Source: Bradyrhizobium genosp. L
GTDB lineage: Bacteria > Pseudomonadota > Alphaproteobacteria > Rhizobiales > Xanthobacteraceae
Reading direction: 5' to 3'
DNA: 64,000 nt
Assembly (NCBI RefSeq): GCF_015624485.1
Contig: NZ_CP061378.1
Span: 6,721,501 to 6,785,500 of the forward strand
Within the stretch, counting starts at the first letter, position 1, and every line of letters starts with the position of its first letter. Below are positions 1-64,000 of this stretch, one piece after another. A program made the translations under genes and the position numbers. The notes below the pieces were generated by a model, which was not told the origin of the DNA, did no database searches, and worked only from the letters and a program-made list of their open reading frames with translations.

Positions 1-210
1 CTCGGTCTCGGCATATTCGCCGGCCCAACCGCCGGTGTCGACATTGCCTCTGATCGCGGTGACCGGTGCGATCCGGCGCAGCGGGGGGATGATGTCGGGG
101 CCACCGATATCGCCGCCATGGACGATGTGATCGACGCCGGCGAGAGCGCGCGTCGCTTCCGGCCTCAGCAAGCCGTGCGTATCCGAGATGATGCCGATCC
201 TGAACACCAT
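1..210 (-). CDS. Metallophosphoesterase family protein (C-terminus beyond window)
   Basis: Translating the minus strand from the ATG ending at 210 gives 70 residues that stay open to the window edge. The first residues carry the calcineurin-like phosphoesterase metal motifs in order: D-x-H in ISDTHG (about residues 8-13), then GGD in VHGGDI, then GNVD. This pattern fits the small YfcE/MJ0936-type phosphodiesterases, which bind two metals and cleave phosphodiesters; the substrate cannot be told. The gene lies 10 bases upstream of the RNase Z-like gene's stop, and both read leftward. Family is well supported; substrate is unknown. Confidence 0.82.
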   Translation of the reverse strand, partial: MVFRIGIISDTHGLLRPEATRALAGVDHIVHGGDIGGPDIIPPLRRIAPVTAIRGNVDTGGWAGEYAETE

Positions 211-220
211 TGCCGCTGCC

Positions 221-1126
221 TCAGATCGCGATGCGGTCCAAATCCACCGCGATCCGGCTGTTTAAGAATGTCGTCGTTGCCTCCGCCAGGATCTCCTCGT
301 CCGGATAGCGGCCGGAGATGTGGGTCAGCATCAGCTGCCTGACGCCGTTCGCAGCCGCCAGCGATGCCGCTTCCGCCGCCGTGAGGTGCCCGTAGTCGCG
401 CGCCGTCGTCGCATCGCGTTGCAGGAACGTGGCTTCGATCACCAGCAGATCGGCGTCGCGCACATGATCCGCCAGCCGGTCGGTGGTTTCGGTGTCGCCG
501 ACGACGACCAGCTTCCGGCCTGCCTCAGGCGGTCCGAGAACGTCTTCGGAAGCGATGGTCCTGCCGTCCGCGAGCGTGATCTTACGTCCTTCGGCCAGCT
601 CCCGGCGCATCGGACCGTCGGGCACGCCAAGCGCGGCCAGGCGGTCCGGCCGCAGATGTCGCCGCGCCAAGGTCTGGAAGATGAAGGCATAGCTGTCGCT
701 GTCGCGGTGGCGGATCGGAAAGCAGTCGATCGTGAATTCGCCGGCATCGAGCACCCGGCCCGGCTGCAGCGGCCGCAATTGCAGCGCGACCGGCGCCCTG
801 CCCTCGCCCCAGAACCCGGCGAGCATCCGGGCGACGACCTCGAGCGTCTCCTGCCCGCCATGGATCGTGACGACCTCCTCGCTGCTGCGCAGCCGCAGCG
901 TCGAGAACAGGCCGGGAATCCCGAGCACGTGGTCGAAATGCGCATGCGTCAGCAGCAGCCGGTCGAGCCGCCTGAAGCCGGCGCCGCTGCGCAGCAGCTG
1001 GCGCTGCGTCCCCTCGCCGCAATCGACGAGGATCCGGTGGCTGCCCGCCTCGACCAGAAGTCCCGGATGGTTGCGCTCGGCCGAGGGCACGCTGGCCGAT
1101 GTTCCCAAGAATGTCAGATTGAACAT
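221..1126 (-). CDS. rnz: Ribonuclease Z-like MBL-fold hydrolase
   Basis: The 301-aa protein is the usual size of RNase Z, which trims the 3' trailer of tRNA precursors. It opens with a FLGTSASVPS segment, then DCGEGTQRQLL (35-45), typical of RNase Z, and the zinc motif HAHFDH at 61-66. Further along are a GDTETTD segment and the C-terminal LVIEATF...GHLT...LTHISGRY pattern seen in RNase Z. The spacing of these motifs supports an RNase Z-type enzyme rather than a beta-lactamase or glyoxalase II. Whether it processes tRNA or acts as a general phosphodiesterase is inferred from family only. Confidence 0.82.
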   Translation of the reverse strand: MFNLTFLGTSASVPSAERNHPGLLVEAGSHRILVDCGEGTQRQLLRSGAGFRRLDRLLLTHAHFDHVLGIPGLFSTLRLRSSEEVVTIHGGQETLEVVARMLAGFWGEGRAPVALQLRPLQPGRVLDAGEFTIDCFPIRHRDSDSYAFIFQTLARRHLRPDRLAALGVPDGPMRRELAEGRKITLADGRTIASEDVLGPPEAGRKLVVVGDTETTDRLADHVRDADLLVIEATFLQRDATTARDYGHLTAAEAASLAAANGVRQLMLTHISGRYPDEEILAEATTTFLNSRIAVDLDRIAI

Positions 1127-1197
1127 GATGGGTCAGCCTAGCGCGCGACAAGCAACGCCTCAAATCCGACCTTCATCCGGGTCACAAGGGTGAAGAT

Positions 1198-2127
1198 TTA
1201 CTTTCGCAAACTCGCCCAGACCCCGCCGAGGATCAGCACGCCACCGACGAGGTGGATCAGTTTCGGCGGCTCGCCGAGGATCAGCCAGGACAATAGCGCG
1301 CTCGCGACCGGGGCGACATAGAGCACGAGCGAAGTCCGCACCGAGCCGAACTTGCCGCCGAGCCAGGCAAAACCGGCGTAAGCGATCAGACCGGGCACGA
1401 GGCCGGCGAAGACATAGGCTTCGACCGCCCTGGTGTTGAAGACGTCGGCCGGCTGGCTTGCCATCTCCCAGAGCGCCGGCGGCAGCGAACACAGTGCCCC
1501 GGCGGCCGAGAACAGGCTGACGCGCGCGAGCAACGAGGCGCCCGGCGCGACGCGGGATTGCATCAGCGTGTAGCCGGACCAGCCGAGCATCGCCAGCACC
1601 ACCAGGAGATCGCCCCACGCCGCGCCCGACTGGGTGAAGGTTTCCAGATGGCCGCCCGAGACGATCAGCAGCGCGCCCGACAGCGCGAGGCCGGTACCGA
1701 GCCATTGCAGCGGACCGATATGCTCGATGCCGAGCGCCGCCGAGATCAACAGCACCATGATCGGCGACAGCGCGAAAATCAGCGCGATGTGGATCGCGGT
1801 GGTCGTGATCCCCGCGACATAGACCGGGCCGCCGCACAGGAACATGCCGAGGAAGCCGGCGGCGAGGATCGGCCAGGCGTTTTGCGCCAGCGGGATCTTG
1901 CCCTCACGGATGGCGGCGATCGCGAACGGCGCGAGCCCGATCGCGATGATGCTCCAGCGGAAGAACGCCAGCGAGAACGGCGGCACCGAGCCGGCGAGGC
2001 CGCGCGCGAGCACCTGGTTGGAGGCCTGCCCGGTCGCGACGAGGACGAAGCCGATCAGCGCTATGGCGTCCTGCCAACCCGCGGCGGACGGTTTTGCGCT
2101 GGAGGTCTCCGAGGGCTTTGCGTCCAT
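1198..2127 (-). CDS. EamA-family (DMT) transporter
   Basis: This 309-aa protein has about ten hydrophobic segments arranged as two EamA repeats of five. The first begins around residue 20 (IALIGFVLVATGQASNQVL) and the second around residue 165. The short cytoplasmic N-terminus and a basic C-terminus (WASLRK) are typical of drug/metabolite exporters of the inner membrane. The substrate cannot be inferred. It starts 15 bases downstream of the transglutaminase-like gene's stop and may be co-transcribed with it. A second EamA protein lies at 4675-5607. Confidence 0.85.
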   Translation of the reverse strand: MDAKPSETSSAKPSAAGWQDAIALIGFVLVATGQASNQVLARGLAGSVPPFSLAFFRWSIIAIGLAPFAIAAIREGKIPLAQNAWPILAAGFLGMFLCGGPVYVAGITTTAIHIALIFALSPIMVLLISAALGIEHIGPLQWLGTGLALSGALLIVSGGHLETFTQSGAAWGDLLVVLAMLGWSGYTLMQSRVAPGASLLARVSLFSAAGALCSLPPALWEMASQPADVFNTRAVEAYVFAGLVPGLIAYAGFAWLGGKFGSVRTSLVLYVAPVASALLSWLILGEPPKLIHLVGGVLILGGVWASLRK

Positions 2128-2142
2128 GACACCGACCGAGCC

Positions 2143-2823
2143 TTACTGCTCCGCCGCCTCCCGCTCCATGTCGCGGCCGGCGAGATCCTCGCCATGCATG
2201 TTGGCATATTCGCGCGCCATCTCGCGCATCAGGAATTTGGCCGGCACGTCATGATAGCTGCCGTGCTCGGCGACGTATTGCATGTAGGCGCGGCCGGCGC
2301 CGTCGAACGGATGCAGCAGCGCGTCGCTGTGGCCGTCGAAATCGAGCGGCGCGACGCCGAGCTTGGCGCACAGCGTGGCGTTGAAGGTCGGCGTCGCCTT
2401 GCGCCAGGCGCCGTCGATGAAAACGTCGGCGAAGCCGTGCCAGGTGAAGAGGTCGGTGCCCATGCTGGCGCGCAGCTTCTCGGTGGTCAGGTGGTTGCGC
2501 ACATCGGCGAAGCCGACCCGGGCCGGGATGCCATGGACACGGCAGGCCGCGGCATAGAGCGCGGCCTTGCCGACGCAGTAGCCATTGCCGGCGGCGAGCA
2601 CGCTGGAGGCGCGGAAGCTCTCCGGCGACTGCATGTTGACATAGGGGTTGTAGCGGATGCCGTCACGCACCGCGGTGTAGAGCCGGCTCGCAATGTCCCG
2701 CGCGCCGGCGTCGGCGGGCACGGCGGCGTGGGCGAATGAAGCGACGGCGGGATGGTCGCTGTCGATATAGTCGGCCGGCTCGGTATAGAGGCGGCGGATC
2801 GTCTCAGTGAGTTGCTCGGTCAT
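2143..2823 (-). CDS. Transglutaminase-like domain protein
   Basis: The 226-aa protein has a transglutaminase/protease-like core. The nucleophile is seen in GNGYCVGKA (Cys83) and the His in FTWHGFADVFI (His129). The place where families usually have Asp reads WRKATPTFN, so the third catalytic residue may be replaced by Thr, a possible divergence from the canonical triad. No signal peptide or membrane segment is evident, so it is probably cytoplasmic. Such stand-alone domains are usually hydrolases or peptidases of unknown substrate. It begins just upstream of the EamA gene on the same strand. Confidence 0.8.
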   Translation of the reverse strand: MTEQLTETIRRLYTEPADYIDSDHPAVASFAHAAVPADAGARDIASRLYTAVRDGIRYNPYVNMQSPESFRASSVLAAGNGYCVGKAALYAAACRVHGIPARVGFADVRNHLTTEKLRASMGTDLFTWHGFADVFIDGAWRKATPTFNATLCAKLGVAPLDFDGHSDALLHPFDGAGRAYMQYVAEHGSYHDVPAKFLMREMAREYANMHGEDLAGRDMEREAAEQ

Positions 2824-2868
2824 GCCGCAAGCTTAACAAGCCGCAGGCTTAGTTCAATGCGTGCCGGC

Positions 2869-3090
2869 TCAGTTCCTGAAGCGTTCGTCCCACTGCGGCG
2901 GCCGGTAGCTGCGTCGTTTCGCCTTGAAATATTCGCGCGCGAAATGAATGCCGACCCCGATCAGGACCGGCGGGGCCAGGGCAGCGGCGATCATCAGCGC
3001 GGTGATGGATTTCGGCGTCAGGATGTCCAGCACCATCGACGCCAGCAGCCACAGCGTGGCAGCAATCACCGCGACGTCGACGTGCTTCAT
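2869..3090 (-). CDS. Small membrane protein, function unknown
   Basis: I place the start at the ATG ending at 3090 because a GGGAG ribosome-binding sequence lies just upstream. The result is 73 residues with two hydrophobic segments (about 5-22 and 28-48) and a basic, aromatic C-terminal tail (FAREYFKAKRRSYRPPQWDERF). The layout suggests a small two-span inner-membrane protein with a cytoplasmic tail. I do not recognise the family. It ends 45 bases before the transglutaminase-like gene begins, in the same direction. Confidence 0.65.
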   Translation of the reverse strand: MKHVDVAVIAATLWLLASMVLDILTPKSITALMIAAALAPPVLIGVGIHFAREYFKAKRRSYRPPQWDERFRN

Positions 3091-3195
3091 TCTCCCGAGA
3101 TCCCTTTGCCGTGTGTCGGGTTCCATACTACCGGCTGGCCCCGAGCCCGCCAAGGATTCCAGAGCGCAAAGCGGACCTCCGGCCCTTCACTTTTT

Positions 3196-3221
3196 GGAAC
3201 GGCGCTCGCGCCGATGACGTT
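3196..3221 (+). promoter_or_regulatory. EcfG (general stress) promoter, perfect match
   Basis: GGAAC at 3196-3200 and CGTT at 3218-3221 are separated by 17 bases. This matches the GGAAC-N16/17-CGTT consensus of alphaproteobacterial EcfG promoters. It lies about 30 bases before the small gene starting at 3252, and ecfG itself is in this window. Confidence 0.72.
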
Positions 3222-3251
3222 GACCGGGTGAAAGCGCAAACGGAGCATGCG

Positions 3252-3506
3252 ATGGGCAAGCCCAGCGATATCCATGACGGCACCGAGCCGCCTGCCAGCC
3301 GGAACGGCGTCAATGATCCCGTCGACGGGGTCGACGTGAAGCGGACCTTCAACGACAACCGGACCCCGCACGAACGCGCGCAATGGGCTGCCGACGTGCG
3401 CGCCGCGCCCTCGCCCAAACGCGGCGAGCCGTTCCTGCCCGAGGCGCTGCGGCGGCGTCCAACCGAGCCACTGAACCCGCGCACGGGGCGGCATCGGAGC
3501 GACTAA
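3252..3506 (+). CDS. Small hydrophilic protein of unknown function, likely stress-induced
   Basis: The gene encodes 84 residues starting at an ATG preceded by GGAG. The product is strongly hydrophilic, rich in Pro, Arg and Asp, and has no hydrophobic core or Cys; it may be largely disordered (NGVNDPVDGVDVKRTFNDN...). I know no domain in it. Its regulation is the informative part: a perfect EcfG-type promoter ends 30 bases upstream, so it is probably a member of the general stress regulon. A stem-loop terminator follows at 3581-3610. A longer reading from 3111 is possible but would start upstream of that promoter. Confidence 0.65.
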   Translation: MGKPSDIHDGTEPPASRNGVNDPVDGVDVKRTFNDNRTPHERAQWAADVRAAPSPKRGEPFLPEALRRRPTEPLNPRTGRHRSD

Positions 3507-3580
3507 GCGGCGCGCCAGCCTCTCCAGCTACGCCGCGAACGCGCGCACCCGCATGAGCCCGCTGAACAGCCCAAGGATCG

Positions 3581-3610
3581 AGAGCCGGCGATGGTTTCAT
3601 CGCCGGCTCT
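3581..3610 (+). terminator. Stem-loop terminator after the 3252 gene
   Basis: A perfect 13-bp inverted repeat (3581-3593 with 3598-3610) surrounds a GTTT loop and is followed by a weakly T-rich stretch. It lies 75 bases past the stop of the small plus-strand gene. Confidence 0.6.
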
Positions 3611-3676
3611 TCTCGCTGTTGAGCGCAAGGTGATTTCTATCTGCCGCGGCTATTGATCTCGCCCAAGGAAGTGACC

Positions 3677-3859
3677 CTAGGCCTCTCGCGACAGCATCGC
3701 GTTCAGCTCGGCTGCGGTGCGCAATTGCTCGATTCGTGCGGCGATCGAATCGCGTTGCGTTCCGGACGGCAGCCGCGCGAGCTGGATCTCGAGCTTCAAT
3801 TTGTGCTCTTCGAGGCGCTGCTCGAAAGTATGGGGCTCAGATCGTTTGCGCTTCTGCAT
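3677..3859 (-). CDS. Small charged helical protein, unknown function
   Basis: Sixty residues, starting MQKRKRSEPH, nearly all predicted helical, with alternating charged and Leu/Ile positions (FEQRLEEHKLKLEIQLARL ... RIEQLRTAAELNAML). This suggests a coiled-coil or helical hairpin that could bind a partner. No known domain is recognised. Its start lies inside the end of the upstream gene (3837-4001), a 23-base overlap, so the two are very probably translated as a pair. An AAGGTGGA ribosome-binding sequence precedes the ATG. Confidence 0.6.
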   Translation of the reverse strand: MQKRKRSEPHTFEQRLEEHKLKLEIQLARLPSGTQRDSIAARIEQLRTAAELNAMLSREA

Positions 3860-4001
3860 CGTCCACCTTTGGCGGTTGCAGACCGGGACTGTTGGCCCAG
3901 CGGTCCAGTTGTTCGATTACCTGCGCGTGGCTCGGCCGTCGCGGCTTCGGCGCGGCAGGTTCCTCGGATAATTTGCGGGGCAGCTTGACCTGATCAGTCA
4001 T
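3837..4001 (-). CDS. 54-aa protein of unknown function
   Basis: Reading the minus strand from the ATG ending at 4001 gives a 54-aa protein (MTDQVKLPRKLSEEP...), with a basic, Pro-rich first half and an amphipathic segment HAQVIEQLDRWANSPGL. A GGGAGA ribosome-binding sequence lies six bases upstream of the ATG. The stop lies inside the next gene, so the pair appears translationally coupled. No family is recognised. It reads away from the stress-promoted gene at 4181 across an AT-rich spacer. Confidence 0.6.
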   Translation of the reverse strand: MTDQVKLPRKLSEEPAAPKPRRPSHAQVIEQLDRWANSPGLQPPKVDDAEAQTI

Positions 4002-4116
4002 GGCGTCTCCCTTCGGAATAGAAAGACGCTGGCCGTCGAATCGTTCCCCGTACCTATACTAAATTATTGATTTCATTACACAATTCTACTCATTTGGGGT
4101 TTTTTGCAGAGCTTAT

Positions 4117-4141
4117 GGAACCCAATGAAAGTTGGCTCGTT
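4117..4141 (+). promoter_or_regulatory. EcfG (general stress) promoter, perfect match
   Basis: GGAAC at 4117-4121 and CGTT at 4138-4141 are 16 bases apart, a perfect EcfG-type promoter. The ATG of the ribbon-helix-helix gene lies 39 bases downstream. The surrounding 4020-4175 stretch is much richer in A and T than the rest of the region. Confidence 0.75.
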
Positions 4142-4180
4142 TAGCAAACTACTCAAACAACTCATTCTGGGTGATTGGAG

Positions 4181-4417
4181 ATGAATGAGATTCGCGCCGA
4201 GCGGCTTCAAGTCATGCTATCTCCTGAGGAATTGGCGGCGGTCGACGACTTCCGGTTCAAGCACCGGATGCCGACCCGTGCCGCCGCGGTCCGCGAGCTG
4301 CTGAAGCTCGGCCTCGCCGGCGCCGGGATCGACGCACGGGCGGGTGTGAAATCCAGCGATTTTGGGGTGTTCAATCGAGGCCCGGATGGGCACACGCAGA
4401 CCGACGAGCCCTCCTGA
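4181..4417 (+). CDS. Ribbon-helix-helix (CopG-like) protein
   Basis: The 78-aa product begins with a segment (RAERLQVMLSPEELAAVDDFRFKHRMPTR then AAAVRELLKLGL) that fits a ribbon-helix-helix DNA-binding fold: a beta strand, helix A, a turn with PTR, and helix B ending in LLKLGL. The last 25 residues are polar and probably disordered. I chose the ATG at 4181; a TTG two codons earlier is also in frame. Small RHH proteins are often transcription regulators or antitoxins, but no toxin gene is adjacent. The perfect EcfG promoter just upstream suggests stress-dependent expression. Confidence 0.75.
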   Translation: MNEIRAERLQVMLSPEELAAVDDFRFKHRMPTRAAAVRELLKLGLAGAGIDARAGVKSSDFGVFNRGPDGHTQTDEPS

Positions 4418-4468
4418 CGCGCCCAAGCGGGGCCGACAAGGAGACTGACGGCGCGGCCGCGCGGCGGT

Positions 4469-4609
4469 TCACGCCGCAGCGAAGAGATCCACGATTCCCT
4501 TCAGGACGCAGACCACCAGCGCCGACGAGAACATCGCCGTGCCGAGATCGGCGAGATAGAGCAACTGCGCCCTCTGCTCCGCATCGAGCGCTGCGATCGC
4601 CTTGCGCAT
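4469..4609 (-). CDS. 46-aa single-span membrane protein, likely stress-induced
   Basis: Starting at the ATG ending at 4609, with GGAG upstream, this gives 46 residues: a short amphipathic N-terminus (MRKAIAALDAEQRAQLLYL) and one hydrophobic segment (LGTAMFSSALVVCVLKGIVDLFAAA). It resembles small single-pass inner-membrane proteins; no family is recognised. A perfect EcfG-type promoter on the same strand ends 27 bases before the ATG, which makes this tiny gene much more credible than its length alone would. Confidence 0.6.
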   Translation of the reverse strand: MRKAIAALDAEQRAQLLYLADLGTAMFSSALVVCVLKGIVDLFAAA

Positions 4610-4635
4610 GGCCGGACTCCATTTTCCGTCGGATG

Positions 4636-4660
4636 AACGCCGGCGGAGAGCGTCCGTTCC
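4636..4660 (-). promoter_or_regulatory. EcfG (general stress) promoter, minus strand
   Basis: On the minus strand GGAAC (4660-4656) is followed after 16 bases by CGTT (4639-4636). This is a perfect match to the EcfG consensus and lies 27 bases before the ATG of the 46-aa membrane protein gene. Confidence 0.72.
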
Positions 4661-4674
4661 TGCGCGTGGCCGCA

Positions 4675-5607
4675 TCACGCGCGCTGCAGCGCGAGCGTGA
4701 CGCCGCCGAGCGTCAGCACCATGGCGCCGATCTCGCGCAGACCGAGCGGCTCGCCGAGGATGATCGCGGCCGACACCACGCCGATCACAGGCACCAGCAG
4801 CATGCCGGTCGAGGCCGACGTCGGCGGCAGGCGGCGCAGCGTCTCGAACCAGGTGAGATAGCAGATGCCCATCGGCATCAGCGTCATGTAGGCGAAGCAG
4901 CCGACGCCGAGCGGCGTGATCGCCGCATAGTCCGGCTGCTCGAAGGCGATGCCGAGTACGAGCATCACGAGGCAGCCGATGCCGACCTGCCAGGCCACCA
5001 CGGCGAGCGGCGGCATCGGCAGCGGCTTGCGGTTCAGGACATTGCCGAGCGCGAACAGGACGGCGCAGGCGAGCGCCAGCGCAATGCCGGTGAGCTTGCC
5101 GGTGCTGAAGGCGAAGCCGCCGCCACCGAGCAAGAGCGCGACGCCGGCGACGCCGAGCACGAGCGCGGCAAGGTCGCGCAAGGTCGGGCGGACGTGCAGC
5201 ACCGGCCAGGCGAACAGCATCGCCCAGATCGGCATCGTATAGGCCAACAGCGCGCCCTCGCCGACGGTGACGAATTTCATCGCGATGGTGCCAAAGCCCA
5301 TCCAGGCGAAGACATTGGTGAAGGAGGCGAACAACAGCCGCGGGATCGCCTCGCGCGGCACGGCGAGCGACTGCCGGCGGGCCAGCGCCAGCGCAGCCAG
5401 GATCAGCGCCGCGCAGCTGCCGGCCAGCCCGCGTGCGAACAGCGGCGGCCATTGCTGCAACAACAGCTTCATCAGCGGCCAGTTCAGCGCCCAGCCGAAC
5501 GCCGTCACCACCAGGCAGAGGAAGCCGATCGACCTGTCGCGCTGTGTCGAATCCATGGGCATGCGCATAGCAGGCGCATGCACCGGACTGTAGCGCGCGC
5601 GGCGCAT
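4675..5607 (-). CDS. EamA-family (DMT) transporter
   Basis: The 310-aa protein has ten hydrophobic segments in two EamA repeats (first from SIGFLCLVVTAFGWALNWP, second from about residue 175) and conserved small-residue patterns such as GEGALLAYTMPIWAML. It is an inner-membrane exporter of unknown substrate. The ATG ending at 5607 has AAGGAA seven bases upstream. Internal Met codons at residues 14, 16 and 18 are alternative starts closer to the first membrane span. It is unrelated in position to the first EamA gene, though of the same family. Confidence 0.85.
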   Translation of the reverse strand: MRRARYSPVHAPAMRMPMDSTQRDRSIGFLCLVVTAFGWALNWPLMKLLLQQWPPLFARGLAGSCAALILAALALARRQSLAVPREAIPRLLFASFTNVFAWMGFGTIAMKFVTVGEGALLAYTMPIWAMLFAWPVLHVRPTLRDLAALVLGVAGVALLLGGGGFAFSTGKLTGIALALACAVLFALGNVLNRKPLPMPPLAVVAWQVGIGCLVMLVLGIAFEQPDYAAITPLGVGCFAYMTLMPMGICYLTWFETLRRLPPTSASTGMLLVPVIGVVSAAIILGEPLGLREIGAMVLTLGGVTLALQRA

Positions 5608-5642
5608 GCCGACATTCCTTCGCCCGGATGAAGTGACGCGCA

Positions 5643-5673
5643 GAAAAAACCGGCGTACCTTGCGGTACGCCGG
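5643..5673 (-). terminator. Rho-independent terminator of phyR
   Basis: A perfect 10-bp stem (5650-5659 with 5664-5673, loop TTGC) is followed on the minus strand by six T residues. It lies 40 bases past the phyR stop. Confidence 0.85.
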
Positions 5674-5713
5674 CTGAGGTTCTGCCAGCCTAGACCAAAT
5701 TCCGGACCATGCT

Positions 5714-6526
5714 CTATGCCGACGCCGCGCGCGGCGCGTTGCGGTTGCGCGAGTTGCGCTGGAAGAACAGCGCCTGGCTCGCGACCGCCGACACCATCGC
5801 CGGCTGGAACGGCTTGGAGATCAGGAATGCCGGCTCCGGCCGCTCGCCGGTCAGGAAGCGTTCCGGATAGGCGGTGATGAACACCACCGGTACCTCGAAG
5901 GTGCGCAGCAGCTCGTTCACCGCATCGAGGCCCGACGAACCGTCGGCGAGCTGGATGTCGGCGAGGATCAGGCCGGGCTTCTTGTTCTTGGCGAGCGCCA
6001 CCGCATCGGAATGGGTGCGCGCGACGCCGATGACATTATGCCCGAGATTCTTCACCAGGCTCTCGAGGTCCATGGCGATGAAGGTCTCGTCCTCGATGAT
6101 CAGGACATCGGTGGCGATCTCGGCGGCCATCTCGCGGCCCGCGGTGTCGGTGAGTTTGCGGGTCTCGGCGATGTCGGTGTTGAGGATATAGGCCACCTCC
6201 TCCTCCGAGAAGCCCTCGAGCGAGAGCAGCAGGAAGGCCTGGCGGGCCAACGGCGTGATGTTGGAGAGCCGGCGTTCCGGCGGCAGCGACAGCGTCGCCA
6301 CGTCGGCATTGTCATTGTTCACCGCGACCGAATTCCAGATCTGGGTGAACAGCCGGAACAACCCGGCGCGCGGGCCGTGGGCCTGATCCAGCAGCGATCC
6401 ATCCTGCAGCAGGGCCTCGAGCATGGCCCCGACATAGGCGTCGCCCGACGCCTGGTTTCCGGTCAGCGCGCGGGCATAGCGGCGCAACAGCGGAAGATGT
6501 TCAGCAACGACCTGCGATCGGGACAT
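5714..6526 (-). CDS. phyR: PhyR, general stress response regulator / anti-anti-sigma factor
   Basis: 270 aa. Residues 1-130 form a sigma-factor-like domain (sigma2-like then sigma4-like, including TPLARQAFLLLSLEGFSEEEVAYIL). Residues 139-255 form a receiver domain with acidic pocket E145-D146-E147, phospho-acceptor Asp190 (LILADIQL), Thr218 and Lys238. In the known scheme, phosphorylated PhyR exposes its sigma-like domain and sequesters NepR, freeing EcfG. The start at 6526 has GGAG upstream; an upstream in-frame extension lacks support. It is divergent from nepR-ecfG, the standard arrangement, and a strong terminator follows. No dedicated PhyR kinase is adjacent. Confidence 0.96.
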   Translation of the reverse strand: MSRSQVVAEHLPLLRRYARALTGNQASGDAYVGAMLEALLQDGSLLDQAHGPRAGLFRLFTQIWNSVAVNNDNADVATLSLPPERRLSNITPLARQAFLLLSLEGFSEEEVAYILNTDIAETRKLTDTAGREMAAEIATDVLIIEDETFIAMDLESLVKNLGHNVIGVARTHSDAVALAKNKKPGLILADIQLADGSSGLDAVNELLRTFEVPVVFITAYPERFLTGERPEPAFLISKPFQPAMVSAVASQALFFQRNSRNRNAPRAASA

Positions 6527-6643
6527 TCCCACTCCATCCTGGTTCTTGAAGCCAATCGGCCTGAAACATGTTGTCCTGGGGCCGGCGAGTTCCAGCTGGT
6601 ATCTGGCTTCCTGAGGTAACCCCGGTTCCCCTGCATGCCCGAC

Positions 6644-6669
6644 TACGCGCGAACGCCCAAAAAGTTCCA
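6644..6669 (-). promoter_or_regulatory. Candidate EcfG promoter of phyR (one mismatch)
   Basis: On the minus strand GGAAC (6669-6665) is followed after 17 bases by CGTA (6647-6644), one base off CGTT. It would place the phyR transcript start about 110 bases before its ATG. Autoregulation of phyR by EcfG is usual in the family. Confidence 0.45.
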
Positions 6670-6690
6670 AGAAATAGTTCCAGCAATCCG

Positions 6691-6715
6691 GAACTTTCCG
6701 CGCAACTTTGCATTA
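6691..6715 (+). promoter_or_regulatory. Candidate EcfG promoter of nepR-ecfG (one mismatch)
   Basis: GGAAC at 6691-6695 and CATT at 6712-6715 are 16 bases apart; the -10 differs from CGTT by one base. It lies 50 bases before nepR and agrees with positive autoregulation of ecfG. Confidence 0.6.
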
Positions 6716-6765
6716 GCTCCTGACCGACGAGCGACGCGGCCAGCCTCTTTTTTCGAGGAAACGAC

Positions 6766-7014
6766 TTGAAAATCAGAGACTTAACCTCCCGGGGAAGCGT
6801 GGATCACATCATGAAGGAAGTAAAGAAGCAGGGCGGTCTCAACGCCGAGATTCAGTCCAGAATCGGCCACCAGCTTCGCGCCATGTACGATGACGTGGTG
6901 CGGCAGGGGGTGCCCGATCGCTTTGCGGAGTTGATCCGCAAACTCGACGGACCTGAGGCTGCCGCAGCTGCTGTCGCCGGGGGCGATACCGACAAGAACA
7001 ATGGAGGGGAGTAA
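6766..7014 (+). CDS. nepR: NepR, anti-sigma factor of EcfG
   Basis: This 82-aa protein has the NepR core GGLNAEIQSRIGHQLRAMYDDVVRQGVPDRFAELIRKLD, which forms the two helices that clamp either EcfG or the sigma-like domain of PhyR. The flanking N- and C-terminal residues are low-complexity, as in other NepR proteins. Its TAA stop overlaps the ecfG ATG by one base (TAATG), so the anti-sigma and sigma factors are translationally coupled. An EcfG-like promoter lies 50 bases upstream. Confidence 0.93.
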   Translation: MKIRDLTSRGSVDHIMKEVKKQGGLNAEIQSRIGHQLRAMYDDVVRQGVPDRFAELIRKLDGPEAAAAAVAGGDTDKNNGGE

Positions 7015-7562
7015 TGCCTCTCACGAATGAACTTCGCGACGACATCCTGGCGTCGGTGCCAAGCCTGCGTGCCTTCGCGATCTCGCTATCCGGTAATGGT
7101 GACCGCGCGGACGATCTGGTGCAGGAGACCCTGCTACGCGCAATCGCCAATATCGATTCGTTCCAGCCGGGCTCCAACCTGCCGGCGTGGCTGTTCACCA
7201 TCCTGCGCAACCTGTTTCGCTCCGACTACCGCAAGCGCCGGCGCGAGGTGGAGGATGCCGAGGGCAACTACGCCAAGACGCTGAAGAGCCAGCCCTCGCA
7301 ATCGGCGCATCTGGAGTTCGAGGAATTCCGCACCGCGCTCGAGAAGCTGCCGCAAGACCAGCGCGAGGCGTTGATCCTGGTCGGCGCCTCCGGCTTCTCC
7401 TATGAGGACGCGGCGGCGATCTGCGGCTGCGCGGTCGGCACCATCAAGAGCCGCGTCAACCGTGCGCGATCGAAGCTCTCCGCGCTGCTCTATGTCGACA
7501 GCGCCGAGGATTTCGGTCCCGACAACACCGTGCGCGCCGTGATCGGCGGCAATGGCGGCTAG
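7014..7562 (+). CDS. ecfG: EcfG, general stress ECF sigma factor
   Basis: 182 aa with region 2 (DLVQETLLRAIANIDSFQPGSNLPAWLFTILRNLFRSDYRKR, residues about 34-76) and region 4 (LPQDQREALILVGASGFSYEDAAAICGCAVGTIKSRVNRARSKL, about 113-157) of an ECF15-type sigma factor. A strong GGAGGGGA ribosome-binding site lies inside the end of nepR. EcfG recognises GGAAC-N16/17-CGTT promoters, several of which occur within 4 kb. The 3' end is unusual: the stop codon lies inside a short tandem repeat. A strong terminator follows. Confidence 0.95.
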   Translation: MPLTNELRDDILASVPSLRAFAISLSGNGDRADDLVQETLLRAIANIDSFQPGSNLPAWLFTILRNLFRSDYRKRRREVEDAEGNYAKTLKSQPSQSAHLEFEEFRTALEKLPQDQREALILVGASGFSYEDAAAICGCAVGTIKSRVNRARSKLSALLYVDSAEDFGPDNTVRAVIGGNGG

Positions 7563-7613
7563 GCGAAACAACTCGCTAGGCGAAACAACTCTTGGAAACA
7601 ACTCTTGGAAATC
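7558..7613 (+). repeat. Short tandem repeat spanning the ecfG stop codon
   Basis: The 17-base unit GCTAGGCGAAACAACTC occurs twice in a row (7558-7574, 7575-7591). A partly related TTGGAAACAACTC and a truncated TTGGAAATC follow, up to 7613. The first unit contains the ecfG TAG. It looks like recent slippage. Confidence 0.8.
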
Positions 7614-7614
7614 A

Positions 7615-7640
7615 AAAGGCGGCCCGGTCGGGCCGCCTTT
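7615..7640 (+). terminator. Bidirectional terminator between ecfG and the GGDEF-EAL gene
   Basis: A perfect 11-bp stem (7615-7625 with 7630-7640, loop GGTC) begins with A residues and ends with T residues. It can therefore end transcripts from both the ecfG side and the converging 7668-10583 gene. Confidence 0.85.
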
Positions 7641-7667
7641 GTCGTTTCCCGGCCTGATGCTGCCGCG

Positions 7668-10583
7668 CTAGCTCGCCATGGATTTCTTGAAAGCCGCCGG
7701 CTTGAAGCCGTTTCTCAGCTCCAGGATCTTGCCGGCGATTTCGGTCACCGGCACCGGGTGGCTGAACAGGAAGCCCTGGGCCTCGTTGCAGCCCTCGGCC
7801 CGCATGTGATCGAGCTGCTCGACCGTCTCGATGCCTTCGGCGATCGTGGTCATGCCGAGGCTGCGGCCGAGGCTGATGACGGCGCGGACGATCGATTTCG
7901 AACCGTGCGTCGCGGTCGCATCGCGCACGAACGACTTGTCGATCTTGAGCTTGTCGAACGGAAAGCTGCGCAGATAGCTCAGCGAGGAATAGCCGGTGCC
8001 GAAATCGTCGAGGGCGATGCGCAGCCCTTGCGCCTTGAGCTTGTGCAATGTCGCCAGCGTCTCCGAGCTGTTGGCGAGGAACACCGATTCGGTGATTTCG
8101 AGCTCGAGCCGGCGCGGCGACAATTGCGACGCCGAAAGCGCCCGGGCGATGACGTCGATCAGCCCCTGGTCGTGAAATTGCGCCGCGGAGACATTGACCG
8201 CGAGCTTCATCTCGCCGGGCCACGTCACGGCCTGCTCGCAGGCACGGTTGAGCACCCATTCGCCGAGCGGGGTGATGAGCCCGATCTCCTCGGCGATCGG
8301 AATGAACTGGTCGGGCGGCACCATGCCCCGCTTCGGATGCTGCCAGCGCAGCAGGGCCTCGAAACCGCAGATGCGGTCCTGATCGAGGTCGTAGAGCGGC
8401 TGGTAGTACAGCGAGAATTCGTCCTTGCCCATCGCCTCGCGCAGATCGAGCTCCAGCGCCCGGCGCCGCTGCAGCGTGGCGTCCATCGCCGGCTCGAAGA
8501 ACCGCCAAGTCCCACGTCCCTCCATCTTGGCGCGGTACAAGGCGACGTCGGCATTCTTCAGCAGCTTCTCGCCCACCGTGCCGTCGGCCGGCGACACCGA
8601 GATGCCGACGCTGCATCCGACCACGACGCGATGCCCGTTCAATTCATACGGCGCGCCCACGCATTCCACGATGCGGCGCGCCAGGCGCTCGGAGTCCTCG
8701 GCGTTCTGCACGCCGCACTGGATCACCGCGAACTCGTCGCCGCCGAGACGCGCAACGGTGTCGACCTCGCGGACGCAGGCGTTGAGCCGCTCCGCGACCG
8801 CGCAGAGCAACTCGTCGCCCACCGGGTGCCCGAGCGTGTCGTTGACCGGCTTGAAATTGTCGAGATCGAGACAGAACACGGCAAAGCCGAAGCCGCGGCC
8901 GGCCTGTGCCACCGCCTGCTCGATGCGTTCGGCCAGCAACGTCCGGTTCGGCAGCTTGGTCAGCGCATCGTGCCGCGCCATGAACGCGATCTGCGATTCG
9001 GCGCGCTGCTGCTCGGTGACGTCCTCGCAGGTGACGAGCCAGCCGCCGTCGGAGGTGAGCCGTTGCGCGACGGAGATGATGCGCCCGTCGCTGAGACGCT
9101 CGAGATAATTGCCGCTCTGGTGCCGCGGAATCGAGCGCTCGCGCTCCGCCATCAGGTCGGTGACGGTCCGGCTGCCGTGATTGCCGGCGGCGATGCTCAG
9201 TTCGAGGACGTCTTCCAGCGTCATGCCAGGCAGGACCAGCTCCGGTGAAATGTCGAAGATCTCGCAGAACCGGCGGTTGACGACCTGCAGCCGCGCCTCG
9301 CTGTTGTAGAGGCACAGCCCCTGCGACATGTGGGTGAGCGCCGCATCGAGGCGAAGATTGGTTTCGTGCAGCTCCGCCTTCTGCTGCTTCAGCGCGGTGA
9401 TGTCGCTGTAGACCAGCACGCCGCCGCCCCCCTGCGTCTCGCTGCGGCTGACGCGCAGCCAGCGCCCGTCGGGCAGTTGCGCCTCGCTGGCGAAATCGTC
9501 GACATCGCTGTCGGCCGGCATCGTGGCGACGCCTGTGGCGTCGAGCCGGTCCGAACGCAGAAGCTGCGGGGAGAGACGGATGAACTCGCTGGCGCGCGAG
9601 TTGGCCAGCGCGATCTGGCCGTCCGCATCCAGCAGCACCACGCCCTCGCGCGAGGTCTCGAGCGCGTCCGAAAGCCTCGCCTGCGCGGAGCGGCGCTGCG
9701 ACACCTCCTGATTGACCATCCGCCTGATATTGTCCCGCATGGCTTCCATCGCGGTCAACAACTTGCCGAGCTCGTCGGTGCCACCTTTGGGGATCGTCGC
9801 GTCCAGGTCGCCCTCGGCAATGCGTTGCGCCGCCCGCGACGCGATGGCGACGGGTCCGATGATCCGGCGCGCCAGCAGCCAAGAGAACAGCGCCGACAGA
9901 AACAGCGCGGCGGTCAGCCCGGCGCCGTTGAGCTGCAGGTCGCGCCTGATGGTCGAGAGCGCTCGCTGCCGGAACAGAAAGCCGTCGCCGGCCGTGTAGT
10001 TGACGAGCAGCTCGACCTGCTGGCCGACGATCTTGGAGTAGCGGTCGACCTCGCCGACCGTGTTGGGGGGAAGCTGCCGATCCGACGCGCCGTCGGTCGC
10101 CAGCGACGCTTCGACCGCGCGGCGATGCAGCGCCATCCAGGCATCGGCGGCTTCCTGGACCTTGGCGGCGGCCTTGGCGGCGCGGGACGACTGCGACCGA
10201 TCGGCGGCGATCGTCAGATCCTCCGACAGCGCCTTGGCGAGCGCTTCGATCTGGCTGTCGAGGCTGGCACGGACCGCCGGATCCGTGCTCATCAGGCGCT
10301 GCGACGAGGCGACCCGCATCGCGGCGAAGTCGGCGCCCGCTGCACGCGCGTAGTTGATCGACATCAGCGATTCATCGAACGTCTTGGCGACGAGGTCGCC
10401 GGCGTGCCGGATGCCGACGATCGAGTAGCCCCCGAGCGCGATCGCAATGGCGCTCATCGTCACACTGAAGATCAGAATCTGGATCCGGATCGACCCCTTG
10501 GTCAGCGCTGTGCGCGACAGGCGAGCGGCGGCGAACCGAAGCGCCACGACAGTTTTCGCCTTGAGGTTGAACAGAAGACCCAT
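7668..10583 (-). CDS. Membrane-bound GGDEF-EAL cyclic-di-GMP protein
   Basis: 971 aa. Membrane spans at about 33-58 and 222-240 enclose a periplasmic helical sensor. A HAMP-like region follows (about 240-290), then two PAS-like segments (about 305-400 and 410-525), a GGDEF domain and an EAL domain. The cyclase motif GGDEF (614-618) is intact, with an inhibitory RxxD site at 605-608 and the correct five-residue gap. The phosphodiesterase motif FEALLRW (741-747) and DDFGTGYSSL (from 859) are also intact. The protein therefore has the residues to make and to degrade c-di-GMP; which activity dominates cannot be read from sequence. It converges on ecfG and is transcribed alone. Confidence 0.92.
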   Translation of the reverse strand: MGLLFNLKAKTVVALRFAAARLSRTALTKGSIRIQILIFSVTMSAIAIALGGYSIVGIRHAGDLVAKTFDESLMSINYARAAGADFAAMRVASSQRLMSTDPAVRASLDSQIEALAKALSEDLTIAADRSQSSRAAKAAAKVQEAADAWMALHRRAVEASLATDGASDRQLPPNTVGEVDRYSKIVGQQVELLVNYTAGDGFLFRQRALSTIRRDLQLNGAGLTAALFLSALFSWLLARRIIGPVAIASRAAQRIAEGDLDATIPKGGTDELGKLLTAMEAMRDNIRRMVNQEVSQRRSAQARLSDALETSREGVVLLDADGQIALANSRASEFIRLSPQLLRSDRLDATGVATMPADSDVDDFASEAQLPDGRWLRVSRSETQGGGGVLVYSDITALKQQKAELHETNLRLDAALTHMSQGLCLYNSEARLQVVNRRFCEIFDISPELVLPGMTLEDVLELSIAAGNHGSRTVTDLMAERERSIPRHQSGNYLERLSDGRIISVAQRLTSDGGWLVTCEDVTEQQRAESQIAFMARHDALTKLPNRTLLAERIEQAVAQAGRGFGFAVFCLDLDNFKPVNDTLGHPVGDELLCAVAERLNACVREVDTVARLGGDEFAVIQCGVQNAEDSERLARRIVECVGAPYELNGHRVVVGCSVGISVSPADGTVGEKLLKNADVALYRAKMEGRGTWRFFEPAMDATLQRRRALELDLREAMGKDEFSLYYQPLYDLDQDRICGFEALLRWQHPKRGMVPPDQFIPIAEEIGLITPLGEWVLNRACEQAVTWPGEMKLAVNVSAAQFHDQGLIDVIARALSASQLSPRRLELEITESVFLANSSETLATLHKLKAQGLRIALDDFGTGYSSLSYLRSFPFDKLKIDKSFVRDATATHGSKSIVRAVISLGRSLGMTTIAEGIETVEQLDHMRAEGCNEAQGFLFSHPVPVTEIAGKILELRNGFKPAAFKKSMAS

Positions 10584-10798
10584 CTCCGCGCTTCGCCGTG
10601 GTACATGATACTCAAGCCACGCAGACTGCCTGACGCAGCGGAAATGAACTTCGTCTTTTCAAATTGCCTTAGTAGTGACCGGAACTCATGCCGAAATCGT
10701 TAAGATCAACTGGCGATAATCGCCCTCGCAGGTAATCCGGGAGGCACCATCGGGGCCATTCGGGTGCCCGATGTTCCATCGTTCAAGGTGGGGTTGAA

Positions 10799-11164
10799 AT
10801 GCAGTCAAGCCTGTTGCGCACATCGCGGCTCGGCACGATCGGCCGCATGCCGCTTGCGGCCGCAATCATAGCGGGAATGTTCGGGGGAGCCGCGCTCGGC
10901 GCGGGCCCGTATGCCATTTCGCAGAAGGACCGCGAATTCAAGCCCGCGGAGATCTCGATCAAGCGCGGCGAGGTTTTACGGTTCATTAACGATGATGGGG
11001 AACTGCTGCATCACGCATATTTGAGCACGGATGCGTTCAGCTTCGACTCGGGCGATCAGCAGCCGGGCAGCAAGTATGACGTCGCCTTCACCGTGCCCGG
11101 CGACTACACGGTGCTGTGCGGCATTCATCCGAAGATGAAGCTCGCCGTCCACGTCGCGAAATAG
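10799..11164 (+). CDS. Exported cupredoxin (plastocyanin-like) protein
   Basis: 121 aa with a signal sequence (to about residue 35) and one cupredoxin domain. Type-1 copper ligands are all present: His71 or His72 (LLHHAYL), then Cys107, His110 and Met113 in VLCGIHPKM. The early segment EFKPAEISIKRGEVLRFINDD is typical of small periplasmic plastocyanin-like proteins that carry single electrons. A good ribosome-binding site (AAGGTGGGG) precedes the ATG. It lies close to a di-haem peroxidase and a multi-pass membrane protein, suggesting a shared redox role, possibly as electron donor (inference). Confidence 0.85.
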   Translation: MQSSLLRTSRLGTIGRMPLAAAIIAGMFGGAALGAGPYAISQKDREFKPAEISIKRGEVLRFINDDGELLHHAYLSTDAFSFDSGDQQPGSKYDVAFTVPGDYTVLCGIHPKMKLAVHVAK

Positions 11165-11229
11165 CGGTTGGACTGCGGTTTGACGCGTTTTCTTCACGCA
11201 AACCGATATCTACTTCGCTTGAAAACGTT

Positions 11230-12285
11230 CTACAGGACCGCCGTCTTGAACAGCGCGGCGTGGCCGACATAGTAGGCGAACAGCGTCACGCTCAGCGCGG
11301 CGCAGAGCCCGACCGGCGCCAGCCATGGCGCCCTGCGCTCCGAGCTCCGGTTGTCGCAGACGATCGCAAGCAGCACGGCGATGATCGCCGAGTGCCCGAT
11401 GGTGTCGATCTTGCCGAACTCGAAGCAGGCGCTGATGAACATGCCGGTGAGCACGGTGGCGGCGCAACGCCGGATCAGCGGTGTCCAGACCAATGCAAAG
11501 GCCAGCGCGAATTCCACCATGCCGGCGGCGCGCATGTAGAACTCGTTGTCGAAACCGAAGGTGATGCTGGCATGCTCGATGAGAAGCGGGAAGCTCCATT
11601 CCGGATAGGCCCATTTCTCGATCGAGGCCCACATCAACGTCACCGCGGTGGCGTACCGCATCACGTCGATCGGCTGAACGCCGAACAGGTCCTTCTTCAA
11701 CCCGGTGAGCGCAAGGTAGGCGGCAACGCCGAGAAAGATCGGATAATCGGCTAGATGGAAGACGCCGTAATTGCGGACCGCGATCCCGTAGATGACGGCC
11801 ATCCCCAGCGCCGAGAGCGGCAGCGTCCGGCGCGACAGCATGCCGGCGGCGATGGCGAGCTGCAATACGCCGACCAGCGGCGACGTCGTCTTCAGCTCGG
11901 GGGTCAGCAGGATCCCGCCTACGGCCCAGATCGAAATGAAGAAGAACGCGACGACGGCGCGGATCATCACGTCGGTGTATGGCCGCAACGGGCTGGTGAT
12001 GCGGTCGAGCGCGCGGATCGTCGCTTCACCGACTGCGGTGGGCTCGATCAGGCAGCCTGCAAACAGCCAGAACACGGCGATGCCGAGCAGCAGCTCGAAA
12101 TCCATGCACAGCACATTCTCGAGTCCGCGAGGCTGTCCGGCGACGTCAAAGGCACAGAACCATTTGACATGCGCATCGGCACTTCGTGCCGACATGACGC
12201 AAAAGACGATTCCGACGAGGCACTTGGCGAAGAAGGAGCGCGCACGGAGTGCCGAGATGGCCTCTCGCCCCCAACCACTGAACAT
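11230..12285 (-). CDS. Multi-pass membrane protein of unknown function
   Basis: 351 aa with an N-terminal hydrophobic segment ending in ARSADAHVKWFCAFDVAGQP and then eight or nine membrane spans. The distinctive juxtaposition HVKWFCAF just after the signal-like segment, plus conserved acidic and aromatic residues in the later half (SIEKWAYPEWSFPLL, FEFGKIDTIGHS), recalls DoxX-like quinone-linked membrane proteins, but I cannot assign it firmly. It converges on the cupredoxin gene and lies beside a small membrane protein and a MauG-type peroxidase, so a role in membrane redox chemistry is possible. Confidence 0.72.
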   Translation of the reverse strand: MFSGWGREAISALRARSFFAKCLVGIVFCVMSARSADAHVKWFCAFDVAGQPRGLENVLCMDFELLLGIAVFWLFAGCLIEPTAVGEATIRALDRITSPLRPYTDVMIRAVVAFFFISIWAVGGILLTPELKTTSPLVGVLQLAIAAGMLSRRTLPLSALGMAVIYGIAVRNYGVFHLADYPIFLGVAAYLALTGLKKDLFGVQPIDVMRYATAVTLMWASIEKWAYPEWSFPLLIEHASITFGFDNEFYMRAAGMVEFALAFALVWTPLIRRCAATVLTGMFISACFEFGKIDTIGHSAIIAVLLAIVCDNRSSERRAPWLAPVGLCAALSVTLFAYYVGHAALFKTAVL

Positions 12286-12498
12286 CGCACCTACTGCCCA
12301 ACCTTTAACGACGTGTTCATCTTACATTAAATTTTAGAGGTTTTCGCCAGCCAACACCCTTTGGTTGTTTCGTGGTTAACTGTCGCGGGGCTGAGGTAAC
12401 GCGGGCTGGGTGCTTCAAATTTTAGCTAGTTCCCGCACGGAGGTTCAATTCAACTGTCGTAGTGAAACCCGACAAGAATCGGATCGGGAGCCGGTTGC

Positions 12499-12663
12499 AT
12501 GTTTGGGGCGTTGAGCGTCGTCGTAAGTGTCGGGGTAGGGTCTGCGCTCGCTTTCGCGGCAAAGTGGAACCCATCGCGCACTGCTACCATTGAGACAGTT
12601 GCAGGTGCGCTCCTGATCACCGGCCTCGGCCTGTTGGGATCGGTGTTGCCGCACCTCGCCTGA
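12499..12663 (+). CDS. 54-aa hydrophobic protein, unknown function
   Basis: An ATG at 12499 preceded by CGGGAG at the right distance opens a 54-codon frame ending in TGA at 12661. The product has two hydrophobic stretches (MFGALSVVVSVGVGSALAF and TVAGALLITGLGLLGSVLP) split by a short basic turn (AAKWNPSR), that is, a small two-span membrane hairpin. It lies on the plus strand between two minus-strand genes and ends 15 bases short of the peroxidase stop. No family is recognised. The 12286-12498 gap before it shows no other gene; no promoter could be identified. Confidence 0.55.
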   Translation: MFGALSVVVSVGVGSALAFAAKWNPSRTATIETVAGALLITGLGLLGSVLPHLA

Positions 12664-12678
12664 CCGCGTCAATCGCGA

Positions 12679-13719
12679 TCAGCGCGGCAACCTTGGAACC
12701 ACGGCGACCTGCGGGGCCGCGGTCAACGTCTGCAGGAAGGCGATCAGGTCCTTTTTCTCACTGGCCGTCAGCGACAACGGCCTGATGTCCGGCGAGCGGC
12801 TTGGCCGATCGATGCCGCCCTTGTCGTACAGCTCGATCACGTCTTCCAGGGTCGCGACCGATCCGTCATGCATATAGGGCCCGCGGCGCGCCACGTCGCG
12901 CAAGGTCGGGGTCTTGAAGGCATGACGCAGCTTGACCGAGTTCGGGAAGTAGCGGCCACGCCCGACGTCGTTGCCCTTGGCGGTCCCGATATCCTGGAAC
13001 GAACCGTCCGAGAAGGACGGGCCGCTGTGGCAGGAGGCGCAGCGCGCCTTGCCGTTGAAGAGCTGAAAGCCGTGCTGCGCCGCCGGGCTGATGGCGGCAT
13101 CGTCACCCCTGATCCAGCGGTCGAACGGCGCTTCGCCAGCGACGATGGACCGCTCGAAGGTCGCAAGCGAGGCTTCGATCCTCGGCCGCGTGATCGCGCC
13201 GTCGCCGAATGCGCGGGCAAACGCCTCGCCATAGGCCGGGATCGCCGAGAGGCGCGAAATCAGTTCCGCTTCCGTCATGTTCAGGTTCATCGGGTTCTCG
13301 ATCGGCCCGAACGCCACGGATTCGAGATCCCGGAACTTGCCGTCCCAGCCCAGCGGCTGATCGAAGAACGCCACGTCGATCAGGGTCGGCGCGCGGATTG
13401 GCAGCCCCTTCGGGTCCTCGCCGATCGCCCGCGGCAGGCCGTCGCCCCATGACAGACCCGGATTGTGGCAGCTCGCGCAGGAGTGCGTCTTCGACCGCGA
13501 CAGCAACGGATCGAAAAACAGCATCTCGCCAAGGGTGGATTTGGCCTCGGAATAGGGATTGCGGCTCGGGAACGGAACCGCGTCCGGCCGGCGATAGCTG
13601 GCGCGAACGGTCGCGACATCGTCGGGCGTGTTTGCCGCGGTCAGCGCAAACGACAGCCCCACCGGCAAAAGCGCCGCGAGCAAGGTCAGGCCGACCCAAA
13701 GCCTCATTGGGGTCCTCAA
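12679..13719 (-). CDS. Di-haem cytochrome c peroxidase / MauG-family protein
   Basis: 346 aa, exported by an N-terminal signal (hydrophobic residues 8-28). It has two CxxCH haem c sites, C81-ASCH85 and C227-ASCH231, and the downstream YMHDGSVATLEDV segment (about 282-294) that is conserved in bacterial di-haem peroxidases and MauG-type proteins. The size matches. These periplasmic enzymes reduce H2O2 using electrons from small cytochromes or cupredoxins, or carry out MauG-like protein oxidation. The cupredoxin two genes away is a plausible donor. No methylamine dehydrogenase genes are present, so a MauG role is not supported. Confidence 0.88.
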   Translation of the reverse strand: MRTPMRLWVGLTLLAALLPVGLSFALTAANTPDDVATVRASYRRPDAVPFPSRNPYSEAKSTLGEMLFFDPLLSRSKTHSCASCHNPGLSWGDGLPRAIGEDPKGLPIRAPTLIDVAFFDQPLGWDGKFRDLESVAFGPIENPMNLNMTEAELISRLSAIPAYGEAFARAFGDGAITRPRIEASLATFERSIVAGEAPFDRWIRGDDAAISPAAQHGFQLFNGKARCASCHSGPSFSDGSFQDIGTAKGNDVGRGRYFPNSVKLRHAFKTPTLRDVARRGPYMHDGSVATLEDVIELYDKGGIDRPSRSPDIRPLSLTASEKKDLIAFLQTLTAAPQVAVVPRLPR

Positions 13720-13871
13720 ACGGTATCCTGCTCGGTATATGCACCGGCATGATCAATGAAGTTTTAACAATCGGTTGCGGGGATTACGGATGCCGGGGAT
13801 GTGAGGGACTGGGATCGATATGCCCGCCACGTCACTGCGCGCCCGTTGCGCGGTGAGGTGAGCACGCTCGT

Positions 13872-14045
13872 CAGGCTCCCTCCCCCCTTGCGGGGGAGGG
13901 TTAGGGAGAGGGGTGAGCCCCGGGCGAGAAATCCGACGAGCAGCACAGCCATCGCAATTCGATGCGCATCATCGAAGGTGATCCGGAGAGAGCACGCCGT
14001 GCGGTACCCCTCTCCCTAACCCTCCCCCGCAAGGGGGAGGGAACC
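13872..14045. repeat. Palindromic intergenic repeat pair (CCCTCCCCC-type)
   Basis: Two inverted copies of one element (13872-13924 and 14005-14045), each with a GC-rich hairpin of the form CCCTCCCCC-GCAA-GGGGGAGGG and a shared flank TTAGGGAGAGGGGT. The whole 13720-14104 gap has no gene. The same element recurs at 21319-21505 and 21871-22076. Confidence 0.85.
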
Positions 14046-14104
14046 TGTCCGCCGGTGCGTCCCTTACACGCTGCTTTGCCCGCGGTCAGGCGATGGCTCC
14101 GCCG

Positions 14105-15781
14105 CTACTTCTTCGCCGGGCGCACCGGTGCCGAGAACTGCTCGGTGCGGTCGCGCTCGGTCATGTCGACGACGGTGTCCATCGGCGCGGTCAGTTCGTA
14201 GACGTAGGAGACGTCGGTGAAGTAGCGCTTGGCGGTGCCGCCGAGCGCTTCGGGCGCGACGCGGTCGAGCAGGATCAGGCCGAAATCGCTGTCGGCGCGG
14301 CGCGTCGCCTGGCTGGTGTTGAACTCCTCCCAGCGGAAATGGAACGCGGCGTCGCCGCCCTCGCCCGCAACCTCCCAATTGGCGACGATGTGCGGATGCT
14401 TGCCGACCAGCGACAAGCCCTCGTCGGAGTGCGAGGCGAGTTCGAAGAACAAGAGCGACAGCGACTGTGCGGCGCGGGCGCTGACGGTGATGTCGGGGCC
14501 GTTGACCGCGATGCGGTCGGCGTGCGGGATCGCGCGCGACTCGAACAGGCCCTTCAGCTTGACGCCCTGCCACTGGCTCTCGGACAGCAGGGTCACGACG
14601 TTCGACATCGCGTGGATGCGCCCGATCAGAAGCTCGCGCGCGACGTCGATGTCGGCGCCGTGGCGCAGCGTGCGCGTCACGATCGACTGGATCACCGCGA
14701 GGATGTTTTTGACGCGATGATTGAGCTCGTCGATCACGGCCGTGAGCCGGCGCTCGAAGCCGATCCGGACCTCGATCTCGCGACTGAGGCGCAGATTGTT
14801 ATAGGCGACATAGCCGAACAGGCCGCAGACGATGCCGGTCAGCGCCAACCCGATCGCGGCGACGATGGTCGCGGTCTGCTGCGCGCGCACCGTGGCGTTG
14901 CTCTTGGCGTAGTAGTCGAGCGACCAGTCGCGGCCGCCGAACGTCACCGTGCGCACCATCGACGGCGGCGGACCGTCCTGACGTATCGCTCGCGAGGTGA
15001 CGACGCCCTGCTCGTTAGCGGTGAACTCGTCGTTGGAATCGCGCGGATCCTTCAACGCCACCGCGAACAGCGAAGAGTCGTCATTGGTCAGCATCAGCGA
15101 CGACAGCTCATAGGAAAACGTCACGAAGCCGGCCGGCTCCGAGGCGCCCTCCTGGAACACCGGCGCCGCGAGCGCGACGCCGACCGGTCCGTTCTGCCGC
15201 AGCAGCGGGATCGGGTCCGAGGCGACGGGCTTGGCCTGCGCCATCGCCTTGGCCAGCATCGGACCGACCACGGAATGGCGATCGAAGGCGCGGCCCGGGA
15301 TGCTCAAGGTCTCCGGATTGCGCGGCTCGACATCCATCATCACGTTGATCGGCTTGTCGAGCGACTTGATGTCGAGCGGCTGGTCGTCGAAATCCCTGAT
15401 CTGCGGATTGGTGAATCCGGCCGCCTTCAACTCGGTCTCGGCGGCCGATAGCTCGTTCGGCTTGAGCCGCGCGATCCAGGCGGCGACGACGAAATCGGTC
15501 TTGAAGGCGTAGATCGCCGAGCGCAGCGGCTGCAGCATGTTGGCCTTGATCGTCGACGGCGCCCGGAACAGGCCGGAGGCCACTCGCGCCAGCAGCTCAC
15601 GCTCGGTCAGGCGGTCCTGCACCAGGCTGGCATGGACGTCGATCGCCCGCGCCAGCGCGATGCCGTCGAGCGCGAGCTCCTGATCGTGCACCCGATAGGC
15701 GGCGAGACCGGAGAGCAGGATTCCGATCAACGCGATCAAGGCGACGATGAAGCCCAGCCGAACCACTCGTTTACTCGGCAA
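14105..15781 (-). CDS. HWE-type sensor histidine kinase with extracytoplasmic sensor
   Basis: 558 aa: membrane span 9-28, a CHASE-like periplasmic region (about 35-300), a second span (about 303-327), then a kinase core. The phospho-acceptor lies in DELNHRVKNILAVIQSI (His355), typical of HWE/HisKA_2 kinases, and the FRWEE segment (482-486) fits the HWE signature. The ATP-binding N-box, normally HELATNAxKYG, reads FFELASHSDEGLS (445-457). It lacks the Asn that binds Mg-ATP and the following Lys-Tyr. The G-box region DFGLILLDRVAPEALGG is partly kept. Activity may be lost or altered; it is not linked to a response regulator gene. Confidence 0.85.
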   Translation of the reverse strand: MPSKRVVRLGFIVALIALIGILLSGLAAYRVHDQELALDGIALARAIDVHASLVQDRLTERELLARVASGLFRAPSTIKANMLQPLRSAIYAFKTDFVVAAWIARLKPNELSAAETELKAAGFTNPQIRDFDDQPLDIKSLDKPINVMMDVEPRNPETLSIPGRAFDRHSVVGPMLAKAMAQAKPVASDPIPLLRQNGPVGVALAAPVFQEGASEPAGFVTFSYELSSLMLTNDDSSLFAVALKDPRDSNDEFTANEQGVVTSRAIRQDGPPPSMVRTVTFGGRDWSLDYYAKSNATVRAQQTATIVAAIGLALTGIVCGLFGYVAYNNLRLSREIEVRIGFERRLTAVIDELNHRVKNILAVIQSIVTRTLRHGADIDVARELLIGRIHAMSNVVTLLSESQWQGVKLKGLFESRAIPHADRIAVNGPDITVSARAAQSLSLLFFELASHSDEGLSLVGKHPHIVANWEVAGEGGDAAFHFRWEEFNTSQATRRADSDFGLILLDRVAPEALGGTAKRYFTDVSYVYELTAPMDTVVDMTERDRTEQFSAPVRPAKK

Positions 15782-16040
15782 TCAGGGGGTGGAGAAACGG
15801 GATGGAAAGCATCTTGGCTCTGCGGGGCGGTGACACATCAACACGCGACGAACACCAACCGCAGGCGGAATATGGAATAGCGATCATCGGTACGCAACAG
15901 AAGCCGGTCGGCAGCATTAACGCCGGCGTCGCCCGGTTGATTTCTTGCGACGCCAGAGGTTGCTAATTCGGCAAAGTGGGAAATTGTTCCGGCGATTGCG
16001 CAGCTTTTTTGCGGCGGGCTCTGATCATCCCGAGGGCATT

Positions 16041-16154
16041 GCCAGCCCGTCATCCTTGAGGAGCCTGCGCAGCAGGCGTCTCAAGGATGAATCGGCCAAT
16101 GACCGTGCATCCGTCGAGACGCGCTTCGCGCCCCCCAAGGATGACGGGGCTGGC
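16041..16154. repeat. Dispersed palindromic repeat (GTCATCCTTGAG type)
   Basis: The outer arms GCCAGCCCGTCATCCTT (16041-16057) and AAGGATGACGGGGCTGGC (16137-16154) are inverted copies with one extra base. Inside is an 11-bp inverted repeat (16050-16060 with 16080-16090). The rest of the 15782-16181 gap has no gene that I can support. Confidence 0.8.
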
Positions 16155-16181
16155 GGTCGGCACCGCCACAATCGTTAACGG

Positions 16182-16820
16182 CTAGCCCGCCTTGCCCGGC
16201 GGCTGCGACCGCAGGCCGCCCTTGGTCTCGATGAAGCTGACGATGCGGTCGAGGCCGTCGCTCTGCTTCAGATTGGTCATCACGAAGGGGCGCTCGCCGC
16301 GCATCCGTTTGGCGTCGGTCTCCATCTTCGCAAGCGACGCACCGACGTGCGGGGCGAGATCGATCTTGTTGATCACGAGAAGGTCAGACCGCGTGATGCC
16401 GGGACCGCCCTTGGAGGGGATCTTGTCGCCGGCGGCGACGTCGATGACATAGATCGTGAGGTCGGCCAATTCCGGCGAGAAGGTCGCGGCCAGATTGTCG
16501 CCGCCGGATTCGATCAGGACCAGATCGAGGCCGGGGAATTTCGCGCGCATGTCGGCGACCGCGGCGAGATTCATCGAGGCGTCCTCGCGGATCGCGGTGT
16601 GCGGGCAGCCACCGGTCTCGACCCCGGCGATGCGGTCCGGCGTCAGCGAGCCCGAGCGCACCAGGAACTCGGCATCCCATTTGGTGTAGATGTCGTTGGT
16701 GATCGCGGCGATGTCGTAGCGCTCGCGCATCGATTTGCAGAGCAGGTCCATCAGCGCGGTCTTGCCGGAGCCGACCGGACCACCGACACCGACACGCAAC
16801 GGACCGTGAGACGTGGGCAT
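16182..16820 (-). CDS. ureG: Urease accessory GTPase UreG
   Basis: 212 aa. P-loop GPVGSGKT at 14-21, a conserved [13 protein letters not shown] segment containing the CPH nickel-binding motif, and a C-terminal NLKQSDGL...VSFIE stretch all match UreG, the SIMIBI-class GTPase that delivers nickel to apo-urease with UreD, UreF and UreE. Length fits the family. It is the last gene of the urease cluster, separated from ureF by a 167-base gap holding a palindromic repeat. Confidence 0.96.
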
Positions 16821-16841
16821 GTAATGTGCTCTTTCCGTTAT

Positions 16842-16966
16842 CGTCGTCCCGGCGAAGGCCGGGACCCATTACCACCGAACCGAATTGTTGCGAGACGCTG
16901 GGGCCGCAGCCTCGCATAACCACGGAGGCCTGTGGTTATGGGTCCTGGCTTTCGCCAGGACGACGG
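16842..16966. repeat. Palindromic repeat (GTCCCGGCGAAGGCCGGGAC type) between ureG and ureF
   Basis: An arm at 16842-16875 (CGTCGTCCCGGCGAAGGCC..., ending ACCAC) and its inverted, slightly diverged copy at 16931-16966 form a large dyad. The same element occurs at 60937-61060, past pheA. Confidence 0.85.
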
Positions 16967-16987
16967 CTGAGGAAGTGACACCCCACA

Positions 16988-17719
16988 TCATGACCGAAAC
17001 AGCCTGGTATATTGCGTCTCGTGCCGCAGGCTGGCGAGGTCGGCGCGGAATGTCGCGCTGCCGAGATCGTCGAGCGACGCCGCGCCGGCGCGCGCCGCAG
17101 TCGCAGCAACGTCGGACTCGAGCGCGGCGAGCACGCGCTGGCTGTCGGTCTGCCCGAGCGGGATCAGCCGGCTGCCCGCGGAAATCCAGTTCGACACCAC
17201 CGCATGCAGGAAGCCGTGCAGCGACGGCGCCAGCGGAATGCCGTGCGCGGCGCTGACGAGGCCGACTGCGACCGGATAGACGATTGCGCCTTCGCAGGCC
17301 TTGACCATCTCCTCGAGGCCCGGCGAATTCCAGGCGGCACGCGCGATGTCGATGAAGGCGCGGCCCTGCGAGGTGGTCTCGAGCTGCCGCTCGCGCGACG
17401 GCACGAAGGCGGCAGCGAGCTCGGCGATCTCCTTGAGCCCGGCATCGTCATGCCCGGACGCAGCGCGGTGGGTTTGCGCCAGGAACACGCCGTCGCAGAA
17501 CCCGCTGCCGTCGGTCAGCATCGCGGCCAGCCAGCCGCGCAGCGAGGCGGCATCGGTGATGTCGCCGGCTTCCACCGCCCATTCGATGCCGCTGGAATAG
17601 GAGAACGCGCCGACCGGGAAGGACGGCGACAGCCACGTCATCAACCGATACAGCGCGGCCGCCTCGACCTCCGTCATCCCGCCGCTGGTGGCGGCGGGAT
17701 CCGGCTCACTTGTGGTCAT
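16988..17719 (-). CDS. ureF: Urease accessory protein UreF
   Basis: 243 aa starting at MTTSEPDP; the start overlaps the end of ureE by 14 bases. The core shows [26 protein letters not shown], typical of UreF. UreF acts with UreD and UreG in the nickel-loading complex. A longer in-frame reading upstream would run antisense-like through the His-rich codons of ureE and yields a Met/Thr/Ile-rich artefact, so I exclude it. Overlap with ureE supports translational coupling. Confidence 0.94.
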
Positions 17720-18344
17720 GAGCATGGGAGTGGTCGTGATGGTGGTGATCGTGGCCGCAATGCTCATCATGGTGGTGTCCATCATCGTGATGATGGTGAT
17801 CACCGTGGTGATGGTGGTCGTGCCCGTGATCGTGATGATGCGCATGGGCATGCGCGTGGCTCTGCGCATGATCGTGCCCGGTATGCGCATGCGCGTGCGC
17901 CTCGGCATGCGCATGCTCGGCATAGGCGCCGCCCTCGGGATCGAACGGCGCCTCGATCTCGATGACCCTGGCGCCGAGCCCCTTCACCATCGCCTCGATG
18001 ACGTGATCCCTGCGGATGCGCAAACCCTTCGGCATGATCTGGGTCGGCAGATGACGGTTGCCGAGATGCCAGGCGACCCGGATCAGATGATGCGGATCGC
18101 TGCCGCGGATTTCCAGCAGCGGCTCGGGCGCGGCCACCACCTCGACGAGGCGGCCGTCCTCCAGCACCAGCGCATCGCCGCCGCGCAGCGCTGTGGCGTT
18201 CTCCAGGTCGAGCAGGAATTCGAGCCCGCGCGTCCCGGTCATCGCCATCCGCCGCCGGTGCCGGTCGTCGAAATCGAGCACGACGGTGTCGGCCGCGGCG
18301 TGCGTCCAGCGATGCTGTCCCAGAACCTTTGTCGCGCGGATCAT
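17706..18344 (-). CDS. ureE: Urease nickel metallochaperone UreE with long His-rich tail
   Basis: 212 aa. The first 135 residues are the two-domain UreE body, including [24 protein letters not shown] and the [15 protein letters not shown] segment with its dimer-interface nickel His. Residues 143-212 are extremely His-rich, with runs such as [20 protein letters not shown], plus one Cys (196). Such tails bind several nickel ions and store them. The tail is longer than the tails of many homologues. It ends inside the start of ureF. Confidence 0.95.
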
Positions 18345-18351
18345 CGTAGCC

Positions 18352-18651
18352 TCAGATCTTCTCGACCTTGCCGTCGCTGATGATCTCGATCACCGTCGGC
18401 GCGGTCTTCATCTGCGCGGAATATTCGCGCCACACCTTCATGTGCGGCGCCTTGCTGTGTGCCGTAAGGTCGTCGCGGGTTTCCCAGCGCTCGACCACCA
18501 CATAGAGGTTCGGATCGTTGACGCTGACATGGCCGTCATAGGCGAGGCAGCCCTTTTCCTTGCGGGTCTCGGCGGTGCAAGCCTTGTGGCCCTTGATGAA
18601 GTCGTCGCGGTTCTCCGGCTTCATCGGCGTGGTGGCGATGACATAGATCAT
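18352..18651 (-). CDS. ABM-domain (putative quinol) monooxygenase, copy 1
   Basis: 99 aa in the small ferredoxin-like antibiotic-biosynthesis-monooxygenase (ABM) fold: [25 protein letters not shown], then [37 protein letters not shown]. YgiN-type proteins of this family act on quinols. It is 52% or so alike in pattern to the next gene, so the pair is a tandem duplication. Both lie between ureC and ureE on the urease strand. No known role in urease maturation. Confidence 0.8.
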
Positions 18652-18673
18652 GGATTGTCTCCCTTCTTGTTCG

Positions 18674-18973
18674 TTAGCGGACGTCGACCTTCTCGGGCGT
18701 GATCACCTCGATCCGCGGCGGCGCCGACATGCATTTCACCGCGACCCGGCCGAACGTTTTCATGTGCTCGGCGGTGCGATGCGGCACCAGCGCCTCGGCG
18801 TTTTCCCACTGCTCGACGAACACCATCTTCGCATGGTCGGTGACGCTCTCATGCAGATCGTAGGCGATGTTGCCCGGCTCCTTACGGGTTTCCTTGATGC
18901 AGGCGGTTGCCGCAGCGATGAATTCGGCGCGGCTCTCAGGCTTGATGGTCAGCGTAGCAACGACGTAAATCAC
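18674..18973 (-). CDS. ABM-domain (putative quinol) monooxygenase, copy 2
   Basis: Also 99 aa and of the same ABM fold: MIYVVATLTIKPESRAEFI, NIAYDLHESVTDHAKMVFVEQWENAEALVPHRTAEHM. Start, length and motif order match copy 1 (18352-18651), although the sequences have clearly diverged, so the duplication is not recent. It begins 47 bases downstream of the ureC stop. Function is unknown; ABM proteins are small dimeric cytoplasmic oxygenases or isomerases. Confidence 0.8.
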   Translation of the reverse strand: MIYVVATLTIKPESRAEFIAAATACIKETRKEPGNIAYDLHESVTDHAKMVFVEQWENAEALVPHRTAEHMKTFGRVAVKCMSAPPRIEVITPEKVDVR

Positions 18974-19020
18974 GGAAATTCCTCCCGGTTTTCTTTTCTA
19001 TTGAGATACCGGGAGGGGTT

Positions 19021-20736
<1,716 letters not shown>

Positions 20737-20737
20737 G

Positions 20738-21292
20738 TCAGCCCCCGGTTTCAGCCAGCGCGGCCCTGGCGCGCGCAATGGTGTCATCAAACATGCGATC
20801 CAGCCGCGGATTGCCGCCGCGGCATCCCGCGACGACTTTCGCGCCCCACGCGGCGTAGTCGGCGAGGTCGTCACGCTCGTCTCGGCTTGGATGCGGCACG
20901 ATCCGCGCGCGCGTGTTGCTGATCTTGTCGGCGATCTTGATCAGCTTGGCATCCGGCGATTTGTGCGGGGCGTCCTCGATCTGCTTCTGCCGGCGGATCG
21001 CTTTCGGCAGGCGCATGTCGTCGGTGCATTCGACGACCAGCGAGGCGACACGCTCGGTGAACCGCTCAGCGAGCTCCTCGCGCGTGGTCGCGGTATCCTC
21101 GATCGTGTCATGGAGCCAGCCCGCGGCCACCAGTTCAGCATCCGCGCCATCGGTCACCTGTGCGAGCAAATTCGCGACCTCGGCCAGATGATTGATGTAC
21201 GGCCCATCTCCCCGCCCCTTGCGCACCATCCCATTGTGACGACGCGCGGCAAAGTCGGCCGCTTCTGAGATGAGACGGATCGCGGGGCGCAT
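20738..21292 (-). CDS. HD-domain phosphohydrolase (MESH1/SpoT hydrolase-like)
   Basis: 184 aa. It has His35 ([12 protein letters not shown]), the HD pair His61-Asp62 ([10 protein letters not shown]) with Glu65 and Asp66, and Asp122 (IKIADKISN). These are placed as in MESH1-type enzymes, which hydrolyse ppGpp or NADPH phosphate groups; no synthetase domain follows. The start I use gives [11 protein letters not shown]. It sits directly between the DUF559 gene and ureC, ending 2 bases before the ureC start, so it is probably co-translated with ureC. An HD hydrolase in a urease operon is not a known urease partner. Confidence 0.85.
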
Positions 21293-21318
21293 TGGGCTAC
21301 GGCGCTCCCACGACTGCT

Positions 21319-21394
21319 GTCGGAGCCCGGGGCTTACCCCTCTCCCCAACCCTCCCCCGCAAGGGGGGAGGGAGCCCGACCAGCGTGCTCACCT
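21319..21394. repeat. Repeat B, copy 1 (downstream of the DUF559 gene)
   Basis: A 76-base element containing the CCCTCCCCC-GCAA-GGGGGGAGGG hairpin. Copy 2 at 22001-22076 is in the same orientation and differs at a single position (G/T near 3' end). The two copies flank the DUF559 gene. Confidence 0.9.
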
Positions 21395-21406
21395 GACTGG
21401 GTCGAG

Positions 21407-21850
21407 TCATGACTTCCCCTCATCGGTAAGGGACGCATCGGCGGAAGGGTTCCCTCCCCCCTTGCGGGGGAGGGCTAGGGAGAGGGGTGCCGCTTGCTCC
21501 GCTGCTTCAAGGATCGCAAGAGCAACACCCTCCAGATTTTTCAGCACATCGTCGTTGGTGAAGCGCAGAACACGATATCCACGAGATTCGAGCCACACAT
21601 CTCGCCGTTCATCGTATCGTACCCGCTCCGCGAAATCGTGACTCTCCCCGTCAACCTCGACGATCAGCTTGCTGGAATGCGCGACGAAATCGGCGATGTA
21701 ATTTCCTGTCGGCACCTGCCGACGGAAGTTGAGGCCAGCAAGACGATCAGCCTTCAGATGGCGCCATAGCAACGTCTCGGCGCGCGTCATCGCACGGCGG
21801 AGCTGCTTGGCGCGACCGCGCTGGATGTCGCTTACCTGAGTATGCGGCAT
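21407..21850 (-). CDS. DUF559 (Vsr/MutH-like endonuclease fold) protein
   Basis: 147 aa with a DUF559 core: AMTRAETLLWRHLKADRLAGLNFRRQVPTGNYIADFVAHSSKLIVEVDGESHDFAERVRYDERRDVWLESRGYRVLRFTN. The pattern D-(x)n-E-V-D-G and the RxRDxWLESRGYRVLRF tail match the PD-(D/E)XK-like fold of very-short-patch-repair nucleases. The last 30 residues (AEQAAPLSLALPRKGGGNPSA...) are encoded by repeat C, not by the core gene. The gene lies between ureB and the HD gene, with repeats on both sides. Cellular target unknown. Confidence 0.82.
   Translation of the reverse strand: MPHTQVSDIQRGRAKQLRRAMTRAETLLWRHLKADRLAGLNFRRQVPTGNYIADFVAHSSKLIVEVDGESHDFAERVRYDERRDVWLESRGYRVLRFTNDDVLKNLEGVALAILEAAEQAAPLSLALPRKGGGNPSADASLTDEGKS
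21425..21505. repeat. Repeat C, copy 1 (inside the 3' end of the DUF559 gene)
   Basis: An 81-base element with the same hairpin family and the flank GGGGTGCCGCTTGCTCCG. Copy 2 is at 21871-21939. It supplies the C-terminal codons of the DUF559 protein. Confidence 0.85.
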
Positions 21851-21870
21851 ACCATCTACTCCAGGTCCAG

Positions 21871-21939
21871 CGTCAGGGAGGTACCGGCGGATGGGTTCCC
21901 TCTCCCTTTGCGGGAGAGGGGTGCCGCTTGCTCCGCCGC
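21871..21939. repeat. Repeat C, copy 2 (upstream of the DUF559 gene)
   Basis: A shortened copy of the 21425-21505 element in the same orientation, sharing GGGTTCCCTC, the hairpin and GGGGTGCCGCTTGCTCCG. Read on the minus strand it encodes the same AEQAAPL-type peptide, confirming the relationship. Confidence 0.85.
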
Positions 21940-22000
21940 ACGACGTGATGCGAGGTCAAATCGCGCGGGATCGATTGCGAGGGATGATCGAATCTCTTGA

Positions 22001-22076
22001 GTCGGAGCCCGGGGCTTACCCCTCTCCCCAACCCTCCCCCGCAAGGGGGGAGGGAGCCCGACCAGCTTGCTCACCT
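22001..22076. repeat. Repeat B, copy 2 (between ureB and the DUF559 gene)
   Basis: Nearly identical to 21319-21394 (one difference in 76 bases) and in the same orientation. It lies 30 bases past the ureB stop. The 21851-22106 gap is otherwise empty. Confidence 0.9.
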
Positions 22077-22106
22077 CACATGACATCGCGGCTTACCTCG
22101 CCTTAA

Positions 22107-22412
22107 TCACAGCTTGCCCTTCACCTCGGCGCGAAATCCATAGATCACGCGCTTGCCGGCCAGCGCGACCAGCTGGACGTCGCGGGTCTGGCCGGGCTCG
22201 AAGCGGACGGCGGTGCCGGCGGCGATATCGAGGCGCATGCCGCGGGCTTTCTTGCGGTCGAATTTCAGCGCCGGGTTGGTCTCGAAGAAGTGGTAGTGCG
22301 AGCCGACCTGGATCGGGCGGTCGCCGGAGTTGGCAACCGACAGCGTCACGGTCTTGCGGCCGGCATTGAGCTCGATCTCGCCGTCCTTGATGAAGAGTTC
22401 GCCGGGGATCAT
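22107..22412 (-). CDS. ureB: Urease beta subunit UreB
   Basis: 101 aa, [18 protein letters not shown] then [25 protein letters not shown] and [23 protein letters not shown]. This is the standard UreB pattern and length. It pairs with UreA and UreC in the urease trimer. It starts 9 bases after ureA and precedes the repeat-flanked DUF559 insertion. Confidence 0.97.
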
Positions 22413-22421
22413 CTCTGGCTC

Positions 22422-22724
22422 CTATCGGATCGGCTCGTGCACGGTGACGAGCTTGGTGCCATCGGGGAAGGTCGCCTCGACCTGGATGTCATGGATCATC
22501 TCGGGGATGCCGGCCATCACCTGCTCGCGCGTCAGGACCTTGGCGCCGGCCTGCATCAGCTCGGCGACGGTGCGGCCGTCGCGCGCGCCCTCGACGATGA
22601 AGTCGGTGATCAGCGCGATCGCCTCGGGATGGTTCAGCTTGACGCCGCGCTCGAGCCGGCGGCGCGCCACCATGGCAGCCATCGAAACCAAGAGCTTGTC
22701 CTTTTCACGGGGAGACAGATTCAT
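22422..22724 (-). CDS. ureA: Urease gamma subunit UreA
   Basis: 100 aa: [42 protein letters not shown], the usual UreA start, then [51 protein letters not shown]. Normal length and complete. It is 47 bases downstream of ureD and 9 bases from ureB. Confidence 0.98.
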
Positions 22725-22771
22725 GCGAGCACTCTGATCGTCCTGACGAGATCCAGTTGAGCCACGGCGTT

Positions 22772-23608
<837 letters not shown>

Positions 23609-23658
23609 TTCCCCGTCGCTCCCTTGCGCACGCCGCGCGCGGCGGCGTCACATCGTCT

Positions 23659-24354
23659 TCACAGCGCCATCTGGCGGCTGATCTCGGCGGGATCGAGGCT
23701 CGCGCGGTCGCAGGCATATTTCACCGCACCCCGGTCCATCACCGCAAAACTGTCGCCGAGTTCGCAGGCAAAGTCGAGATATTGTTCGACCAGCACGATC
23801 GCGATGTTGCCGAGGTTGCGCAGATAGGAGATCGCACGGCCGATGTCCTTGATGATCGAGGGCTGGATGCCCTCGGTCGGCTCGTCGAGCAGCAGCAGCT
23901 TTGGCCGCATCACCAGCGCGCGGCCGATCGCGAGCTGCTGTTGCTGACCGCCAGAGAGGTCGCCGCCGCGGCGGCCGAGCATGCTCTCCAGCACCGGAAA
24001 CAGCGAGAACACGTCGTCGGGAATGTTCTTGTCCTCGCGCTTCAGCGGGCCGAAGCCGGTCTTGAGATTCTCTTCCACCGTCAGCAGCGGGAAGATCTCG
24101 CGCCCTTGCGGCACGAAGCCGATGCCGCGCCGCGCCCGCTCATACGGCTTCAGCGCGGTGATGTCCTTGCCGTCGAAATTGACCGCGCCGGAGGCGATCG
24201 GATATTGCCCGACCATGGCGCGCAACAGCGAGGTCTTGCCGACGCCGTTGCGGCCGAGCACGCAGGTGACCTTGCCCGGCTCGGCGGTGAGCGAGACGCC
24301 GCGCAGCGCTTGCGCCGCCCCGTAGAACAAATTGATGTCGTCGACCTTCAGCAT
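23659..24354 (-). CDS. urtE: Urea ABC transporter ATPase UrtE
   Basis: 231 aa LivF-like ATPase. Walker A is GRNGVGKT (34-41), the signature is DLSGGQQQQLA and Walker B is LLLLDEPTEG. Together with UrtD it powers the UrtBC permease for uptake of urea at low concentration. It starts 3 bases past the urtD stop. The urt gene order A-B-C-D-E followed by urease genes identifies it as urea-specific rather than branched-chain amino-acid Liv. Confidence 0.93.
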   Translation of the reverse strand: MLKVDDINLFYGAAQALRGVSLTAEPGKVTCVLGRNGVGKTSLLRAMVGQYPIASGAVNFDGKDITALKPYERARRGIGFVPQGREIFPLLTVEENLKTGFGPLKREDKNIPDDVFSLFPVLESMLGRRGGDLSGGQQQQLAIGRALVMRPKLLLLDEPTEGIQPSIIKDIGRAISYLRNLGNIAIVLVEQYLDFACELGDSFAVMDRGAVKYACDRASLDPAEISRQMAL

Positions 24355-24357
24355 CGC

Positions 24358-25119
24358 TCAGCGCCCCAGATACACTTCGACCACCCGCTCGTTCGACGAC
24401 ACCTGGTCGATCGAGCCTTCGGCGAGCACCGAGCCCTCGTGCAGGCACGTCACCTTGACGCCGAGCTCGCGGACGAAGGTCATGTCGTGCTCGACCACCA
24501 TGATGGTGTGGTTCTTGTTGATCTCTTTCAAAAGCTCCGCGGTCAGATGGGTCTCGACGTCGGTCATGCCGGCGACGGGCTCGTCGACCAGCAGCACCTT
24601 TGGGTCCTGCGCCAGCAGCATGCCGATCTCGAGCCATTGCTTCTGGCCGTGCGAGAGCGAGCCGGCGAGCCGGTTGCGCGCGTCGGTCAGGCGGATCGTC
24701 TCCAGCACCTTGTCGATCCGCTCGGACTCAGGTCTGCTGCCGCGCCAGAACAGCGTGCCTCTGACGCTGTGATCGACGTTCAGCGCCAGCAGGAGATTGT
24801 CCTGCACGGTCTGGCTCTCGAACACCGTCGGCTTCTGGAATTTGCGGCCGATGCCGAGCTCGGCGATATGGGTCTCGTCGAGCCGGGTCAGATCGACGGT
24901 GCCGTCGAACAGCACGGTGCCCTCGTCCGGTTTGGTCTTGCCGGTGATGATGTCCATCATCGTGGTCTTGCCGGCGCCGTTCGGCCCGATGATGGCGCGC
25001 ATCTCGCCGGGCGCCAGGGTCAACGACAGATTGTTGATGGCGTGAAAGCCGTCGAACGAGACGTGCACGCCGTCGAGATAGAGCATGGCCGAGGTGGCGC
25101 GGGTATCCATGACGTTCAT
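24358..25119 (-). CDS. urtD: Urea ABC transporter ATPase UrtD
   Basis: 253 aa LivG-like ATPase, starting MNVMDTRATSAMLYLDGVHVSFDGF. Walker A GPNGAGKT is at 45-52, the signature is SLSHGQKQWLEIGM and Walker B is VLLVDEPVAGM. The ATG follows a TAG in the neighbouring frame by 4 bases, the expected end of urtC. In the sequence as given, however, urtC has no stop in its own frame and continues straight into this gene (see urtC). Confidence 0.92.
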   Translation of the reverse strand: MNVMDTRATSAMLYLDGVHVSFDGFHAINNLSLTLAPGEMRAIIGPNGAGKTTMMDIITGKTKPDEGTVLFDGTVDLTRLDETHIAELGIGRKFQKPTVFESQTVQDNLLLALNVDHSVRGTLFWRGSRPESERIDKVLETIRLTDARNRLAGSLSHGQKQWLEIGMLLAQDPKVLLVDEPVAGMTDVETHLTAELLKEINKNHTIMVVEHDMTFVRELGVKVTCLHEGSVLAEGSIDQVSSNERVVEVYLGR

Positions 25120-26307
25120 GTGCCTACTCCGCCGGGTTCGGTGCGCCGACGCCGTCTTCGCGCGCGGCGCTGGCCTCATCGGCCGCAAGGCCGGCGCCGC
25201 GCCGCGCCGCGCCTTGATCGGCTCCCACCATGCATTGAAGGTGCCGACGATGCCCTTGGGCAGCAGCAACGTCACCAGGATGAACAGCGCGCCCAGCATG
25301 AACAGCCAGTATGGCGCGAGCGGACCAGACGTGAAGAACGTCTTGGCATAGTTGACGACGACGGCGCCGAGCGCCGCGCCCACCAGCGTGCCACGGCCGC
25401 CGACCGCGACCCAGATCACGGCCTCGATCGAGTTGCCTGGCGCGAATTCGCTCGGGTTGATGATGCCGACCTGCGGCACGTAGAGCGCGCCCGCGACGCC
25501 GGCCATGCAGGCCGACAGCGTGAACACGAACAGCTTGTAGGATTCGACCCGGTAGCCGAGGAAGCGGGTGCGGCTCTCGGCGTCGCGCACCGCGATCAAG
25601 ACCTTGCCGAGCTTCGAGGTGACGATCGCGCGGCAGATCAGGAACGCGATGATCAACGCCAGGCAACTCAGCAGGAACAGCGCGGCACGGGTGCCTTCGG
25701 CCTGCACGTTGAAGCCGAGGACGTCTTTGAAGTCGGTCAGGCCGTTGTTGCCGCCGAAGCCGAAGTCGTTGCGGAAGAACGCCAGCAGCAGCGCATAGGT
25801 CATCGCCTGCGTGATGATCGAGAGATAGACGCCGGTGACGCGCGAGCGGAAGGCGAGCCAGCCGAAGCAGAAGGCGAGCAGGCCCGGCACCAGGAGCACC
25901 ATCAGCGCCGCGAAGGCGAAGCTATGAAAGCCGTACCAGTACCACGGCAGCTTGTCCCAGTTCAGGAACACCATGAAGTCGGGCAGGATCGGGTTGCCGT
26001 AGACGCCGCGGCTGCCGATCTGGCGCATCAGGTACATGCCCATGGCGTAGCCGCCGAGCGCGAAGAAGGCGCCGTGGCCGAGCGAGAGGATGCCGCAATA
26101 GCCCCAGATCAAATCGATCGAGAGCGCGAGGATGGCGTAGCAGACATACTTGCCCCACAGCGCCACCAGATAGGTCGGCACCTGGAACATCGAGCCCTGC
26201 GGCAGCAGCAGGTTGGACAGCGGGATCAGGACGCCGAGCCCGGCGACCACCAGGATGAAGATGGTCGCGGCCCGGTCGAGCGAGCGGGTCAGGATGTGCG
26301 GCGTCAT
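25120..26307 (-). CDS. urtC: Urea ABC transporter permease UrtC, apparent frameshift at 3' end
   Basis: Eight or more spans from MTPHILTRSLDRAATIFILVVAGLG, with the LivM-like SIDLIWGYCGILSLGHGAFFALGGYAMGMYL segment and the SRTRFLGYRVESYKLFVFTLSACMAGVAGAL block. The start overlaps the urtB stop (ATGA). After NAWWEPIKARRGAA the given frame reads an Arg-rich, atypical stretch without a stop and enters urtD in frame (649-aa fusion). The alternative frame gives GLAADEASAAREDG...PAE and a TAG at 25126-25124, 4 bases before the urtD ATG. The likely cause is a missing base (or two extra) in the repetitive GCGCGGCGCGG tract at about 25190-25215. Confidence 0.88.
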
Positions 26308-27914
26308 GCTTCCACCGCCCGTCCCTTGAGCGCGAACAGGCCGCGCGGCCGCTTCTGGATGAACAGGATGATCAGCACCAGGATCGCGATCTTGCCGAGC
26401 ACCGCGCCCGCCACCGGCTCGAGGAACTTGTTGGCGATGCCGAGCGTGAAGGCGCCGACCAGCGTGCCCCAGAGATTGCCGACACCGCCGAACACCACGA
26501 CCATGAAGCTGTCGATGATGTAGCTCTGGCCGAGGTTCGGGCTGACATTGTCGATCTGCGACAGCGCCACGCCGGCAATGCCGGCGATGCCCGAGCCGAG
26601 GCCGAAGGTCAGCGCGTCGACCCGCGAGGTGGCAATCCCCATCGACGCCGCCATGCGGCGGTTCTGGGTCACGGCGCGCATCTCGAGGCCGAGCGCGGTG
26701 TAGCGCAGCATCGCCAGCAGGATGGCGAACACCGCCAGCGTGAAGCAGAGGATCCAGAGCCGGTTGTAGGTGATGGTGATCTGGCCGAGCTCGAAGGCGC
26801 CGCTCATCCAGGACGGATTGCCGACCTCGCGGTTGGTCGGACCGAACGCGGTGCGCACCGCCTGTTGCAGCACCAGCGAGAGGCCCCAGGTCGCAAGCAG
26901 CGTCTCCAGCGGGCGGCCGTAGAGGAAGCGGATGATGCTGCGCTCGATCAGCACCCCGATCGCGCCGGCGACCAGGAAGGCGAGCGGCACCGCGATCAGG
27001 AGCGAATAGTCGAACAAAGCCGGATAGCGGGTGCGGATCACCTCCTGCACCACGAAGGTGGTGTAGGCCCCGAGCATCACCATCTCGCCGTGGGCCATGT
27101 TGATGACGCCCATCACGCCGAAGGTGATGGCAAGCCCGATCGCGGCGAGCAGCAGCACCGAGCCGAGCGACAGGCCGTACCAGGCGTTCTGCACCATCGA
27201 CCACATCGCGAGATTGCTCTGGATCGAGGAGACCGCGCCGGCCGCGGCCTTGGCGACCAGCGGCGGCTGCCCGGCATCGAGACCGGTCAGCAGCGCCAGC
27301 GCCTCCTGGTCGCCGCGCGCCTTGACCACCGAAATGGCGTCGAGCTTGTCGCTGTCCGAGGCGTCGGACTTGAACAGGATGATGGCGGCGCGCGCCTCGG
27401 CGAAGGCTTGCTTGATCGACTTGACGGTCTCCTTGGCGAGCGCGCTCTCGACCGTCGGCAGCAAATTCTCCTCGTGGCTCTTGAACACCGATTGCGCGGC
27501 GGCAAGGCGCTTGGCCGGATCCGACGACAGCAAGGTCAGGCCGCCGAGCGCAGCCTCCACGGTGCGGCGCAGGCGGTTGTTGAGGCGGACGGCGGCGGCA
27601 TTGTCCGGCAGCTTGTCGACGGCGGCGCCGGTGGCGGCATCGACGATCTTGCCGTCGTTCTTCGTGATGAAGACCTTCTTGCTGTCGGGATCGGCCGACA
27701 ACCGGCCATCCTGCAGCGCGCTGATGATGGGCGAGGCCTGCGGATTGCCCGACGCTGCGATCTCGCCGACCGCGTCCTCGGTGTCGGAGAACTCGTCATT
27801 GGCGAATTTTGCGACCGAATCCTCGAACGGGCCGGCGAGCGCCGGAAGAGCAAAGCAGCTCAGCAACAGGATCGAGAGAAACAACGCCCGAAAGCGATCA
27901 AAGCAATTGGCAAA
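26304..27914 (-). CDS. urtB: Urea ABC transporter permease UrtB
   Basis: LivH-type permease with an unusually long soluble N-terminal part: signal-like segment ALFLSILLLSCFALPALA, then about 230 residues of helical, periplasmic-type sequence, then membrane spans from WYGLSLGSVLLLAAIGLAITFGVMGVINMAHGEMVMLGAY. This extended form is typical of UrtB. I prefer the GTG start ending at 27914 (536 aa). The alternative ATG ending at 27959 lies in the loop of a stem-loop, which would be an odd place for a start. Part of urtABCDE. Confidence 0.93.
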   Translation of the reverse strand, partial: FANCFDRFRALFLSILLLSCFALPALAGPFEDSVAKFANDEFSDTEDAVGEIAASGNPQASPIISALQDGRLSADPDSKKVFITKNDGKIVDAATGAAVDKLPDNAAAVRLNNRLRRTVEAALGGLTLLSSDPAKRLAAAQSVFKSHEENLLPTVESALAKETVKSIKQAFAEARAAIILFKSDASDSDKLDAISVVKARGDQEALALLTGLDAGQPPLVAKAAAGAVSSIQSNLAMWSMVQNAWYGLSLGSVLLLAAIGLAITFGVMGVINMAHGEMVMLGAYTTFVVQEVIRTRYPALFDYSLLIAVPLAFLVAGAIGVLIERSIIRFLYGRPLETLLATWGLSLVLQQAVRTAFGPTNREVGNPSWMSGAFELGQITITYNRLWILCFTLAVFAILLAMLRYTALGLEMRAVTQNRRMAASMGIATSRVDALTFGLGSGIAGIAGVALSQIDNVSPNLGQSYIIDSFMVVVFGGVGNLWGTLVGAFTLGIANKFLEPVAGAVLGKIAILVLIILFIQKRPRGLFALKGRAVEA

Positions 27915-27943
27915 CACGTGGCTACCCCGGCAGGAGTGGGAGG

Positions 27944-27969
27944 AGAAGGCGGCGAGCATGCCGCCTTCT
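27944..27969 (-). terminator. Stem-loop between urtA and urtB
   Basis: A perfect 10-bp stem (27944-27953 with 27960-27969) with a six-base loop lies 65 bases past the urtA stop and before the urtB GTG. No T-run follows. It may stabilise the abundant urtA message or attenuate downstream expression, as is common behind binding-protein genes. Confidence 0.6.
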
Positions 27970-28033
27970 CCAATGTTGGAAGGTTATGTTGTGTCGTTGG
28001 TTAGCTCAGGAGTGCCCGATCAGGAGTGCCGAA

Positions 28034-29362
28034 TCAGGAGCCCTGGCCGCCGCACTTGTTGGTCTTGGTGTTGTAGTTGCCGCACTTCTTGCCGACCCAA
28101 TCGCCGATCAGGTCCTTGGAGCCCTCGAGCTCCTTCGACCAGGCGTCGCCGGCCACCAGGCCCGGGGTCTTCCAGACCACGTCGAACTGGCCGTTGGCCT
28201 TGATCTCGCCGATGAACACCGGCTTGGTGATGTGGTGGTTGGGCAGCATCTTCGACATGCCGCCGGTCAGGTTCGGCGCCTCGATGCCGGGGAGCGCGTC
28301 GATCACCTTGTCCGGATCGGTCGACTTCACCTTCTCGACCGCCTTCACCCACATGTTGAAGCCGATATAGTGCGCTTCCATCGGGTCGTTGGTGGTGCGC
28401 TTCGGATTCTTGGTGTAGGCCTGCCACTCCTTGATGAACTTCTCGTTCGCCGGGGTCTTGATCGACTCGAAGTAGTTCCAGGCGGCGAGATGGCCGACCA
28501 GCGGCTTGGTGTCGAGGCCGGCGAGCTCTTCTTCGCCGACCGAGAACGCGACCACCGGGATGTCGGTCGCCTTGATGCCCTGGTTACCGAGCTCCTTGTA
28601 GAACGGAACGTTGGCGTCGCCGTTGATGGTGGAGACCACGGCGGTCTTCTTGCCGGCCGAGCCGAACTTCTTGATGTCGGCCACGATCGTCTGCCAGTCG
28701 GAGTGACCGAACGGCGTGTAGTTGATCATGATGTCGTCCTGGGCGACGCCCTTGGACTTCAGATAGGCTTCCAGGATCTTGTTGGTGGTGCGCGGATAGA
28801 CGTAGTCGGTGCCGGCCAGCACCCAGCGCTTCACCTTCTCTTCCTTCATCAGATAGTCGACGGCGGGGATCGCCTGCTGGTTCGGCGCCGCACCCGTGTA
28901 GAACACGTTGCGCTCGGACTCCTCGCCCTCATACTGCACCGGATAGAACAGGATGTTGTTCAGCTCCTTGAACACCGGGAGCACGGACTTGCGCGACACC
29001 GACGTCCAGCAGCCGAACACGACCGCGACCTTGTCCTTGGTGATCAGCTCGCGCGCCTTTTCGGCGAACAGCGGCCAGTTCGAGGCGGGGTCGACCACGA
29101 CGGCCTCGAGCTTCTTGCCGAGCACGCCGCCCTTCTTGTTCTGCTCGTCGATCAGGAAAAGAATCGTGTCCTTCAGCGTGGTTTCGCTGATGGCCATGGT
29201 GCCGGACAGCGAGTGAAGGATGCCAACCTTGATGGTGTCGTCGGCCGCTTGTGCGGGCGCGAACGGCGAGGACGCAGCCAGGCCTAAAACCAGGCCGGCC
29301 GTCGCCGCGAGGGCGCGGCGGCGGGTCATCGTCGCTATTCCGTGAGTAAGTTGAGTAAGCAT
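28034..29362 (-). CDS. urtA: Urea ABC transporter substrate-binding protein UrtA
   Basis: 442 aa. The start has GGGAGA nine bases upstream. A twin-arginine-like signal is seen (TMTRRRALAATAGLVLGLAAS...AQA), so the protein is periplasmic. The mature part begins DDTIKVGILHSLSGTMAISETTLKD, diagnostic of UrtA/AmiC-like urea and amide receptors. FGCWTSVSRKSVLPVFKELNN and PVQYEGEESERNVFYTGAAPNQQ follow. It heads the urt-ure cluster and has a sigma-54 promoter 75 bases upstream. Confidence 0.95.
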   Translation of the reverse strand: MLTQLTHGIATMTRRRALAATAGLVLGLAASSPFAPAQAADDTIKVGILHSLSGTMAISETTLKDTILFLIDEQNKKGGVLGKKLEAVVVDPASNWPLFAEKARELITKDKVAVVFGCWTSVSRKSVLPVFKELNNILFYPVQYEGEESERNVFYTGAAPNQQAIPAVDYLMKEEKVKRWVLAGTDYVYPRTTNKILEAYLKSKGVAQDDIMINYTPFGHSDWQTIVADIKKFGSAGKKTAVVSTINGDANVPFYKELGNQGIKATDIPVVAFSVGEEELAGLDTKPLVGHLAAWNYFESIKTPANEKFIKEWQAYTKNPKRTTNDPMEAHYIGFNMWVKAVEKVKSTDPDKVIDALPGIEAPNLTGGMSKMLPNHHITKPVFIGEIKANGQFDVVWKTPGLVAGDAWSKELEGSKDLIGDWVGKKCGNYNTKTNKCGGQGS

Positions 29363-29889
29363 GAAATGTCGTCTCCCTGACGCAGGCGTGGAACGCTTGC
29401 GAAACGGCCGCTTGGCCGCCTGCGGTTAAGAGAATCGCAAGAACTGTGCCACGCTGTGCAGGGGCGATAAGAGATTGAACCAGCTAGATAATTTGTTTGG
29501 TTCCGGGCAAATACGGAAGCCAATCGCCCAAATATTAAGCTCCAGAAATGTATGCCAAAAGAGCAGTCCGCTTATTTCATGAGCATAAATTGGCTTTTGG
29601 CTATTTTTCCGGCATGGATTGATGACCACCGTTGCTCATATCGGGCATCTCGCCATCCAGACCGGCAACACCTTGAAACCGCCGCGTTTCTGGTCCATAT
29701 CCCCGTCGTGCCCGCGTGAATCGCGGTGCGCCGCGCGAGCTGCGTGTTCCAAGTCGTCTCCGCGGCTTCTGGCTCGCCTTCATATCCAACCAAGCTAGAT
29801 GCCCCAGACACGCGGGTGTCCTGACGCCCTCGTGCGATCCTGGCGATATCCGCCGGGACGACGATTGTTTTCATGGAAAGAACCACCTT
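29363..29889. other. Divergent intergenic region, urtA / DEAD-box helicase
   Basis: This 527-base gap holds the urtA sigma-54 promoter on the left side. The stretch from 29650 is GC-rich and in the frame of the helicase, but has no ribosome-binding site or conserved sequence, so I treat it as a long 5' leader. Within it, ATG at 29873 opens a seven-codon frame (MERTTF, stop) whose TGA overlaps the helicase TTG start. Confidence 0.5.
29437..29451 (-). promoter_or_regulatory. Sigma-54 (RpoN) promoter of urtA
   Basis: On the minus strand 29451-29437 reads TGGCACAGTTCTTGC, a full TGGCAC-N5-TTGC -24/-12 element. It is about 75 bases before the urtA ATG, as expected for nitrogen-controlled urea uptake. 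A dyad GAACCA-N15-TGGTTC (29477-29503) lies upstream, but it does not match the NtrC spacing. Confidence 0.82.
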
Positions 29890-31308
29890 TTGACCTCCTT
29901 TCAGGATTTCGGCCTCGCCGATCCCATCGCCCGCGCGCTTCGAGAAGAGAACTATCTCACGCCGACCCCCATCCAGGCCCAAACCATCCCGCTCGCGCTT
30001 GCCGGCCGCGATGTCGTCGGCATCGCCCAGACCGGCACCGGCAAGACTGCGTCCTTCGCGCTGCCGATCCTGCACCGCCTGCTCGAGAACCGCGTCCGTC
30101 CGCAGCCGAAGACCTGCCGCGTGCTGGTGCTCTCACCGACCCGCGAGCTGTCCGGGCAGATCCTCGACAGCTTCAACGCCTATGGCCGCCACATCCGCCT
30201 GTCCTCGGCGCTGGCGATCGGCGGCGTCCCGATGGGCCGCCAGGTCCGCGCCGTGATGCAGGGCGTCGAGGTGATGGTGGCCACCCCCGGCCGCCTGCTC
30301 GACCTCGTGCAGAGCAATGGGCTGAAACTCAACCAGGTCGAGTTCCTGGTGCTCGATGAAGCCGACCGCATGCTCGACATGGGCTTCATCAACGACATCC
30401 GCAAAATCGTCGCCAAGCTGCCGATCCGGCGGCAGACGCTGTTCTTCTCGGCCACCATGCCCAAGGACATCGCCGAGCTCGCCGAAGCGATGCTGCGCGA
30501 CCCCGCCCGCGTGGCGGTGACGCCGGTGTCCTCGACGGTCGAGCGCATCGCCCAGCGTGTGATCCAGGTCGATTTCGCGGCCAAGCCGGCGATTCTCGCC
30601 CAGCTTCTGAAGCAGGAGCCGGTCAACCGCGCCCTGGTCTTCACCCGCACCAAACACGGCGCCGACAAGGTCGTGAAGGGCCTCGCCAAGGCCGGTATCG
30701 AAGCCAATGCGATCCATGGTAACAAGTCGCAGAACCACCGCGAGCGCACGCTGGCCGCGTTCCGCACCGGCGAAATCCGCACGCTGGTGGCGACCGACAT
30801 CGCCGCCCGCGGCATCGACGTCGACGGCATCAGCCATGTCGTCAATTTCGACCTGCCCAACATCCCGGAAACCTATGTCCACCGCATCGGCCGCACCGCG
30901 CGCGCCGGCGCCGAGGGCGTTGCGATCTCGCTGGTCGCAGGAGCCGAGGAGATGGGTTATCTGCGCGACATCGAACGGCTGATCAAGATCACGGTGCCGC
31001 GGGAAGACCGCCGCACGCAGGGCGGTCGCGAGGCGGCTGCGCCAGCGCAGGCGCCCCATCCACACCGGGGCGGCCGCTCAGCGCCCCGCGCCCACAATGT
31101 CCGTGGGAATGAACCGGCTCCGAGTGCAAAAGGCCCTCGCCGCCGCCGCCGTGGAGGTGGTAATAACGGCGCGCCGCAGACGAGCCGGGGCGAGTCGCCG
31201 CGTCCGTCGCAGGCCGGCAGCAGCGAAGGCATTCAGGGCGTCGCCTTCTTGCATCGCGAGAGCCGGCCGAAACCGCAACCCAACCGCAACAACCGACCGA
31301 AGCACTAG
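29890..31308 (+). CDS. DEAD-box RNA helicase (RhlE-like)
   Basis: I start at TTG 29890, preceded by GGAAAGA, giving 472 aa (MTSFQDFGLADPIARALREENYLTPTPIQAQTIP). Motifs: Q motif TPTPIQAQT, motif I AQTGTGKT (46-53), PTRELSGQ, VLDEADRML (DEAD), SAT, ARGIDV and HRIGRTARAG. From about residue 385 the tail is basic and Gly/Arg/Pro-rich, including RRRRRGGG, as in cold-induced RNA helicases that remodel mRNA or ribosome precursors. It lies 24 bases upstream of a second IF-1 gene and near a cold-shock gene. Confidence 0.93.
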   Translation: MTSFQDFGLADPIARALREENYLTPTPIQAQTIPLALAGRDVVGIAQTGTGKTASFALPILHRLLENRVRPQPKTCRVLVLSPTRELSGQILDSFNAYGRHIRLSSALAIGGVPMGRQVRAVMQGVEVMVATPGRLLDLVQSNGLKLNQVEFLVLDEADRMLDMGFINDIRKIVAKLPIRRQTLFFSATMPKDIAELAEAMLRDPARVAVTPVSSTVERIAQRVIQVDFAAKPAILAQLLKQEPVNRALVFTRTKHGADKVVKGLAKAGIEANAIHGNKSQNHRERTLAAFRTGEIRTLVATDIAARGIDVDGISHVVNFDLPNIPETYVHRIGRTARAGAEGVAISLVAGAEEMGYLRDIERLIKITVPREDRRTQGGREAAAPAQAPHPHRGGRSAPRAHNVRGNEPAPSAKGPRRRRRGGGNNGAPQTSRGESPRPSQAGSSEGIQGVAFLHRESRPKPQPNRNNRPKH

Positions 31309-31332
31309 CCGTCGCTCGATCTGGAGAAACAT

Positions 31333-31623
31333 ATGGCTAAGGAAGAGCTGATCCAGTTCGAAGGACTGGTGACCGAAATCCTCCCCGACGCTCGCTACCG
31401 GGTGCAACTCGATGCCGGACACGAGATCGTCGCCTACACCGCCGGCAAGATGAAGAAGAACCGCATCAAGACGCTGGCCGGCGACCGGGTCACGATCGAG
31501 ATGTCGCCCTACGACCTCGAAAAGGGCCGGCTGATTTTCCGCCACAAGGACGAGCGGCCGGCCGGCGCACCCGGCGGTCCGCCTCGGGGACCGCAGCGCG
31601 GCGGCCAGTTCCGCCGCCGCTAA
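31333..31623 (+). CDS. infA: Translation initiation factor IF-1 paralogue with basic tail
   Basis: 96 aa. Residues 1-74 are an OB-fold IF-1 ([71 protein letters not shown]). IF-1 is normally about 72 aa; here a Gly/Pro/Arg-rich tail of 20 residues follows. Its position after a cold-type DEAD-box helicase suggests it is a second, condition-specific IF-1 rather than the housekeeping copy (inference). Ribosome-binding sequence GGAGAAAC precedes the ATG. Confidence 0.92.
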
Positions 31624-31670
31624 GTCCTGCAACCGTAACGGGCACGACAGCCCCTTGGGACGCCTGATAA

Positions 31671-31692
31671 TGGCCGGCGCATGCGCCGGCCA
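31671..31692. terminator. Perfect 22-bp palindrome after infA
   Basis: TGGCCGGCGCA and its exact inverse meet at 31681/31682, followed by AAAAA. It lies 47 bases past the infA stop and is a strong hairpin, but lacks a U-run on the plus strand. Terminator or mRNA-stabilising element. Confidence 0.5.
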
Positions 31693-31883
31693 AAAATCGC
31701 GCACGTCAGGATTGTTTTGAGCCCTTCTATCGCATAATATCGGGCAATCGATTTTCGGCCGGACGACATTAGCTACTACCGGTACAGCCGGTTCAGACGC
31801 TGACGACCCTTCCAAAAATTCGATCTCACCACCCCGCCGAAGGGCGGGTCTTGAACTTGTATATCTGAGAAGGGACTACCCAC

Positions 31884-32096
31884 GTGAGCATGGGAACCGT
31901 GAAGTGGTTTAACGCGACCAAGGGCTACGGCTTCATCCAGCCGGATGAAGGCGGGAACGACGTGTTCGTGCACATCAGTGCCGTCGAGCGCGCCGGCCTT
32001 GGCACTCTGCGTGAAGGCCAGAAGATCTCCTACGAGATCGTGGCTGACCGCCGTTCCGGCAAATCCTCGGCCGACAATCTGCGCGCCGCTGGATAA
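31884..32096 (+). CDS. cspA: Cold-shock protein (CspA family)
   Basis: 70 aa, single cold-shock domain. RNP-1 is KGYGFIQP and RNP-2 is VFVHISAV, after [11 protein letters not shown]. The GTG at 31884 has AAGGGA upstream; the ATG at 31890 is an alternative start giving 68 aa. It binds single-stranded RNA or DNA and melts structure. The leader contains a short hairpin at 31833-31848 and A/T-rich sequence, consistent with leader-based control. The gene completes a DEAD helicase/IF-1/Csp group. Confidence 0.95.
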
Positions 32097-32147
32097 GCCG
32101 ATTTCCAGGGAGCCTCAGGCTTCCGGGAAATTGTCACTCAAAGCAAC

Positions 32148-32178
32148 AAAGGCCGCATCTTCGGATGCGGCCTTTTTT
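32148..32178 (+). terminator. Rho-independent terminator of cspA
   Basis: A 12-bp perfect stem (32148-32159 with 32164-32175, tetraloop TTCG) is followed by more T residues. It lies about 50 bases past the cspA stop. Confidence 0.92.
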
Positions 32179-32235
32179 GTGATGCGTTTTTGTGATGCGT
32201 TGCGACGACGGCGGTCGCCGACGACAGCGTGCGGC

Positions 32236-32868
32236 TCATGTCAACGGGCAGGACAAGGCGCCCGAACTCGGCGTCGGATAGACGACGCAGATCGATTGCC
32301 GCGGGCGGGTATAGGCGACGTCGCTGAGACTGATGCCCGATTTGGTCATCACGTAGCCGATGGTCGGGACATATTTGTAGCTGATCTCGCTGAAGATCAG
32401 ATAGGTCTTCGGGATCAGCAGTGCCGACGGAATGATGCCGGTGACGTTGTCGCCCGCGTTGCGGGCCGAATTCGTCAACGTCGCCTGCGTGGCGCCGCTG
32501 GTCATGGTCGCGGCCTTGCTCCACACCACCTTCGCGATGCTGGTGGAATCGACGTAGATCTCCGACAGCGTGGCCTTGGTCGGCGACGGATCGTAGGGCG
32601 TCATGATGCCGACGCTGGCGCTGAAGAAGTTGGTGAGATCGGCATCCGCCACCGAGGGCGACTGCGAGGTCAGATCCGACAGGGTTCGCGCCATCAGCGT
32701 CACCTTGCGGTCGGCCGCGATGCCGGACGAGAACTCGACGGTGCCGAGGAACATCACCAGCATCATTGGCAGCACGAAGGCGAATTCGACGGCCGCAAGG
32801 CCGCGCTTGTCGCGAAAAAGGCGACGCAAATGAAGCCGGGTCCGTGACATCTTCGACATGGTCCGCAT
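32236..32868 (-). CDS. TadE/TadG-like pilus assembly protein
   Basis: 210 aa. A class III prepilin-like N-terminus KRG^LAAVEFAFVLPMMLVMFLGTVEF has Gly23 at the cleavage site and Glu28 at +5, followed by a single hydrophobic segment. The remaining 160 residues are Ser/Thr-rich with a Cys pair near the C-terminus. Such TadE-like pseudopilins aid Flp pilus assembly. The ATG overlaps the upstream TadE gene's TGA (TGATG), showing coupling. It lies on the other side of the flp locus and in the other direction. Confidence 0.82.
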   Translation of the reverse strand: MRTMSKMSRTRLHLRRLFRDKRGLAAVEFAFVLPMMLVMFLGTVEFSSGIAADRKVTLMARTLSDLTSQSPSVADADLTNFFSASVGIMTPYDPSPTKATLSEIYVDSTSIAKVVWSKAATMTSGATQATLTNSARNAGDNVTGIIPSALLIPKTYLIFSEISYKYVPTIGYVMTKSGISLSDVAYTRPRQSICVVYPTPSSGALSCPLT

Positions 32869-33416
32869 CAGTTGAAGGGCTCGTTCTTGAAGGCCGCGGT
32901 CGCGGTCAGCAGCCGCTTGCCATTGCAGAGATTGGAGGGGTTGAAGCCGAGCTTGGTGACGAACAGCGGCCATTGGTAGAACAGGCGGACCACGACGATA
33001 TCGCTGGCGCCACCAGGGCTGTATTGCATCGACGGCAGGAAGCAGTTGCTGGAATCGATCGGCGAAGCGACGTTGACGTTGGCGAAGCCGGTGCTGGACG
33101 AATAGCTGCGCACGTCGACATAAATACCGTTGGTGCAATCGAACAGAGCGCCGATCCTGCCGCAGACATAGCTCTTGAACTGCGCCTGGGTGTAAGAGGC
33201 GCTCTGGGCCTGGCCGGTCATGATCATGCGCGCCGAGTCCTGCGTCACCGTCTCGAGCACCTGGCTGGCGAAGAAGATCATGCCGACCTCGATGATCGCA
33301 AACAGCAGCGCGAAGAACAGCGGCGCGATCAGCGCGAACTCGACCGCAGCCGAGCCGCGCCGGTGACGGCGGAAGCGGCGCAGGAGCTTGAGGGAAAGAC
33401 GAGCGGGCAGCGGCAT
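32868..33416 (-). CDS. TadE-like pseudopilin
   Basis: 182 aa from MPLPARLSLK. The N-terminus RRG^SAAVEFALIAPLFFALLFAIIEVG has the Gly/Glu+5 prepilin pattern, followed by VLETVTQDSARMIMTGQAQ, which matches TadE domains. The C-terminal half has four Cys residues. It forms a coupled pair with the 32236-32868 gene and is expected to be processed by the prepilin peptidase at 38271. An in-frame ATG 11 codons upstream is possible. Confidence 0.84.
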   Translation of the reverse strand: MPLPARLSLKLLRRFRRHRRGSAAVEFALIAPLFFALLFAIIEVGMIFFASQVLETVTQDSARMIMTGQAQSASYTQAQFKSYVCGRIGALFDCTNGIYVDVRSYSSSTGFANVNVASPIDSSNCFLPSMQYSPGGASDIVVVRLFYQWPLFVTKLGFNPSNLCNGKRLLTATAAFKNEPFN

Positions 33417-33586
33417 CAACGACCCCGGATCAGCACATGGCTGCAACAACTAACTCGAAACTCATTGTGGAAGTGTTTCGCCGGATCGAGACAGAGCGAC
33501 CCGATCCGTTAGGCCAATCTTAACCATGTCGAACGGACCGCCCGTGCTGCGGCCGCCGCCTCCGGCATTGCGCCGGAGTGGAAACG

Positions 33587-34096
33587 TCAATTCGTCGGCC
33601 TGCTTGCGGCCGAACCCGAGGTGGTGGCTTCCTTGTTCAGCGTGCCGGCCTGGTCCATCGCCGCCTTGAAGTAGGTCGCGCCGTCGCCCAACGTGATGCG
33701 GCGCTGGCACACCGGCATGCAGCTATAGGTCTCGCGGTCGACACCCCGATAGACAGTGACGAGCTGATCGCTTGGGCCTTCGACCTGGATCTGGCGATCC
33801 ACCAGCACTTGGCCGGCGCGGTCGAGCGCGATGAAGTTGGTTGCGCCATAGCCCTTGCCGGTGACGACCACGACGCCGCCGGTCTGCAACGTCACATCGG
33901 CGATCAGCGGGTTGCCGACCACGATGGTGGCGATGCCGGATGGCAGCTTGACGAGCTTGGCCTGATCGACATTGACCGCGATCCGGTCAGGATCGGGGGC
34001 GGCCACGGAGACGACCGGCCAGAGCAGCAGGCTTGCTGCCACCGAGATGAATCCAAAGCGCGTGACGGCGCGAATACGCAGGGACCTAAACGACAT
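33587..34096 (-). CDS. Stand-alone pilus N-terminal (CpaC-N-like) domain protein
   Basis: 169 aa with a signal peptide (FGFISVAASLLLWPVVSVAA). A domain resembling the N-terminal domain of CpaC secretins follows: DRIAVNVDQAKLVKLPSGIATIVVGNPLIADVTLQTGGVVVVTGKGYGATNFIALDRAGQVLVDRQIQV. Compare CpaC here, which has KSVVIDLPRDIKDVLVADPKIANAVV. The secretin channel domain is absent. A Cys pair lies in ETYSCMPVCQRRI. It is likely a periplasmic partner of the Flp pilus outer-membrane complex (inference). Read divergently from the flp/cpa genes. Confidence 0.78.
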   Translation of the reverse strand: MSFRSLRIRAVTRFGFISVAASLLLWPVVSVAAPDPDRIAVNVDQAKLVKLPSGIATIVVGNPLIADVTLQTGGVVVVTGKGYGATNFIALDRAGQVLVDRQIQVEGPSDQLVTVYRGVDRETYSCMPVCQRRITLGDGATYFKAAMDQAGTLNKEATTSGSAASRPTN

Positions 34097-34261
34097 ACTC
34101 TACCCCGGGACGTTGACGAGCCGGCAAAAGCGATACGCGGCGGACCGGCGCCCGACGGGCAGAATCTGACGGGAATTCATTTAAGAAGAGCAAAAATTGG
34201 TTAGCCAATTGCGCGGATGTCCCGACTTTCCGACCTGCATCCGTCCCAAGACCGGCGAAGC

Positions 34262-35308
34262 CTAGGCGGTCGCGGCGCTTCGGCTGCGGCCGACGCTTAC
34301 AGCCAGCAGATGGCCCAGCCGGTTGAAGCGACGCTCGATCAGGGGCTCGATCAGGACATAACTCAGCGCCAGCGAAACGCCCACGACCAGAACCGTCATC
34401 AACACAAGATCGACCTGCAGCCATTTCGCGAGCGCCGACAGCACCGCGAAGTGCAGCAGATAGACTGCGTAGGAATGACGCCCGAGCAGGCCGATCAGGG
34501 AGTTCGACGCCTTGCCGGCGAGCAGGACATAGGCCATCGCAAACAGCAGCCCGACCTGCGCGCCCCACGACGAGGTCAGGCATGCCCCGACCAGCAGCAG
34601 CGCGCCGAGCCGCGGCCGGCTGCCGCGCTCGATCACATCGTACAGCAATAGGCCGAGGCCGAAGCAGATCGCCTGGCGCGGCAGCCAGCAATAATACAGC
34701 CCGGCCGCGAGATAGGCCTGCAGCGGCGGCAGCGCCGCGGCCAGGCGCGGCACCAGATAGTGATCGGCCACGACGCCCGCGACGACGCTCGTCAGCGCGA
34801 TCAGGCCATAGCAGGCGAGCGGGCCGTTCGGCTGCCTGAACAGCCGGATCAGCAGCGGAAACAGCAGATAGAACTGCATCTCGACCGCGATGCTCCAGCC
34901 GCCGGGCACCACCGAATTGAACGCCGTCGGGCTGAACAGCTGCAGGAATCCGACCGTCAGGGCGACGTCGGTGGCGCTGATGCCGTCGGGCGCCCACTGC
35001 TTGATTCCCGCACCTCCGGTGATCGCGAGATAGAACGGGATCGCGAGCCAGAACAGCGGAACGATGCGAAAGGCGCGGCGCAGATAGAACGAACCGGCGG
35101 CGGCAAGATCGCTCCGCTCGCCATAGGTCAGCATCATCGTATAGCCGGAGACGATGAAGAACAGCTGCACGCCAAGCTGGCCGTAGTCGTAGCCGATGCT
35201 TTGCAGGCCCGGAACGACGCTCGTCGCGCGAAGCGCGCAATGCGACAGCACCACCCCGAGGATGGCGATGCCGCGCAACAGATCCAGTGTTTGATTGCGC
35301 GTCGTCAT
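34262..35308 (-). CDS. Membrane acyltransferase (acyltransferase 3 family)
   Basis: 348 aa with about ten membrane spans, beginning TTRNQTLDLLRGIAILGVVLSHCAL, the typical start with conserved His that marks acyltransferase-3 enzymes. Later are FIVSGYTMMLTYGER and RAFRIVPLFWLAIPFY. These enzymes acylate exopolysaccharide, LPS or glycan substrates from the cytoplasmic side. The gene follows a polytopic membrane protein by 24 bases and probably belongs to the same unit; the substrate is unknown. Confidence 0.87.
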   Translation of the reverse strand: MTTRNQTLDLLRGIAILGVVLSHCALRATSVVPGLQSIGYDYGQLGVQLFFIVSGYTMMLTYGERSDLAAAGSFYLRRAFRIVPLFWLAIPFYLAITGGAGIKQWAPDGISATDVALTVGFLQLFSPTAFNSVVPGGWSIAVEMQFYLLFPLLIRLFRQPNGPLACYGLIALTSVVAGVVADHYLVPRLAAALPPLQAYLAAGLYYCWLPRQAICFGLGLLLYDVIERGSRPRLGALLLVGACLTSSWGAQVGLLFAMAYVLLAGKASNSLIGLLGRHSYAVYLLHFAVLSALAKWLQVDLVLMTVLVVGVSLALSYVLIEPLIERRFNRLGHLLAVSVGRSRSAATA

Positions 35309-35332
35309 GACGGCTCGTTTCCCGGTCGCGGC

Positions 35333-36778
35333 TCAGCCGGCGGCGCGCACATGCACCACCACGTGGTCATCGGCATAGATGCGCTGCCATCCACCGAGGC
35401 GATCGAGCAGCTTGACCGCAGGCGTCGCCGGCTCGAGCATCACCGCATCGATGTCGTAGGTCTTAAGCAGATCGAGCAAGCCGTTGACGTCCTTGAGCTG
35501 CAGCGCACGGTAATAATCCAGCCCAAACCTCTCGCCGTACAGTTCGGCGCGCCCATCGATGAACACCGGCACATGCCGCCAGATCAGATAGCCGCCGAAG
35601 CCCCTGTCGTTGAGCAACCGCTTGACGTTGTGCGCCTTCAGCACGTCGACCGCGGCCCCCGGCGAATAGGTGACCGGCGGCGCCAGCTCCGCGCGCGCCG
35701 CAACCGCAAAGGTCAATGCGCAGAGGCCGGCGAGCAGCATCGTCGCCGGCGCGCGCTTGACGGAGCCACCTCCCGTGGCCCGCAGGCCGAATTGCGCGGC
35801 GACCGGCGTCAGCAGCGCGAGCGGCAGCAGCAGCGCGAAGATCTCGACATTGCGGACATGAGACAGCGCCATGTGCAGAAGACCGAGCACCAGCGCGATC
35901 CGCGGCGGCGGCAACCGCACCCCGCAATAGAGGGCTGCGCCGATCAGGCCGAGCAGGGTCAGCTGGAACGCGCCGAGATGGCTGAAATCGATCGGCATCC
36001 ACTCCGCGATCAGGTGCAGCAGCTCGCCGAGACCCAGAATCTTCCGCGAGGCCAGGATGGTGCCCCAGCCGTAGGGAGTGACGCAGCAGGCCGCGAGCGC
36101 GCCGATGCCGAACGCCATCCAGCGCAGCGCCAGCGACGGCCGCTCGGCCGGCGCCGCATTCCACAGCGCATCGAGCGCGAAGGCGCCGACCAGCACCAGG
36201 CCGAACAGGAATCCGCCATGCAGATTGGCCCACAGCGCGATCAACGGCAGCAGCCAGAATGAAGGCGCCGCGCGGCGTTCGCTGGCGACCATCAGGCTGT
36301 TCGCCCAGACGATCATGATCGGCAGCACCAGCACATGCGGACGGGCCAGCAGGTGCCCGCATGTCAGCACCAGCGCAACCAGCGCAACGACACTCGCATA
36401 GGTCGCCGGCATCCGGCGGCTGAGGATCGAGGTCAACAGTGCGAAGGTCGCGGCGCTGCAGGCGGCAGTCAGCACCACCGGCCCGGTCCAGCCCGCGACA
36501 TCATAGGCTTTCGCGAACAGGATCTGCGCGAGCCAGGACGACGACACCCACGGCTCGCCCGCCTTGGTGAACGAATAGATGTCCACCGACGGCAGTGCGC
36601 CATGATCGAGGATCCATTGGCCGACCGTGATCTGCCAATAGGTGTCGGGATCGCCGAGCAGCCGTGCGCCGATGATCAGCAGCAGGCCGTAGACGCCGCA
36701 CGCCATCCAGCACCAGGCCGGCACCCCTGCGAAGGCCGAGGTGCTCTCCCGAGGGATGATGACGGTCTCGGAACTCAT
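35333..36778 (-). CDS. Polytopic membrane protein of unknown function
   Basis: 481 aa when started at MSSETVIIPRES, which avoids overlap with the neighbouring gene. Roughly ten membrane spans. The large loop DTYWQITVGQWILDHGALPSVDIYSFTKAGEPWVSSSWLAQILF and the soluble C-terminal domain (GFGGYLIWRHVPVFIDGRAELYG...) resemble GT-C-like integral membrane glycosyltransferases or unknown-function relatives. The D-x-Y pair near the first loop may be catalytic, but I cannot assign activity. It is flanked by an acyltransferase and a fatty acid hydroxylase, suggesting an envelope role. Confidence 0.7.
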   Translation of the reverse strand: MSSETVIIPRESTSAFAGVPAWCWMACGVYGLLLIIGARLLGDPDTYWQITVGQWILDHGALPSVDIYSFTKAGEPWVSSSWLAQILFAKAYDVAGWTGPVVLTAACSAATFALLTSILSRRMPATYASVVALVALVLTCGHLLARPHVLVLPIMIVWANSLMVASERRAAPSFWLLPLIALWANLHGGFLFGLVLVGAFALDALWNAAPAERPSLALRWMAFGIGALAACCVTPYGWGTILASRKILGLGELLHLIAEWMPIDFSHLGAFQLTLLGLIGAALYCGVRLPPPRIALVLGLLHMALSHVRNVEIFALLLPLALLTPVAAQFGLRATGGGSVKRAPATMLLAGLCALTFAVAARAELAPPVTYSPGAAVDVLKAHNVKRLLNDRGFGGYLIWRHVPVFIDGRAELYGERFGLDYYRALQLKDVNGLLDLLKTYDIDAVMLEPATPAVKLLDRLGGWQRIYADDHVVVHVRAAG

Positions 36779-36806
36779 GCTCGGAACTGCCGGCGGCGCG
36801 GCCGCG

Positions 36807-37637
36807 TCACTGTCGGAACGGATAGGCGAGCTGTCCGCCGATCTCGGCCGGAACGCCCTGCTCGGCGTCGACACCGTAATCCTCCGGCAGCTTGCCCTCG
36901 GGCATCCGGAACGTGCCGAACAGGATGTCCCAGAGCGGGAAGGTGCCGGCGAAATTGGTGTCGCCGCCTTCCTCGAGCCCGGTGTGGTGCCAGCGATGGA
37001 ACACCGGCGTCGCGATCACATATCTGAACGGGCCGAGCGTCCAGTTCAGGTTGGCGTGCACGAAAGCCGAGTGGAAAGTGGTGAACGGGCCGACCCACAC
37101 CATGATGTTCGGCGAGATGCCGGCCATCAGCAGGATCACGTCGACCGAGATCGTGCCGATCAGGAGATTGACCGGATGGAAGCGCGCGGCCGAGATCCAC
37201 TCGAGATCCTCGGAGGAATGATGAATGGCGTGGTACTTCCAGAAGCCGCCGCCATGGAACATGCGGTGCAGCCAATAGAGCATGAAGTCGGAGGCGACCA
37301 GGAAGATGATCGACTGCAGCCAGAGCGGCAGCTGCGCCAGCGGACCGTGTCCGTTCTCGTAGAAGGCGATCAGGTCGTCGGCGCTGTGAACGTCGAATAC
37401 CGCGGCCGCGCCCACCACCAGAAGCCCGATGCGCAGCACGCGCGCGAACACCGGTACGAAGAACCAGTAGCAGATATCGGTGACGATCTCGCGCTTCTGC
37501 CACCACGGCTTGCCGGGGTTACAGGACCAGAAGTGGGTCAGCACGGTGAAGACGAGCGCGAGGCCGATCGTGATCGGCACCACCCTCATCATCGTCTCGC
37601 CGATCATCTGCAGGACTTCAAAGGGCAGGGTGGACAT
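36807..37637 (-). CDS. Sterol desaturase / fatty acid hydroxylase family protein
   Basis: 276 aa, with three or four spans and the eight-His di-iron pattern: HRMFH (124-128), HAIHH (136-140) and HRWHH (214-218). It belongs to the fatty-acid-hydroxylase superfamily, which uses O2 to hydroxylate or desaturate lipids. The target could be a fatty acid, carotenoid or hopanoid; nothing nearby decides. First gene of a three-gene minus-strand unit with the membrane protein and acyltransferase. Confidence 0.9.
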   Translation of the reverse strand: MSTLPFEVLQMIGETMMRVVPITIGLALVFTVLTHFWSCNPGKPWWQKREIVTDICYWFFVPVFARVLRIGLLVVGAAAVFDVHSADDLIAFYENGHGPLAQLPLWLQSIIFLVASDFMLYWLHRMFHGGGFWKYHAIHHSSEDLEWISAARFHPVNLLIGTISVDVILLMAGISPNIMVWVGPFTTFHSAFVHANLNWTLGPFRYVIATPVFHRWHHTGLEEGGDTNFAGTFPLWDILFGTFRMPEGKLPEDYGVDAEQGVPAEIGGQLAYPFRQ

Positions 37638-37933
37638 GACGGCCTCATTCCAGGGATCATGCTCACAGCTATAGGTTTGCGCTTAAGGAGCCGTGAATCC
37701 CGCAAGTCGCGAATCCTGCAAGTCCCGGAGGCGCGGCAACAATCCGCAATTTTAGCAGGCCGCTTAATGCCAAATTTACTGTGCGCAACAACTGCGAGTT
37801 CGCGCCGATTTTATGCGATCAAATTAACTGCGCCGCAATCGTCGAACCCTAGGGTACCGGCCATGGTCACGGTGCTGAGAACGCCGGCAAGACCAAACCT
37901 TAGTTCGACCAGCCACGTGTACAGGAGTTATTT

Positions 37934-38098
37934 ATGAAGAATCTCGTTTCGCGTTTCGTGAAGGACGAATCCGGCGCGACCGCTATCGAATACGGTCTGA
38001 TTGCCACCGGCATCGCGATCGCGATCATCGCTGCGGTCAACGGCGTCGGCTCCAAGCTGTCCGGCACCTTCAACTCGATCTCGGGCTCGCTGAAGTAA
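37934..38098 (+). CDS. flp: Flp-type pilin
   Basis: 54 aa, class IVb prepilin: MKNLVSRFVKDESG^ATAIEYGLIATGIAIAIIAAVNGVG. Cleavage is after Gly14, Glu19 is at +5 and Tyr20 follows (the Flp motif). Cleaved and inserted by the CpaA peptidase, it forms the adhesive Flp/Tad pilus. GGAG lies upstream and a strong terminator downstream. The 37638-37933 spacer is AT-richer and presumably holds its promoter, which I could not define. Confidence 0.96.
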   Translation: MKNLVSRFVKDESGATAIEYGLIATGIAIAIIAAVNGVGSKLSGTFNSISGSLK

Positions 38099-38122
38099 GC
38101 AGGCTCGGACGAACACGAATTC

Positions 38123-38149
38123 AAAGGTCCCGGTGTCCCCGGGACCTTT
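38123..38149 (+). terminator. Terminator after flp
   Basis: An 11-bp stem (38123-38133 with 38139-38149) with a five-base loop, ending in T residues, 25 bases past the flp stop. It would make flp mRNA separate from or more abundant than cpa mRNA. Confidence 0.88.
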
Positions 38150-38270
38150 GCTGTTTGTCGGGGTCGTCGATCGGCCATCTGCGCCAGGAGAGCGCGAGCC
38201 TTTCCCGATTGTTCATCATTGGCCGCTAGCGTCGCGCGCGGCACCCTCTCCAGCTTGACGGCATTCACCC

Positions 38271-38795
38271 ATGATCCTCGACATCGCCCGCATGGTGCTG
38301 TTTCCGGCCCTCATGGCCTTCGCGGCGGCGAGCGATCTCCTCACCATGACGATTCCGAACCGGGTTTCGCTGGCGCTGGTCGCCGGCTTCCTGGTGATGG
38401 CGCCGCTGACCGGAATGGGCGCCCACGACATGCTGAGCCACGCCGGCGCCGGCGCGCTGGTGCTCGTACTGGCGTTCGGCATGTTCGCGATGGGCTGGGT
38501 CGGGGGCGGCGACGCCAAGGTTGCGGCCGCCGCGGCGCTCTGGTTCGGCTTTGCGCACCTGCTCGACTTTCTGGTCGTGGCCTCGCTGTTCGGCGGCGCG
38601 CTGACCGTGCTGCTGCTGCAGCTCCGGCAGTGGCCGCTGCCCTCCCGGCTGCTGTCCCAGGCCTGGCTTGCCCGCCTGCACGACAAGCAGACCGGGATTC
38701 CCTACGGCATCGCGCTCGCGCTCGGCGCCTTGCTGGTCTATCCGGATACGCGCTGGATCCAGACCATCGATCTGGCGCAGCTCGCCTTGCGCTGA
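38271..38795 (+). CDS. cpaA: Prepilin peptidase CpaA/TadV
   Basis: 174 aa with about six spans. It carries the two catalytic Asp of GxGD peptidases: SDLLTMTIPN (Asp22) and GWVGGGDAKV. This is the short form typical of Flp systems, lacking the N-methylase domain. It removes the leader of Flp and of the TadE-like pseudopilins. It precedes cpaB by 127 bases. Confidence 0.93.
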   Translation: MILDIARMVLFPALMAFAAASDLLTMTIPNRVSLALVAGFLVMAPLTGMGAHDMLSHAGAGALVLVLAFGMFAMGWVGGGDAKVAAAAALWFGFAHLLDFLVVASLFGGALTVLLLQLRQWPLPSRLLSQAWLARLHDKQTGIPYGIALALGALLVYPDTRWIQTIDLAQLALR

Positions 38796-38922
38796 CGGCA
38801 CGCGGGTAACCGCCCGTTAAGGCGATTTAGATACGCCTCATTAACCATGCTTTGACGAATAGCTGGTCAACTCCCGTCACGGCGGCGGCAGCGTCGCGGC
38901 GTCATGTGGAAAGTGAAGCGTA

Positions 38923-39717
38923 ATGAATACGGCCCGCATTATGGTCCTGGCAATCGCAGGCTGCGCCGGCCTTGCCGCGCTCTATCTGGCGAGCGGCAGC
39001 GACACGCCGGCGCCGCCTCCCCCGGTCGCGCAGCTACCCACAGTCGACATCCTGGTCGCCAAATCCGACATCGGCCTCGGCCAGACCGTGAAGCCCGAGG
39101 ACCTGCAATGGCAGACCTGGCCGGCCGCCACCGCCAGCGCGACCTTCATGCGCAGGGACACCAACGCCGAAGCCATCAAGGATGTCACCGGCTCGATCGC
39201 CCGCTCCGCGTTCATCCAGGGTGAGCCGATCCGCGACCAGAAGCTGGTCAAGGCCGACGGCAGCGGCTTCATGGCCGCGATCCTGCCGAGCGGCATGCGC
39301 GCGGTATCGACCGAAATTTCTCCCGAGACGGCGGCCGGCGGCTTTATCTTGCCGAACGACCGGGTCGACGTGCTGCTTTCCAAGCGGGACAAAAATCCCG
39401 ACCGCAACGGCACCGACATCATCAATTCCGAGGTCATCCTGACCAACGTCCGCGTGCTGGCGATCGACCAGGCGCCGAAGGAGAAAGACGGCAACAACGC
39501 GCTGGTCGGCAAGACCGTGACGCTGGAGTTGAAGCCGGAACAGACCGAGACGCTGGCGCGGGCGCGCCAGAGCGGGATCCTGTCGCTGGCGCTACGCAGC
39601 ATCGCCGACAACCACGCTCCGTCCGAGATCAAGGTCGACGACAGTCAGAACCGGCGCGGCGAGACGGTGAACGTCATCCGCTACGGCATTGCCAGCCAGG
39701 CGACGACGCAGAAGTGA
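38923..39717 (+). CDS. cpaB: Pilus assembly protein CpaB/RcpC
   Basis: 264 aa. A membrane anchor (MVLAIAGCAGLAALYLASG) is followed by a Pro-rich linker and a SAF/CpaB domain: PTVDILVAKSDIGLGQTVKPEDLQWQTWP, then GMRAVSTEISPETAAGGFILPNDRVDVLLSKRD. It acts in the periplasm with the CpaC secretin. The stop overlaps the start region of cpaC, as is usual in this operon. Confidence 0.93.
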   Translation: MNTARIMVLAIAGCAGLAALYLASGSDTPAPPPPVAQLPTVDILVAKSDIGLGQTVKPEDLQWQTWPAATASATFMRRDTNAEAIKDVTGSIARSAFIQGEPIRDQKLVKADGSGFMAAILPSGMRAVSTEISPETAAGGFILPNDRVDVLLSKRDKNPDRNGTDIINSEVILTNVRVLAIDQAPKEKDGNNALVGKTVTLELKPEQTETLARARQSGILSLALRSIADNHAPSEIKVDDSQNRRGETVNVIRYGIASQATTQK

Positions 39718-39719
39718 CG

Positions 39720-41207
39720 ATGAGGGCATACGGGATGAAGTACGGGGCAACTCAACGGACGATGCGGACCTTCGTGGTCCGCGCCCTGTCGTTTTCGGCC
39801 ATCACGGCTTTCACGCTCAATCCGGCGCTGACGCCGGTGATCGCAAGCGATTACCGCGCCGCGGCACCGGTCGCGACCGACGGCCAGATGAACGCGCGCG
39901 CCCTGTCGCTCGGCGTCGGCAAGTCGGTGGTGATCGACCTGCCGCGCGACATCAAGGACGTGCTGGTCGCCGATCCCAAGATCGCCAACGCCGTGGTCCG
40001 CTCGGCGCAGCGCGCCTACATCATCGGCGCCGCGGTCGGCCAGACCAATATCGTGTTCTTCGACGCCGCGGGCCAGCAGATTGCCGCCTATGACATCGCG
40101 GTCAAGCGCGACCTCAACGGCGTGCGCGCCGCGCTCAAGCAGGCGCTGCCCAACGCCGACATCCAGATCGAAGGGTTCGGTGAAGGCGTCGTGCTGAGCG
40201 GCACCGCCTCGAGCCCGATCGAGGCGCAGCAGGCCGGCGACATCGCAACGCGGCTGGTCGGCACCAGCGAGAAGGTCGTGAACTCGGTCACGATTCGCGG
40301 CCGCGACCAGGTGATGCTGAGGGTCACGGTCGCCGAAGTCGCACGCAGCCTGATCAAGCAGCTCGGCATCGACCTCACCACCAGCCTCAACTACGGCACC
40401 GCGGTGGTGAACTTCAGCAATTCGAATCCGTTCACGGCCTATGGCCGCACGCTGACCGCCAATACCCTGACCACCTCGTTCGGCTCGACGCCGTCGGTGT
40501 CGGCGACGCTGCGCGCGATGGAGAGCGCCGGCGTGGTGCGCACGCTGGCCGAGCCGAACCTGACCGCGATCTCGGGCGAATCCGCCACGTTCATCGCCGG
40601 CGGCGAGTTTCCGGTTCCTGCCGGCTACTCCTGCGACCCCACCACGCATGTCTGCACCACGCAGATCAGCTTCAAGAAGTTCGGCATCTCGCTCAACTTC
40701 ACGCCGGTCGTGCTGACCGAGGGACGGATCAGCCTCCGGGTGATGACCGAGGTCTCCGAACTGTCGAACGACAACTCGATCACGCTGTCGCAGGCGGTGA
40801 CCTCGACCACGGTCAACTCCGTGACGGTCCCCTCGATCAAGACCCGTCGCGCCGAGACCACGCTGGAGATTCCCTCCGGCGGCTCGATGGCGATGGCCGG
40901 CCTGATCCAGGACCAGACCAAGCAGGCGATCAACGGCTTTCCCGGGCTGATGCAGCTTCCGGTGCTCGGCACGCTGTTTCGCAGCCGCGATTACGTGAAC
41001 AGCCAGACCGAGCTGATGGTGCTGGTAACGCCCTATGTGGTTCGTGCCGTCGCGCAAAAGGACCTCTCGCGTCCGGATGACGGCTTCGCCGCCGCGAACG
41101 ATCCGCAGGCCGACCTGCTCGGCAGCATCAATCGCATCTACGGCGTGCCTGGCCGGACCGAGCCGGCGCGGAGCTACCGCGGCACCTACGGCTTTATTAC
41201 GGACTGA
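39720..41207 (+). CDS. cpaC: Flp pilus outer-membrane secretin CpaC/RcpA
   Basis: About 495 aa, exported by a signal segment (ALSFSAITAFTLNPALTPVIAS). The pilus N domain is at about 65-130 and a BON-like region is near 150-200. The secretin domain contains VRTLAEPNLTAISGESATFIAGGEFPVP and ends GTLFRSRDYVNSQTELMVLVTPYVV. It forms the outer-membrane pore of the Flp pilus. The start is uncertain: ATG 39720, ATG 39735 and GTG 39714 are all in frame. Confidence 0.94.
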   Translation: MRAYGMKYGATQRTMRTFVVRALSFSAITAFTLNPALTPVIASDYRAAAPVATDGQMNARALSLGVGKSVVIDLPRDIKDVLVADPKIANAVVRSAQRAYIIGAAVGQTNIVFFDAAGQQIAAYDIAVKRDLNGVRAALKQALPNADIQIEGFGEGVVLSGTASSPIEAQQAGDIATRLVGTSEKVVNSVTIRGRDQVMLRVTVAEVARSLIKQLGIDLTTSLNYGTAVVNFSNSNPFTAYGRTLTANTLTTSFGSTPSVSATLRAMESAGVVRTLAEPNLTAISGESATFIAGGEFPVPAGYSCDPTTHVCTTQISFKKFGISLNFTPVVLTEGRISLRVMTEVSELSNDNSITLSQAVTSTTVNSVTVPSIKTRRAETTLEIPSGGSMAMAGLIQDQTKQAINGFPGLMQLPVLGTLFRSRDYVNSQTELMVLVTPYVVRAVAQKDLSRPDDGFAAANDPQADLLGSINRIYGVPGRTEPARSYRGTYGFITD

Positions 41208-41215
41208 GGCGGACG

Positions 41216-41965
41216 ATGACACAGACCACATCCACGACATCAGCCGATCGCAGGCGCGCCGTCACCCTTGCCGGGGCGCTGCTCGGTCTTGCCGTGACGC
41301 TCGGCGCCTGCCAGCACACCGACGACAGCCTCGCGATGGTGAACGCGCCGGACGATTATCGGCAGCGTCATCCGATCTCGGTCACCGAGGCCGATCGCTC
41401 GATCGTGGTGTTCGTCGGCCGCGCCCGCGGCGGCCTGACCGCCGAACAGCGCGCCGACGTGATGGCGATGGCGCAGGACTGGATGCGCGAGGGGACCGGC
41501 GCCGTCACCGTCGACGTTCCCGTCGATACGCCGAATGCGCGCGCCGCGCAGGAATCACTGCACGAGATCCAGGCCAGTTTCGCTGCCGCGGGCGTGCCGC
41601 CGCGCGGAATCCTGGTGCGCAAATATCATCCCCAGGACCCGCGCCAGCTGCCGGCGATCCGGGTGAACTATCCGAGGATCGCGGCGACTGCCGGGCCGTG
41701 CGGGCTGTGGCCGGAAGACCTCGGCCCGTCGATCCACAATCCGTCCTATGGCGAGAACAAGCCGTACTACAATTTCGGCTGCGCCAATCAGCGCAACTTC
41801 GCCGCGATGATCGATAATCCGTCGGACCTCGTGCAGCCGCGCGCCGAAACCCCGGCCTACACGCCGCGCCGTACCATCGCATTCGACAAATACCGGAAGG
41901 GTACCGCGACCACCACGAGCTATCCCGAGGCCGAAAAGGCCAAACTCAGCGACACAGGCAAATGA
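41216..41965 (+). CDS. cpaD: CpaD pilus lipoprotein
   Basis: 249 aa. Lipobox LGAC with Cys at about residue 33 (GLAVTLGACQHTDD), then a CpaD domain: DYRQRHPISVTEADRSIVVFVGRARGGLTAEQRADVM, and CGLWPEDLGPSIHNPSYGENKPYYNFGCANQRNFAAMIDNPSDL. Predicted periplasmic or outer-membrane lipoprotein that helps place the secretin. The stop overlaps cpaE by 4 bases. Confidence 0.92.
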   Translation: MTQTTSTTSADRRRAVTLAGALLGLAVTLGACQHTDDSLAMVNAPDDYRQRHPISVTEADRSIVVFVGRARGGLTAEQRADVMAMAQDWMREGTGAVTVDVPVDTPNARAAQESLHEIQASFAAAGVPPRGILVRKYHPQDPRQLPAIRVNYPRIAATAGPCGLWPEDLGPSIHNPSYGENKPYYNFGCANQRNFAAMIDNPSDLVQPRAETPAYTPRRTIAFDKYRKGTATTTSYPEAEKAKLSDTGK

Positions 41966-43230
41966 TCACCTACGCGCAACAAAACGCCGAAGAGCAGACG
42001 GAGGCGACGCCGCCGGCCGCGGAGGATCATATTGCGCCGGCGCCGCGGGTTTCGGTCCAGGCGTTCTGCGAGACGGTCGAGACCGCTGCCGCCGTACAGG
42101 CGGCCGGCGAGGATCGCCGGCTGGCCAAGGCCCATCTCAAGATCCAGATGGGCGGCATGGCGGCCGCCGTCGAGGCCTATCGCTCGGCGCCGACGCCCAA
42201 CGTCATCATCCTCGAGACCGAAAACCGCAACGACATATTGGCCGGCCTCGACCAGCTCGCCACCGTCTGCGACGCCGGCACCCGCGTCATCGTGATCGGC
42301 AAGATCAACGACGTGACGCTTTACCGCGAGCTGGTGCGGCGCGGCGTCAGCGACTATGTGATCGCGCCGGCGAACGCCATCGACGTGGTGCGCGCGGTGT
42401 GCGGCCTGTTCTCGGCGCCGGAAGCCAAGGCGGTCGGCCGCGTGGTCGCCGTCGTCGGCGCCAAGGGCGGTGTCGGCGCCTCGACCATCGCCCACAACGT
42501 CGCCTGGGCGATCGCCCGCGACCTGGCACTGGATTCGGTGGTCGCCGACCTCGATCTCGCCTTCGGCACCGCCGGCCTCAACTACAACCAGGATCCGGTG
42601 CAGGGCATCGCGGACGCGGTGTTCTCGCCCGATCGCGTCGACACCGCCTTCGTCGACCGCCTGCTGTCGAAATGCACCGATCATCTGAGCCTGCTGGCGG
42701 CGCCCGCGACGCTCGACAAGGTCTACGATTTCGGCGCCGACGCGTTCGATGCGATCTTCGACACGCTGCGCACCACGATGCCCTGCATCGTGCTCGACGT
42801 GCCCCACCAATGGTCGGGCTGGACCAAGCGCGCGCTGATCGCGGCGGACGACATCCTGATCGTGGCGGCGCCCGATCTCGCCAATCTGCGCAACGCCAAG
42901 AACATGTTCGACCTGCTGAAAGCGGCCCGGCCGAACGACCGCGCGCCGCTGTACTGCCTGAACCAGGTCGGGGTGCCTAAGCGTCCGGAGATCGCAGCCG
43001 CCGAGTTCGCCAAGGCGATCGAGAGCCAGCCGATCGCCACCATCCCGTTCGACCCGCAGATCTTCGGCTCGGCCGCCAACAACGGCCAGATGATCGCCGA
43101 GATCTCGGCCAATCACCGCGCGGTCGAGATGTTCCTGCAAATGGCGCAGCGGCTGACAGGCCGCGGCGAGACCAAGAAGCCGAGGGGGTCGTTCCTGTCG
43201 CCCCTGCTCGAAAAGTTGCGGTCCAAATAA
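41962..43230 (+). CDS. cpaE: CpaE/TadZ pilus localisation ATPase
   Basis: 422 aa. An N-terminal receiver-like region (about 28-150) is followed by a MinD/ParA-type ATPase with deviant Walker A KGGVGAST at 168-175 and DSVVADLDLAFGTAGL. It localises the Flp machine at a pole and recruits CpaF. The receiver part lacks the full set of acidic residues and probably is a pseudo-receiver. Confidence 0.92.
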   Translation: MITYAQQNAEEQTEATPPAAEDHIAPAPRVSVQAFCETVETAAAVQAAGEDRRLAKAHLKIQMGGMAAAVEAYRSAPTPNVIILETENRNDILAGLDQLATVCDAGTRVIVIGKINDVTLYRELVRRGVSDYVIAPANAIDVVRAVCGLFSAPEAKAVGRVVAVVGAKGGVGASTIAHNVAWAIARDLALDSVVADLDLAFGTAGLNYNQDPVQGIADAVFSPDRVDTAFVDRLLSKCTDHLSLLAAPATLDKVYDFGADAFDAIFDTLRTTMPCIVLDVPHQWSGWTKRALIAADDILIVAAPDLANLRNAKNMFDLLKAARPNDRAPLYCLNQVGVPKRPEIAAAEFAKAIESQPIATIPFDPQIFGSAANNGQMIAEISANHRAVEMFLQMAQRLTGRGETKKPRGSFLSPLLEKLRSK

Positions 43231-43254
43231 TGGCCCGCGTGGAGTCAAGACGTC

Positions 43255-44721
43255 GTGTTTGGTAAGCGTAGCGGAAACGATGTGGACGTGCGGGCACCCA
43301 AGCCCGCGTATCAGGCGCCGGAACCTGCCGGAGCGCCGGCCATGCCGCGCGAAACCGCGCCACCGGTGATGCAGCCGTCGCCGCCGCTTGCGCCCGCGAA
43401 GCCGCCGGTGGCCCCGACCATCGAAACCCGCCGCTCCGACAACTACTACCAGGTCAAGGCGACCATCTTCGGCGCCCTGATCGAGGCGATCGATCTCGCC
43501 CAGCTCGCCAAGCTGGATAGCGAGTCCGCGCGCGAGGAAATTCGCGACATCGTCAACGAGATCATCGCGATCAAGAACATCGTGATGTCGATCGCCGAGC
43601 AGGAAGAGCTGCTCGACGACATCTGCAACGACGTGCTCGGCTACGGCCCGCTGGAACCCTTGCTGTCGCGCGACGACATCGCCGACATCATGGTCAACGG
43701 CGCCGGCACCGTGTTCATCGAAGTCGCGGGCAAGATCCAGCGCACCGGCATCCGCTTCCGCGACAACCAGCAGCTGCTCAACATCTGCCAGCGCATCGTC
43801 AGCCAGGTCGGCCGGCGCGTCGACGAATCCTCACCGATCTGCGACGCCCGCCTCGCCGACGGCTCCCGCGTCAACGCCATCGTGCCGCCGCTGGCGATCG
43901 ACGGGCCCGCACTCACCATCCGCAAATTCAAGAAGGACAAGCTGACGCTGGATCAGCTGGTCAAGTTCGGCGCGATCTCGCCGGAAGGCGCGGCCATCCT
44001 GCAGATCATCGGCCGCGTCCGCTGCAACGTCCTGATCTCGGGCGGCACCGGCTCGGGCAAGACCACGCTGTTGAACTGCCTGACCAACTACATCGAACAC
44101 GACGAGCGCGTCATCACCTGCGAGGACGCCGCCGAACTCCAGCTGCAGCAGCCCCATGTGGTGCGGCTGGAAACCCGGCCGCCGAACATCGAGGGCGAAG
44201 GCCAGGTCACGATGCGCGAACTGGTGCGCAACTGCCTGCGTATGCGCCCCGAACGCATCATCGTCGGCGAAGTCCGCGGACCCGAGGCGTTCGACCTGTT
44301 GCAGGCGATGAACACCGGCCATGACGGCTCGATGGGCACGCTGCACGCCAACAACCCGCGTGAAGCGCTGTCGCGCTGCGAATCCATGATCACGATGGGC
44401 GGCTTCTCGCTGCCGTCGCGCACGATCCGCGAGATGATCTGCGCCTCGATCGACGTCATCGTCCAGGCCGCGCGCCTGCGCGACGGCTCCCGCCGTATCA
44501 CGCACATCACCGAGGTGATGGGCATGGAAGGCGATACCATCATCACCCAGGATGTCTTCCTGTACGACATGATCGGCGAAGACGCCAACGGCAAGATCAT
44601 CGGCAAGCACCGTTCGACCGGCATCGGCCGGCCGAAATTCTGGGAGCGTGCCCGCTATTACAATGAAGAGAAGCGGCTCGCGGCGGCACTCGATGCCTCC
44701 GAAGCACCGCCGCCGGCTTAA
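43255..44721 (+). CDS. cpaF: Secretion ATPase CpaF/TadA
   Basis: 488 aa from a GTG start. Type II/IV secretion ATPase: Walker A GGTGSGKTTLLN (about 262-273), Asp box with ITCEDAAELQL, Walker B RPERIIVGEVRGPEAFDLLQAMNTGHDGSMGTLHANNPREAL and His box. It drives pilus extension with TadB and TadC. The N-terminal 65 residues are Pro-rich and variable, as usual. Confidence 0.96.
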   Translation: MFGKRSGNDVDVRAPKPAYQAPEPAGAPAMPRETAPPVMQPSPPLAPAKPPVAPTIETRRSDNYYQVKATIFGALIEAIDLAQLAKLDSESAREEIRDIVNEIIAIKNIVMSIAEQEELLDDICNDVLGYGPLEPLLSRDDIADIMVNGAGTVFIEVAGKIQRTGIRFRDNQQLLNICQRIVSQVGRRVDESSPICDARLADGSRVNAIVPPLAIDGPALTIRKFKKDKLTLDQLVKFGAISPEGAAILQIIGRVRCNVLISGGTGSGKTTLLNCLTNYIEHDERVITCEDAAELQLQQPHVVRLETRPPNIEGEGQVTMRELVRNCLRMRPERIIVGEVRGPEAFDLLQAMNTGHDGSMGTLHANNPREALSRCESMITMGGFSLPSRTIREMICASIDVIVQAARLRDGSRRITHITEVMGMEGDTIITQDVFLYDMIGEDANGKIIGKHRSTGIGRPKFWERARYYNEEKRLAAALDASEAPPPA

Positions 44722-44732
44722 GGGAGCGCCCG

Positions 44733-45710
44733 ATGCAGATGCAAACCCTTGCCCTCGCGTTTCTCGCCGCCACGACCGTGGGCGGCCTCGCCTGGGTTTT
44801 CCTCTACCCTTATCTCTCCGGCGAGAAGAAGGCCGAGACCCGCCGCGCCTCGGTGGCGCGCAGCGAGCCGGCGGCCGCCCGAGGCTCCGATCGCTCCCTG
44901 CGCTCGCGCCGCGAGCAGGTCGAGGGTTCGCTGAAGGAGCTCGAGGCGCGCGCCGCAAAGGACAAGAAGATTCCGCTCGGCCTGCGTATCTCGCAGGCCG
45001 GGCTGGAATGGTCGGAGCAGAAATTCTGGATCATCTCGGGCGTGCTCGGGCTGTTGGGATTCGGCATCGCCTTCGTGGTCGGCGGCGGCCTGCTCGGCGC
45101 GGTCGGCATCGGCTTTGCCATGGGCCTGGGAGCACCGCGCTGGCTGCTCGGCTTCCTGAAAAAGCGGCGGGAAAAGGCCTTCCTGAAGGCGCTGCCCGAC
45201 GCCGTCGACGTCATCGTGCGCGGCATCAAGGCCGGCCTGCCGCTGTTCGAATCCATCAAGGTGGTCGTCGCCGACGCGCCGGATCCGCTGCGGAGCGAGT
45301 TCCGCACGATCATCGAGACCCAGGCGATCGGCATGCCGCTCGGCGAGGCCTGCACGCGGCTCTACGAGCGCATGCCGCTGCCGGAAGCCAACTTCTTCGG
45401 CATCGTGATCGCGATCCAGCAGAAATCCGGCGGCAACCTCTCGGAAGCGCTCGGCAACCTCTCCAAGGTGCTGCGCGACCGCAAGAAGATGGCCGAGAAG
45501 ATCAAGGCGATGTCGACCGAAGCGAAGGCCTCCGCCGCCATCATCGGCTCGCTGCCGCCGATCGTGATGATCCTCGTGTTCCTCACCACGCCCGACTACA
45601 TCACGCTGCTGTGGACCAATTCGATGGGCCAATTGATGCTGGTCGCCTGCGCGGTCTGGATGACGATCGGCATCATGGTGATGAAGAAGATGATCAACTT
45701 CGATTTCTGA
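44733..45710 (+). CDS. tadB: Pilus inner-membrane platform protein TadB
   Basis: 325 aa with four spans (N-terminal one, a pair near 95-130, and two at the C-terminus) enclosing the T2SS-F domain: FLKALPDAVDVIVRGIKAGLPLFESIKVVVADAPDPLRSEF, AIQQKSGGNLSEALGNLSKVLRDRKKM. It forms the inner-membrane platform with TadC. Placed 11 bases after cpaF and 9 before tadC. Confidence 0.93.
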   Translation: MQMQTLALAFLAATTVGGLAWVFLYPYLSGEKKAETRRASVARSEPAAARGSDRSLRSRREQVEGSLKELEARAAKDKKIPLGLRISQAGLEWSEQKFWIISGVLGLLGFGIAFVVGGGLLGAVGIGFAMGLGAPRWLLGFLKKRREKAFLKALPDAVDVIVRGIKAGLPLFESIKVVVADAPDPLRSEFRTIIETQAIGMPLGEACTRLYERMPLPEANFFGIVIAIQQKSGGNLSEALGNLSKVLRDRKKMAEKIKAMSTEAKASAAIIGSLPPIVMILVFLTTPDYITLLWTNSMGQLMLVACAVWMTIGIMVMKKMINFDF

Positions 45711-45719
45711 CGGTGCGGC

Positions 45720-46694
45720 ATGATTGATTTCCTTATCGCCAAGATCCACGACGTCAGGTTCATGACCATGCTGCTCGCCTTCTTCGCGGCAAGCGCAACG
45801 GTCTATACGCTGGTGATGCCGCTGCTCGCCGGCGGCGATCTCAACAAGCGCATGAAGGCGGTCGCCAGCGAGCGCGAACGCATCCGGCAGCGCGAGCGCG
45901 AGCGGCTCGCCAAGAACGAGAAGGTGACGCTGCGGCAGACGCCGAAGCAGGTCGTCTCCAAGGTGGTCGACGACCTCAACCTCACCAAATGGCTCGCTCA
46001 GGAAGCCGCGCTCGAGAAGCTGGTGATGGCGGGCTATCGCGGCCACGCCCCCTACGTCACCTTCCTGTTCGCGCGCGCGGTAACGCCGATCGTGATGCTG
46101 ATCGCCGCCATCGTCTATACGTTCTTCATCGCAGGCGCGAACTGGTCGCTGATGCTCAAGGTCGGCATCTGCGTCGGCGCGGCCTATGCCGGCCTGCAAG
46201 CGCCGATGCTGTTCCTGAAGAACGCCATCAGCAAGCGCCAGCTCCAGATCAAGCGCGCTTTCCCGGACTCGCTCGACTTGCTGCTGATCTGCATCGAGTC
46301 GGGCATGTCGGTCGAAGTCGCCTTCCGCAAGGTGGCCAATGAGATCGCCGGGCAATCGATCGCGCTGTCGGAGGAGTTCGCGCTGACCACCGCGGAATTG
46401 TCCTACCTGCAGGACCGCAAGTCGGCCTACGAGAACCTGGCGCGCCGCACCGGGCTCGAGGGCGTCAAGTCGGTGTGCATGGCGCTGCAGCAGTCCGAAC
46501 GCTATGGCACGCCGCTCGGCCAGAGCCTGCGCGTGATGGCGCAGGAAAACCGCGACATGCGGATGAACGAGGCCGAGAAGAAGGCGGCCGCGCTGCCGCC
46601 CAAGCTGACCGTGCCGATGATCCTGTTCTTCCTGCCCTGCTTGTTCATTGTCATCCTCGGGCCGTCCTACATCAAGATCGCGACCATGCATTGA
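45720..46694 (+). CDS. tadC: Pilus inner-membrane platform protein TadC
   Basis: 324 aa with a T2SS-F domain: RAFPDSLDLLLICIESGMSVEVAFRKVANEI and the second half LARRTGLEGVKSVCMALQQSERYGTPLGQSLRVMAQENRDMR. It has spans at about 15-37, 108-155 and at the C-terminus. It pairs with TadB as the platform for CpaF. Last gene of the flp-cpa-tad plus-strand run. Confidence 0.93.
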   Translation: MIDFLIAKIHDVRFMTMLLAFFAASATVYTLVMPLLAGGDLNKRMKAVASERERIRQRERERLAKNEKVTLRQTPKQVVSKVVDDLNLTKWLAQEAALEKLVMAGYRGHAPYVTFLFARAVTPIVMLIAAIVYTFFIAGANWSLMLKVGICVGAAYAGLQAPMLFLKNAISKRQLQIKRAFPDSLDLLLICIESGMSVEVAFRKVANEIAGQSIALSEEFALTTAELSYLQDRKSAYENLARRTGLEGVKSVCMALQQSERYGTPLGQSLRVMAQENRDMRMNEAEKKAAALPPKLTVPMILFFLPCLFIVILGPSYIKIATMH

Positions 46695-46717
46695 GCCGCG
46701 CGGCGGCCGCGATCTGC

Positions 46718-46845
46718 TCCTTCCCCCTGAAAGGGGGAAGGTCGGGATGGAGGTCAAGCCACGGGCGATGCTCTATGCCGAGAGAGCAGATCCCCACCCG
46801 CTTTGCTCTCACGAGCAAAGCGACCTCCCCTTTTCAAGGGGGGTG
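46718..46845. repeat. Palindromic repeat between tadC and tadD
   Basis: TTCCCCCTGAAAGGGGGAA (from 46721), the hairpin CTTTGCTC-TCAC-GAGCAAAG (46801-46820) and CCCCTTTTCAAGGGGGG (from about 46827) form a composite element in the 46695-46870 spacer. The two genes converge here, so it may also serve as a terminator. Confidence 0.75.
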
Positions 46846-46870
46846 CAGTCCAAAATCATCCGAGTATTGC

Positions 46871-47698
46871 TTAATCGCCCTTCGCGACCACCGGCGCGGC
46901 GCGCGAGGCCGTGTGTGGGCCGCTCTTGCCGCGCAGCATGTCCCTGAGATAGGCGACATTGGCCGCGGCCTCGTCTGCCGGAAGGTCGGCCTTGACGATG
47001 GTTTCCGCTTCCGCGAAGCGGCCCTGCAGACCGACGACGAGCGCGAGATTCTGCCGGATCCTGGCGTCGGCGCGGGCGCTGGCATAGGCGCGGCGCAGCG
47101 TCTCCTCGGCCTTCGGCAGTTCCTTGGTCAGCATGTAGGAGAGGCCGAGATTGGACAGCACCGACGGCTCGTCCGGCGCGATCCGCAGCGCGCTTTCGTA
47201 ATAATTGCGGGCCTCCTCGTGCCGGCCCATCTTGTCGAGCGTGGTGCCCTGCACCGACAGGATGCGCCAGTCCGGATTGTCAGGGCTGTGGGCGCGGCTC
47301 AGCACGTCGAAGGCGGCCTGCGAATTGCCGTTGTCGGCGAGCGCACGGCCATAGGCCGCGAGCAGCGGCCGATTGCCGGGGCTCGCCAGCGTCGCCTGCT
47401 CGAGCACGGCGCAGGCCTGCTGCCGCTGGCCGATATTGCGCAATGCCTGGCCATAGGCGATCGCGGCATCGACGTCCTTGGGATTCTTGCGGTAGCGCTC
47501 GCTGTAGAATTCGACGGCGCGGCGCGGATCGTCCGGCGCCTGCTCGGCCTTGGAGGAGACCAAAGAGCCCGTCACGTCGGACATGGTCTGGCAACCGCCC
47601 AGTCCTGCACCCAGGACCGCCACGAGGGCCGCGGAAGCGAGATGCCGGGCGAGAGGCCGGGCCAGCTTGGACTGTCGACGCATGGCACTTTGACTCAC
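46871..47698 (-). CDS. tadD: TadD-like tetratricopeptide lipoprotein
   Basis: 275 aa. A signal with lipobox-like LGGC (ALVAVLGAGLGGCQTMSD) is followed by TPR repeats over most of its length: VEFYSERYRKNPKDVDAAIAYGQALRNIGQRQQAC, LAAYGRALADNGNSQAAFDVL, YYESALRIAPDEPSVLSNLGLSYM. TadD-type proteins help assemble the Flp outer-membrane complex. It lies next to tadC but on the opposite strand. Confidence 0.88.
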   Translation of the reverse strand: MSQSAMRRQSKLARPLARHLASAALVAVLGAGLGGCQTMSDVTGSLVSSKAEQAPDDPRRAVEFYSERYRKNPKDVDAAIAYGQALRNIGQRQQACAVLEQATLASPGNRPLLAAYGRALADNGNSQAAFDVLSRAHSPDNPDWRILSVQGTTLDKMGRHEEARNYYESALRIAPDEPSVLSNLGLSYMLTKELPKAEETLRRAYASARADARIRQNLALVVGLQGRFAEAETIVKADLPADEAAANVAYLRDMLRGKSGPHTASRAAPVVAKGD

Positions 47699-47879
47699 GA
47701 AATCAGGCGAATGGATCGAGCCGAACGCGCCAGCAATAGACTGTTAACCCTAACGTCTGGTTAATTGGCGTGTCCGGCGCCACCCGGTTCCAGCGGAGCA
47801 GCGAAGCACGGCCGCGCTATCGCCCACTGCCAAAGCCGTGTTAGTTGCGACCAGCAAGGCCAGAACAGCCGAGAGCCGC

Positions 47880-49256
47880 ATGTCATCCATCTTCGCGACC
47901 GCCGCCACCGCCGCCATCCCGATCACCTTCGTTACCGAGGCGACCTGGGATGCGATCCGCGACGAGCTGCCGCCACTTGCGCGGCAGTTCGCCGAGGCCA
48001 ACGGTTTTGCGGCGAAGCCGGGCAAGGTTCTCGCCTTGCCGGCGGCTGACGGCCGCATCGCGCAGGTGCTGTTCGCGCTCGAGGACGAGACCAGCAAGGC
48101 GCGCGATCCGTTCCGGCCCGGCGCGCTGCCCGGCCTGCTGCCGCCCGGCGTCTACCGCTTCGCCAATGCGCCGCACGAACCGCGACTCGCGGCACTCGGC
48201 TTCGCGCTCGGCTGCTACCGCTTCGGCCGCTACCGCAAGAACGAGACCCCCGACGTCCGCCTGGTGCCGCCCGACGGCGTCGACGTCACCGACGTGGCGC
48301 GCATGGCGGAGGCGGCGGCGCTGGCGCGCGACCTCATCAACACGCCCTCCAACGACATGGGCCCGGCCGAGCTTGCCGGCGTCGCCCGCGAGCTGGCCGG
48401 CCGGTTTGGTGCGAGCATCAACTGCATCAGCGGCGCCGAGCTCGAACAGGACTTTCCGCTCATTCACGCCGTCGGCATGGCGTCGACACGCCCGCCGCTG
48501 CTGATCGACCTGAGCTGGGGCGATCCGGCGCACCCGAAGGTGACCTTGGTCGGCAAGGGCGTCTGCTTCGACACCGGCGGGCTCGACCTCAAGCCGTCGA
48601 GCGGCATGCTGATCATGAAGAAGGACATGGGCGGCGCCGCCAACGTGCTGGCGCTGGCGCAGATGGTGATGGACGCCAAGCTCAAGCTGCGGCTGCGCGT
48701 GCTGATCCCGGCGGTCGAAAATGCGGTGGCCGGCAATGCGTTCCGCCCGCTCGACATCTTCAGATCGCGCAAGGGCATCACGGTCGAGATCGGCAACACC
48801 GACGCCGAGGGCCGGCTGGTGCTCGCCGATGCGCTGGCGCTGGCCGACGAGGAAAAGCCGGAGCTGCTGGTCGATCTGGGCACCCTGACCGGCGCGGCGC
48901 GGGTGGCGCTGGGGCCGGATTTACCGCCCTTTTACACCAATGATGAGACGCTTGCCGCCGATGTCGCCGCTCACGCCAAGGCAGAGAATGATCCGTTGTG
49001 GCGCATGCCGCTGTGGCCGGCCTACGACACCTGGCTCGACTCCAAGACCGCCGACATCAACAACGCGCCGTCGGGCGGCTTTGCGGGCTCGATCACCTGC
49101 GCGCTGTTCCTGCAACGCTTCGTCGAGCATGCCTCGAACTGGCTGCATGTCGATATCTACGGCTGGACGCCGTCGGCAAAGCCCGGTCGGCCCGAAGGCG
49201 GCGAATGCCAGGCCGCGCGCGCGATCTACAAACTGTTGAGCCAGCGCTATGCATGA
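47880..49256 (+). CDS. Leucyl aminopeptidase family (M17) protein
   Basis: 458 aa when started at MSSIFATAATAAIPI; an upstream ATG at 47838 is in frame. The di-metal site is complete: VTLVGKGVCFDTGGLDLKPSSGMLIMKKDMGGAANVLALAQ, then NTDAEGRLVLADAL. It cleaves N-terminal amino acids from peptides in the cytoplasm. Overlaps the NlpC/P60 gene by 8 bases, so the two are coupled, a pairing that suggests joint turnover of peptidoglycan peptides. Confidence 0.93.
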   Translation: MSSIFATAATAAIPITFVTEATWDAIRDELPPLARQFAEANGFAAKPGKVLALPAADGRIAQVLFALEDETSKARDPFRPGALPGLLPPGVYRFANAPHEPRLAALGFALGCYRFGRYRKNETPDVRLVPPDGVDVTDVARMAEAAALARDLINTPSNDMGPAELAGVARELAGRFGASINCISGAELEQDFPLIHAVGMASTRPPLLIDLSWGDPAHPKVTLVGKGVCFDTGGLDLKPSSGMLIMKKDMGGAANVLALAQMVMDAKLKLRLRVLIPAVENAVAGNAFRPLDIFRSRKGITVEIGNTDAEGRLVLADALALADEEKPELLVDLGTLTGAARVALGPDLPPFYTNDETLAADVAAHAKAENDPLWRMPLWPAYDTWLDSKTADINNAPSGGFAGSITCALFLQRFVEHASNWLHVDIYGWTPSAKPGRPEGGECQAARAIYKLLSQRYA

Positions 49257-50091
49257 TGTCAGACTGACACCGGCCCGCGACGACCTCGCCGCGAAGTATC
49301 TCGAAGGCAAGGTCAAGGCCGCGCGCTTCGTCGAGGGCGTGGTATTCGAGGTCGCTGACGCCATCGCGCCGCTGCGCCAGGCGCCGGCCGCCGATGCCGA
49401 ACAGATGACGCAGGCGCTGAAGGGCGAGCGCGTCACGATCTATGACCGCAACGGCGAAGGCTGGGCCTGGGGCCAGCTGGTCGATGACGGTTATGTCGGC
49501 TGGATTCCCGATGCCGCGCTGGTGAAGGCAGGCGCTGCGCCGACGCACAAGGTGACGGCGCTGCGCACGCTCGCCTTCCCCGGACCGTCGATCAAGCTGC
49601 CGCCGGTCGAGGCGCTGGCGATGGGAGCGAAGCTGACTGTCCTCCGCGAGAACGGCGCCTTCGCGGTGACCCGCGACGGCTGGCATTTGCCGCGCCTGCA
49701 TCTCGCCGCGCTCGATGCGATGCAGACCGACTTTGTCGCAGTCGCCGAGCGGTTCGTCGGCACGCCCTATCTGTGGGGCGGCAAATCGAGCCTCGGCATC
49801 GATTGCTCCGGCCTGGTGCAGGTTGCGCTGACGGCGTCGGGCACCGGCTGTCCGCGCGACAGCGACATGCAGCAGGAGGGGCTCGGCCGGGAATTGACCG
49901 CTGCGGAAGCGAGGCACCTCACGCGCGGTGATTTGATCTTCTGGAAGGGCCATGTCGCGATCGCGCGCGACGCCGACACGATCGTGCACGCGAATGCACA
50001 TCACATGGCGACGGTGGTCGAGAACGCGCAAGCGGCGATCGCACGGATCAAGGCAGCCGGCAGCGAGGTCGTTGCGATCAAGCGGCTGTAA
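49249..50091 (+). CDS. NlpC/P60 (C40) peptidoglycan hydrolase with SH3 domain
   Basis: 280 aa. No signal peptide is seen. An SH3b region (about 28-100) precedes a C40 domain with catalytic Cys186 (GIDCSGLVQVAL), His235 (WKGHVAIAR) and His247 (TIVHAN). These enzymes cleave gamma-D-Glu-diaminopimelate bonds. Lack of a signal and coupling to an aminopeptidase suggest it cleaves imported muropeptides in the cytoplasm, as in peptidoglycan recycling (inference). Confidence 0.9.
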   Translation: MHDVRLTPARDDLAAKYLEGKVKAARFVEGVVFEVADAIAPLRQAPAADAEQMTQALKGERVTIYDRNGEGWAWGQLVDDGYVGWIPDAALVKAGAAPTHKVTALRTLAFPGPSIKLPPVEALAMGAKLTVLRENGAFAVTRDGWHLPRLHLAALDAMQTDFVAVAERFVGTPYLWGGKSSLGIDCSGLVQVALTASGTGCPRDSDMQQEGLGRELTAAEARHLTRGDLIFWKGHVAIARDADTIVHANAHHMATVVENAQAAIARIKAAGSEVVAIKRL

Positions 50092-50098
50092 CCGACTT

Positions 50099-50343
50099 CG
50101 TCATTCCGGGGCGACGCGAAGCGTCGAGCCCGGAATCCATTCATCCACGGAGCATGCGGCCCGATGGATTCCGGGTTCTCGCTTCGCGAGCCCCGGAATG
50201 ACGGGCTTGAGTCACGTCGCCACCGCCTCCTACGCCGTCCGCTTCGAGCGAGAGTCCGTAGGATGGGTGGAGCGCAGCGATACCCGTCAATTTCCATCCG
50301 CGCGGGCACGACGATGGGTATCGCTTCGCTCCACCCATCCTAC
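50099..50343. repeat. Two dispersed intergenic repeats
   Basis: 50099-50205 is a dyad with arms CGTCATTCCGGGG and CCCCGGAATGACG. 50258-50343 is a second dyad with arms GTAGGATGGGTGGAGCG and CGCTCCACCCATCCTAC. Together they fill most of the 391-base gap between the NlpC/P60 and yejF genes. No gene is seen in the remainder (50344-50482). Confidence 0.85.
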
Positions 50344-50482
50344 GCGGCTGCCAAAATATCGAAAAACAACCCCATGCAAAGGAGCCGGCGGCGGCCGGCG
50401 CTCGACACGCAGCTTGACACGTCGGGCAAATCAGCGGTATTCTTCCATTATTCCGAAGTCGCGCAAGCGGTGTCGCCGCTAC

Positions 50483-52108
50483 TCACGTCGCCACCGCGCC
50501 CTCGCCGTCCGTTTCCAGCCGGAATGCGGCGGCGAACAAGGCGCGGGTGTAGTCGCTCTTCGGGTTCTTGAAGAGCTCGACGGCAGGCCCCTCCTCGACC
50601 ACCTTGCCGGATCTCATCACGATCAGATGGCTCGCCAGCGACGCGACCACACGCAGATCGTGCGAGATGAACATGTAGGTGAGATCGCGCTTGCGCTGCA
50701 GGTCGCGCAGCAGGTCGACCATCTGCGCCTGGAACAGCATGTCGAGCGCCGAGGTCGGCTCGTCCAGCACGACGAAGTTCGGCTCCAACACGACCGCGCG
50801 TGCGATCGAGATGCGCTGGCGCTGGCCGCCGGAGAATTCATGCGGATAGCGGAAGCGCGACTCCGGATCGAGGCCGACTTCGTTCAGGGCCTTGATCACC
50901 CGCGTCTCGCGTTGCTCGCGCGACAGCTGCTTCTGGTGCACCTCGAGCCCCTCGGCGACGATGTCGGCGACCGACATCCGCGGGCTGAGCGAGCCGAACG
51001 GATCCTGGAACACGATCTGCATGTCGCGGCGGATCGGCAGCATCTCGCTGAAGCGCAGGCCCTGAATGTCCTTGCCGAGGAATACGATCGGACCGTTAGA
51101 GGAGATCAGCCGCAGCAGCGCCAGCCCGAGCGTGGTCTTGCCGGAGCCGGATTCGCCGACCACGCCGAGCGTCTCGCCCTTGCGCACCGCGAGGCTGACG
51201 CCGTCGACCGCCTTGATATGGCCGACGGTCGAGCGCAGCAGCCCGCGCTTGATCGGAAACCAGACCTTGAGATCGTCGGCCTTCATCACGACCGGCGCGT
51301 CCGGCTGCGGCGGCGCCGGGTCCGGCTTCGGCTCGGCCGCGAGCAGCGCTCGGGTATAGGCATGCTTCGGCGCGGTGAAGACCTGCTCGACCGGCCCCTG
51401 CTCGACGATCTTGCCGCTGTTCATCACGCAGACGGTGTCGGCGATGCGGCGGACGATGCCGAGATCGTGGGTGATGAACAACAGGCTCATGCCGAGCCGG
51501 GTGCGGATCTCCGCGAGCAGCGTCAGGATCTGCGCCTGCACGGTGACGTCGAGCGCCGTGGTCGGCTCGTCCGCGATCAGGAGGTCCGGCTCGTTGGCGA
51601 GCGCCATCGCGATCATCACGCGCTGGCGCTGGCCGCCCGACAATTGATGCGGATAGCTCTTCAGCCGCGTCTCCGGCTCGGGGATGCCGACCTGACCCAG
51701 CAGCTCCAGCGTGCGCGCCCGCGCCGCGGAGCCGCCAATGCCCCGGTGCAGCGACAGGATCTCGCCGATCTGGGATTCGATGGTGTGGAGCGGATTGAGC
51801 GAGGTCATCGGCTCCTGGAAGATGATCGAGATGTCGTTGCCCCGCACCTCACGCATCTCGCGATCGGACGCGGTCAGGAGATCTCGGCCGCGGAAGCGGA
51901 TCGCGCCGGACGGATGCGAGGCCGCGGGATAGGGCAACAGCTTCAGGACCGACAGCGCGCTGGCGGATTTTCCCGATCCGGATTCACCGACCAGCGCGAC
52001 GCACTCGCCGCGCTTGATCGAGAACGAAATGCGGTCCACCGCAAGCGAGCGGCCGAATGCGACCGAGAGGTCGCTGACGTCGAGCAGGGGCTGGTTGGTC
52101 GCGTCCAT
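50483..52108 (-). CDS. yejF: Oligopeptide ABC transporter ATPase, duplicated (YejF-like)
   Basis: 541 aa with two full ATPase domains: Walker A GESGSGKS (first) and GESGSGKT (second), signature LSGGQRQR and FSGGQRQR, and C-terminal oligopeptide-binding segments after each. Such fused DppD-DppF forms energise YejBE. It starts 4 bases downstream of the yejE stop. Last gene of the unit. Confidence 0.93.
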
Positions 52109-52111
52109 GCG

Positions 52112-53299
52112 TCAGCCCCTCGAGAACGTCTTGCGCGGATCGAAGGCATCGCGCGCGGCCTCGCCGATGAAGATCAGCAGCGACAGCATGATCGCGACCG
52201 CGAAGAATCCGGTGAGGCCGAGCCACGGCGCCTGCACATTGGCCTTGCCCTGCGACAGCAACTCGCCGAGCGACGGCGAGCCGGGCGGCAGGCCGAAGCC
52301 GAGGAAATCCAGCGCCGTCAGCGTCATCACCGAGGACGACACGATGAAGGGCAGGAACGTCATGGTCGCCACCATCGCGTTCGGCAGCAGATGGCGCCAC
52401 ATGATCACCTTGTTGGAGACGCCGAGTGCGCGCGCCGCCTGGATGTACTCGAAGTTGCGCCCGCGCAAGAACTCGGCGCGCACCAGCCCGACCAGCGAAA
52501 CCCAGGAAAACAGCAAGAGGATGCCGAGCAGGATGAAGAAGCCCGGCGGCAGCACCGCCGAGATGATCAGGAGCAGATAGAGCGAGGGGATCGCGGTCCA
52601 GATCTCGATCAGCCGCTGGAAGATCAGGTCGGTCCAGCCGCCGAAATAGCCCTGGATGCCGCCGGCGGCGACGCCGATGATCGAGGACAGGATGGTCAAG
52701 GTCAGGCCGAACAGCACCGAGATGCGGAAGCCGTAGATCAGCCGCGCCACCACGTCGCGGCCCTGGTCGTCGGTGCCGAGCCAATTGTATTCGAGGTCGC
52801 GGCAGCCTTTCAGGCCCTTGCGCTGCACGACGTCCTTGCACTGCGCCTCGGTCAACAGCCAGGTCGGCTTCGACGGCACCGGCGTCGGCGGATCGAGGTT
52901 GCGGGTGTCGTAGGAGTAGCGGATCGGCGCCCAGACGATGCTTCCGCCCTTCGCCGCGATCTGCTTCTGCAGATAGGGATCGCGATAGTCGGCCTCGGTC
53001 TCGAAATCGCCGCCGAAGGTGGTCTCGGCATAGCTCTTCACCACCGGCCAGTACAGGTGGCCGTCATACCTGACCAGCAGCGGCTTGTCGTTGGCGATGA
53101 AGTTGGCGAACAGCGACACCACGAACAGCACGAGGAAGATCCAGAACGACCAGTAGCCGCGGCGGTTCGCCTTGAAGCTCTGCCAGCGCCGCTTGTTCAG
53201 CGGCGATGGCGAAAAGCCGTGCCTCGTGGCGGGCACCGCCTCGCCGAGCGGCGATTGCGTCGTGGTTTCGACCGGTTGCTGGGGCGCGAGCACAGTCAT
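52112..53299 (-). CDS. yejE: Peptide ABC transporter permease YejE-like
   Basis: 395 aa from [14 protein letters not shown] long periplasmic loop (about 75-190) sits between the first span and the BPD_transp_1 core, as in YejE. The EAA-like loop reads EYIQAARALGVSNKVIMWRHLLPNAM. Its ATG overlaps the yejB TGA. Transports peptides across the inner membrane with YejB. Confidence 0.92.
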   Translation of the reverse strand: MTVLAPQQPVETTTQSPLGEAVPATRHGFSPSPLNKRRWQSFKANRRGYWSFWIFLVLFVVSLFANFIANDKPLLVRYDGHLYWPVVKSYAETTFGGDFETEADYRDPYLQKQIAAKGGSIVWAPIRYSYDTRNLDPPTPVPSKPTWLLTEAQCKDVVQRKGLKGCRDLEYNWLGTDDQGRDVVARLIYGFRISVLFGLTLTILSSIIGVAAGGIQGYFGGWTDLIFQRLIEIWTAIPSLYLLLIISAVLPPGFFILLGILLLFSWVSLVGLVRAEFLRGRNFEYIQAARALGVSNKVIMWRHLLPNAMVATMTFLPFIVSSSVMTLTALDFLGFGLPPGSPSLGELLSQGKANVQAPWLGLTGFFAVAIMLSLLIFIGEAARDAFDPRKTFSRG

Positions 53300-54411
53300 C
53301 AGACCTCCCGCGCCTCGAAATCGATCCGTGGATCGATCCACATATAGGTGAGATCGGAGACCAGATTGACCACGAGCCCGACCAGCGAAAAGATGAACAG
53401 CGTTCCGAACACCACCGGATAATCGCGGTTCAGGATGCTCTCGAAGCCGAGCAGGCCGAGCCCGTCGAGCGAGAAGATGGTCTCGATCAGCAGCGAGCCG
53501 GAGAAGAAGGCGTGGATGAACGCGCCCGGGAAGCCGGCGATCACGATCAGCATCGCATTGCGGAAGACGTGGCCGTACAGCACCTGGCGTTCGCTGCAGC
53601 CCTTGGCGCGCGCCGTCACCACATACTGTTTGCGGATCTCGTCGAGGAACGAGTTCTTGGTCAGCAGCGTCATGGTGGCGAAGGCCCCGAGCGCCATCGA
53701 GATCATCGGCAGCGTCAGGTGCCAGAAATAATCGATGATCTTCCAGTACCAGGGGAATTGCGACCAGCCGTCCGAGGTCAGCCCGCGCAACGGGAAGATG
53801 TTGAGGAACGAGCCGCCGGCGAACAGGATGATCAAGAGGATCGCAAACAGGAAGCCGGGAATTGCGAAACCTATGATGACCACCGCCGAGGTCCAGGTGT
53901 CGAACCGCGAACCGTCCTGCACTGCCTTGCGGATGCCGAGCGGGATCGAGATCAGGTAGGTCAAGAGCGTCATCCAGAGGCCGAGCGAGATCGAGACCGG
54001 CAGCTTCTCCTTGATCAGATGGATCACGCTGTCGCTGCGGAAATAGCTGTTGCCGAAGTCGAAGCGGGCGAAATTCCAGACCATCAGCAGGAAGCGTTCC
54101 GGCGCCGGCTTGTCGAAGCCGAACTGCACCTCGAGCTTCTTGATGAAGTCAGGATCGAGCCCCTGCGCGCCGCGGTATTTCGAGTTGACCGCACCGGCCG
54201 CTCCGGCGCCGGTCTGGCCACGCTGCGCGCCGAAATCACCACCGCCGCCCGAGACGCGCGAGGTGCCGCCGGTGTCGGCGCCGTTGATCTGCGCGATGAC
54301 GCGCTCGACCGGCCCGCCCGGCGCGAACTGCACGACGACGAAGGAAACGAAGAGGATGCCGAGCAGGGTCGGCAGCATCAGCAGAATACGGCGGGCGATA
54401 TAGGCGCTCAT
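53299..54411 (-). CDS. yejB: Peptide ABC transporter permease YejB-like
   Basis: 370 aa with the DppB-like start [40 protein letters not shown] long Gly-rich loop (about 45-75) follows, then the permease core with [30 protein letters not shown]. It begins 4 bases after the 54415-56286 gene. Fits YejB in size and operon order. Confidence 0.93.
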
Positions 54412-54414
54412 CGG

Positions 54415-56286
54415 CTACTTCGCCTGCTCGAGCTTGGAAGCCTTGGTCGCGTCAATCCACCAATTCTCAGGCGCACCGACGCCTTGGGCATATTTCGCCG
54501 GCTTCTCCGGATGCGCATACTGGTCCCAATAGGCGACGCGGTGCTTGTCGGAATACCATTGCGGCACCCAGTAACGGCCGGCGCGGAACACGCGGTCGAA
54601 GACGCGGCACGCCACCGTCAGCGCCTGGCGGTTGTCGGCGCCGAGAATCTTCTCGATCAGCGCGTCGATGACGGGGCTGGAAATGCCTGCGAGGTTGTAC
54701 GATCCCTTGGTCTTGGCCGCATCCGAGGAAAAGAATGCCCGGATACCGTCGCCAGGTGTCGCCGAGAAGTTGAAGCGCTCCATCGTCATGTCGAAATCGA
54801 AATCTTCCAGGCGTGCACGATACTGGACGGCGTCGACCAGGCGGAATGTGGCGTCGATCCCGAGCGTGCCGAGGTTCTTCAGATAAGGCCCGTGATGCGG
54901 CTGCAACGACGGCTCGTCGACCAGGAATTCGATCGTGAAGGGTTCGCCGTTCGGCAGCACGCGCTTGCCGTCCTTGACGGCATAGCCGGCGTCGTTGAGC
55001 AGTTGCACGGCCTTGCGTAACTGGGTGCGATCCTGCCCCGATCCGTCGGTGACCGGCGGCAAGAACGGCACGCCGAACACTTCGTCCGGCACCTGGCCGC
55101 GAAACGGCTCGAGCAGTGCGAGTTCTTCCGGCGACGGCGGCCCGCTCGCCATCAGGTCCGAGTTCTGGAACGGCGACACCGTGCGGGCATAGGTGCCGTA
55201 CATGATGGTCTTGTTGGTCCATTCGAAATCGAAGGCGTTGGTCAGCGCCTCGCGCACGCGCGGATCCCTGAACTTGTCGCGGCGCATGTTGATGAACCAG
55301 CCCTGCGCGCCGGACGGCGTGTCGTCGGGCAGGACCTCGCGCTTGACACGGCCGTCCTTGGCGGCCGGGAAGTCATAGCGCGTCGCCCAGATGCGCGCGG
55401 TCAATTCTTCGCGGAACAGATAGTTCTTGCCGGTGAAGCCTTCGAAGGCGACGTCGCGATCGCGGTAGAATTCGTAGCGCACCGTATCGAAATTGTAGCT
55501 GCCGCGATTGACCGGAAGATCGGCGGCCCACCAGTCCTTGACCCGGTCGTATTCGATGTAGCGGTTGGCCTCGAACCTGCCGACCTTGTACGGCCCCGAG
55601 CCGAGCGGCGTTTCCAATGTCGACTCCTCGAACGGCTGCGTCGCGTAATAGGCTTTCGAGAAGATCGGCAGGCTCGCGACATAGAGCGGCACGTCGCGGG
55701 CGCGCCCCTGCGCGAAGGTCACGACGACGGTCGCGTCGTCGGGCGCCTCGGCCTTGACGAAATCGCGCAGCTGCACCTGGATCAGCGGATGGCCCTTTGC
55801 CTTCAGCGTATTGAACGAGAAGGCGACATCCTGCGCGGTCAACTTGGTGCCGTCGTGGAAACGCGCCTCGGGCCGCATCGTGAAGCGGTAGCTCAATTTG
55901 TCCGGCGAGATCTGCACCGACTTCGCGGCGAAGCCGTACATCGCGTCGGGCTCATCGTTGGCGCGCGACATCAAGGTCGCGAAGGTCATGTCCATGCCCT
56001 GCGCGCCTTCACCCTTCAGGATGTAGGCGTTGAGCGAGCTGAAGGTGAAATAGGACTGGTTATAGGCCCGCACCGAGGGGATCAGCGAGAACGCTCCGCC
56101 CTTCGGGGCCTTGGCATTGACGTAGTCGAACTGCTGGAAGTCCGCCGGATATTTGAGGTCGCCAAACACCGATATGCCGTGCATCTCGGCGTCAGCTTCG
56201 GCCGCCGCCGGCACGGCACGAAATCCTGCAGCACTCAACGCGCCGATGCCGAGACCGAGTGCGTGCCGACGAGTGAAGTGCGCCAT
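54415..56286 (-). CDS. yejA: Extracellular solute-binding protein family 5 (YejA-like), second copy
   Basis: 623 aa from MAHFTRRHALGLGIGALSAAGFRAVPAAAEA, a Tat-like signal. The mature part has HGISVFGDLKYPADFQQFDYVNAKAPKGGAFS and the SBP5 core with LGSGPYKVGRFEANRYIEYDRVKDWWAADLPVNRG. It binds peptides for YejBEF. Immediately downstream of a paralogue of the same size class, 18 bases away. Confidence 0.93.
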   Translation of the reverse strand: MAHFTRRHALGLGIGALSAAGFRAVPAAAEADAEMHGISVFGDLKYPADFQQFDYVNAKAPKGGAFSLIPSVRAYNQSYFTFSSLNAYILKGEGAQGMDMTFATLMSRANDEPDAMYGFAAKSVQISPDKLSYRFTMRPEARFHDGTKLTAQDVAFSFNTLKAKGHPLIQVQLRDFVKAEAPDDATVVVTFAQGRARDVPLYVASLPIFSKAYYATQPFEESTLETPLGSGPYKVGRFEANRYIEYDRVKDWWAADLPVNRGSYNFDTVRYEFYRDRDVAFEGFTGKNYLFREELTARIWATRYDFPAAKDGRVKREVLPDDTPSGAQGWFINMRRDKFRDPRVREALTNAFDFEWTNKTIMYGTYARTVSPFQNSDLMASGPPSPEELALLEPFRGQVPDEVFGVPFLPPVTDGSGQDRTQLRKAVQLLNDAGYAVKDGKRVLPNGEPFTIEFLVDEPSLQPHHGPYLKNLGTLGIDATFRLVDAVQYRARLEDFDFDMTMERFNFSATPGDGIRAFFSSDAAKTKGSYNLAGISSPVIDALIEKILGADNRQALTVACRVFDRVFRAGRYWVPQWYSDKHRVAYWDQYAHPEKPAKYAQGVGAPENWWIDATKASKLEQAK

Positions 56287-56303
56287 GCGCTGATCCTTGG
56301 ACG

Positions 56304-58262
56304 TTATGAACGCTTGAGCTTGGCTGCCTTGTCGGCGTCGTACCACCAGAGATTTGGGAAGCCGGAGACGCCGTATTTCGGCAGCGGGTCAGGATGGCTG
56401 AAGCGATCCCAATACACATAGCGCTGCTGGTCGTAATTGAAGTGCGGAACGCAATAGAAGTTCCAGAGCAGGACCCGGTCCAGCGCCTTGGCGGCGGCGA
56501 CTTGTTCGGTGCGACTCTTGGCGAAAATGACGCGCTCGATGATGGCATCGACGGCCGGATTCTTGATGCCGGGGAGATTGCTAGAGCCCGGCCGGTCGGC
56601 AGCCTGCGACCCGAAATTATCGCGCTCTTCATTGCCCGGAGAGATCGACTGCGGCCATACGGTGGTCGTCATGTCGAAATCGAAATCTCGGATCCGGTTC
56701 TGATACTGCACGGTGTCGACGGCGCGCAGATTGAGCGCGATGCCGAGCCGTTCGAGGCTCGGCTTGTAGAACAGTGAAATCCGCTCCATGCCGGGATCGG
56801 AGCTGGTGCCAAGCAGCTCGACGGTGAAGGGTTGGCCGGAAGCATCGACGAGCTTGCGATCGCGGACCTCAAACCCGGCCTCTTTCAGCAAGCGTGTCGC
56901 TTCGCGCAGATTGGCGCGCACGTTTTCCGGCGTGCCGCCGACTGGATCCTTGTAAGGCGTGGTGAATACCTCGGGCGGCACCTTGTCGCGCACCGTCTCG
57001 AGAATCTCGAGCTCCTTGCCTTCAGGCAGGCCGGTCGCCATCAGGTCGGGGATACCATCGAAATAACTGGAGTCGCGATGGTAGTCGCCGTTCGACAATG
57101 TGCGATTCATCTCCTCGAAATCGAACGCGTAGTTGAAGGCGCGGCGCAGCCTGGCATCGGCAAACTTCGGACGCCTGAGGTTGAACACCCAACCCTGCAT
57201 CCGGCCGAGATTGCGGACGGGGAACAGCTCCTTGAGCAGGCGCTTCTCGCGCACGGCCGGCACGTCGTAGGAGGACGACCACTCCTTGGCGCTGCGCTCA
57301 CCATACCAATCGAACTGGTCAGCCTTCAGAGCCTCGCGTCCCACGGTATCGTCGCGGAAATATTCGTAGCGGATCTCGTCGAAATTGTTCTGCCCAACTG
57401 CGATCGGGATGTCCTTGCCCCAATAGTCCTTGACCCGCTCGAGCACGAGCGATCGCCCTGCAACGAACTCCTTGATCTTGTAGGGGCCCGATCCAAGCGG
57501 CGGCTCCAATGTGCTTGCGGTGACGTCGCGCTTGTTGCCCTGCGCGTCGGTCCCCTCCCACCAATGCTTCGGCAGGACGATGAGCTGGCCCGTGATCAGT
57601 GGCAGTTCGCGATTGCCGGGACCGTCGTAGGTGAACTTGACGTCGCGGTCGCCGATCTTCTCGGCCTTCGCGATATGGCGGTAGTAGGTGCTGAACATCG
57701 GGCTGTTCGCCTTCAGCACCTCGAACGAAAAAATCACGTCTTCCGGCGTGACCGGCTTGCCGTCGTGCCAGCGTGAACTCGGACGCAGGCGGTAGATCGC
57801 ATAGGAGAAATCGTCGGGAAACGCCGCGGCCTCGGCGAGCTCGCCATAATACGTATCGGGCTCGTCGAGCGACGCCTCCATCAAGGAATCATAGATGCGG
57901 GCCACGCCCGCGGCGACCGTCCCCTTCAACCCCGCGACGACCAGGTTGAAGCTGTCATAGGTGCCGAGTTGGAACAGCCGTGCCACGCCACCCTTCGGCG
58001 CGTCCGGATTGACGTAATCGTAGCGCTTGAAGTCGGCGGGATATTTAACTTCGCCGTAGGTGGAAACCCCATTCCGCCATTTCAGCCCGTTCGGGGCATC
58101 GTCCGCAAAGGCCGGCATGATCGCGGACAGGCCGGAGTTCAGTCCAAGCGCCGGAGCCATCGTGGCCAGGGCGCTGCCTTGAAGAAGGTGTCGTCGGGTG
58201 ATCGCCAAGTTCGGTCTTTCCAGCTCGCGGCCCCCGGTCAGTTGGGACCCAATATAAGGCAA
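56304..58262 (-). CDS. Extracellular solute-binding protein family 5 (YejA-like), first copy
   Basis: 652 aa. A Tat-like signal is at about 22-50 (TRRHLLQGSALATMAPALG), which suggests that translation may begin downstream of the first ATG. The mature region STYGEVKYPADFKRYDYVNPDAPKGG and LGSGPYKIKEFVAGRSLVLERVKDYWGKDIPIAVGQNNFDEIRYEYFRDD aligns by eye with the next gene. The two proteins share fold and order but have diverged, suggesting different peptide preferences feeding one permease. Confidence 0.92.
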   Translation of the reverse strand: MPYIGSQLTGGRELERPNLAITRRHLLQGSALATMAPALGLNSGLSAIMPAFADDAPNGLKWRNGVSTYGEVKYPADFKRYDYVNPDAPKGGVARLFQLGTYDSFNLVVAGLKGTVAAGVARIYDSLMEASLDEPDTYYGELAEAAAFPDDFSYAIYRLRPSSRWHDGKPVTPEDVIFSFEVLKANSPMFSTYYRHIAKAEKIGDRDVKFTYDGPGNRELPLITGQLIVLPKHWWEGTDAQGNKRDVTASTLEPPLGSGPYKIKEFVAGRSLVLERVKDYWGKDIPIAVGQNNFDEIRYEYFRDDTVGREALKADQFDWYGERSAKEWSSSYDVPAVREKRLLKELFPVRNLGRMQGWVFNLRRPKFADARLRRAFNYAFDFEEMNRTLSNGDYHRDSSYFDGIPDLMATGLPEGKELEILETVRDKVPPEVFTTPYKDPVGGTPENVRANLREATRLLKEAGFEVRDRKLVDASGQPFTVELLGTSSDPGMERISLFYKPSLERLGIALNLRAVDTVQYQNRIRDFDFDMTTTVWPQSISPGNEERDNFGSQAADRPGSSNLPGIKNPAVDAIIERVIFAKSRTEQVAAAKALDRVLLWNFYCVPHFNYDQQRYVYWDRFSHPDPLPKYGVSGFPNLWWYDADKAAKLKRS

Positions 58263-58372
58263 CGGTTCGACAGATTACGTTGCTTTTTCCTCATGATCAT
58301 CGCCCGGGAACCAATCCGCTGCGGCGAAACGTCCCGATAACGACTGCGCGACACCGCATGTCCCATGCGAAA

Positions 58373-58395
58373 ACGGCCAGGCGAAGCCTGGCCGT
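58373..58395 (-). terminator. Rho-independent terminator of cycM
   Basis: A 10-bp perfect stem (58373-58382 with 58386-58395, three-base loop) is followed on the minus strand by TTT, 35 bases past the cycM stop. Confidence 0.85.
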
Positions 58396-58429
58396 CTGAT
58401 CCGGGTGTGCTTCGTGGAGAAGCAACGCG

Positions 58430-58978
58430 CTACTTCGAAGCCGTCGGAAGCGGCTCGGGCTTATCCGAATTCGAGTTCAGGTAGGCGATGATGTCGGCGC
58501 GCTCGCTGTCCTTGGGAACGCCGGCAAAGCCCATCGCAGTGCCCGGGATGAAGCCCTTCGGGTTGGCGATGAACTTGTTGAGGTCGTCGAAGCTCCAGGT
58601 GCCGCCCTTGGCCTTCATCGCGGCCGAGAAGTTGAAGCCACGGCCCTCGCCGCGCGCCTCGTTGACGATGCCGAACAGGTTCGGACCGACGCGGTTCGGG
58701 CCGCCCTTCTCGAAGGTATGGCAGGCCTGGCACTTCTTGGCCGCGGCGGCGCCCTTCTCGACGGAGGCGGTCTGCAGCAGCTTCTCGATCGGCTCGGACG
58801 GCGCGGCAGCTGCGGCGGGGCCGCCGGCAGGCGCCTCTTCCTTGACCGCGATCTCGAAACCCGGCTTTTCCGGCAGCTTCGGCGCAAACGCTGCGCCGGC
58901 GGCGAAGCTGGTCACCAGAACGACGATGCAGGTGCCGAGCAACGCACCGAGGATTTTGTTGAGTTCGAAGGAGTCCAT
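58430..58978 (-). CDS. cycM: Membrane-anchored cytochrome c (CycM-like)
   Basis: 182 aa with an uncleaved N-terminal anchor (ILGALLGTCIVVLVTSFAAGAAF), a Pro/Ala-rich linker and one class I cytochrome c domain. It has a CQACH haem site at 83-87 and Met149 (FIPGTAMGFAG) as sixth ligand. It closely resembles Bradyrhizobium CycM (about 184 aa), which passes electrons from the bc1 complex to the aa3-type oxidase. Divergent from kdsB. The 58979-59217 spacer shows no other gene. Confidence 0.94.
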   Translation of the reverse strand: MDSFELNKILGALLGTCIVVLVTSFAAGAAFAPKLPEKPGFEIAVKEEAPAGGPAAAAAPSEPIEKLLQTASVEKGAAAAKKCQACHTFEKGGPNRVGPNLFGIVNEARGEGRGFNFSAAMKAKGGTWSFDDLNKFIANPKGFIPGTAMGFAGVPKDSERADIIAYLNSNSDKPEPLPTASK

Positions 58979-59217
58979 TTCGATCAGGCTCCGGGCCTAA
59001 AATGTCGACTTCAGGCCGGGAAGTGCGGCCGGGGGGAAAGAGCAGCGAAGAGACCCGGGAATCGGCCTCATCCAACCGCCCCCCAAGCAGGGTTGAGATA
59101 TCGGTTTGCCCGCGCTCTGGCAACCCGTATAAACGCGCCGCAATCACCCCCTCTCTCCGTCGATTTCCGCTGGCCGGACAGGCTTTCGGACAGCCTTCTC
59201 GATAATCTTGGAGCCGA

Positions 59218-59958
59218 ATGACCGCCTCCCGTACCTTGGTGCTGATTCCGGCCCGCATGGCCGCGACCCGCCTGCCTGGAAAGCCGCTCCTGGACATCGC
59301 CGGCCTGCCGATGATCGTCCATGTGCTGCGGCGGGCGGAGGCGGCCGGGATCGGGCGGGTTGCGGTGGCCACCGATACGGCGGAGATCGCGGCCGCGGTG
59401 ACAGCCCATGGCGGCGAGGTGGTGATGACCCGCGCCGAGCACCCGTCCGGCTCGGACCGGATCCATGAGGCGATGACGATCCTGGACCCGAACGGCAGCG
59501 CCGAGATCGTGGTCAATCTGCAGGGCGATTTCCCGACCATCACGCCCGACACCATCCGCGCGGTGATGCCGGCGCTTGCCGATCCGACCGTCGACATCTC
59601 GACGCTGGCCTCGCGGATCCATACCGAGGAGGAGGACCGGGCGCCCAGCGTGGTCAAGGCGGTCGGCTCGCCGATCGGGCCGAACCGGCTGCGTGCGCTC
59701 TACTTCACCCGCGCCTCCGCGCCCTATGGCGACGGGCCGCGCTACCATCATATCGGCCTCTATGCCTACCGCCGCGCCGCGCTGGAGCGGTTCGTGCGGC
59801 TGCCGCCCTCGCCGCTCGAGCAGCAGGAGAAGCTCGAGCAGCTCCGCGCGCTGGAGGCGGGGATGCGGATCGACGTCACCATCGTCGACACGGTGCCGCG
59901 CGGCGTCGACACCGCCGCCGACCTGGACACCGCGCGTACAATCCTTTCCAAAGCCTGA
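59218..59958 (+). CDS. kdsB: 3-deoxy-manno-octulosonate cytidylyltransferase
   Basis: 246 aa. The start [34 protein letters not shown] is the KdsB signature, followed by [24 protein letters not shown] and HIGLYAYRR. It makes CMP-Kdo for the lipid A core. GGAG lies just before the ATG. A dispersed repeat separates it from pheA. Confidence 0.96.
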
Positions 59959-59975
59959 TCGGCATCTCTTGGATT

Positions 59976-60024
59976 GAGCATGACCTTCCCGGAAAACCGG
60001 TTTCCACTTTTCCGGATCATGCTC
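59976..60024. repeat. GAGCATGA...TCATGCTC palindromic repeat
   Basis: A 49-base dyad (arms GAGCATGA and TCATGCTC, inner CCGGAAAACCGG and TTTTCCGG segments), an element widespread between genes in Bradyrhizobium. It lies between kdsB and pheA and may form a hairpin in their shared transcript. Confidence 0.85.
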
Positions 60025-60049
60025 TAAAAGGCGCCGCAGGAAAGATATC

Positions 60050-60910
60050 ATGACCAAGAAGCTGAAAATCGCGTTCCAGGGCGAGCCTGGCGCCAATTCC
60101 CATATCGCGATCGTCGAGGCCTATCCCGACGCCGAGCCGATGCCCTGCCCGACCTTCGAGGACGCGCTGGCCGCGATCTCCTCCGGCGAGGCCGATCTCG
60201 GCATGATCCCGATCGAGAATTCGGTGGCCGGCCGCGTCGCCGACATCCACCATCTGCTGCCGGCGTCGGGCCTGTTCATCGTCGGCGAGTGGTTCCTGCC
60301 GATCCGTCATCAGCTGATGGCGATCAAGGGCGCCAGGCTTGCCGACATCAAGAGCGTCGAAAGCCATGTCCAGGCGCTCGGCCAGTGCCGGCGCAGCATG
60401 CGCAAGCTCGGCATCAAGCCGATCGTCGCGGTCGACACCGCCGGCAGCGCGCGCGACATCTCCGAGCGCGGCGACAAGCACGTCGCGGCAATCGCCTCGC
60501 GGCTTGCCGCCGAGATCTACGGCCTCGATATCCTGGCCGAGAACGTCGAGGATGAGGATCACAACACCACCCGCTTCGTGGTGCTGGCGCGCGAGGCGAA
60601 ATGGGCCGCGCAAGGCTCGGGCCCGCTGGTCACGAGCTTCGTGTTCCGGGTACGCAATTTGCCCGCCGCGCTGTACAAGGCACTGGGCGGCTTTGCCACC
60701 AACGGCGTCAACATGACCAAGCTCGAGAGCTACATGGTCGACGGCAATTTCTTCGCCACGCAATTCTATGCCGATGTCGACGGCCATCCCGACGACCGCG
60801 GGCTCGCCTTTGCGCTGGAGGAGCTGAAGTTCTTCTCGCGCGAATTCCGCATCGTCGGCGTCTATCCCGGCCATCCGTTCCGCGCCACGTTCAGCGAGAC
60901 GCGGGACTAG
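60050..60910 (+). CDS. pheA: Prephenate dehydratase
   Basis: 286 aa, monofunctional (no chorismate mutase). Residues 1-190 form the dehydratase domain: IAFQGEPGANSHIAIVEAYPDAEP, MIPIENSVAGRVADIHHLL, and the NTTRFVVLAR end. A C-terminal ACT domain follows (GPLVTSFVFRVRNLPAALYKALGGFATNGVNMTKLESYM). It converts prephenate to phenylpyruvate, with Phe feedback via the ACT domain. Confidence 0.96.
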   Translation: MTKKLKIAFQGEPGANSHIAIVEAYPDAEPMPCPTFEDALAAISSGEADLGMIPIENSVAGRVADIHHLLPASGLFIVGEWFLPIRHQLMAIKGARLADIKSVESHVQALGQCRRSMRKLGIKPIVAVDTAGSARDISERGDKHVAAIASRLAAEIYGLDILAENVEDEDHNTTRFVVLAREAKWAAQGSGPLVTSFVFRVRNLPAALYKALGGFATNGVNMTKLESYMVDGNFFATQFYADVDGHPDDRGLAFALEELKFFSREFRIVGVYPGHPFRATFSETRD

Positions 60911-60936
60911 GCCGCGCGGGCGCAATTCTCTCCGCG

Positions 60937-61060
60937 CGTCGTCCCGGCGAAGGCCGGGACCCATAACCACAAATGCAGCTTGTTGCGCAGCGCTGGAACG
61001 ACGAGTCCCGTTCACAACAGGGGCCGCGGCGTATGGGTCCCGGCCTTCGCCGGGACGACG
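60937..61060. repeat. Palindromic repeat (GTCCCGGCGAAGGCCGGGAC type) past pheA
   Basis: Inverted arms at 60937-60970 and 61030-61060, same element as at 16842-16966. It fills the spacer where pheA and the flavin oxidoreductase converge. Confidence 0.85.
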
Positions 61061-61064
61061 ATCG

Positions 61065-62084
61065 TTATGCGGCGCCCCTCTTCACAAGCCCGAACGTCTC
61101 CGCCAGCAGGCTGTAGGACTTCTTCCTCGCCTCGTGATCGTACACGGCCGTGATCACCATCAGCTCATCCGCCTCGGTCGCTGCGATCAGCGGCTCGAGT
61201 TTCGCCATCACCGTCGCCGGGCTGCCGACGAAGAAGCGGGCGCGGTTGCGTGCGATCGAGGCGCGCTCGGCGTCGGTATAGGGATAGGCCATCGCCTCCT
61301 CGACGCTGGGCAGCGGCAGGTACTGGCCGCGATCGCGGCGCAGGCGGTTGAGATCCATCGACATCGCGAGCTGTTCGGCTTCCGCATCGGTCTCGGCCGC
61401 GACGGCCGCGACCGCGAGGATCGCCTGCGGCGCGGCGCGCCAGCCCGAGGCATGGAAATGCGCGCGATAATTCGTCATCGCCGCGACCGCATCATGGGTT
61501 GCGAAATGATGTGCGAACGCAAAGCCCATCCCGACCTGGGCAGCGAGCTCGGCCGAGTAATCGCTGGAGCCGAGCAGCCAGATCGGCGGCAGCGGCGAAT
61601 CGTCCGGCATCGCCACCACCTTGTGGTACGGATGGCCGGCCGGGAAATCCCGCGTCTCCCACAAGGTCAATTCGTGCAGCCGCTCCAGGAAATCGTCGCC
61701 CTCGCGCTTGTCGAGCCGGCTGCGCAGCGCGTAGGCCGTGGCGCCATCGGTGCCGGGCGCGCGGCCGAGGCCGAGATCGATGCGGCCGGGAAACAGCGCC
61801 TCCAGCATCTTGAAGCGTTCGGCGACGACCAGCGGCGCATGGTTAGGCAGCATCACGCCGCCGGAGCCGACACGGATGTGCTGCGTCACCGCCGCGATCT
61901 GCCCGATCATTATATCGGGCGCCGGGCTCGCGACGGAGGCGAGGTTGTGGTGCTCGGCGAGCCAGTACCGGACATAGCCGAGCCCATCGACATGACGCGC
62001 CAGATCGATGCTGTTGCGCAGCGCGGCCGCAGGTTTTGTGCCTGATGTGACGACCGAGAGATCGAGGACGGAGAGCGGGATCAT
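61065..62084 (-). CDS. LLM-class flavin-dependent oxidoreductase
   Basis: 339 aa from [15 protein letters not shown], a typical start for the luciferase-like monooxygenase family that includes YhbW-type proteins. Motifs [65 protein letters not shown] and [28 protein letters not shown] are those of the MsnO8 subgroup. It uses reduced flavin and O2; substrate unknown. An ATG eight codons earlier is possible. Confidence 0.93.
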
Positions 62085-62199
62085 GGCGCTCAACCTAGTG
62101 GGGGCCAACGGGCCGACAAAGGCCCCGGCCGCGCAGATCAGGCCCGCGCCGGAACACCGCAGCCGATCGGCGGGCCGGTCGCGTCCGTTGGGATGAATT

Positions 62200-62480
62200 A
62201 GGGCATTTCATATGGAAATCACACTGCCCACATTCCAGGCTCCAACGATAACCGCTTCGGCGAAATACCTTTTATCTATTATAACAATACTTTATATTAA
62301 GCTGAGGCGCTCATGTATCCTGCCCACTTAGGTCGTCATAACGATCACTAGAAGCATATATTTGGCTGTATTGGGCAATTTCCCATATCCGATGGGCTGT
62401 TTGATCCAGCCGATTTCGCTTATCTTACAACCTCCATACCCGGCCAGACGTCTGCCCACTCGTTGCGGAGCCCTTGCGTA
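62200..62480. other. AT-rich leader region upstream of metF
   Basis: The 398-base gap before metF is markedly AT-rich at about 62250-62400 (for example CTTTTATCTATTATAACAAT), unlike any other gap here. It contains a small dyad ATTTCATATGGAAAT (from about 62206). No gene is supported. I looked for SAM-II or SAH riboswitch features and recognised none. Promoter and control of metF-metH probably lie here. Confidence 0.55.
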
Positions 62481-62482
62481 TC

Positions 62483-63388
62483 ATGACCGAGACCTTTTCT
62501 CCCCTGCCGAACGGGCAGCGCGCGCCAAAGATCTCCTTCGAGTTCTTCCCGCCGAAGACCGAGGAGATGGAGCGCAATCTCTGGGACACCATCAACCGCC
62601 TGGCGCCGCTGACCCCGAACTTCGTCTCGGTGACCTATGGCGCCGGCGGCTCGACCCGTGAGCGCACCCATTCGACGATCAGCCGCATCCTGCGCGAGAC
62701 CGACCTGCTGCCGGCCGCGCATCTGACTTGCGTCGGCTCCTCGCGCGGAGAGATCGACGAGATCGTCGACCGCTACCACGAGGTCGGTGTCCGCCACATC
62801 GTGGCGCTGCGCGGCGATCCGCCGGCCGGCATCGGCACGCCCTATTTCACCCATCCGGACGGCTACCAGAGCTCGGCCGAACTCGTCGCCGGGATCAAGA
62901 GGCGCCACGCCGACATCGAGGTGTCGGTGTCCGCCTATCCCGAGAAGCATCCGGAAGCCGCCGACTTCGATGCCGACATCGACACCCTGCAAGCCAAGGT
63001 CGACGCCGGCGCCGATCGCGCGATTACGCAGGTATTCTTCGACAACGAGCTCTACTACCGCTACGTCGACCGCGTGCAGGCGCGCGGCATCGCGATTCCG
63101 ATCGTGCCGGGCATCATGCCGATGCACAATTTCAAGCAAGCGCGCAATTTCGTCACCCGCGCCGGCACCAGCGTGCCGGACTGGCTGGCGGAGAAATTCG
63201 ACGGCCTCGACAACGACGCCGAGACCCGCAAGCTGGTCGCGGCCACCGTCGCCGCCGGCCAGGTGCAAAAACTGTTCAAGCGCGGCGTCGACACTTTCCA
63301 CTTCTACACCATGAACCGCGCGGACCTGGTGTTCGCGATCAGCCATCTGCTCGGCATCCGGCCGAATGGCGCCCAGAAGGCTGCTTAG
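62483..63388 (+). CDS. metF: Methylenetetrahydrofolate reductase
   Basis: 301 aa from MTETFSPLPNGQRAPKISFEFFPPKTEEMERNLW, with GGAG 12 bases upstream. FVSVTYGAGGSTRERTH, LTCVGSSRGEIDEI, VALRGDPP and DNELYYRYVDR are MetF signatures. It makes 5-methyl-THF with FAD. The stop is 3 bases before the metH ATG, so MetF feeds its product to a co-expressed MetH. Confidence 0.96.
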   Translation: MTETFSPLPNGQRAPKISFEFFPPKTEEMERNLWDTINRLAPLTPNFVSVTYGAGGSTRERTHSTISRILRETDLLPAAHLTCVGSSRGEIDEIVDRYHEVGVRHIVALRGDPPAGIGTPYFTHPDGYQSSAELVAGIKRRHADIEVSVSAYPEKHPEAADFDADIDTLQAKVDAGADRAITQVFFDNELYYRYVDRVQARGIAIPIVPGIMPMHNFKQARNFVTRAGTSVPDWLAEKFDGLDNDAETRKLVAATVAAGQVQKLFKRGVDTFHFYTMNRADLVFAISHLLGIRPNGAQKAA

Positions 63389-63391
63389 CTC

Positions 63392-64000
63392 ATGACAGTT
63401 CCGGTTTCTCCCAAGCGTTCCGCTTTGCTCGCGGCTGCCCGTGAGCGCATCCTGGTGCTCGACGGCGCCATGGGCACGATGATCCAGGGCCTGCAATATG
63501 ACGAAGCCGCCTTCCGCGGCGCGCGCTTTGCGGACTTCCATCGCGACATCAAGGGCAACAACGACCTCCTGATCCTGACCCAGCCCGAGGCGATCACCGA
63601 CATCCACGCCGCCTATCTGCGCGCCGGCGCCGACATCGTCGCGACCAACACCTTCTCCTCGACCTCGATCGCGCAGGCCGACTACGACATGTCGGACCTC
63701 GCCTATGAGCTGAACCTGCAAGGCGCGCGGCTCGCACGCGCCGCCGCGGAACGCGTGCGCGCCGAGGACGGCAGAGAGCGCTTCGTCGCCGGCGCGCTCG
63801 GCCCGACCAACCGCACCGCCTCGATCTCGCCCGACGTCTCCAATCCCGGCTATCGCGCGGTGACCTTCGACGACCTGCGCAAGGCCTATGGCGAGCAGGC
63901 CCGCGGCCTGCTCGACGGCGGCGCCGACCTGCTGCTGGTCGAGACCATCTTCGACACGCTGAACGCCAAGGCCGCGCTGTATGCGATCGCTGAAATCATC
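63392..64000 (+). CDS. metH: Methionine synthase MetH, N-terminal part (runs past window)
   Basis: 203 codons from ATG 63392 stay open to the window end. [23 protein letters not shown] (about 22-44), [43 protein letters not shown] and [18 protein letters not shown] are the homocysteine-binding domain of cobalamin-dependent MetH. The zinc-binding Cys residues lie beyond the window. Co-transcribed with metF. Confidence 0.95.

Follow-up and report, generated by a model that had tools for sequence, protein, structure and literature searches.

A candidate EcfG-driven ribbon-helix-helix autoregulator with a conserved putative operator in Bradyrhizobium

The analysed window is a 64,000-nt stretch of the Bradyrhizobium genosp. 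L genome (contig NZ_CP061378.1, positions 6,721,501 to 6,785,500). It contains phyR (minus strand, with its stop at 5714 and its start taken as 6562, a position without a start codon), nepR (6811-7014, plus), and ecfG (7014-7562, plus), together with several small genes. H84 (3252-3506, plus) encodes an 84-aa hydrophilic protein without a family match, RHH (4181-4417, plus) a 78-aa ribbon-helix-helix-like protein and putative autorepressor, and TM46 (4469-4609, minus, convergent with RHH) a 46-aa protein with one hydrophobic span, for which a weak CARF match (E 0.027) is the sole PADLOC result. D54 (3837-4001, minus), divergent from RHH, encodes a 54-aa protein, and its end is overlapped by the start of C60 (60 aa, 3677-3859, minus), probably the second gene in a D54-C60 unit. 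Close to its end the D54 protein has the motif WANSPGLQPP, to which the ends of other small rhizobial proteins are similar; no second frame with such an end is present in the window. A gene for a HAMP-PAS-GGDEF-EAL protein (7668-10583, minus) lies directly downstream of ecfG and is convergent with it.

H84 is preceded by GGAAC-N17-CGTT (3196-3221, plus), and RHH and TM46 by GGAAC-N16-CGTT (4117-4141, plus, and 4636-4660, minus, respectively). The ATG of H84, RHH, and TM46 follows the end of the motif after 30, 39, and 26 bases, respectively, and all three motifs combine a GGAAC −35, a spacer of 16-17 nt, and a CGTT −10. The original prediction had named these sites after a scan of intergenic gaps by eye; they are exact at the positions it gave and are the sole strict matches on both strands of the whole 64 kb. 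A conserved TTCACTTTTT tract at 3180-3195 abuts the −35 of the H84 promoter and is perhaps an upstream element of it. In their available text, PMC3892343 and PMC7083833 describe GGAAC-N16-CGTT as the EcfG motif, and EcfG regulons with this motif were already known (PMC3892343, PMC7083833, PMC6599016, PMC8092242).

Regarding the possibility that these motifs are chance matches, shuffled windows contain on average 0.74 strict sites and reach at least three in 7 of 100 cases, and the 7.40-Mb genome has 124 strict GGAAC-N16/17-CGTT matches versus 152 for the reversed pattern. The strict motif is not enriched genome-wide and a single match is weak evidence, so the case is decided by conservation. 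Post hoc, three strict sites would fall within 1,465 bp somewhere in a genome of this kind with a probability of 0.038, and within one given 5-kb stretch with a probability of about 9e-5.

Conservation was scored within 200 nt upstream of genes neighbouring phyR, as located in the best 80 of 334 ecfG loci, with the window included in the counts. In this phyR-linked clade, the promoters of TM46, D54, and RHH are strict in 22, 19, and 14 of 24 rows, respectively, and the relaxed form GGAAY-N16/17-NGTT is found at RHH in all 24. Of 14 anchored rows for the H84 promoter, 8 are strict and 5 more have a TGTT −10; two rows without an anchor are left out of this count, and the unanchored figure of 10/16 includes two partial matches with a misplaced start. 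The same scan finds no strict motif upstream of nepR (0/27), ecfG (0/27), eamA2 (0/31), tgl (0/19), or M73 (0/20) and one upstream of phyR (1/27), the phyR, nepR, and ecfG rows covering loci up to L086 only. Column conservation in flank and spacer is 58% and 71% for TM46, 56% and 61% for D54 (12 anchorable rows, 12 dropped), 72% and 73% for RHH, and 80% and 75% for H84. Since the RHH and H84 flanks are as conserved as the spacers, a contrast with neutral DNA is visible only at TM46 and D54. The −35 is 100% conserved in all four alignments, largely as a result of anchoring the rows on GGAAY.

The TM46 site, however, is kept strict although its flanks are poorly conserved, and GGAAC-N16/17-NGTT occurs at RHH in 60 of 64 distinct Bradyrhizobium-type regions (those whose RHH protein is at least 60% identical to that of the window). 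Against these counts, chance can be given almost no weight. A motif search upstream of the orthologues, proposed with the original prediction as a check, thus returns conservation within the clade for all three genes. The alignments support the RHH, H84, and TM46 sites as conserved EcfG-type promoters, from which we infer EcfG dependence, and the H84 and TM46 genes are candidates for separate EcfG targets.

Three features were absent from the earlier description: the D54-C60 promoter, a variant motif ahead of nepR-ecfG, and the putative TACTCA operator discussed below. In the window, the D54-C60 promoter (4022-4047, minus) appears decayed, reading GGAAC-N17-CTTT, with GGAAC kept and the −10 lost. 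D54 adjoins RHH in 30/30 genus-wide loci (own locus included), and its motif is strict in 3 of them, all three clade members; judged by these alignments, this fourth EcfG-type promoter is a clade trait, absent outside the clade. The RHH motif is found genus-wide, in relaxed form in 29/30 loci and in strict form in 17/30 (clade members included), and outside the clade RHH is the only one of the three originally noted genes seen to keep an EcfG-type motif. The variant motif before nepR-ecfG (6690-6714, plus) reads GGAAC-N16-CATT. Its generalised form, GGAAC-N16/17-N(G/A)TT, is present in the 260 nt preceding nepR in 80/80 loci (the best 80 of 334), a figure without a shuffle control for a pattern picked after seeing the window.

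RHH is matched in 33 of 60 genomes and in 31 of 36 within the genus, H84 in 28/60, and TM46 in 8/60 (own genome included in each case). An RHH gene lies within 10 kb of ecfG, at 1.9-9.7 kb, in 23 of the best 80 of 334 ecfG loci, nine of these 80 spanning less than 8 kb upstream. Among 23 genomes in which phyR could be placed, RHH is near phyR in 3 (G003, G004, and G010), about 1 Mb or more from it on one contig in 10, and on a separate contig in 10. Proximity to phyR is therefore a clade trait only, and the proposed accessory island beside its own regulators is not supported in that form. What does hold of that interpretation is the conservation of EcfG-type promoters and the candidacy of the 78-aa protein as a secondary regulator.

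Twenty regions were fetched for a wider comparison, mostly chosen for nearby RHH and H84 matches. Three belong to the phyR-linked clade, and in two more (L196 and L197) H84 is not near RHH. In the 15 other-clade regions the H84-RHH gap is 0.8-4.7 kb, D54 is present in 15 and C60 in 14, and genes for a TPP enzyme and a HAMP-repeat protein are found nearby. GGAAY-N16/17-NGTT lies within 230 nt upstream of the HAMP-repeat gene in 14/14 recognised loci (11 strict), of the TPP enzyme gene in 9/9 (2 strict), and of a PAP2 gene in 2/2 (both strict), loci with the gene unrecognised being omitted (1, 6, and 13 of 15, respectively). In L178-L192 the form GGAAC-N16/17-NGTT is seen about 160 bp upstream of the large HAMP-repeat gene in all 14 recognised loci. 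The HAMP-repeat protein of other Bradyrhizobium clades is likely an EcfG target, judging by these motifs. As for H84, a strict motif of its own is found in 0/15 other-clade regions. It lies directly 3' of the TPP gene in L183, and in three regions with an unrecognised TPP gene (L185, L187, and L192) a motif resembling that of the TPP enzyme stands directly before H84.

The RHH protein of the window has no match in Pfam or NCBIfam; RHH_1 (Pfam) matches 7 of 12 family members, with a best E of 9e-4. At E 0.001, 2,911 of 2,920 candidates are relatives of the window protein, some of them named by their source as ribbon-helix-helix protein, CopG family. Residues R5, R8, L9, Q10, M12, L13, R25, R29, P31, R33, R38, G44, L45, S58, and G62 are among the invariant positions of an alignment of 131 sequences. 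The structure model built from these 131 sequences predicts helices at 15-27 and 33-47 with high confidence and a low-confidence tail, as a monomer without a strand (mean pLDDT 73, pTM 0.52). Structural matches to it are headed by RHH proteins with modest Z, other folds being present as well, and the best Foldseek E-value is 0.22; an earlier model from 61 sequences (pLDDT 64) gave no useful structural match. A profile search of solved structures returns weak matches to NikR (0.09), DP71L (0.25), and MazE9 (0.66). NikR carries a nickel-binding domain at its C-terminus. The window protein lacks such a domain, being 78 aa long, with the best NikR chain aligning over model residues 6-49 only.

Many RHH proteins are antitoxins, and two among 120 homologues listed bear a HigA antitoxin label from one source, which would suit an antitoxin role for RHH in a type II pair whose toxin is D54 or C60. 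The gene arrangement, however, makes such a pair very improbable: D54 and C60 are divergent from RHH rather than in the same operon, and TM46 is convergent. In addition, the best D54 match beside divergent homologues has E 0.037, and none of the encoded proteins has a toxin match at E up to 0.01 in Pfam, NCBIfam, or PADLOC.

The putative RHH operator, TTAGCA-AAC-TACTCA-AACA-ACTCA (4141-4164, plus), overlaps the last base of the −10 and the expected start of the RHH promoter. A further TACTCA half-site (4087-4092, plus) lies upstream in the RHH-D54 intergenic region and can be seen by eye in many genus-wide rows. In most Bradyrhizobium-type loci the −10 runs into TKAGYA-N3-TACTCA, often followed by an extra half-site; the window carries TTAGCA, a variant, as its first half-site. 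Half-sites occur in 64/64 Bradyrhizobium-type regions and the palindrome in 45/64, versus 3.2 and 0.01 in shuffles, which ignore relatedness among regions that are related and from which only 100-bp-identical ones were removed. The first half-site begins on the −10 element in 53 of 60 regions.

Divergent homologues were collected by searching two sets of genomes of the order (249 and 397) and one of the class (385), and with one fetch. In 39 regions upstream of such homologues, TACTCA is the top 6-mer with all 6-mers counted, occurring in 20 versus 1.99 expected (z 12.9); L231 and L245, two of the 39, come from divergent copies within the genus, and L243 and L247 represent a single region. In a later set the exact half-site is present in 29/45 regions, or 29/41 once four non-family members, none with the half-site, are dropped; six of these 41 come from genomes of the same genus. 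The 41 regions hold 37 half-sites, whereas the rest of these loci, 113 kb in all, holds 8. The exact half-site is missing in 12 of the 41 members, 10 of which have variants according to an ad hoc list without a control. The operator consensus extends to AATGAGTAAGTGAC. In the Bradyrhizobium-type regions TACTCA outnumbers TGAGTA by 106 to 27. A reading of the repeats at the RNA level was set aside because divergent homologues show both orientations and sites on either side of the promoter motif.

The exact palindrome occurs at 12 sites in 12 of 20 genomes, each at an RHH gene, and its sole copy in this genome is at 4141-4155. Inexact matches are at chance level, with 72 versus 64 in the control for one mismatch in the 20 genomes; for two mismatches in this genome the counts are 6 and 7. 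The 13-mer WTGAGTAASTGAC has 7 sites in 28 genomes, all upstream of RHH genes, versus 0 for the control, and is absent from 21 of the 28, the genome of the window included. Both patterns were derived from RHH promoters, so only their absence elsewhere is informative. Single TACTCA half-sites are unenriched in the window (7, a number reached by 23 of 100 shuffles). The looser TACTCAANYNACTCA-type repeat is not private to RHH, since of 12 sites in 28 genomes 5 are in RHH promoters, 4 being the coding site described next and 3 lying elsewhere, each in one genome. Its sole other copy in this genome, the direct repeat TACTCAACTTACTCA at 29343-29357, is also found in the RHH promoter of G022. This copy was considered as a second RHH target and rejected: it codes for LTQLTH in the N-terminus of an ABC substrate-binding protein, which we take to be urtA-like, and the peptide is kept with other codons in three other genomes.

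These distributions bear on a simpler account, in which the sites are ordinary EcfG-regulon promoters, RHH is a further stress gene among many, and another regulator that binds this intergenic region uses the repeats. EcfG regulons are indeed reportedly rich in targets of unknown function, according to the available text of PMC7083833. The half-sites, however, track RHH homologues even where no convincing D54 stands alongside and where other promoters are likely, and exact full operators occur only at RHH genes in the 20- and 28-genome searches, whereas further targets would be expected of a foreign regulator. The simpler account is accordingly regarded as rather unlikely.

As for the promoters of the 41 divergent members, GGAAC-N16/17-(C/G)GTT is found in 7 (6 strict) and TTGACG in 11 versus 1.5 expected, one of the latter at −9 and therefore no possible −35; none has both motifs and 23 have neither. 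EcfG control is thus no trait of the whole family. TTGACG is also present in 9/64 Bradyrhizobium-type regions. From the promoter types among divergent members we infer that the operator predates EcfG control. Taken jointly, the data give about even odds to a widespread alphaproteobacterial RHH family in which the private operator AATGAGTAAGTGAC stays and the promoter type switches, sigma70-like (TTGACG) in some lineages and EcfG-type in Bradyrhizobium and a small number of further lineages. Within Bradyrhizobium the protein would then have become a stress-triggered, self-capping factor with a 54-aa partner, D54, so far seen in that genus only and wired into the general stress response.

The reading preferred here, with a probability of roughly 0.7, is that the 78-aa RHH protein serves the general stress response as an accessory regulator, driven by EcfG and limiting itself by repression of its own promoter. 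It draws on the conservation of promoter and operator, the finding of exact full operators only at RHH promoters in the genomes searched, and the RHH-like predicted structure; EcfG dependence, DNA binding by RHH, repression, and self-capping output would follow from these. The RHH gene has conserved operator-like sites in its own promoter, as an autoregulatory repressor should, which backs the suggestion that the 78-aa protein is a possible secondary regulator. In the proposed mechanism, PhyR would free EcfG from NepR, and EcfG RNA polymerase would initiate at the 4117-4141 promoter. By analogy with known RHH proteins, RHH dimers would presumably insert a two-stranded sheet (R8, Q10, and M12) into DNA, binding TACTCA/TGAGTA half-sites over the −10 and start as well as the upstream half-site. 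Such binding would shut the promoter and give a capped or pulse-like response, and the same region may also control the divergent D54-C60 unit.

The upstream half-site towards D54 and the constant position of D54 beside RHH would also suit a protein that activates instead of repressing, or an operator that mainly serves D54-C60. This is considered unlikely: a first half-site that begins on the −10 is a placement expected to repress, and half-sites are kept by divergent homologues without a convincing D54.

Among known systems, CopG and Arc are autoregulatory RHH repressors, and ParD and NikR contain RHH domains. The window protein may have a similar fold, and it resembles these in the short repeated half-sites of its own promoter. 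It differs in being a stand-alone 78-aa protein with no toxin gene and no metal domain, and in having the operator consensus AATGAGTAAGTGAC and an EcfG-type promoter. The arrangement resembles the alphaproteobacterial EcfG regulon in that GGAAC-N16/17-CGTT stands before genes of unknown function; here, in contrast, the putative targets adjoin phyR-nepR-ecfG, as a trait of one clade.

To our knowledge, feedback in the EcfG stress response otherwise acts on PhyR, NepR, or EcfG. NepR2 of Sphingomonas melonis is described in the available text of PMC6599016 as an EcfG-controlled negative feedback regulator and is thus similar to the putative RHH regulator, an EcfG-controlled protein that would limit part of the response. 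NepR2, however, is NepR-like with PhyR as its suggested target in that text, whereas the target of RHH would be DNA, within the promoter of its own gene. Neither a link between EcfG and ribbon-helix-helix proteins nor one joining EcfG, CopG, and the general stress response was found in the open-access literature searched; the 2009 B. japonicum PhyR-EcfG regulon may list the genes. If the preferred reading is true, a DNA-binding protein curbs an EcfG promoter by way of a site overlapping the −10, an RHH family without its own model in the searched libraries gains a testable operator, and D54, C60, H84, and TM46 become candidate stress genes.
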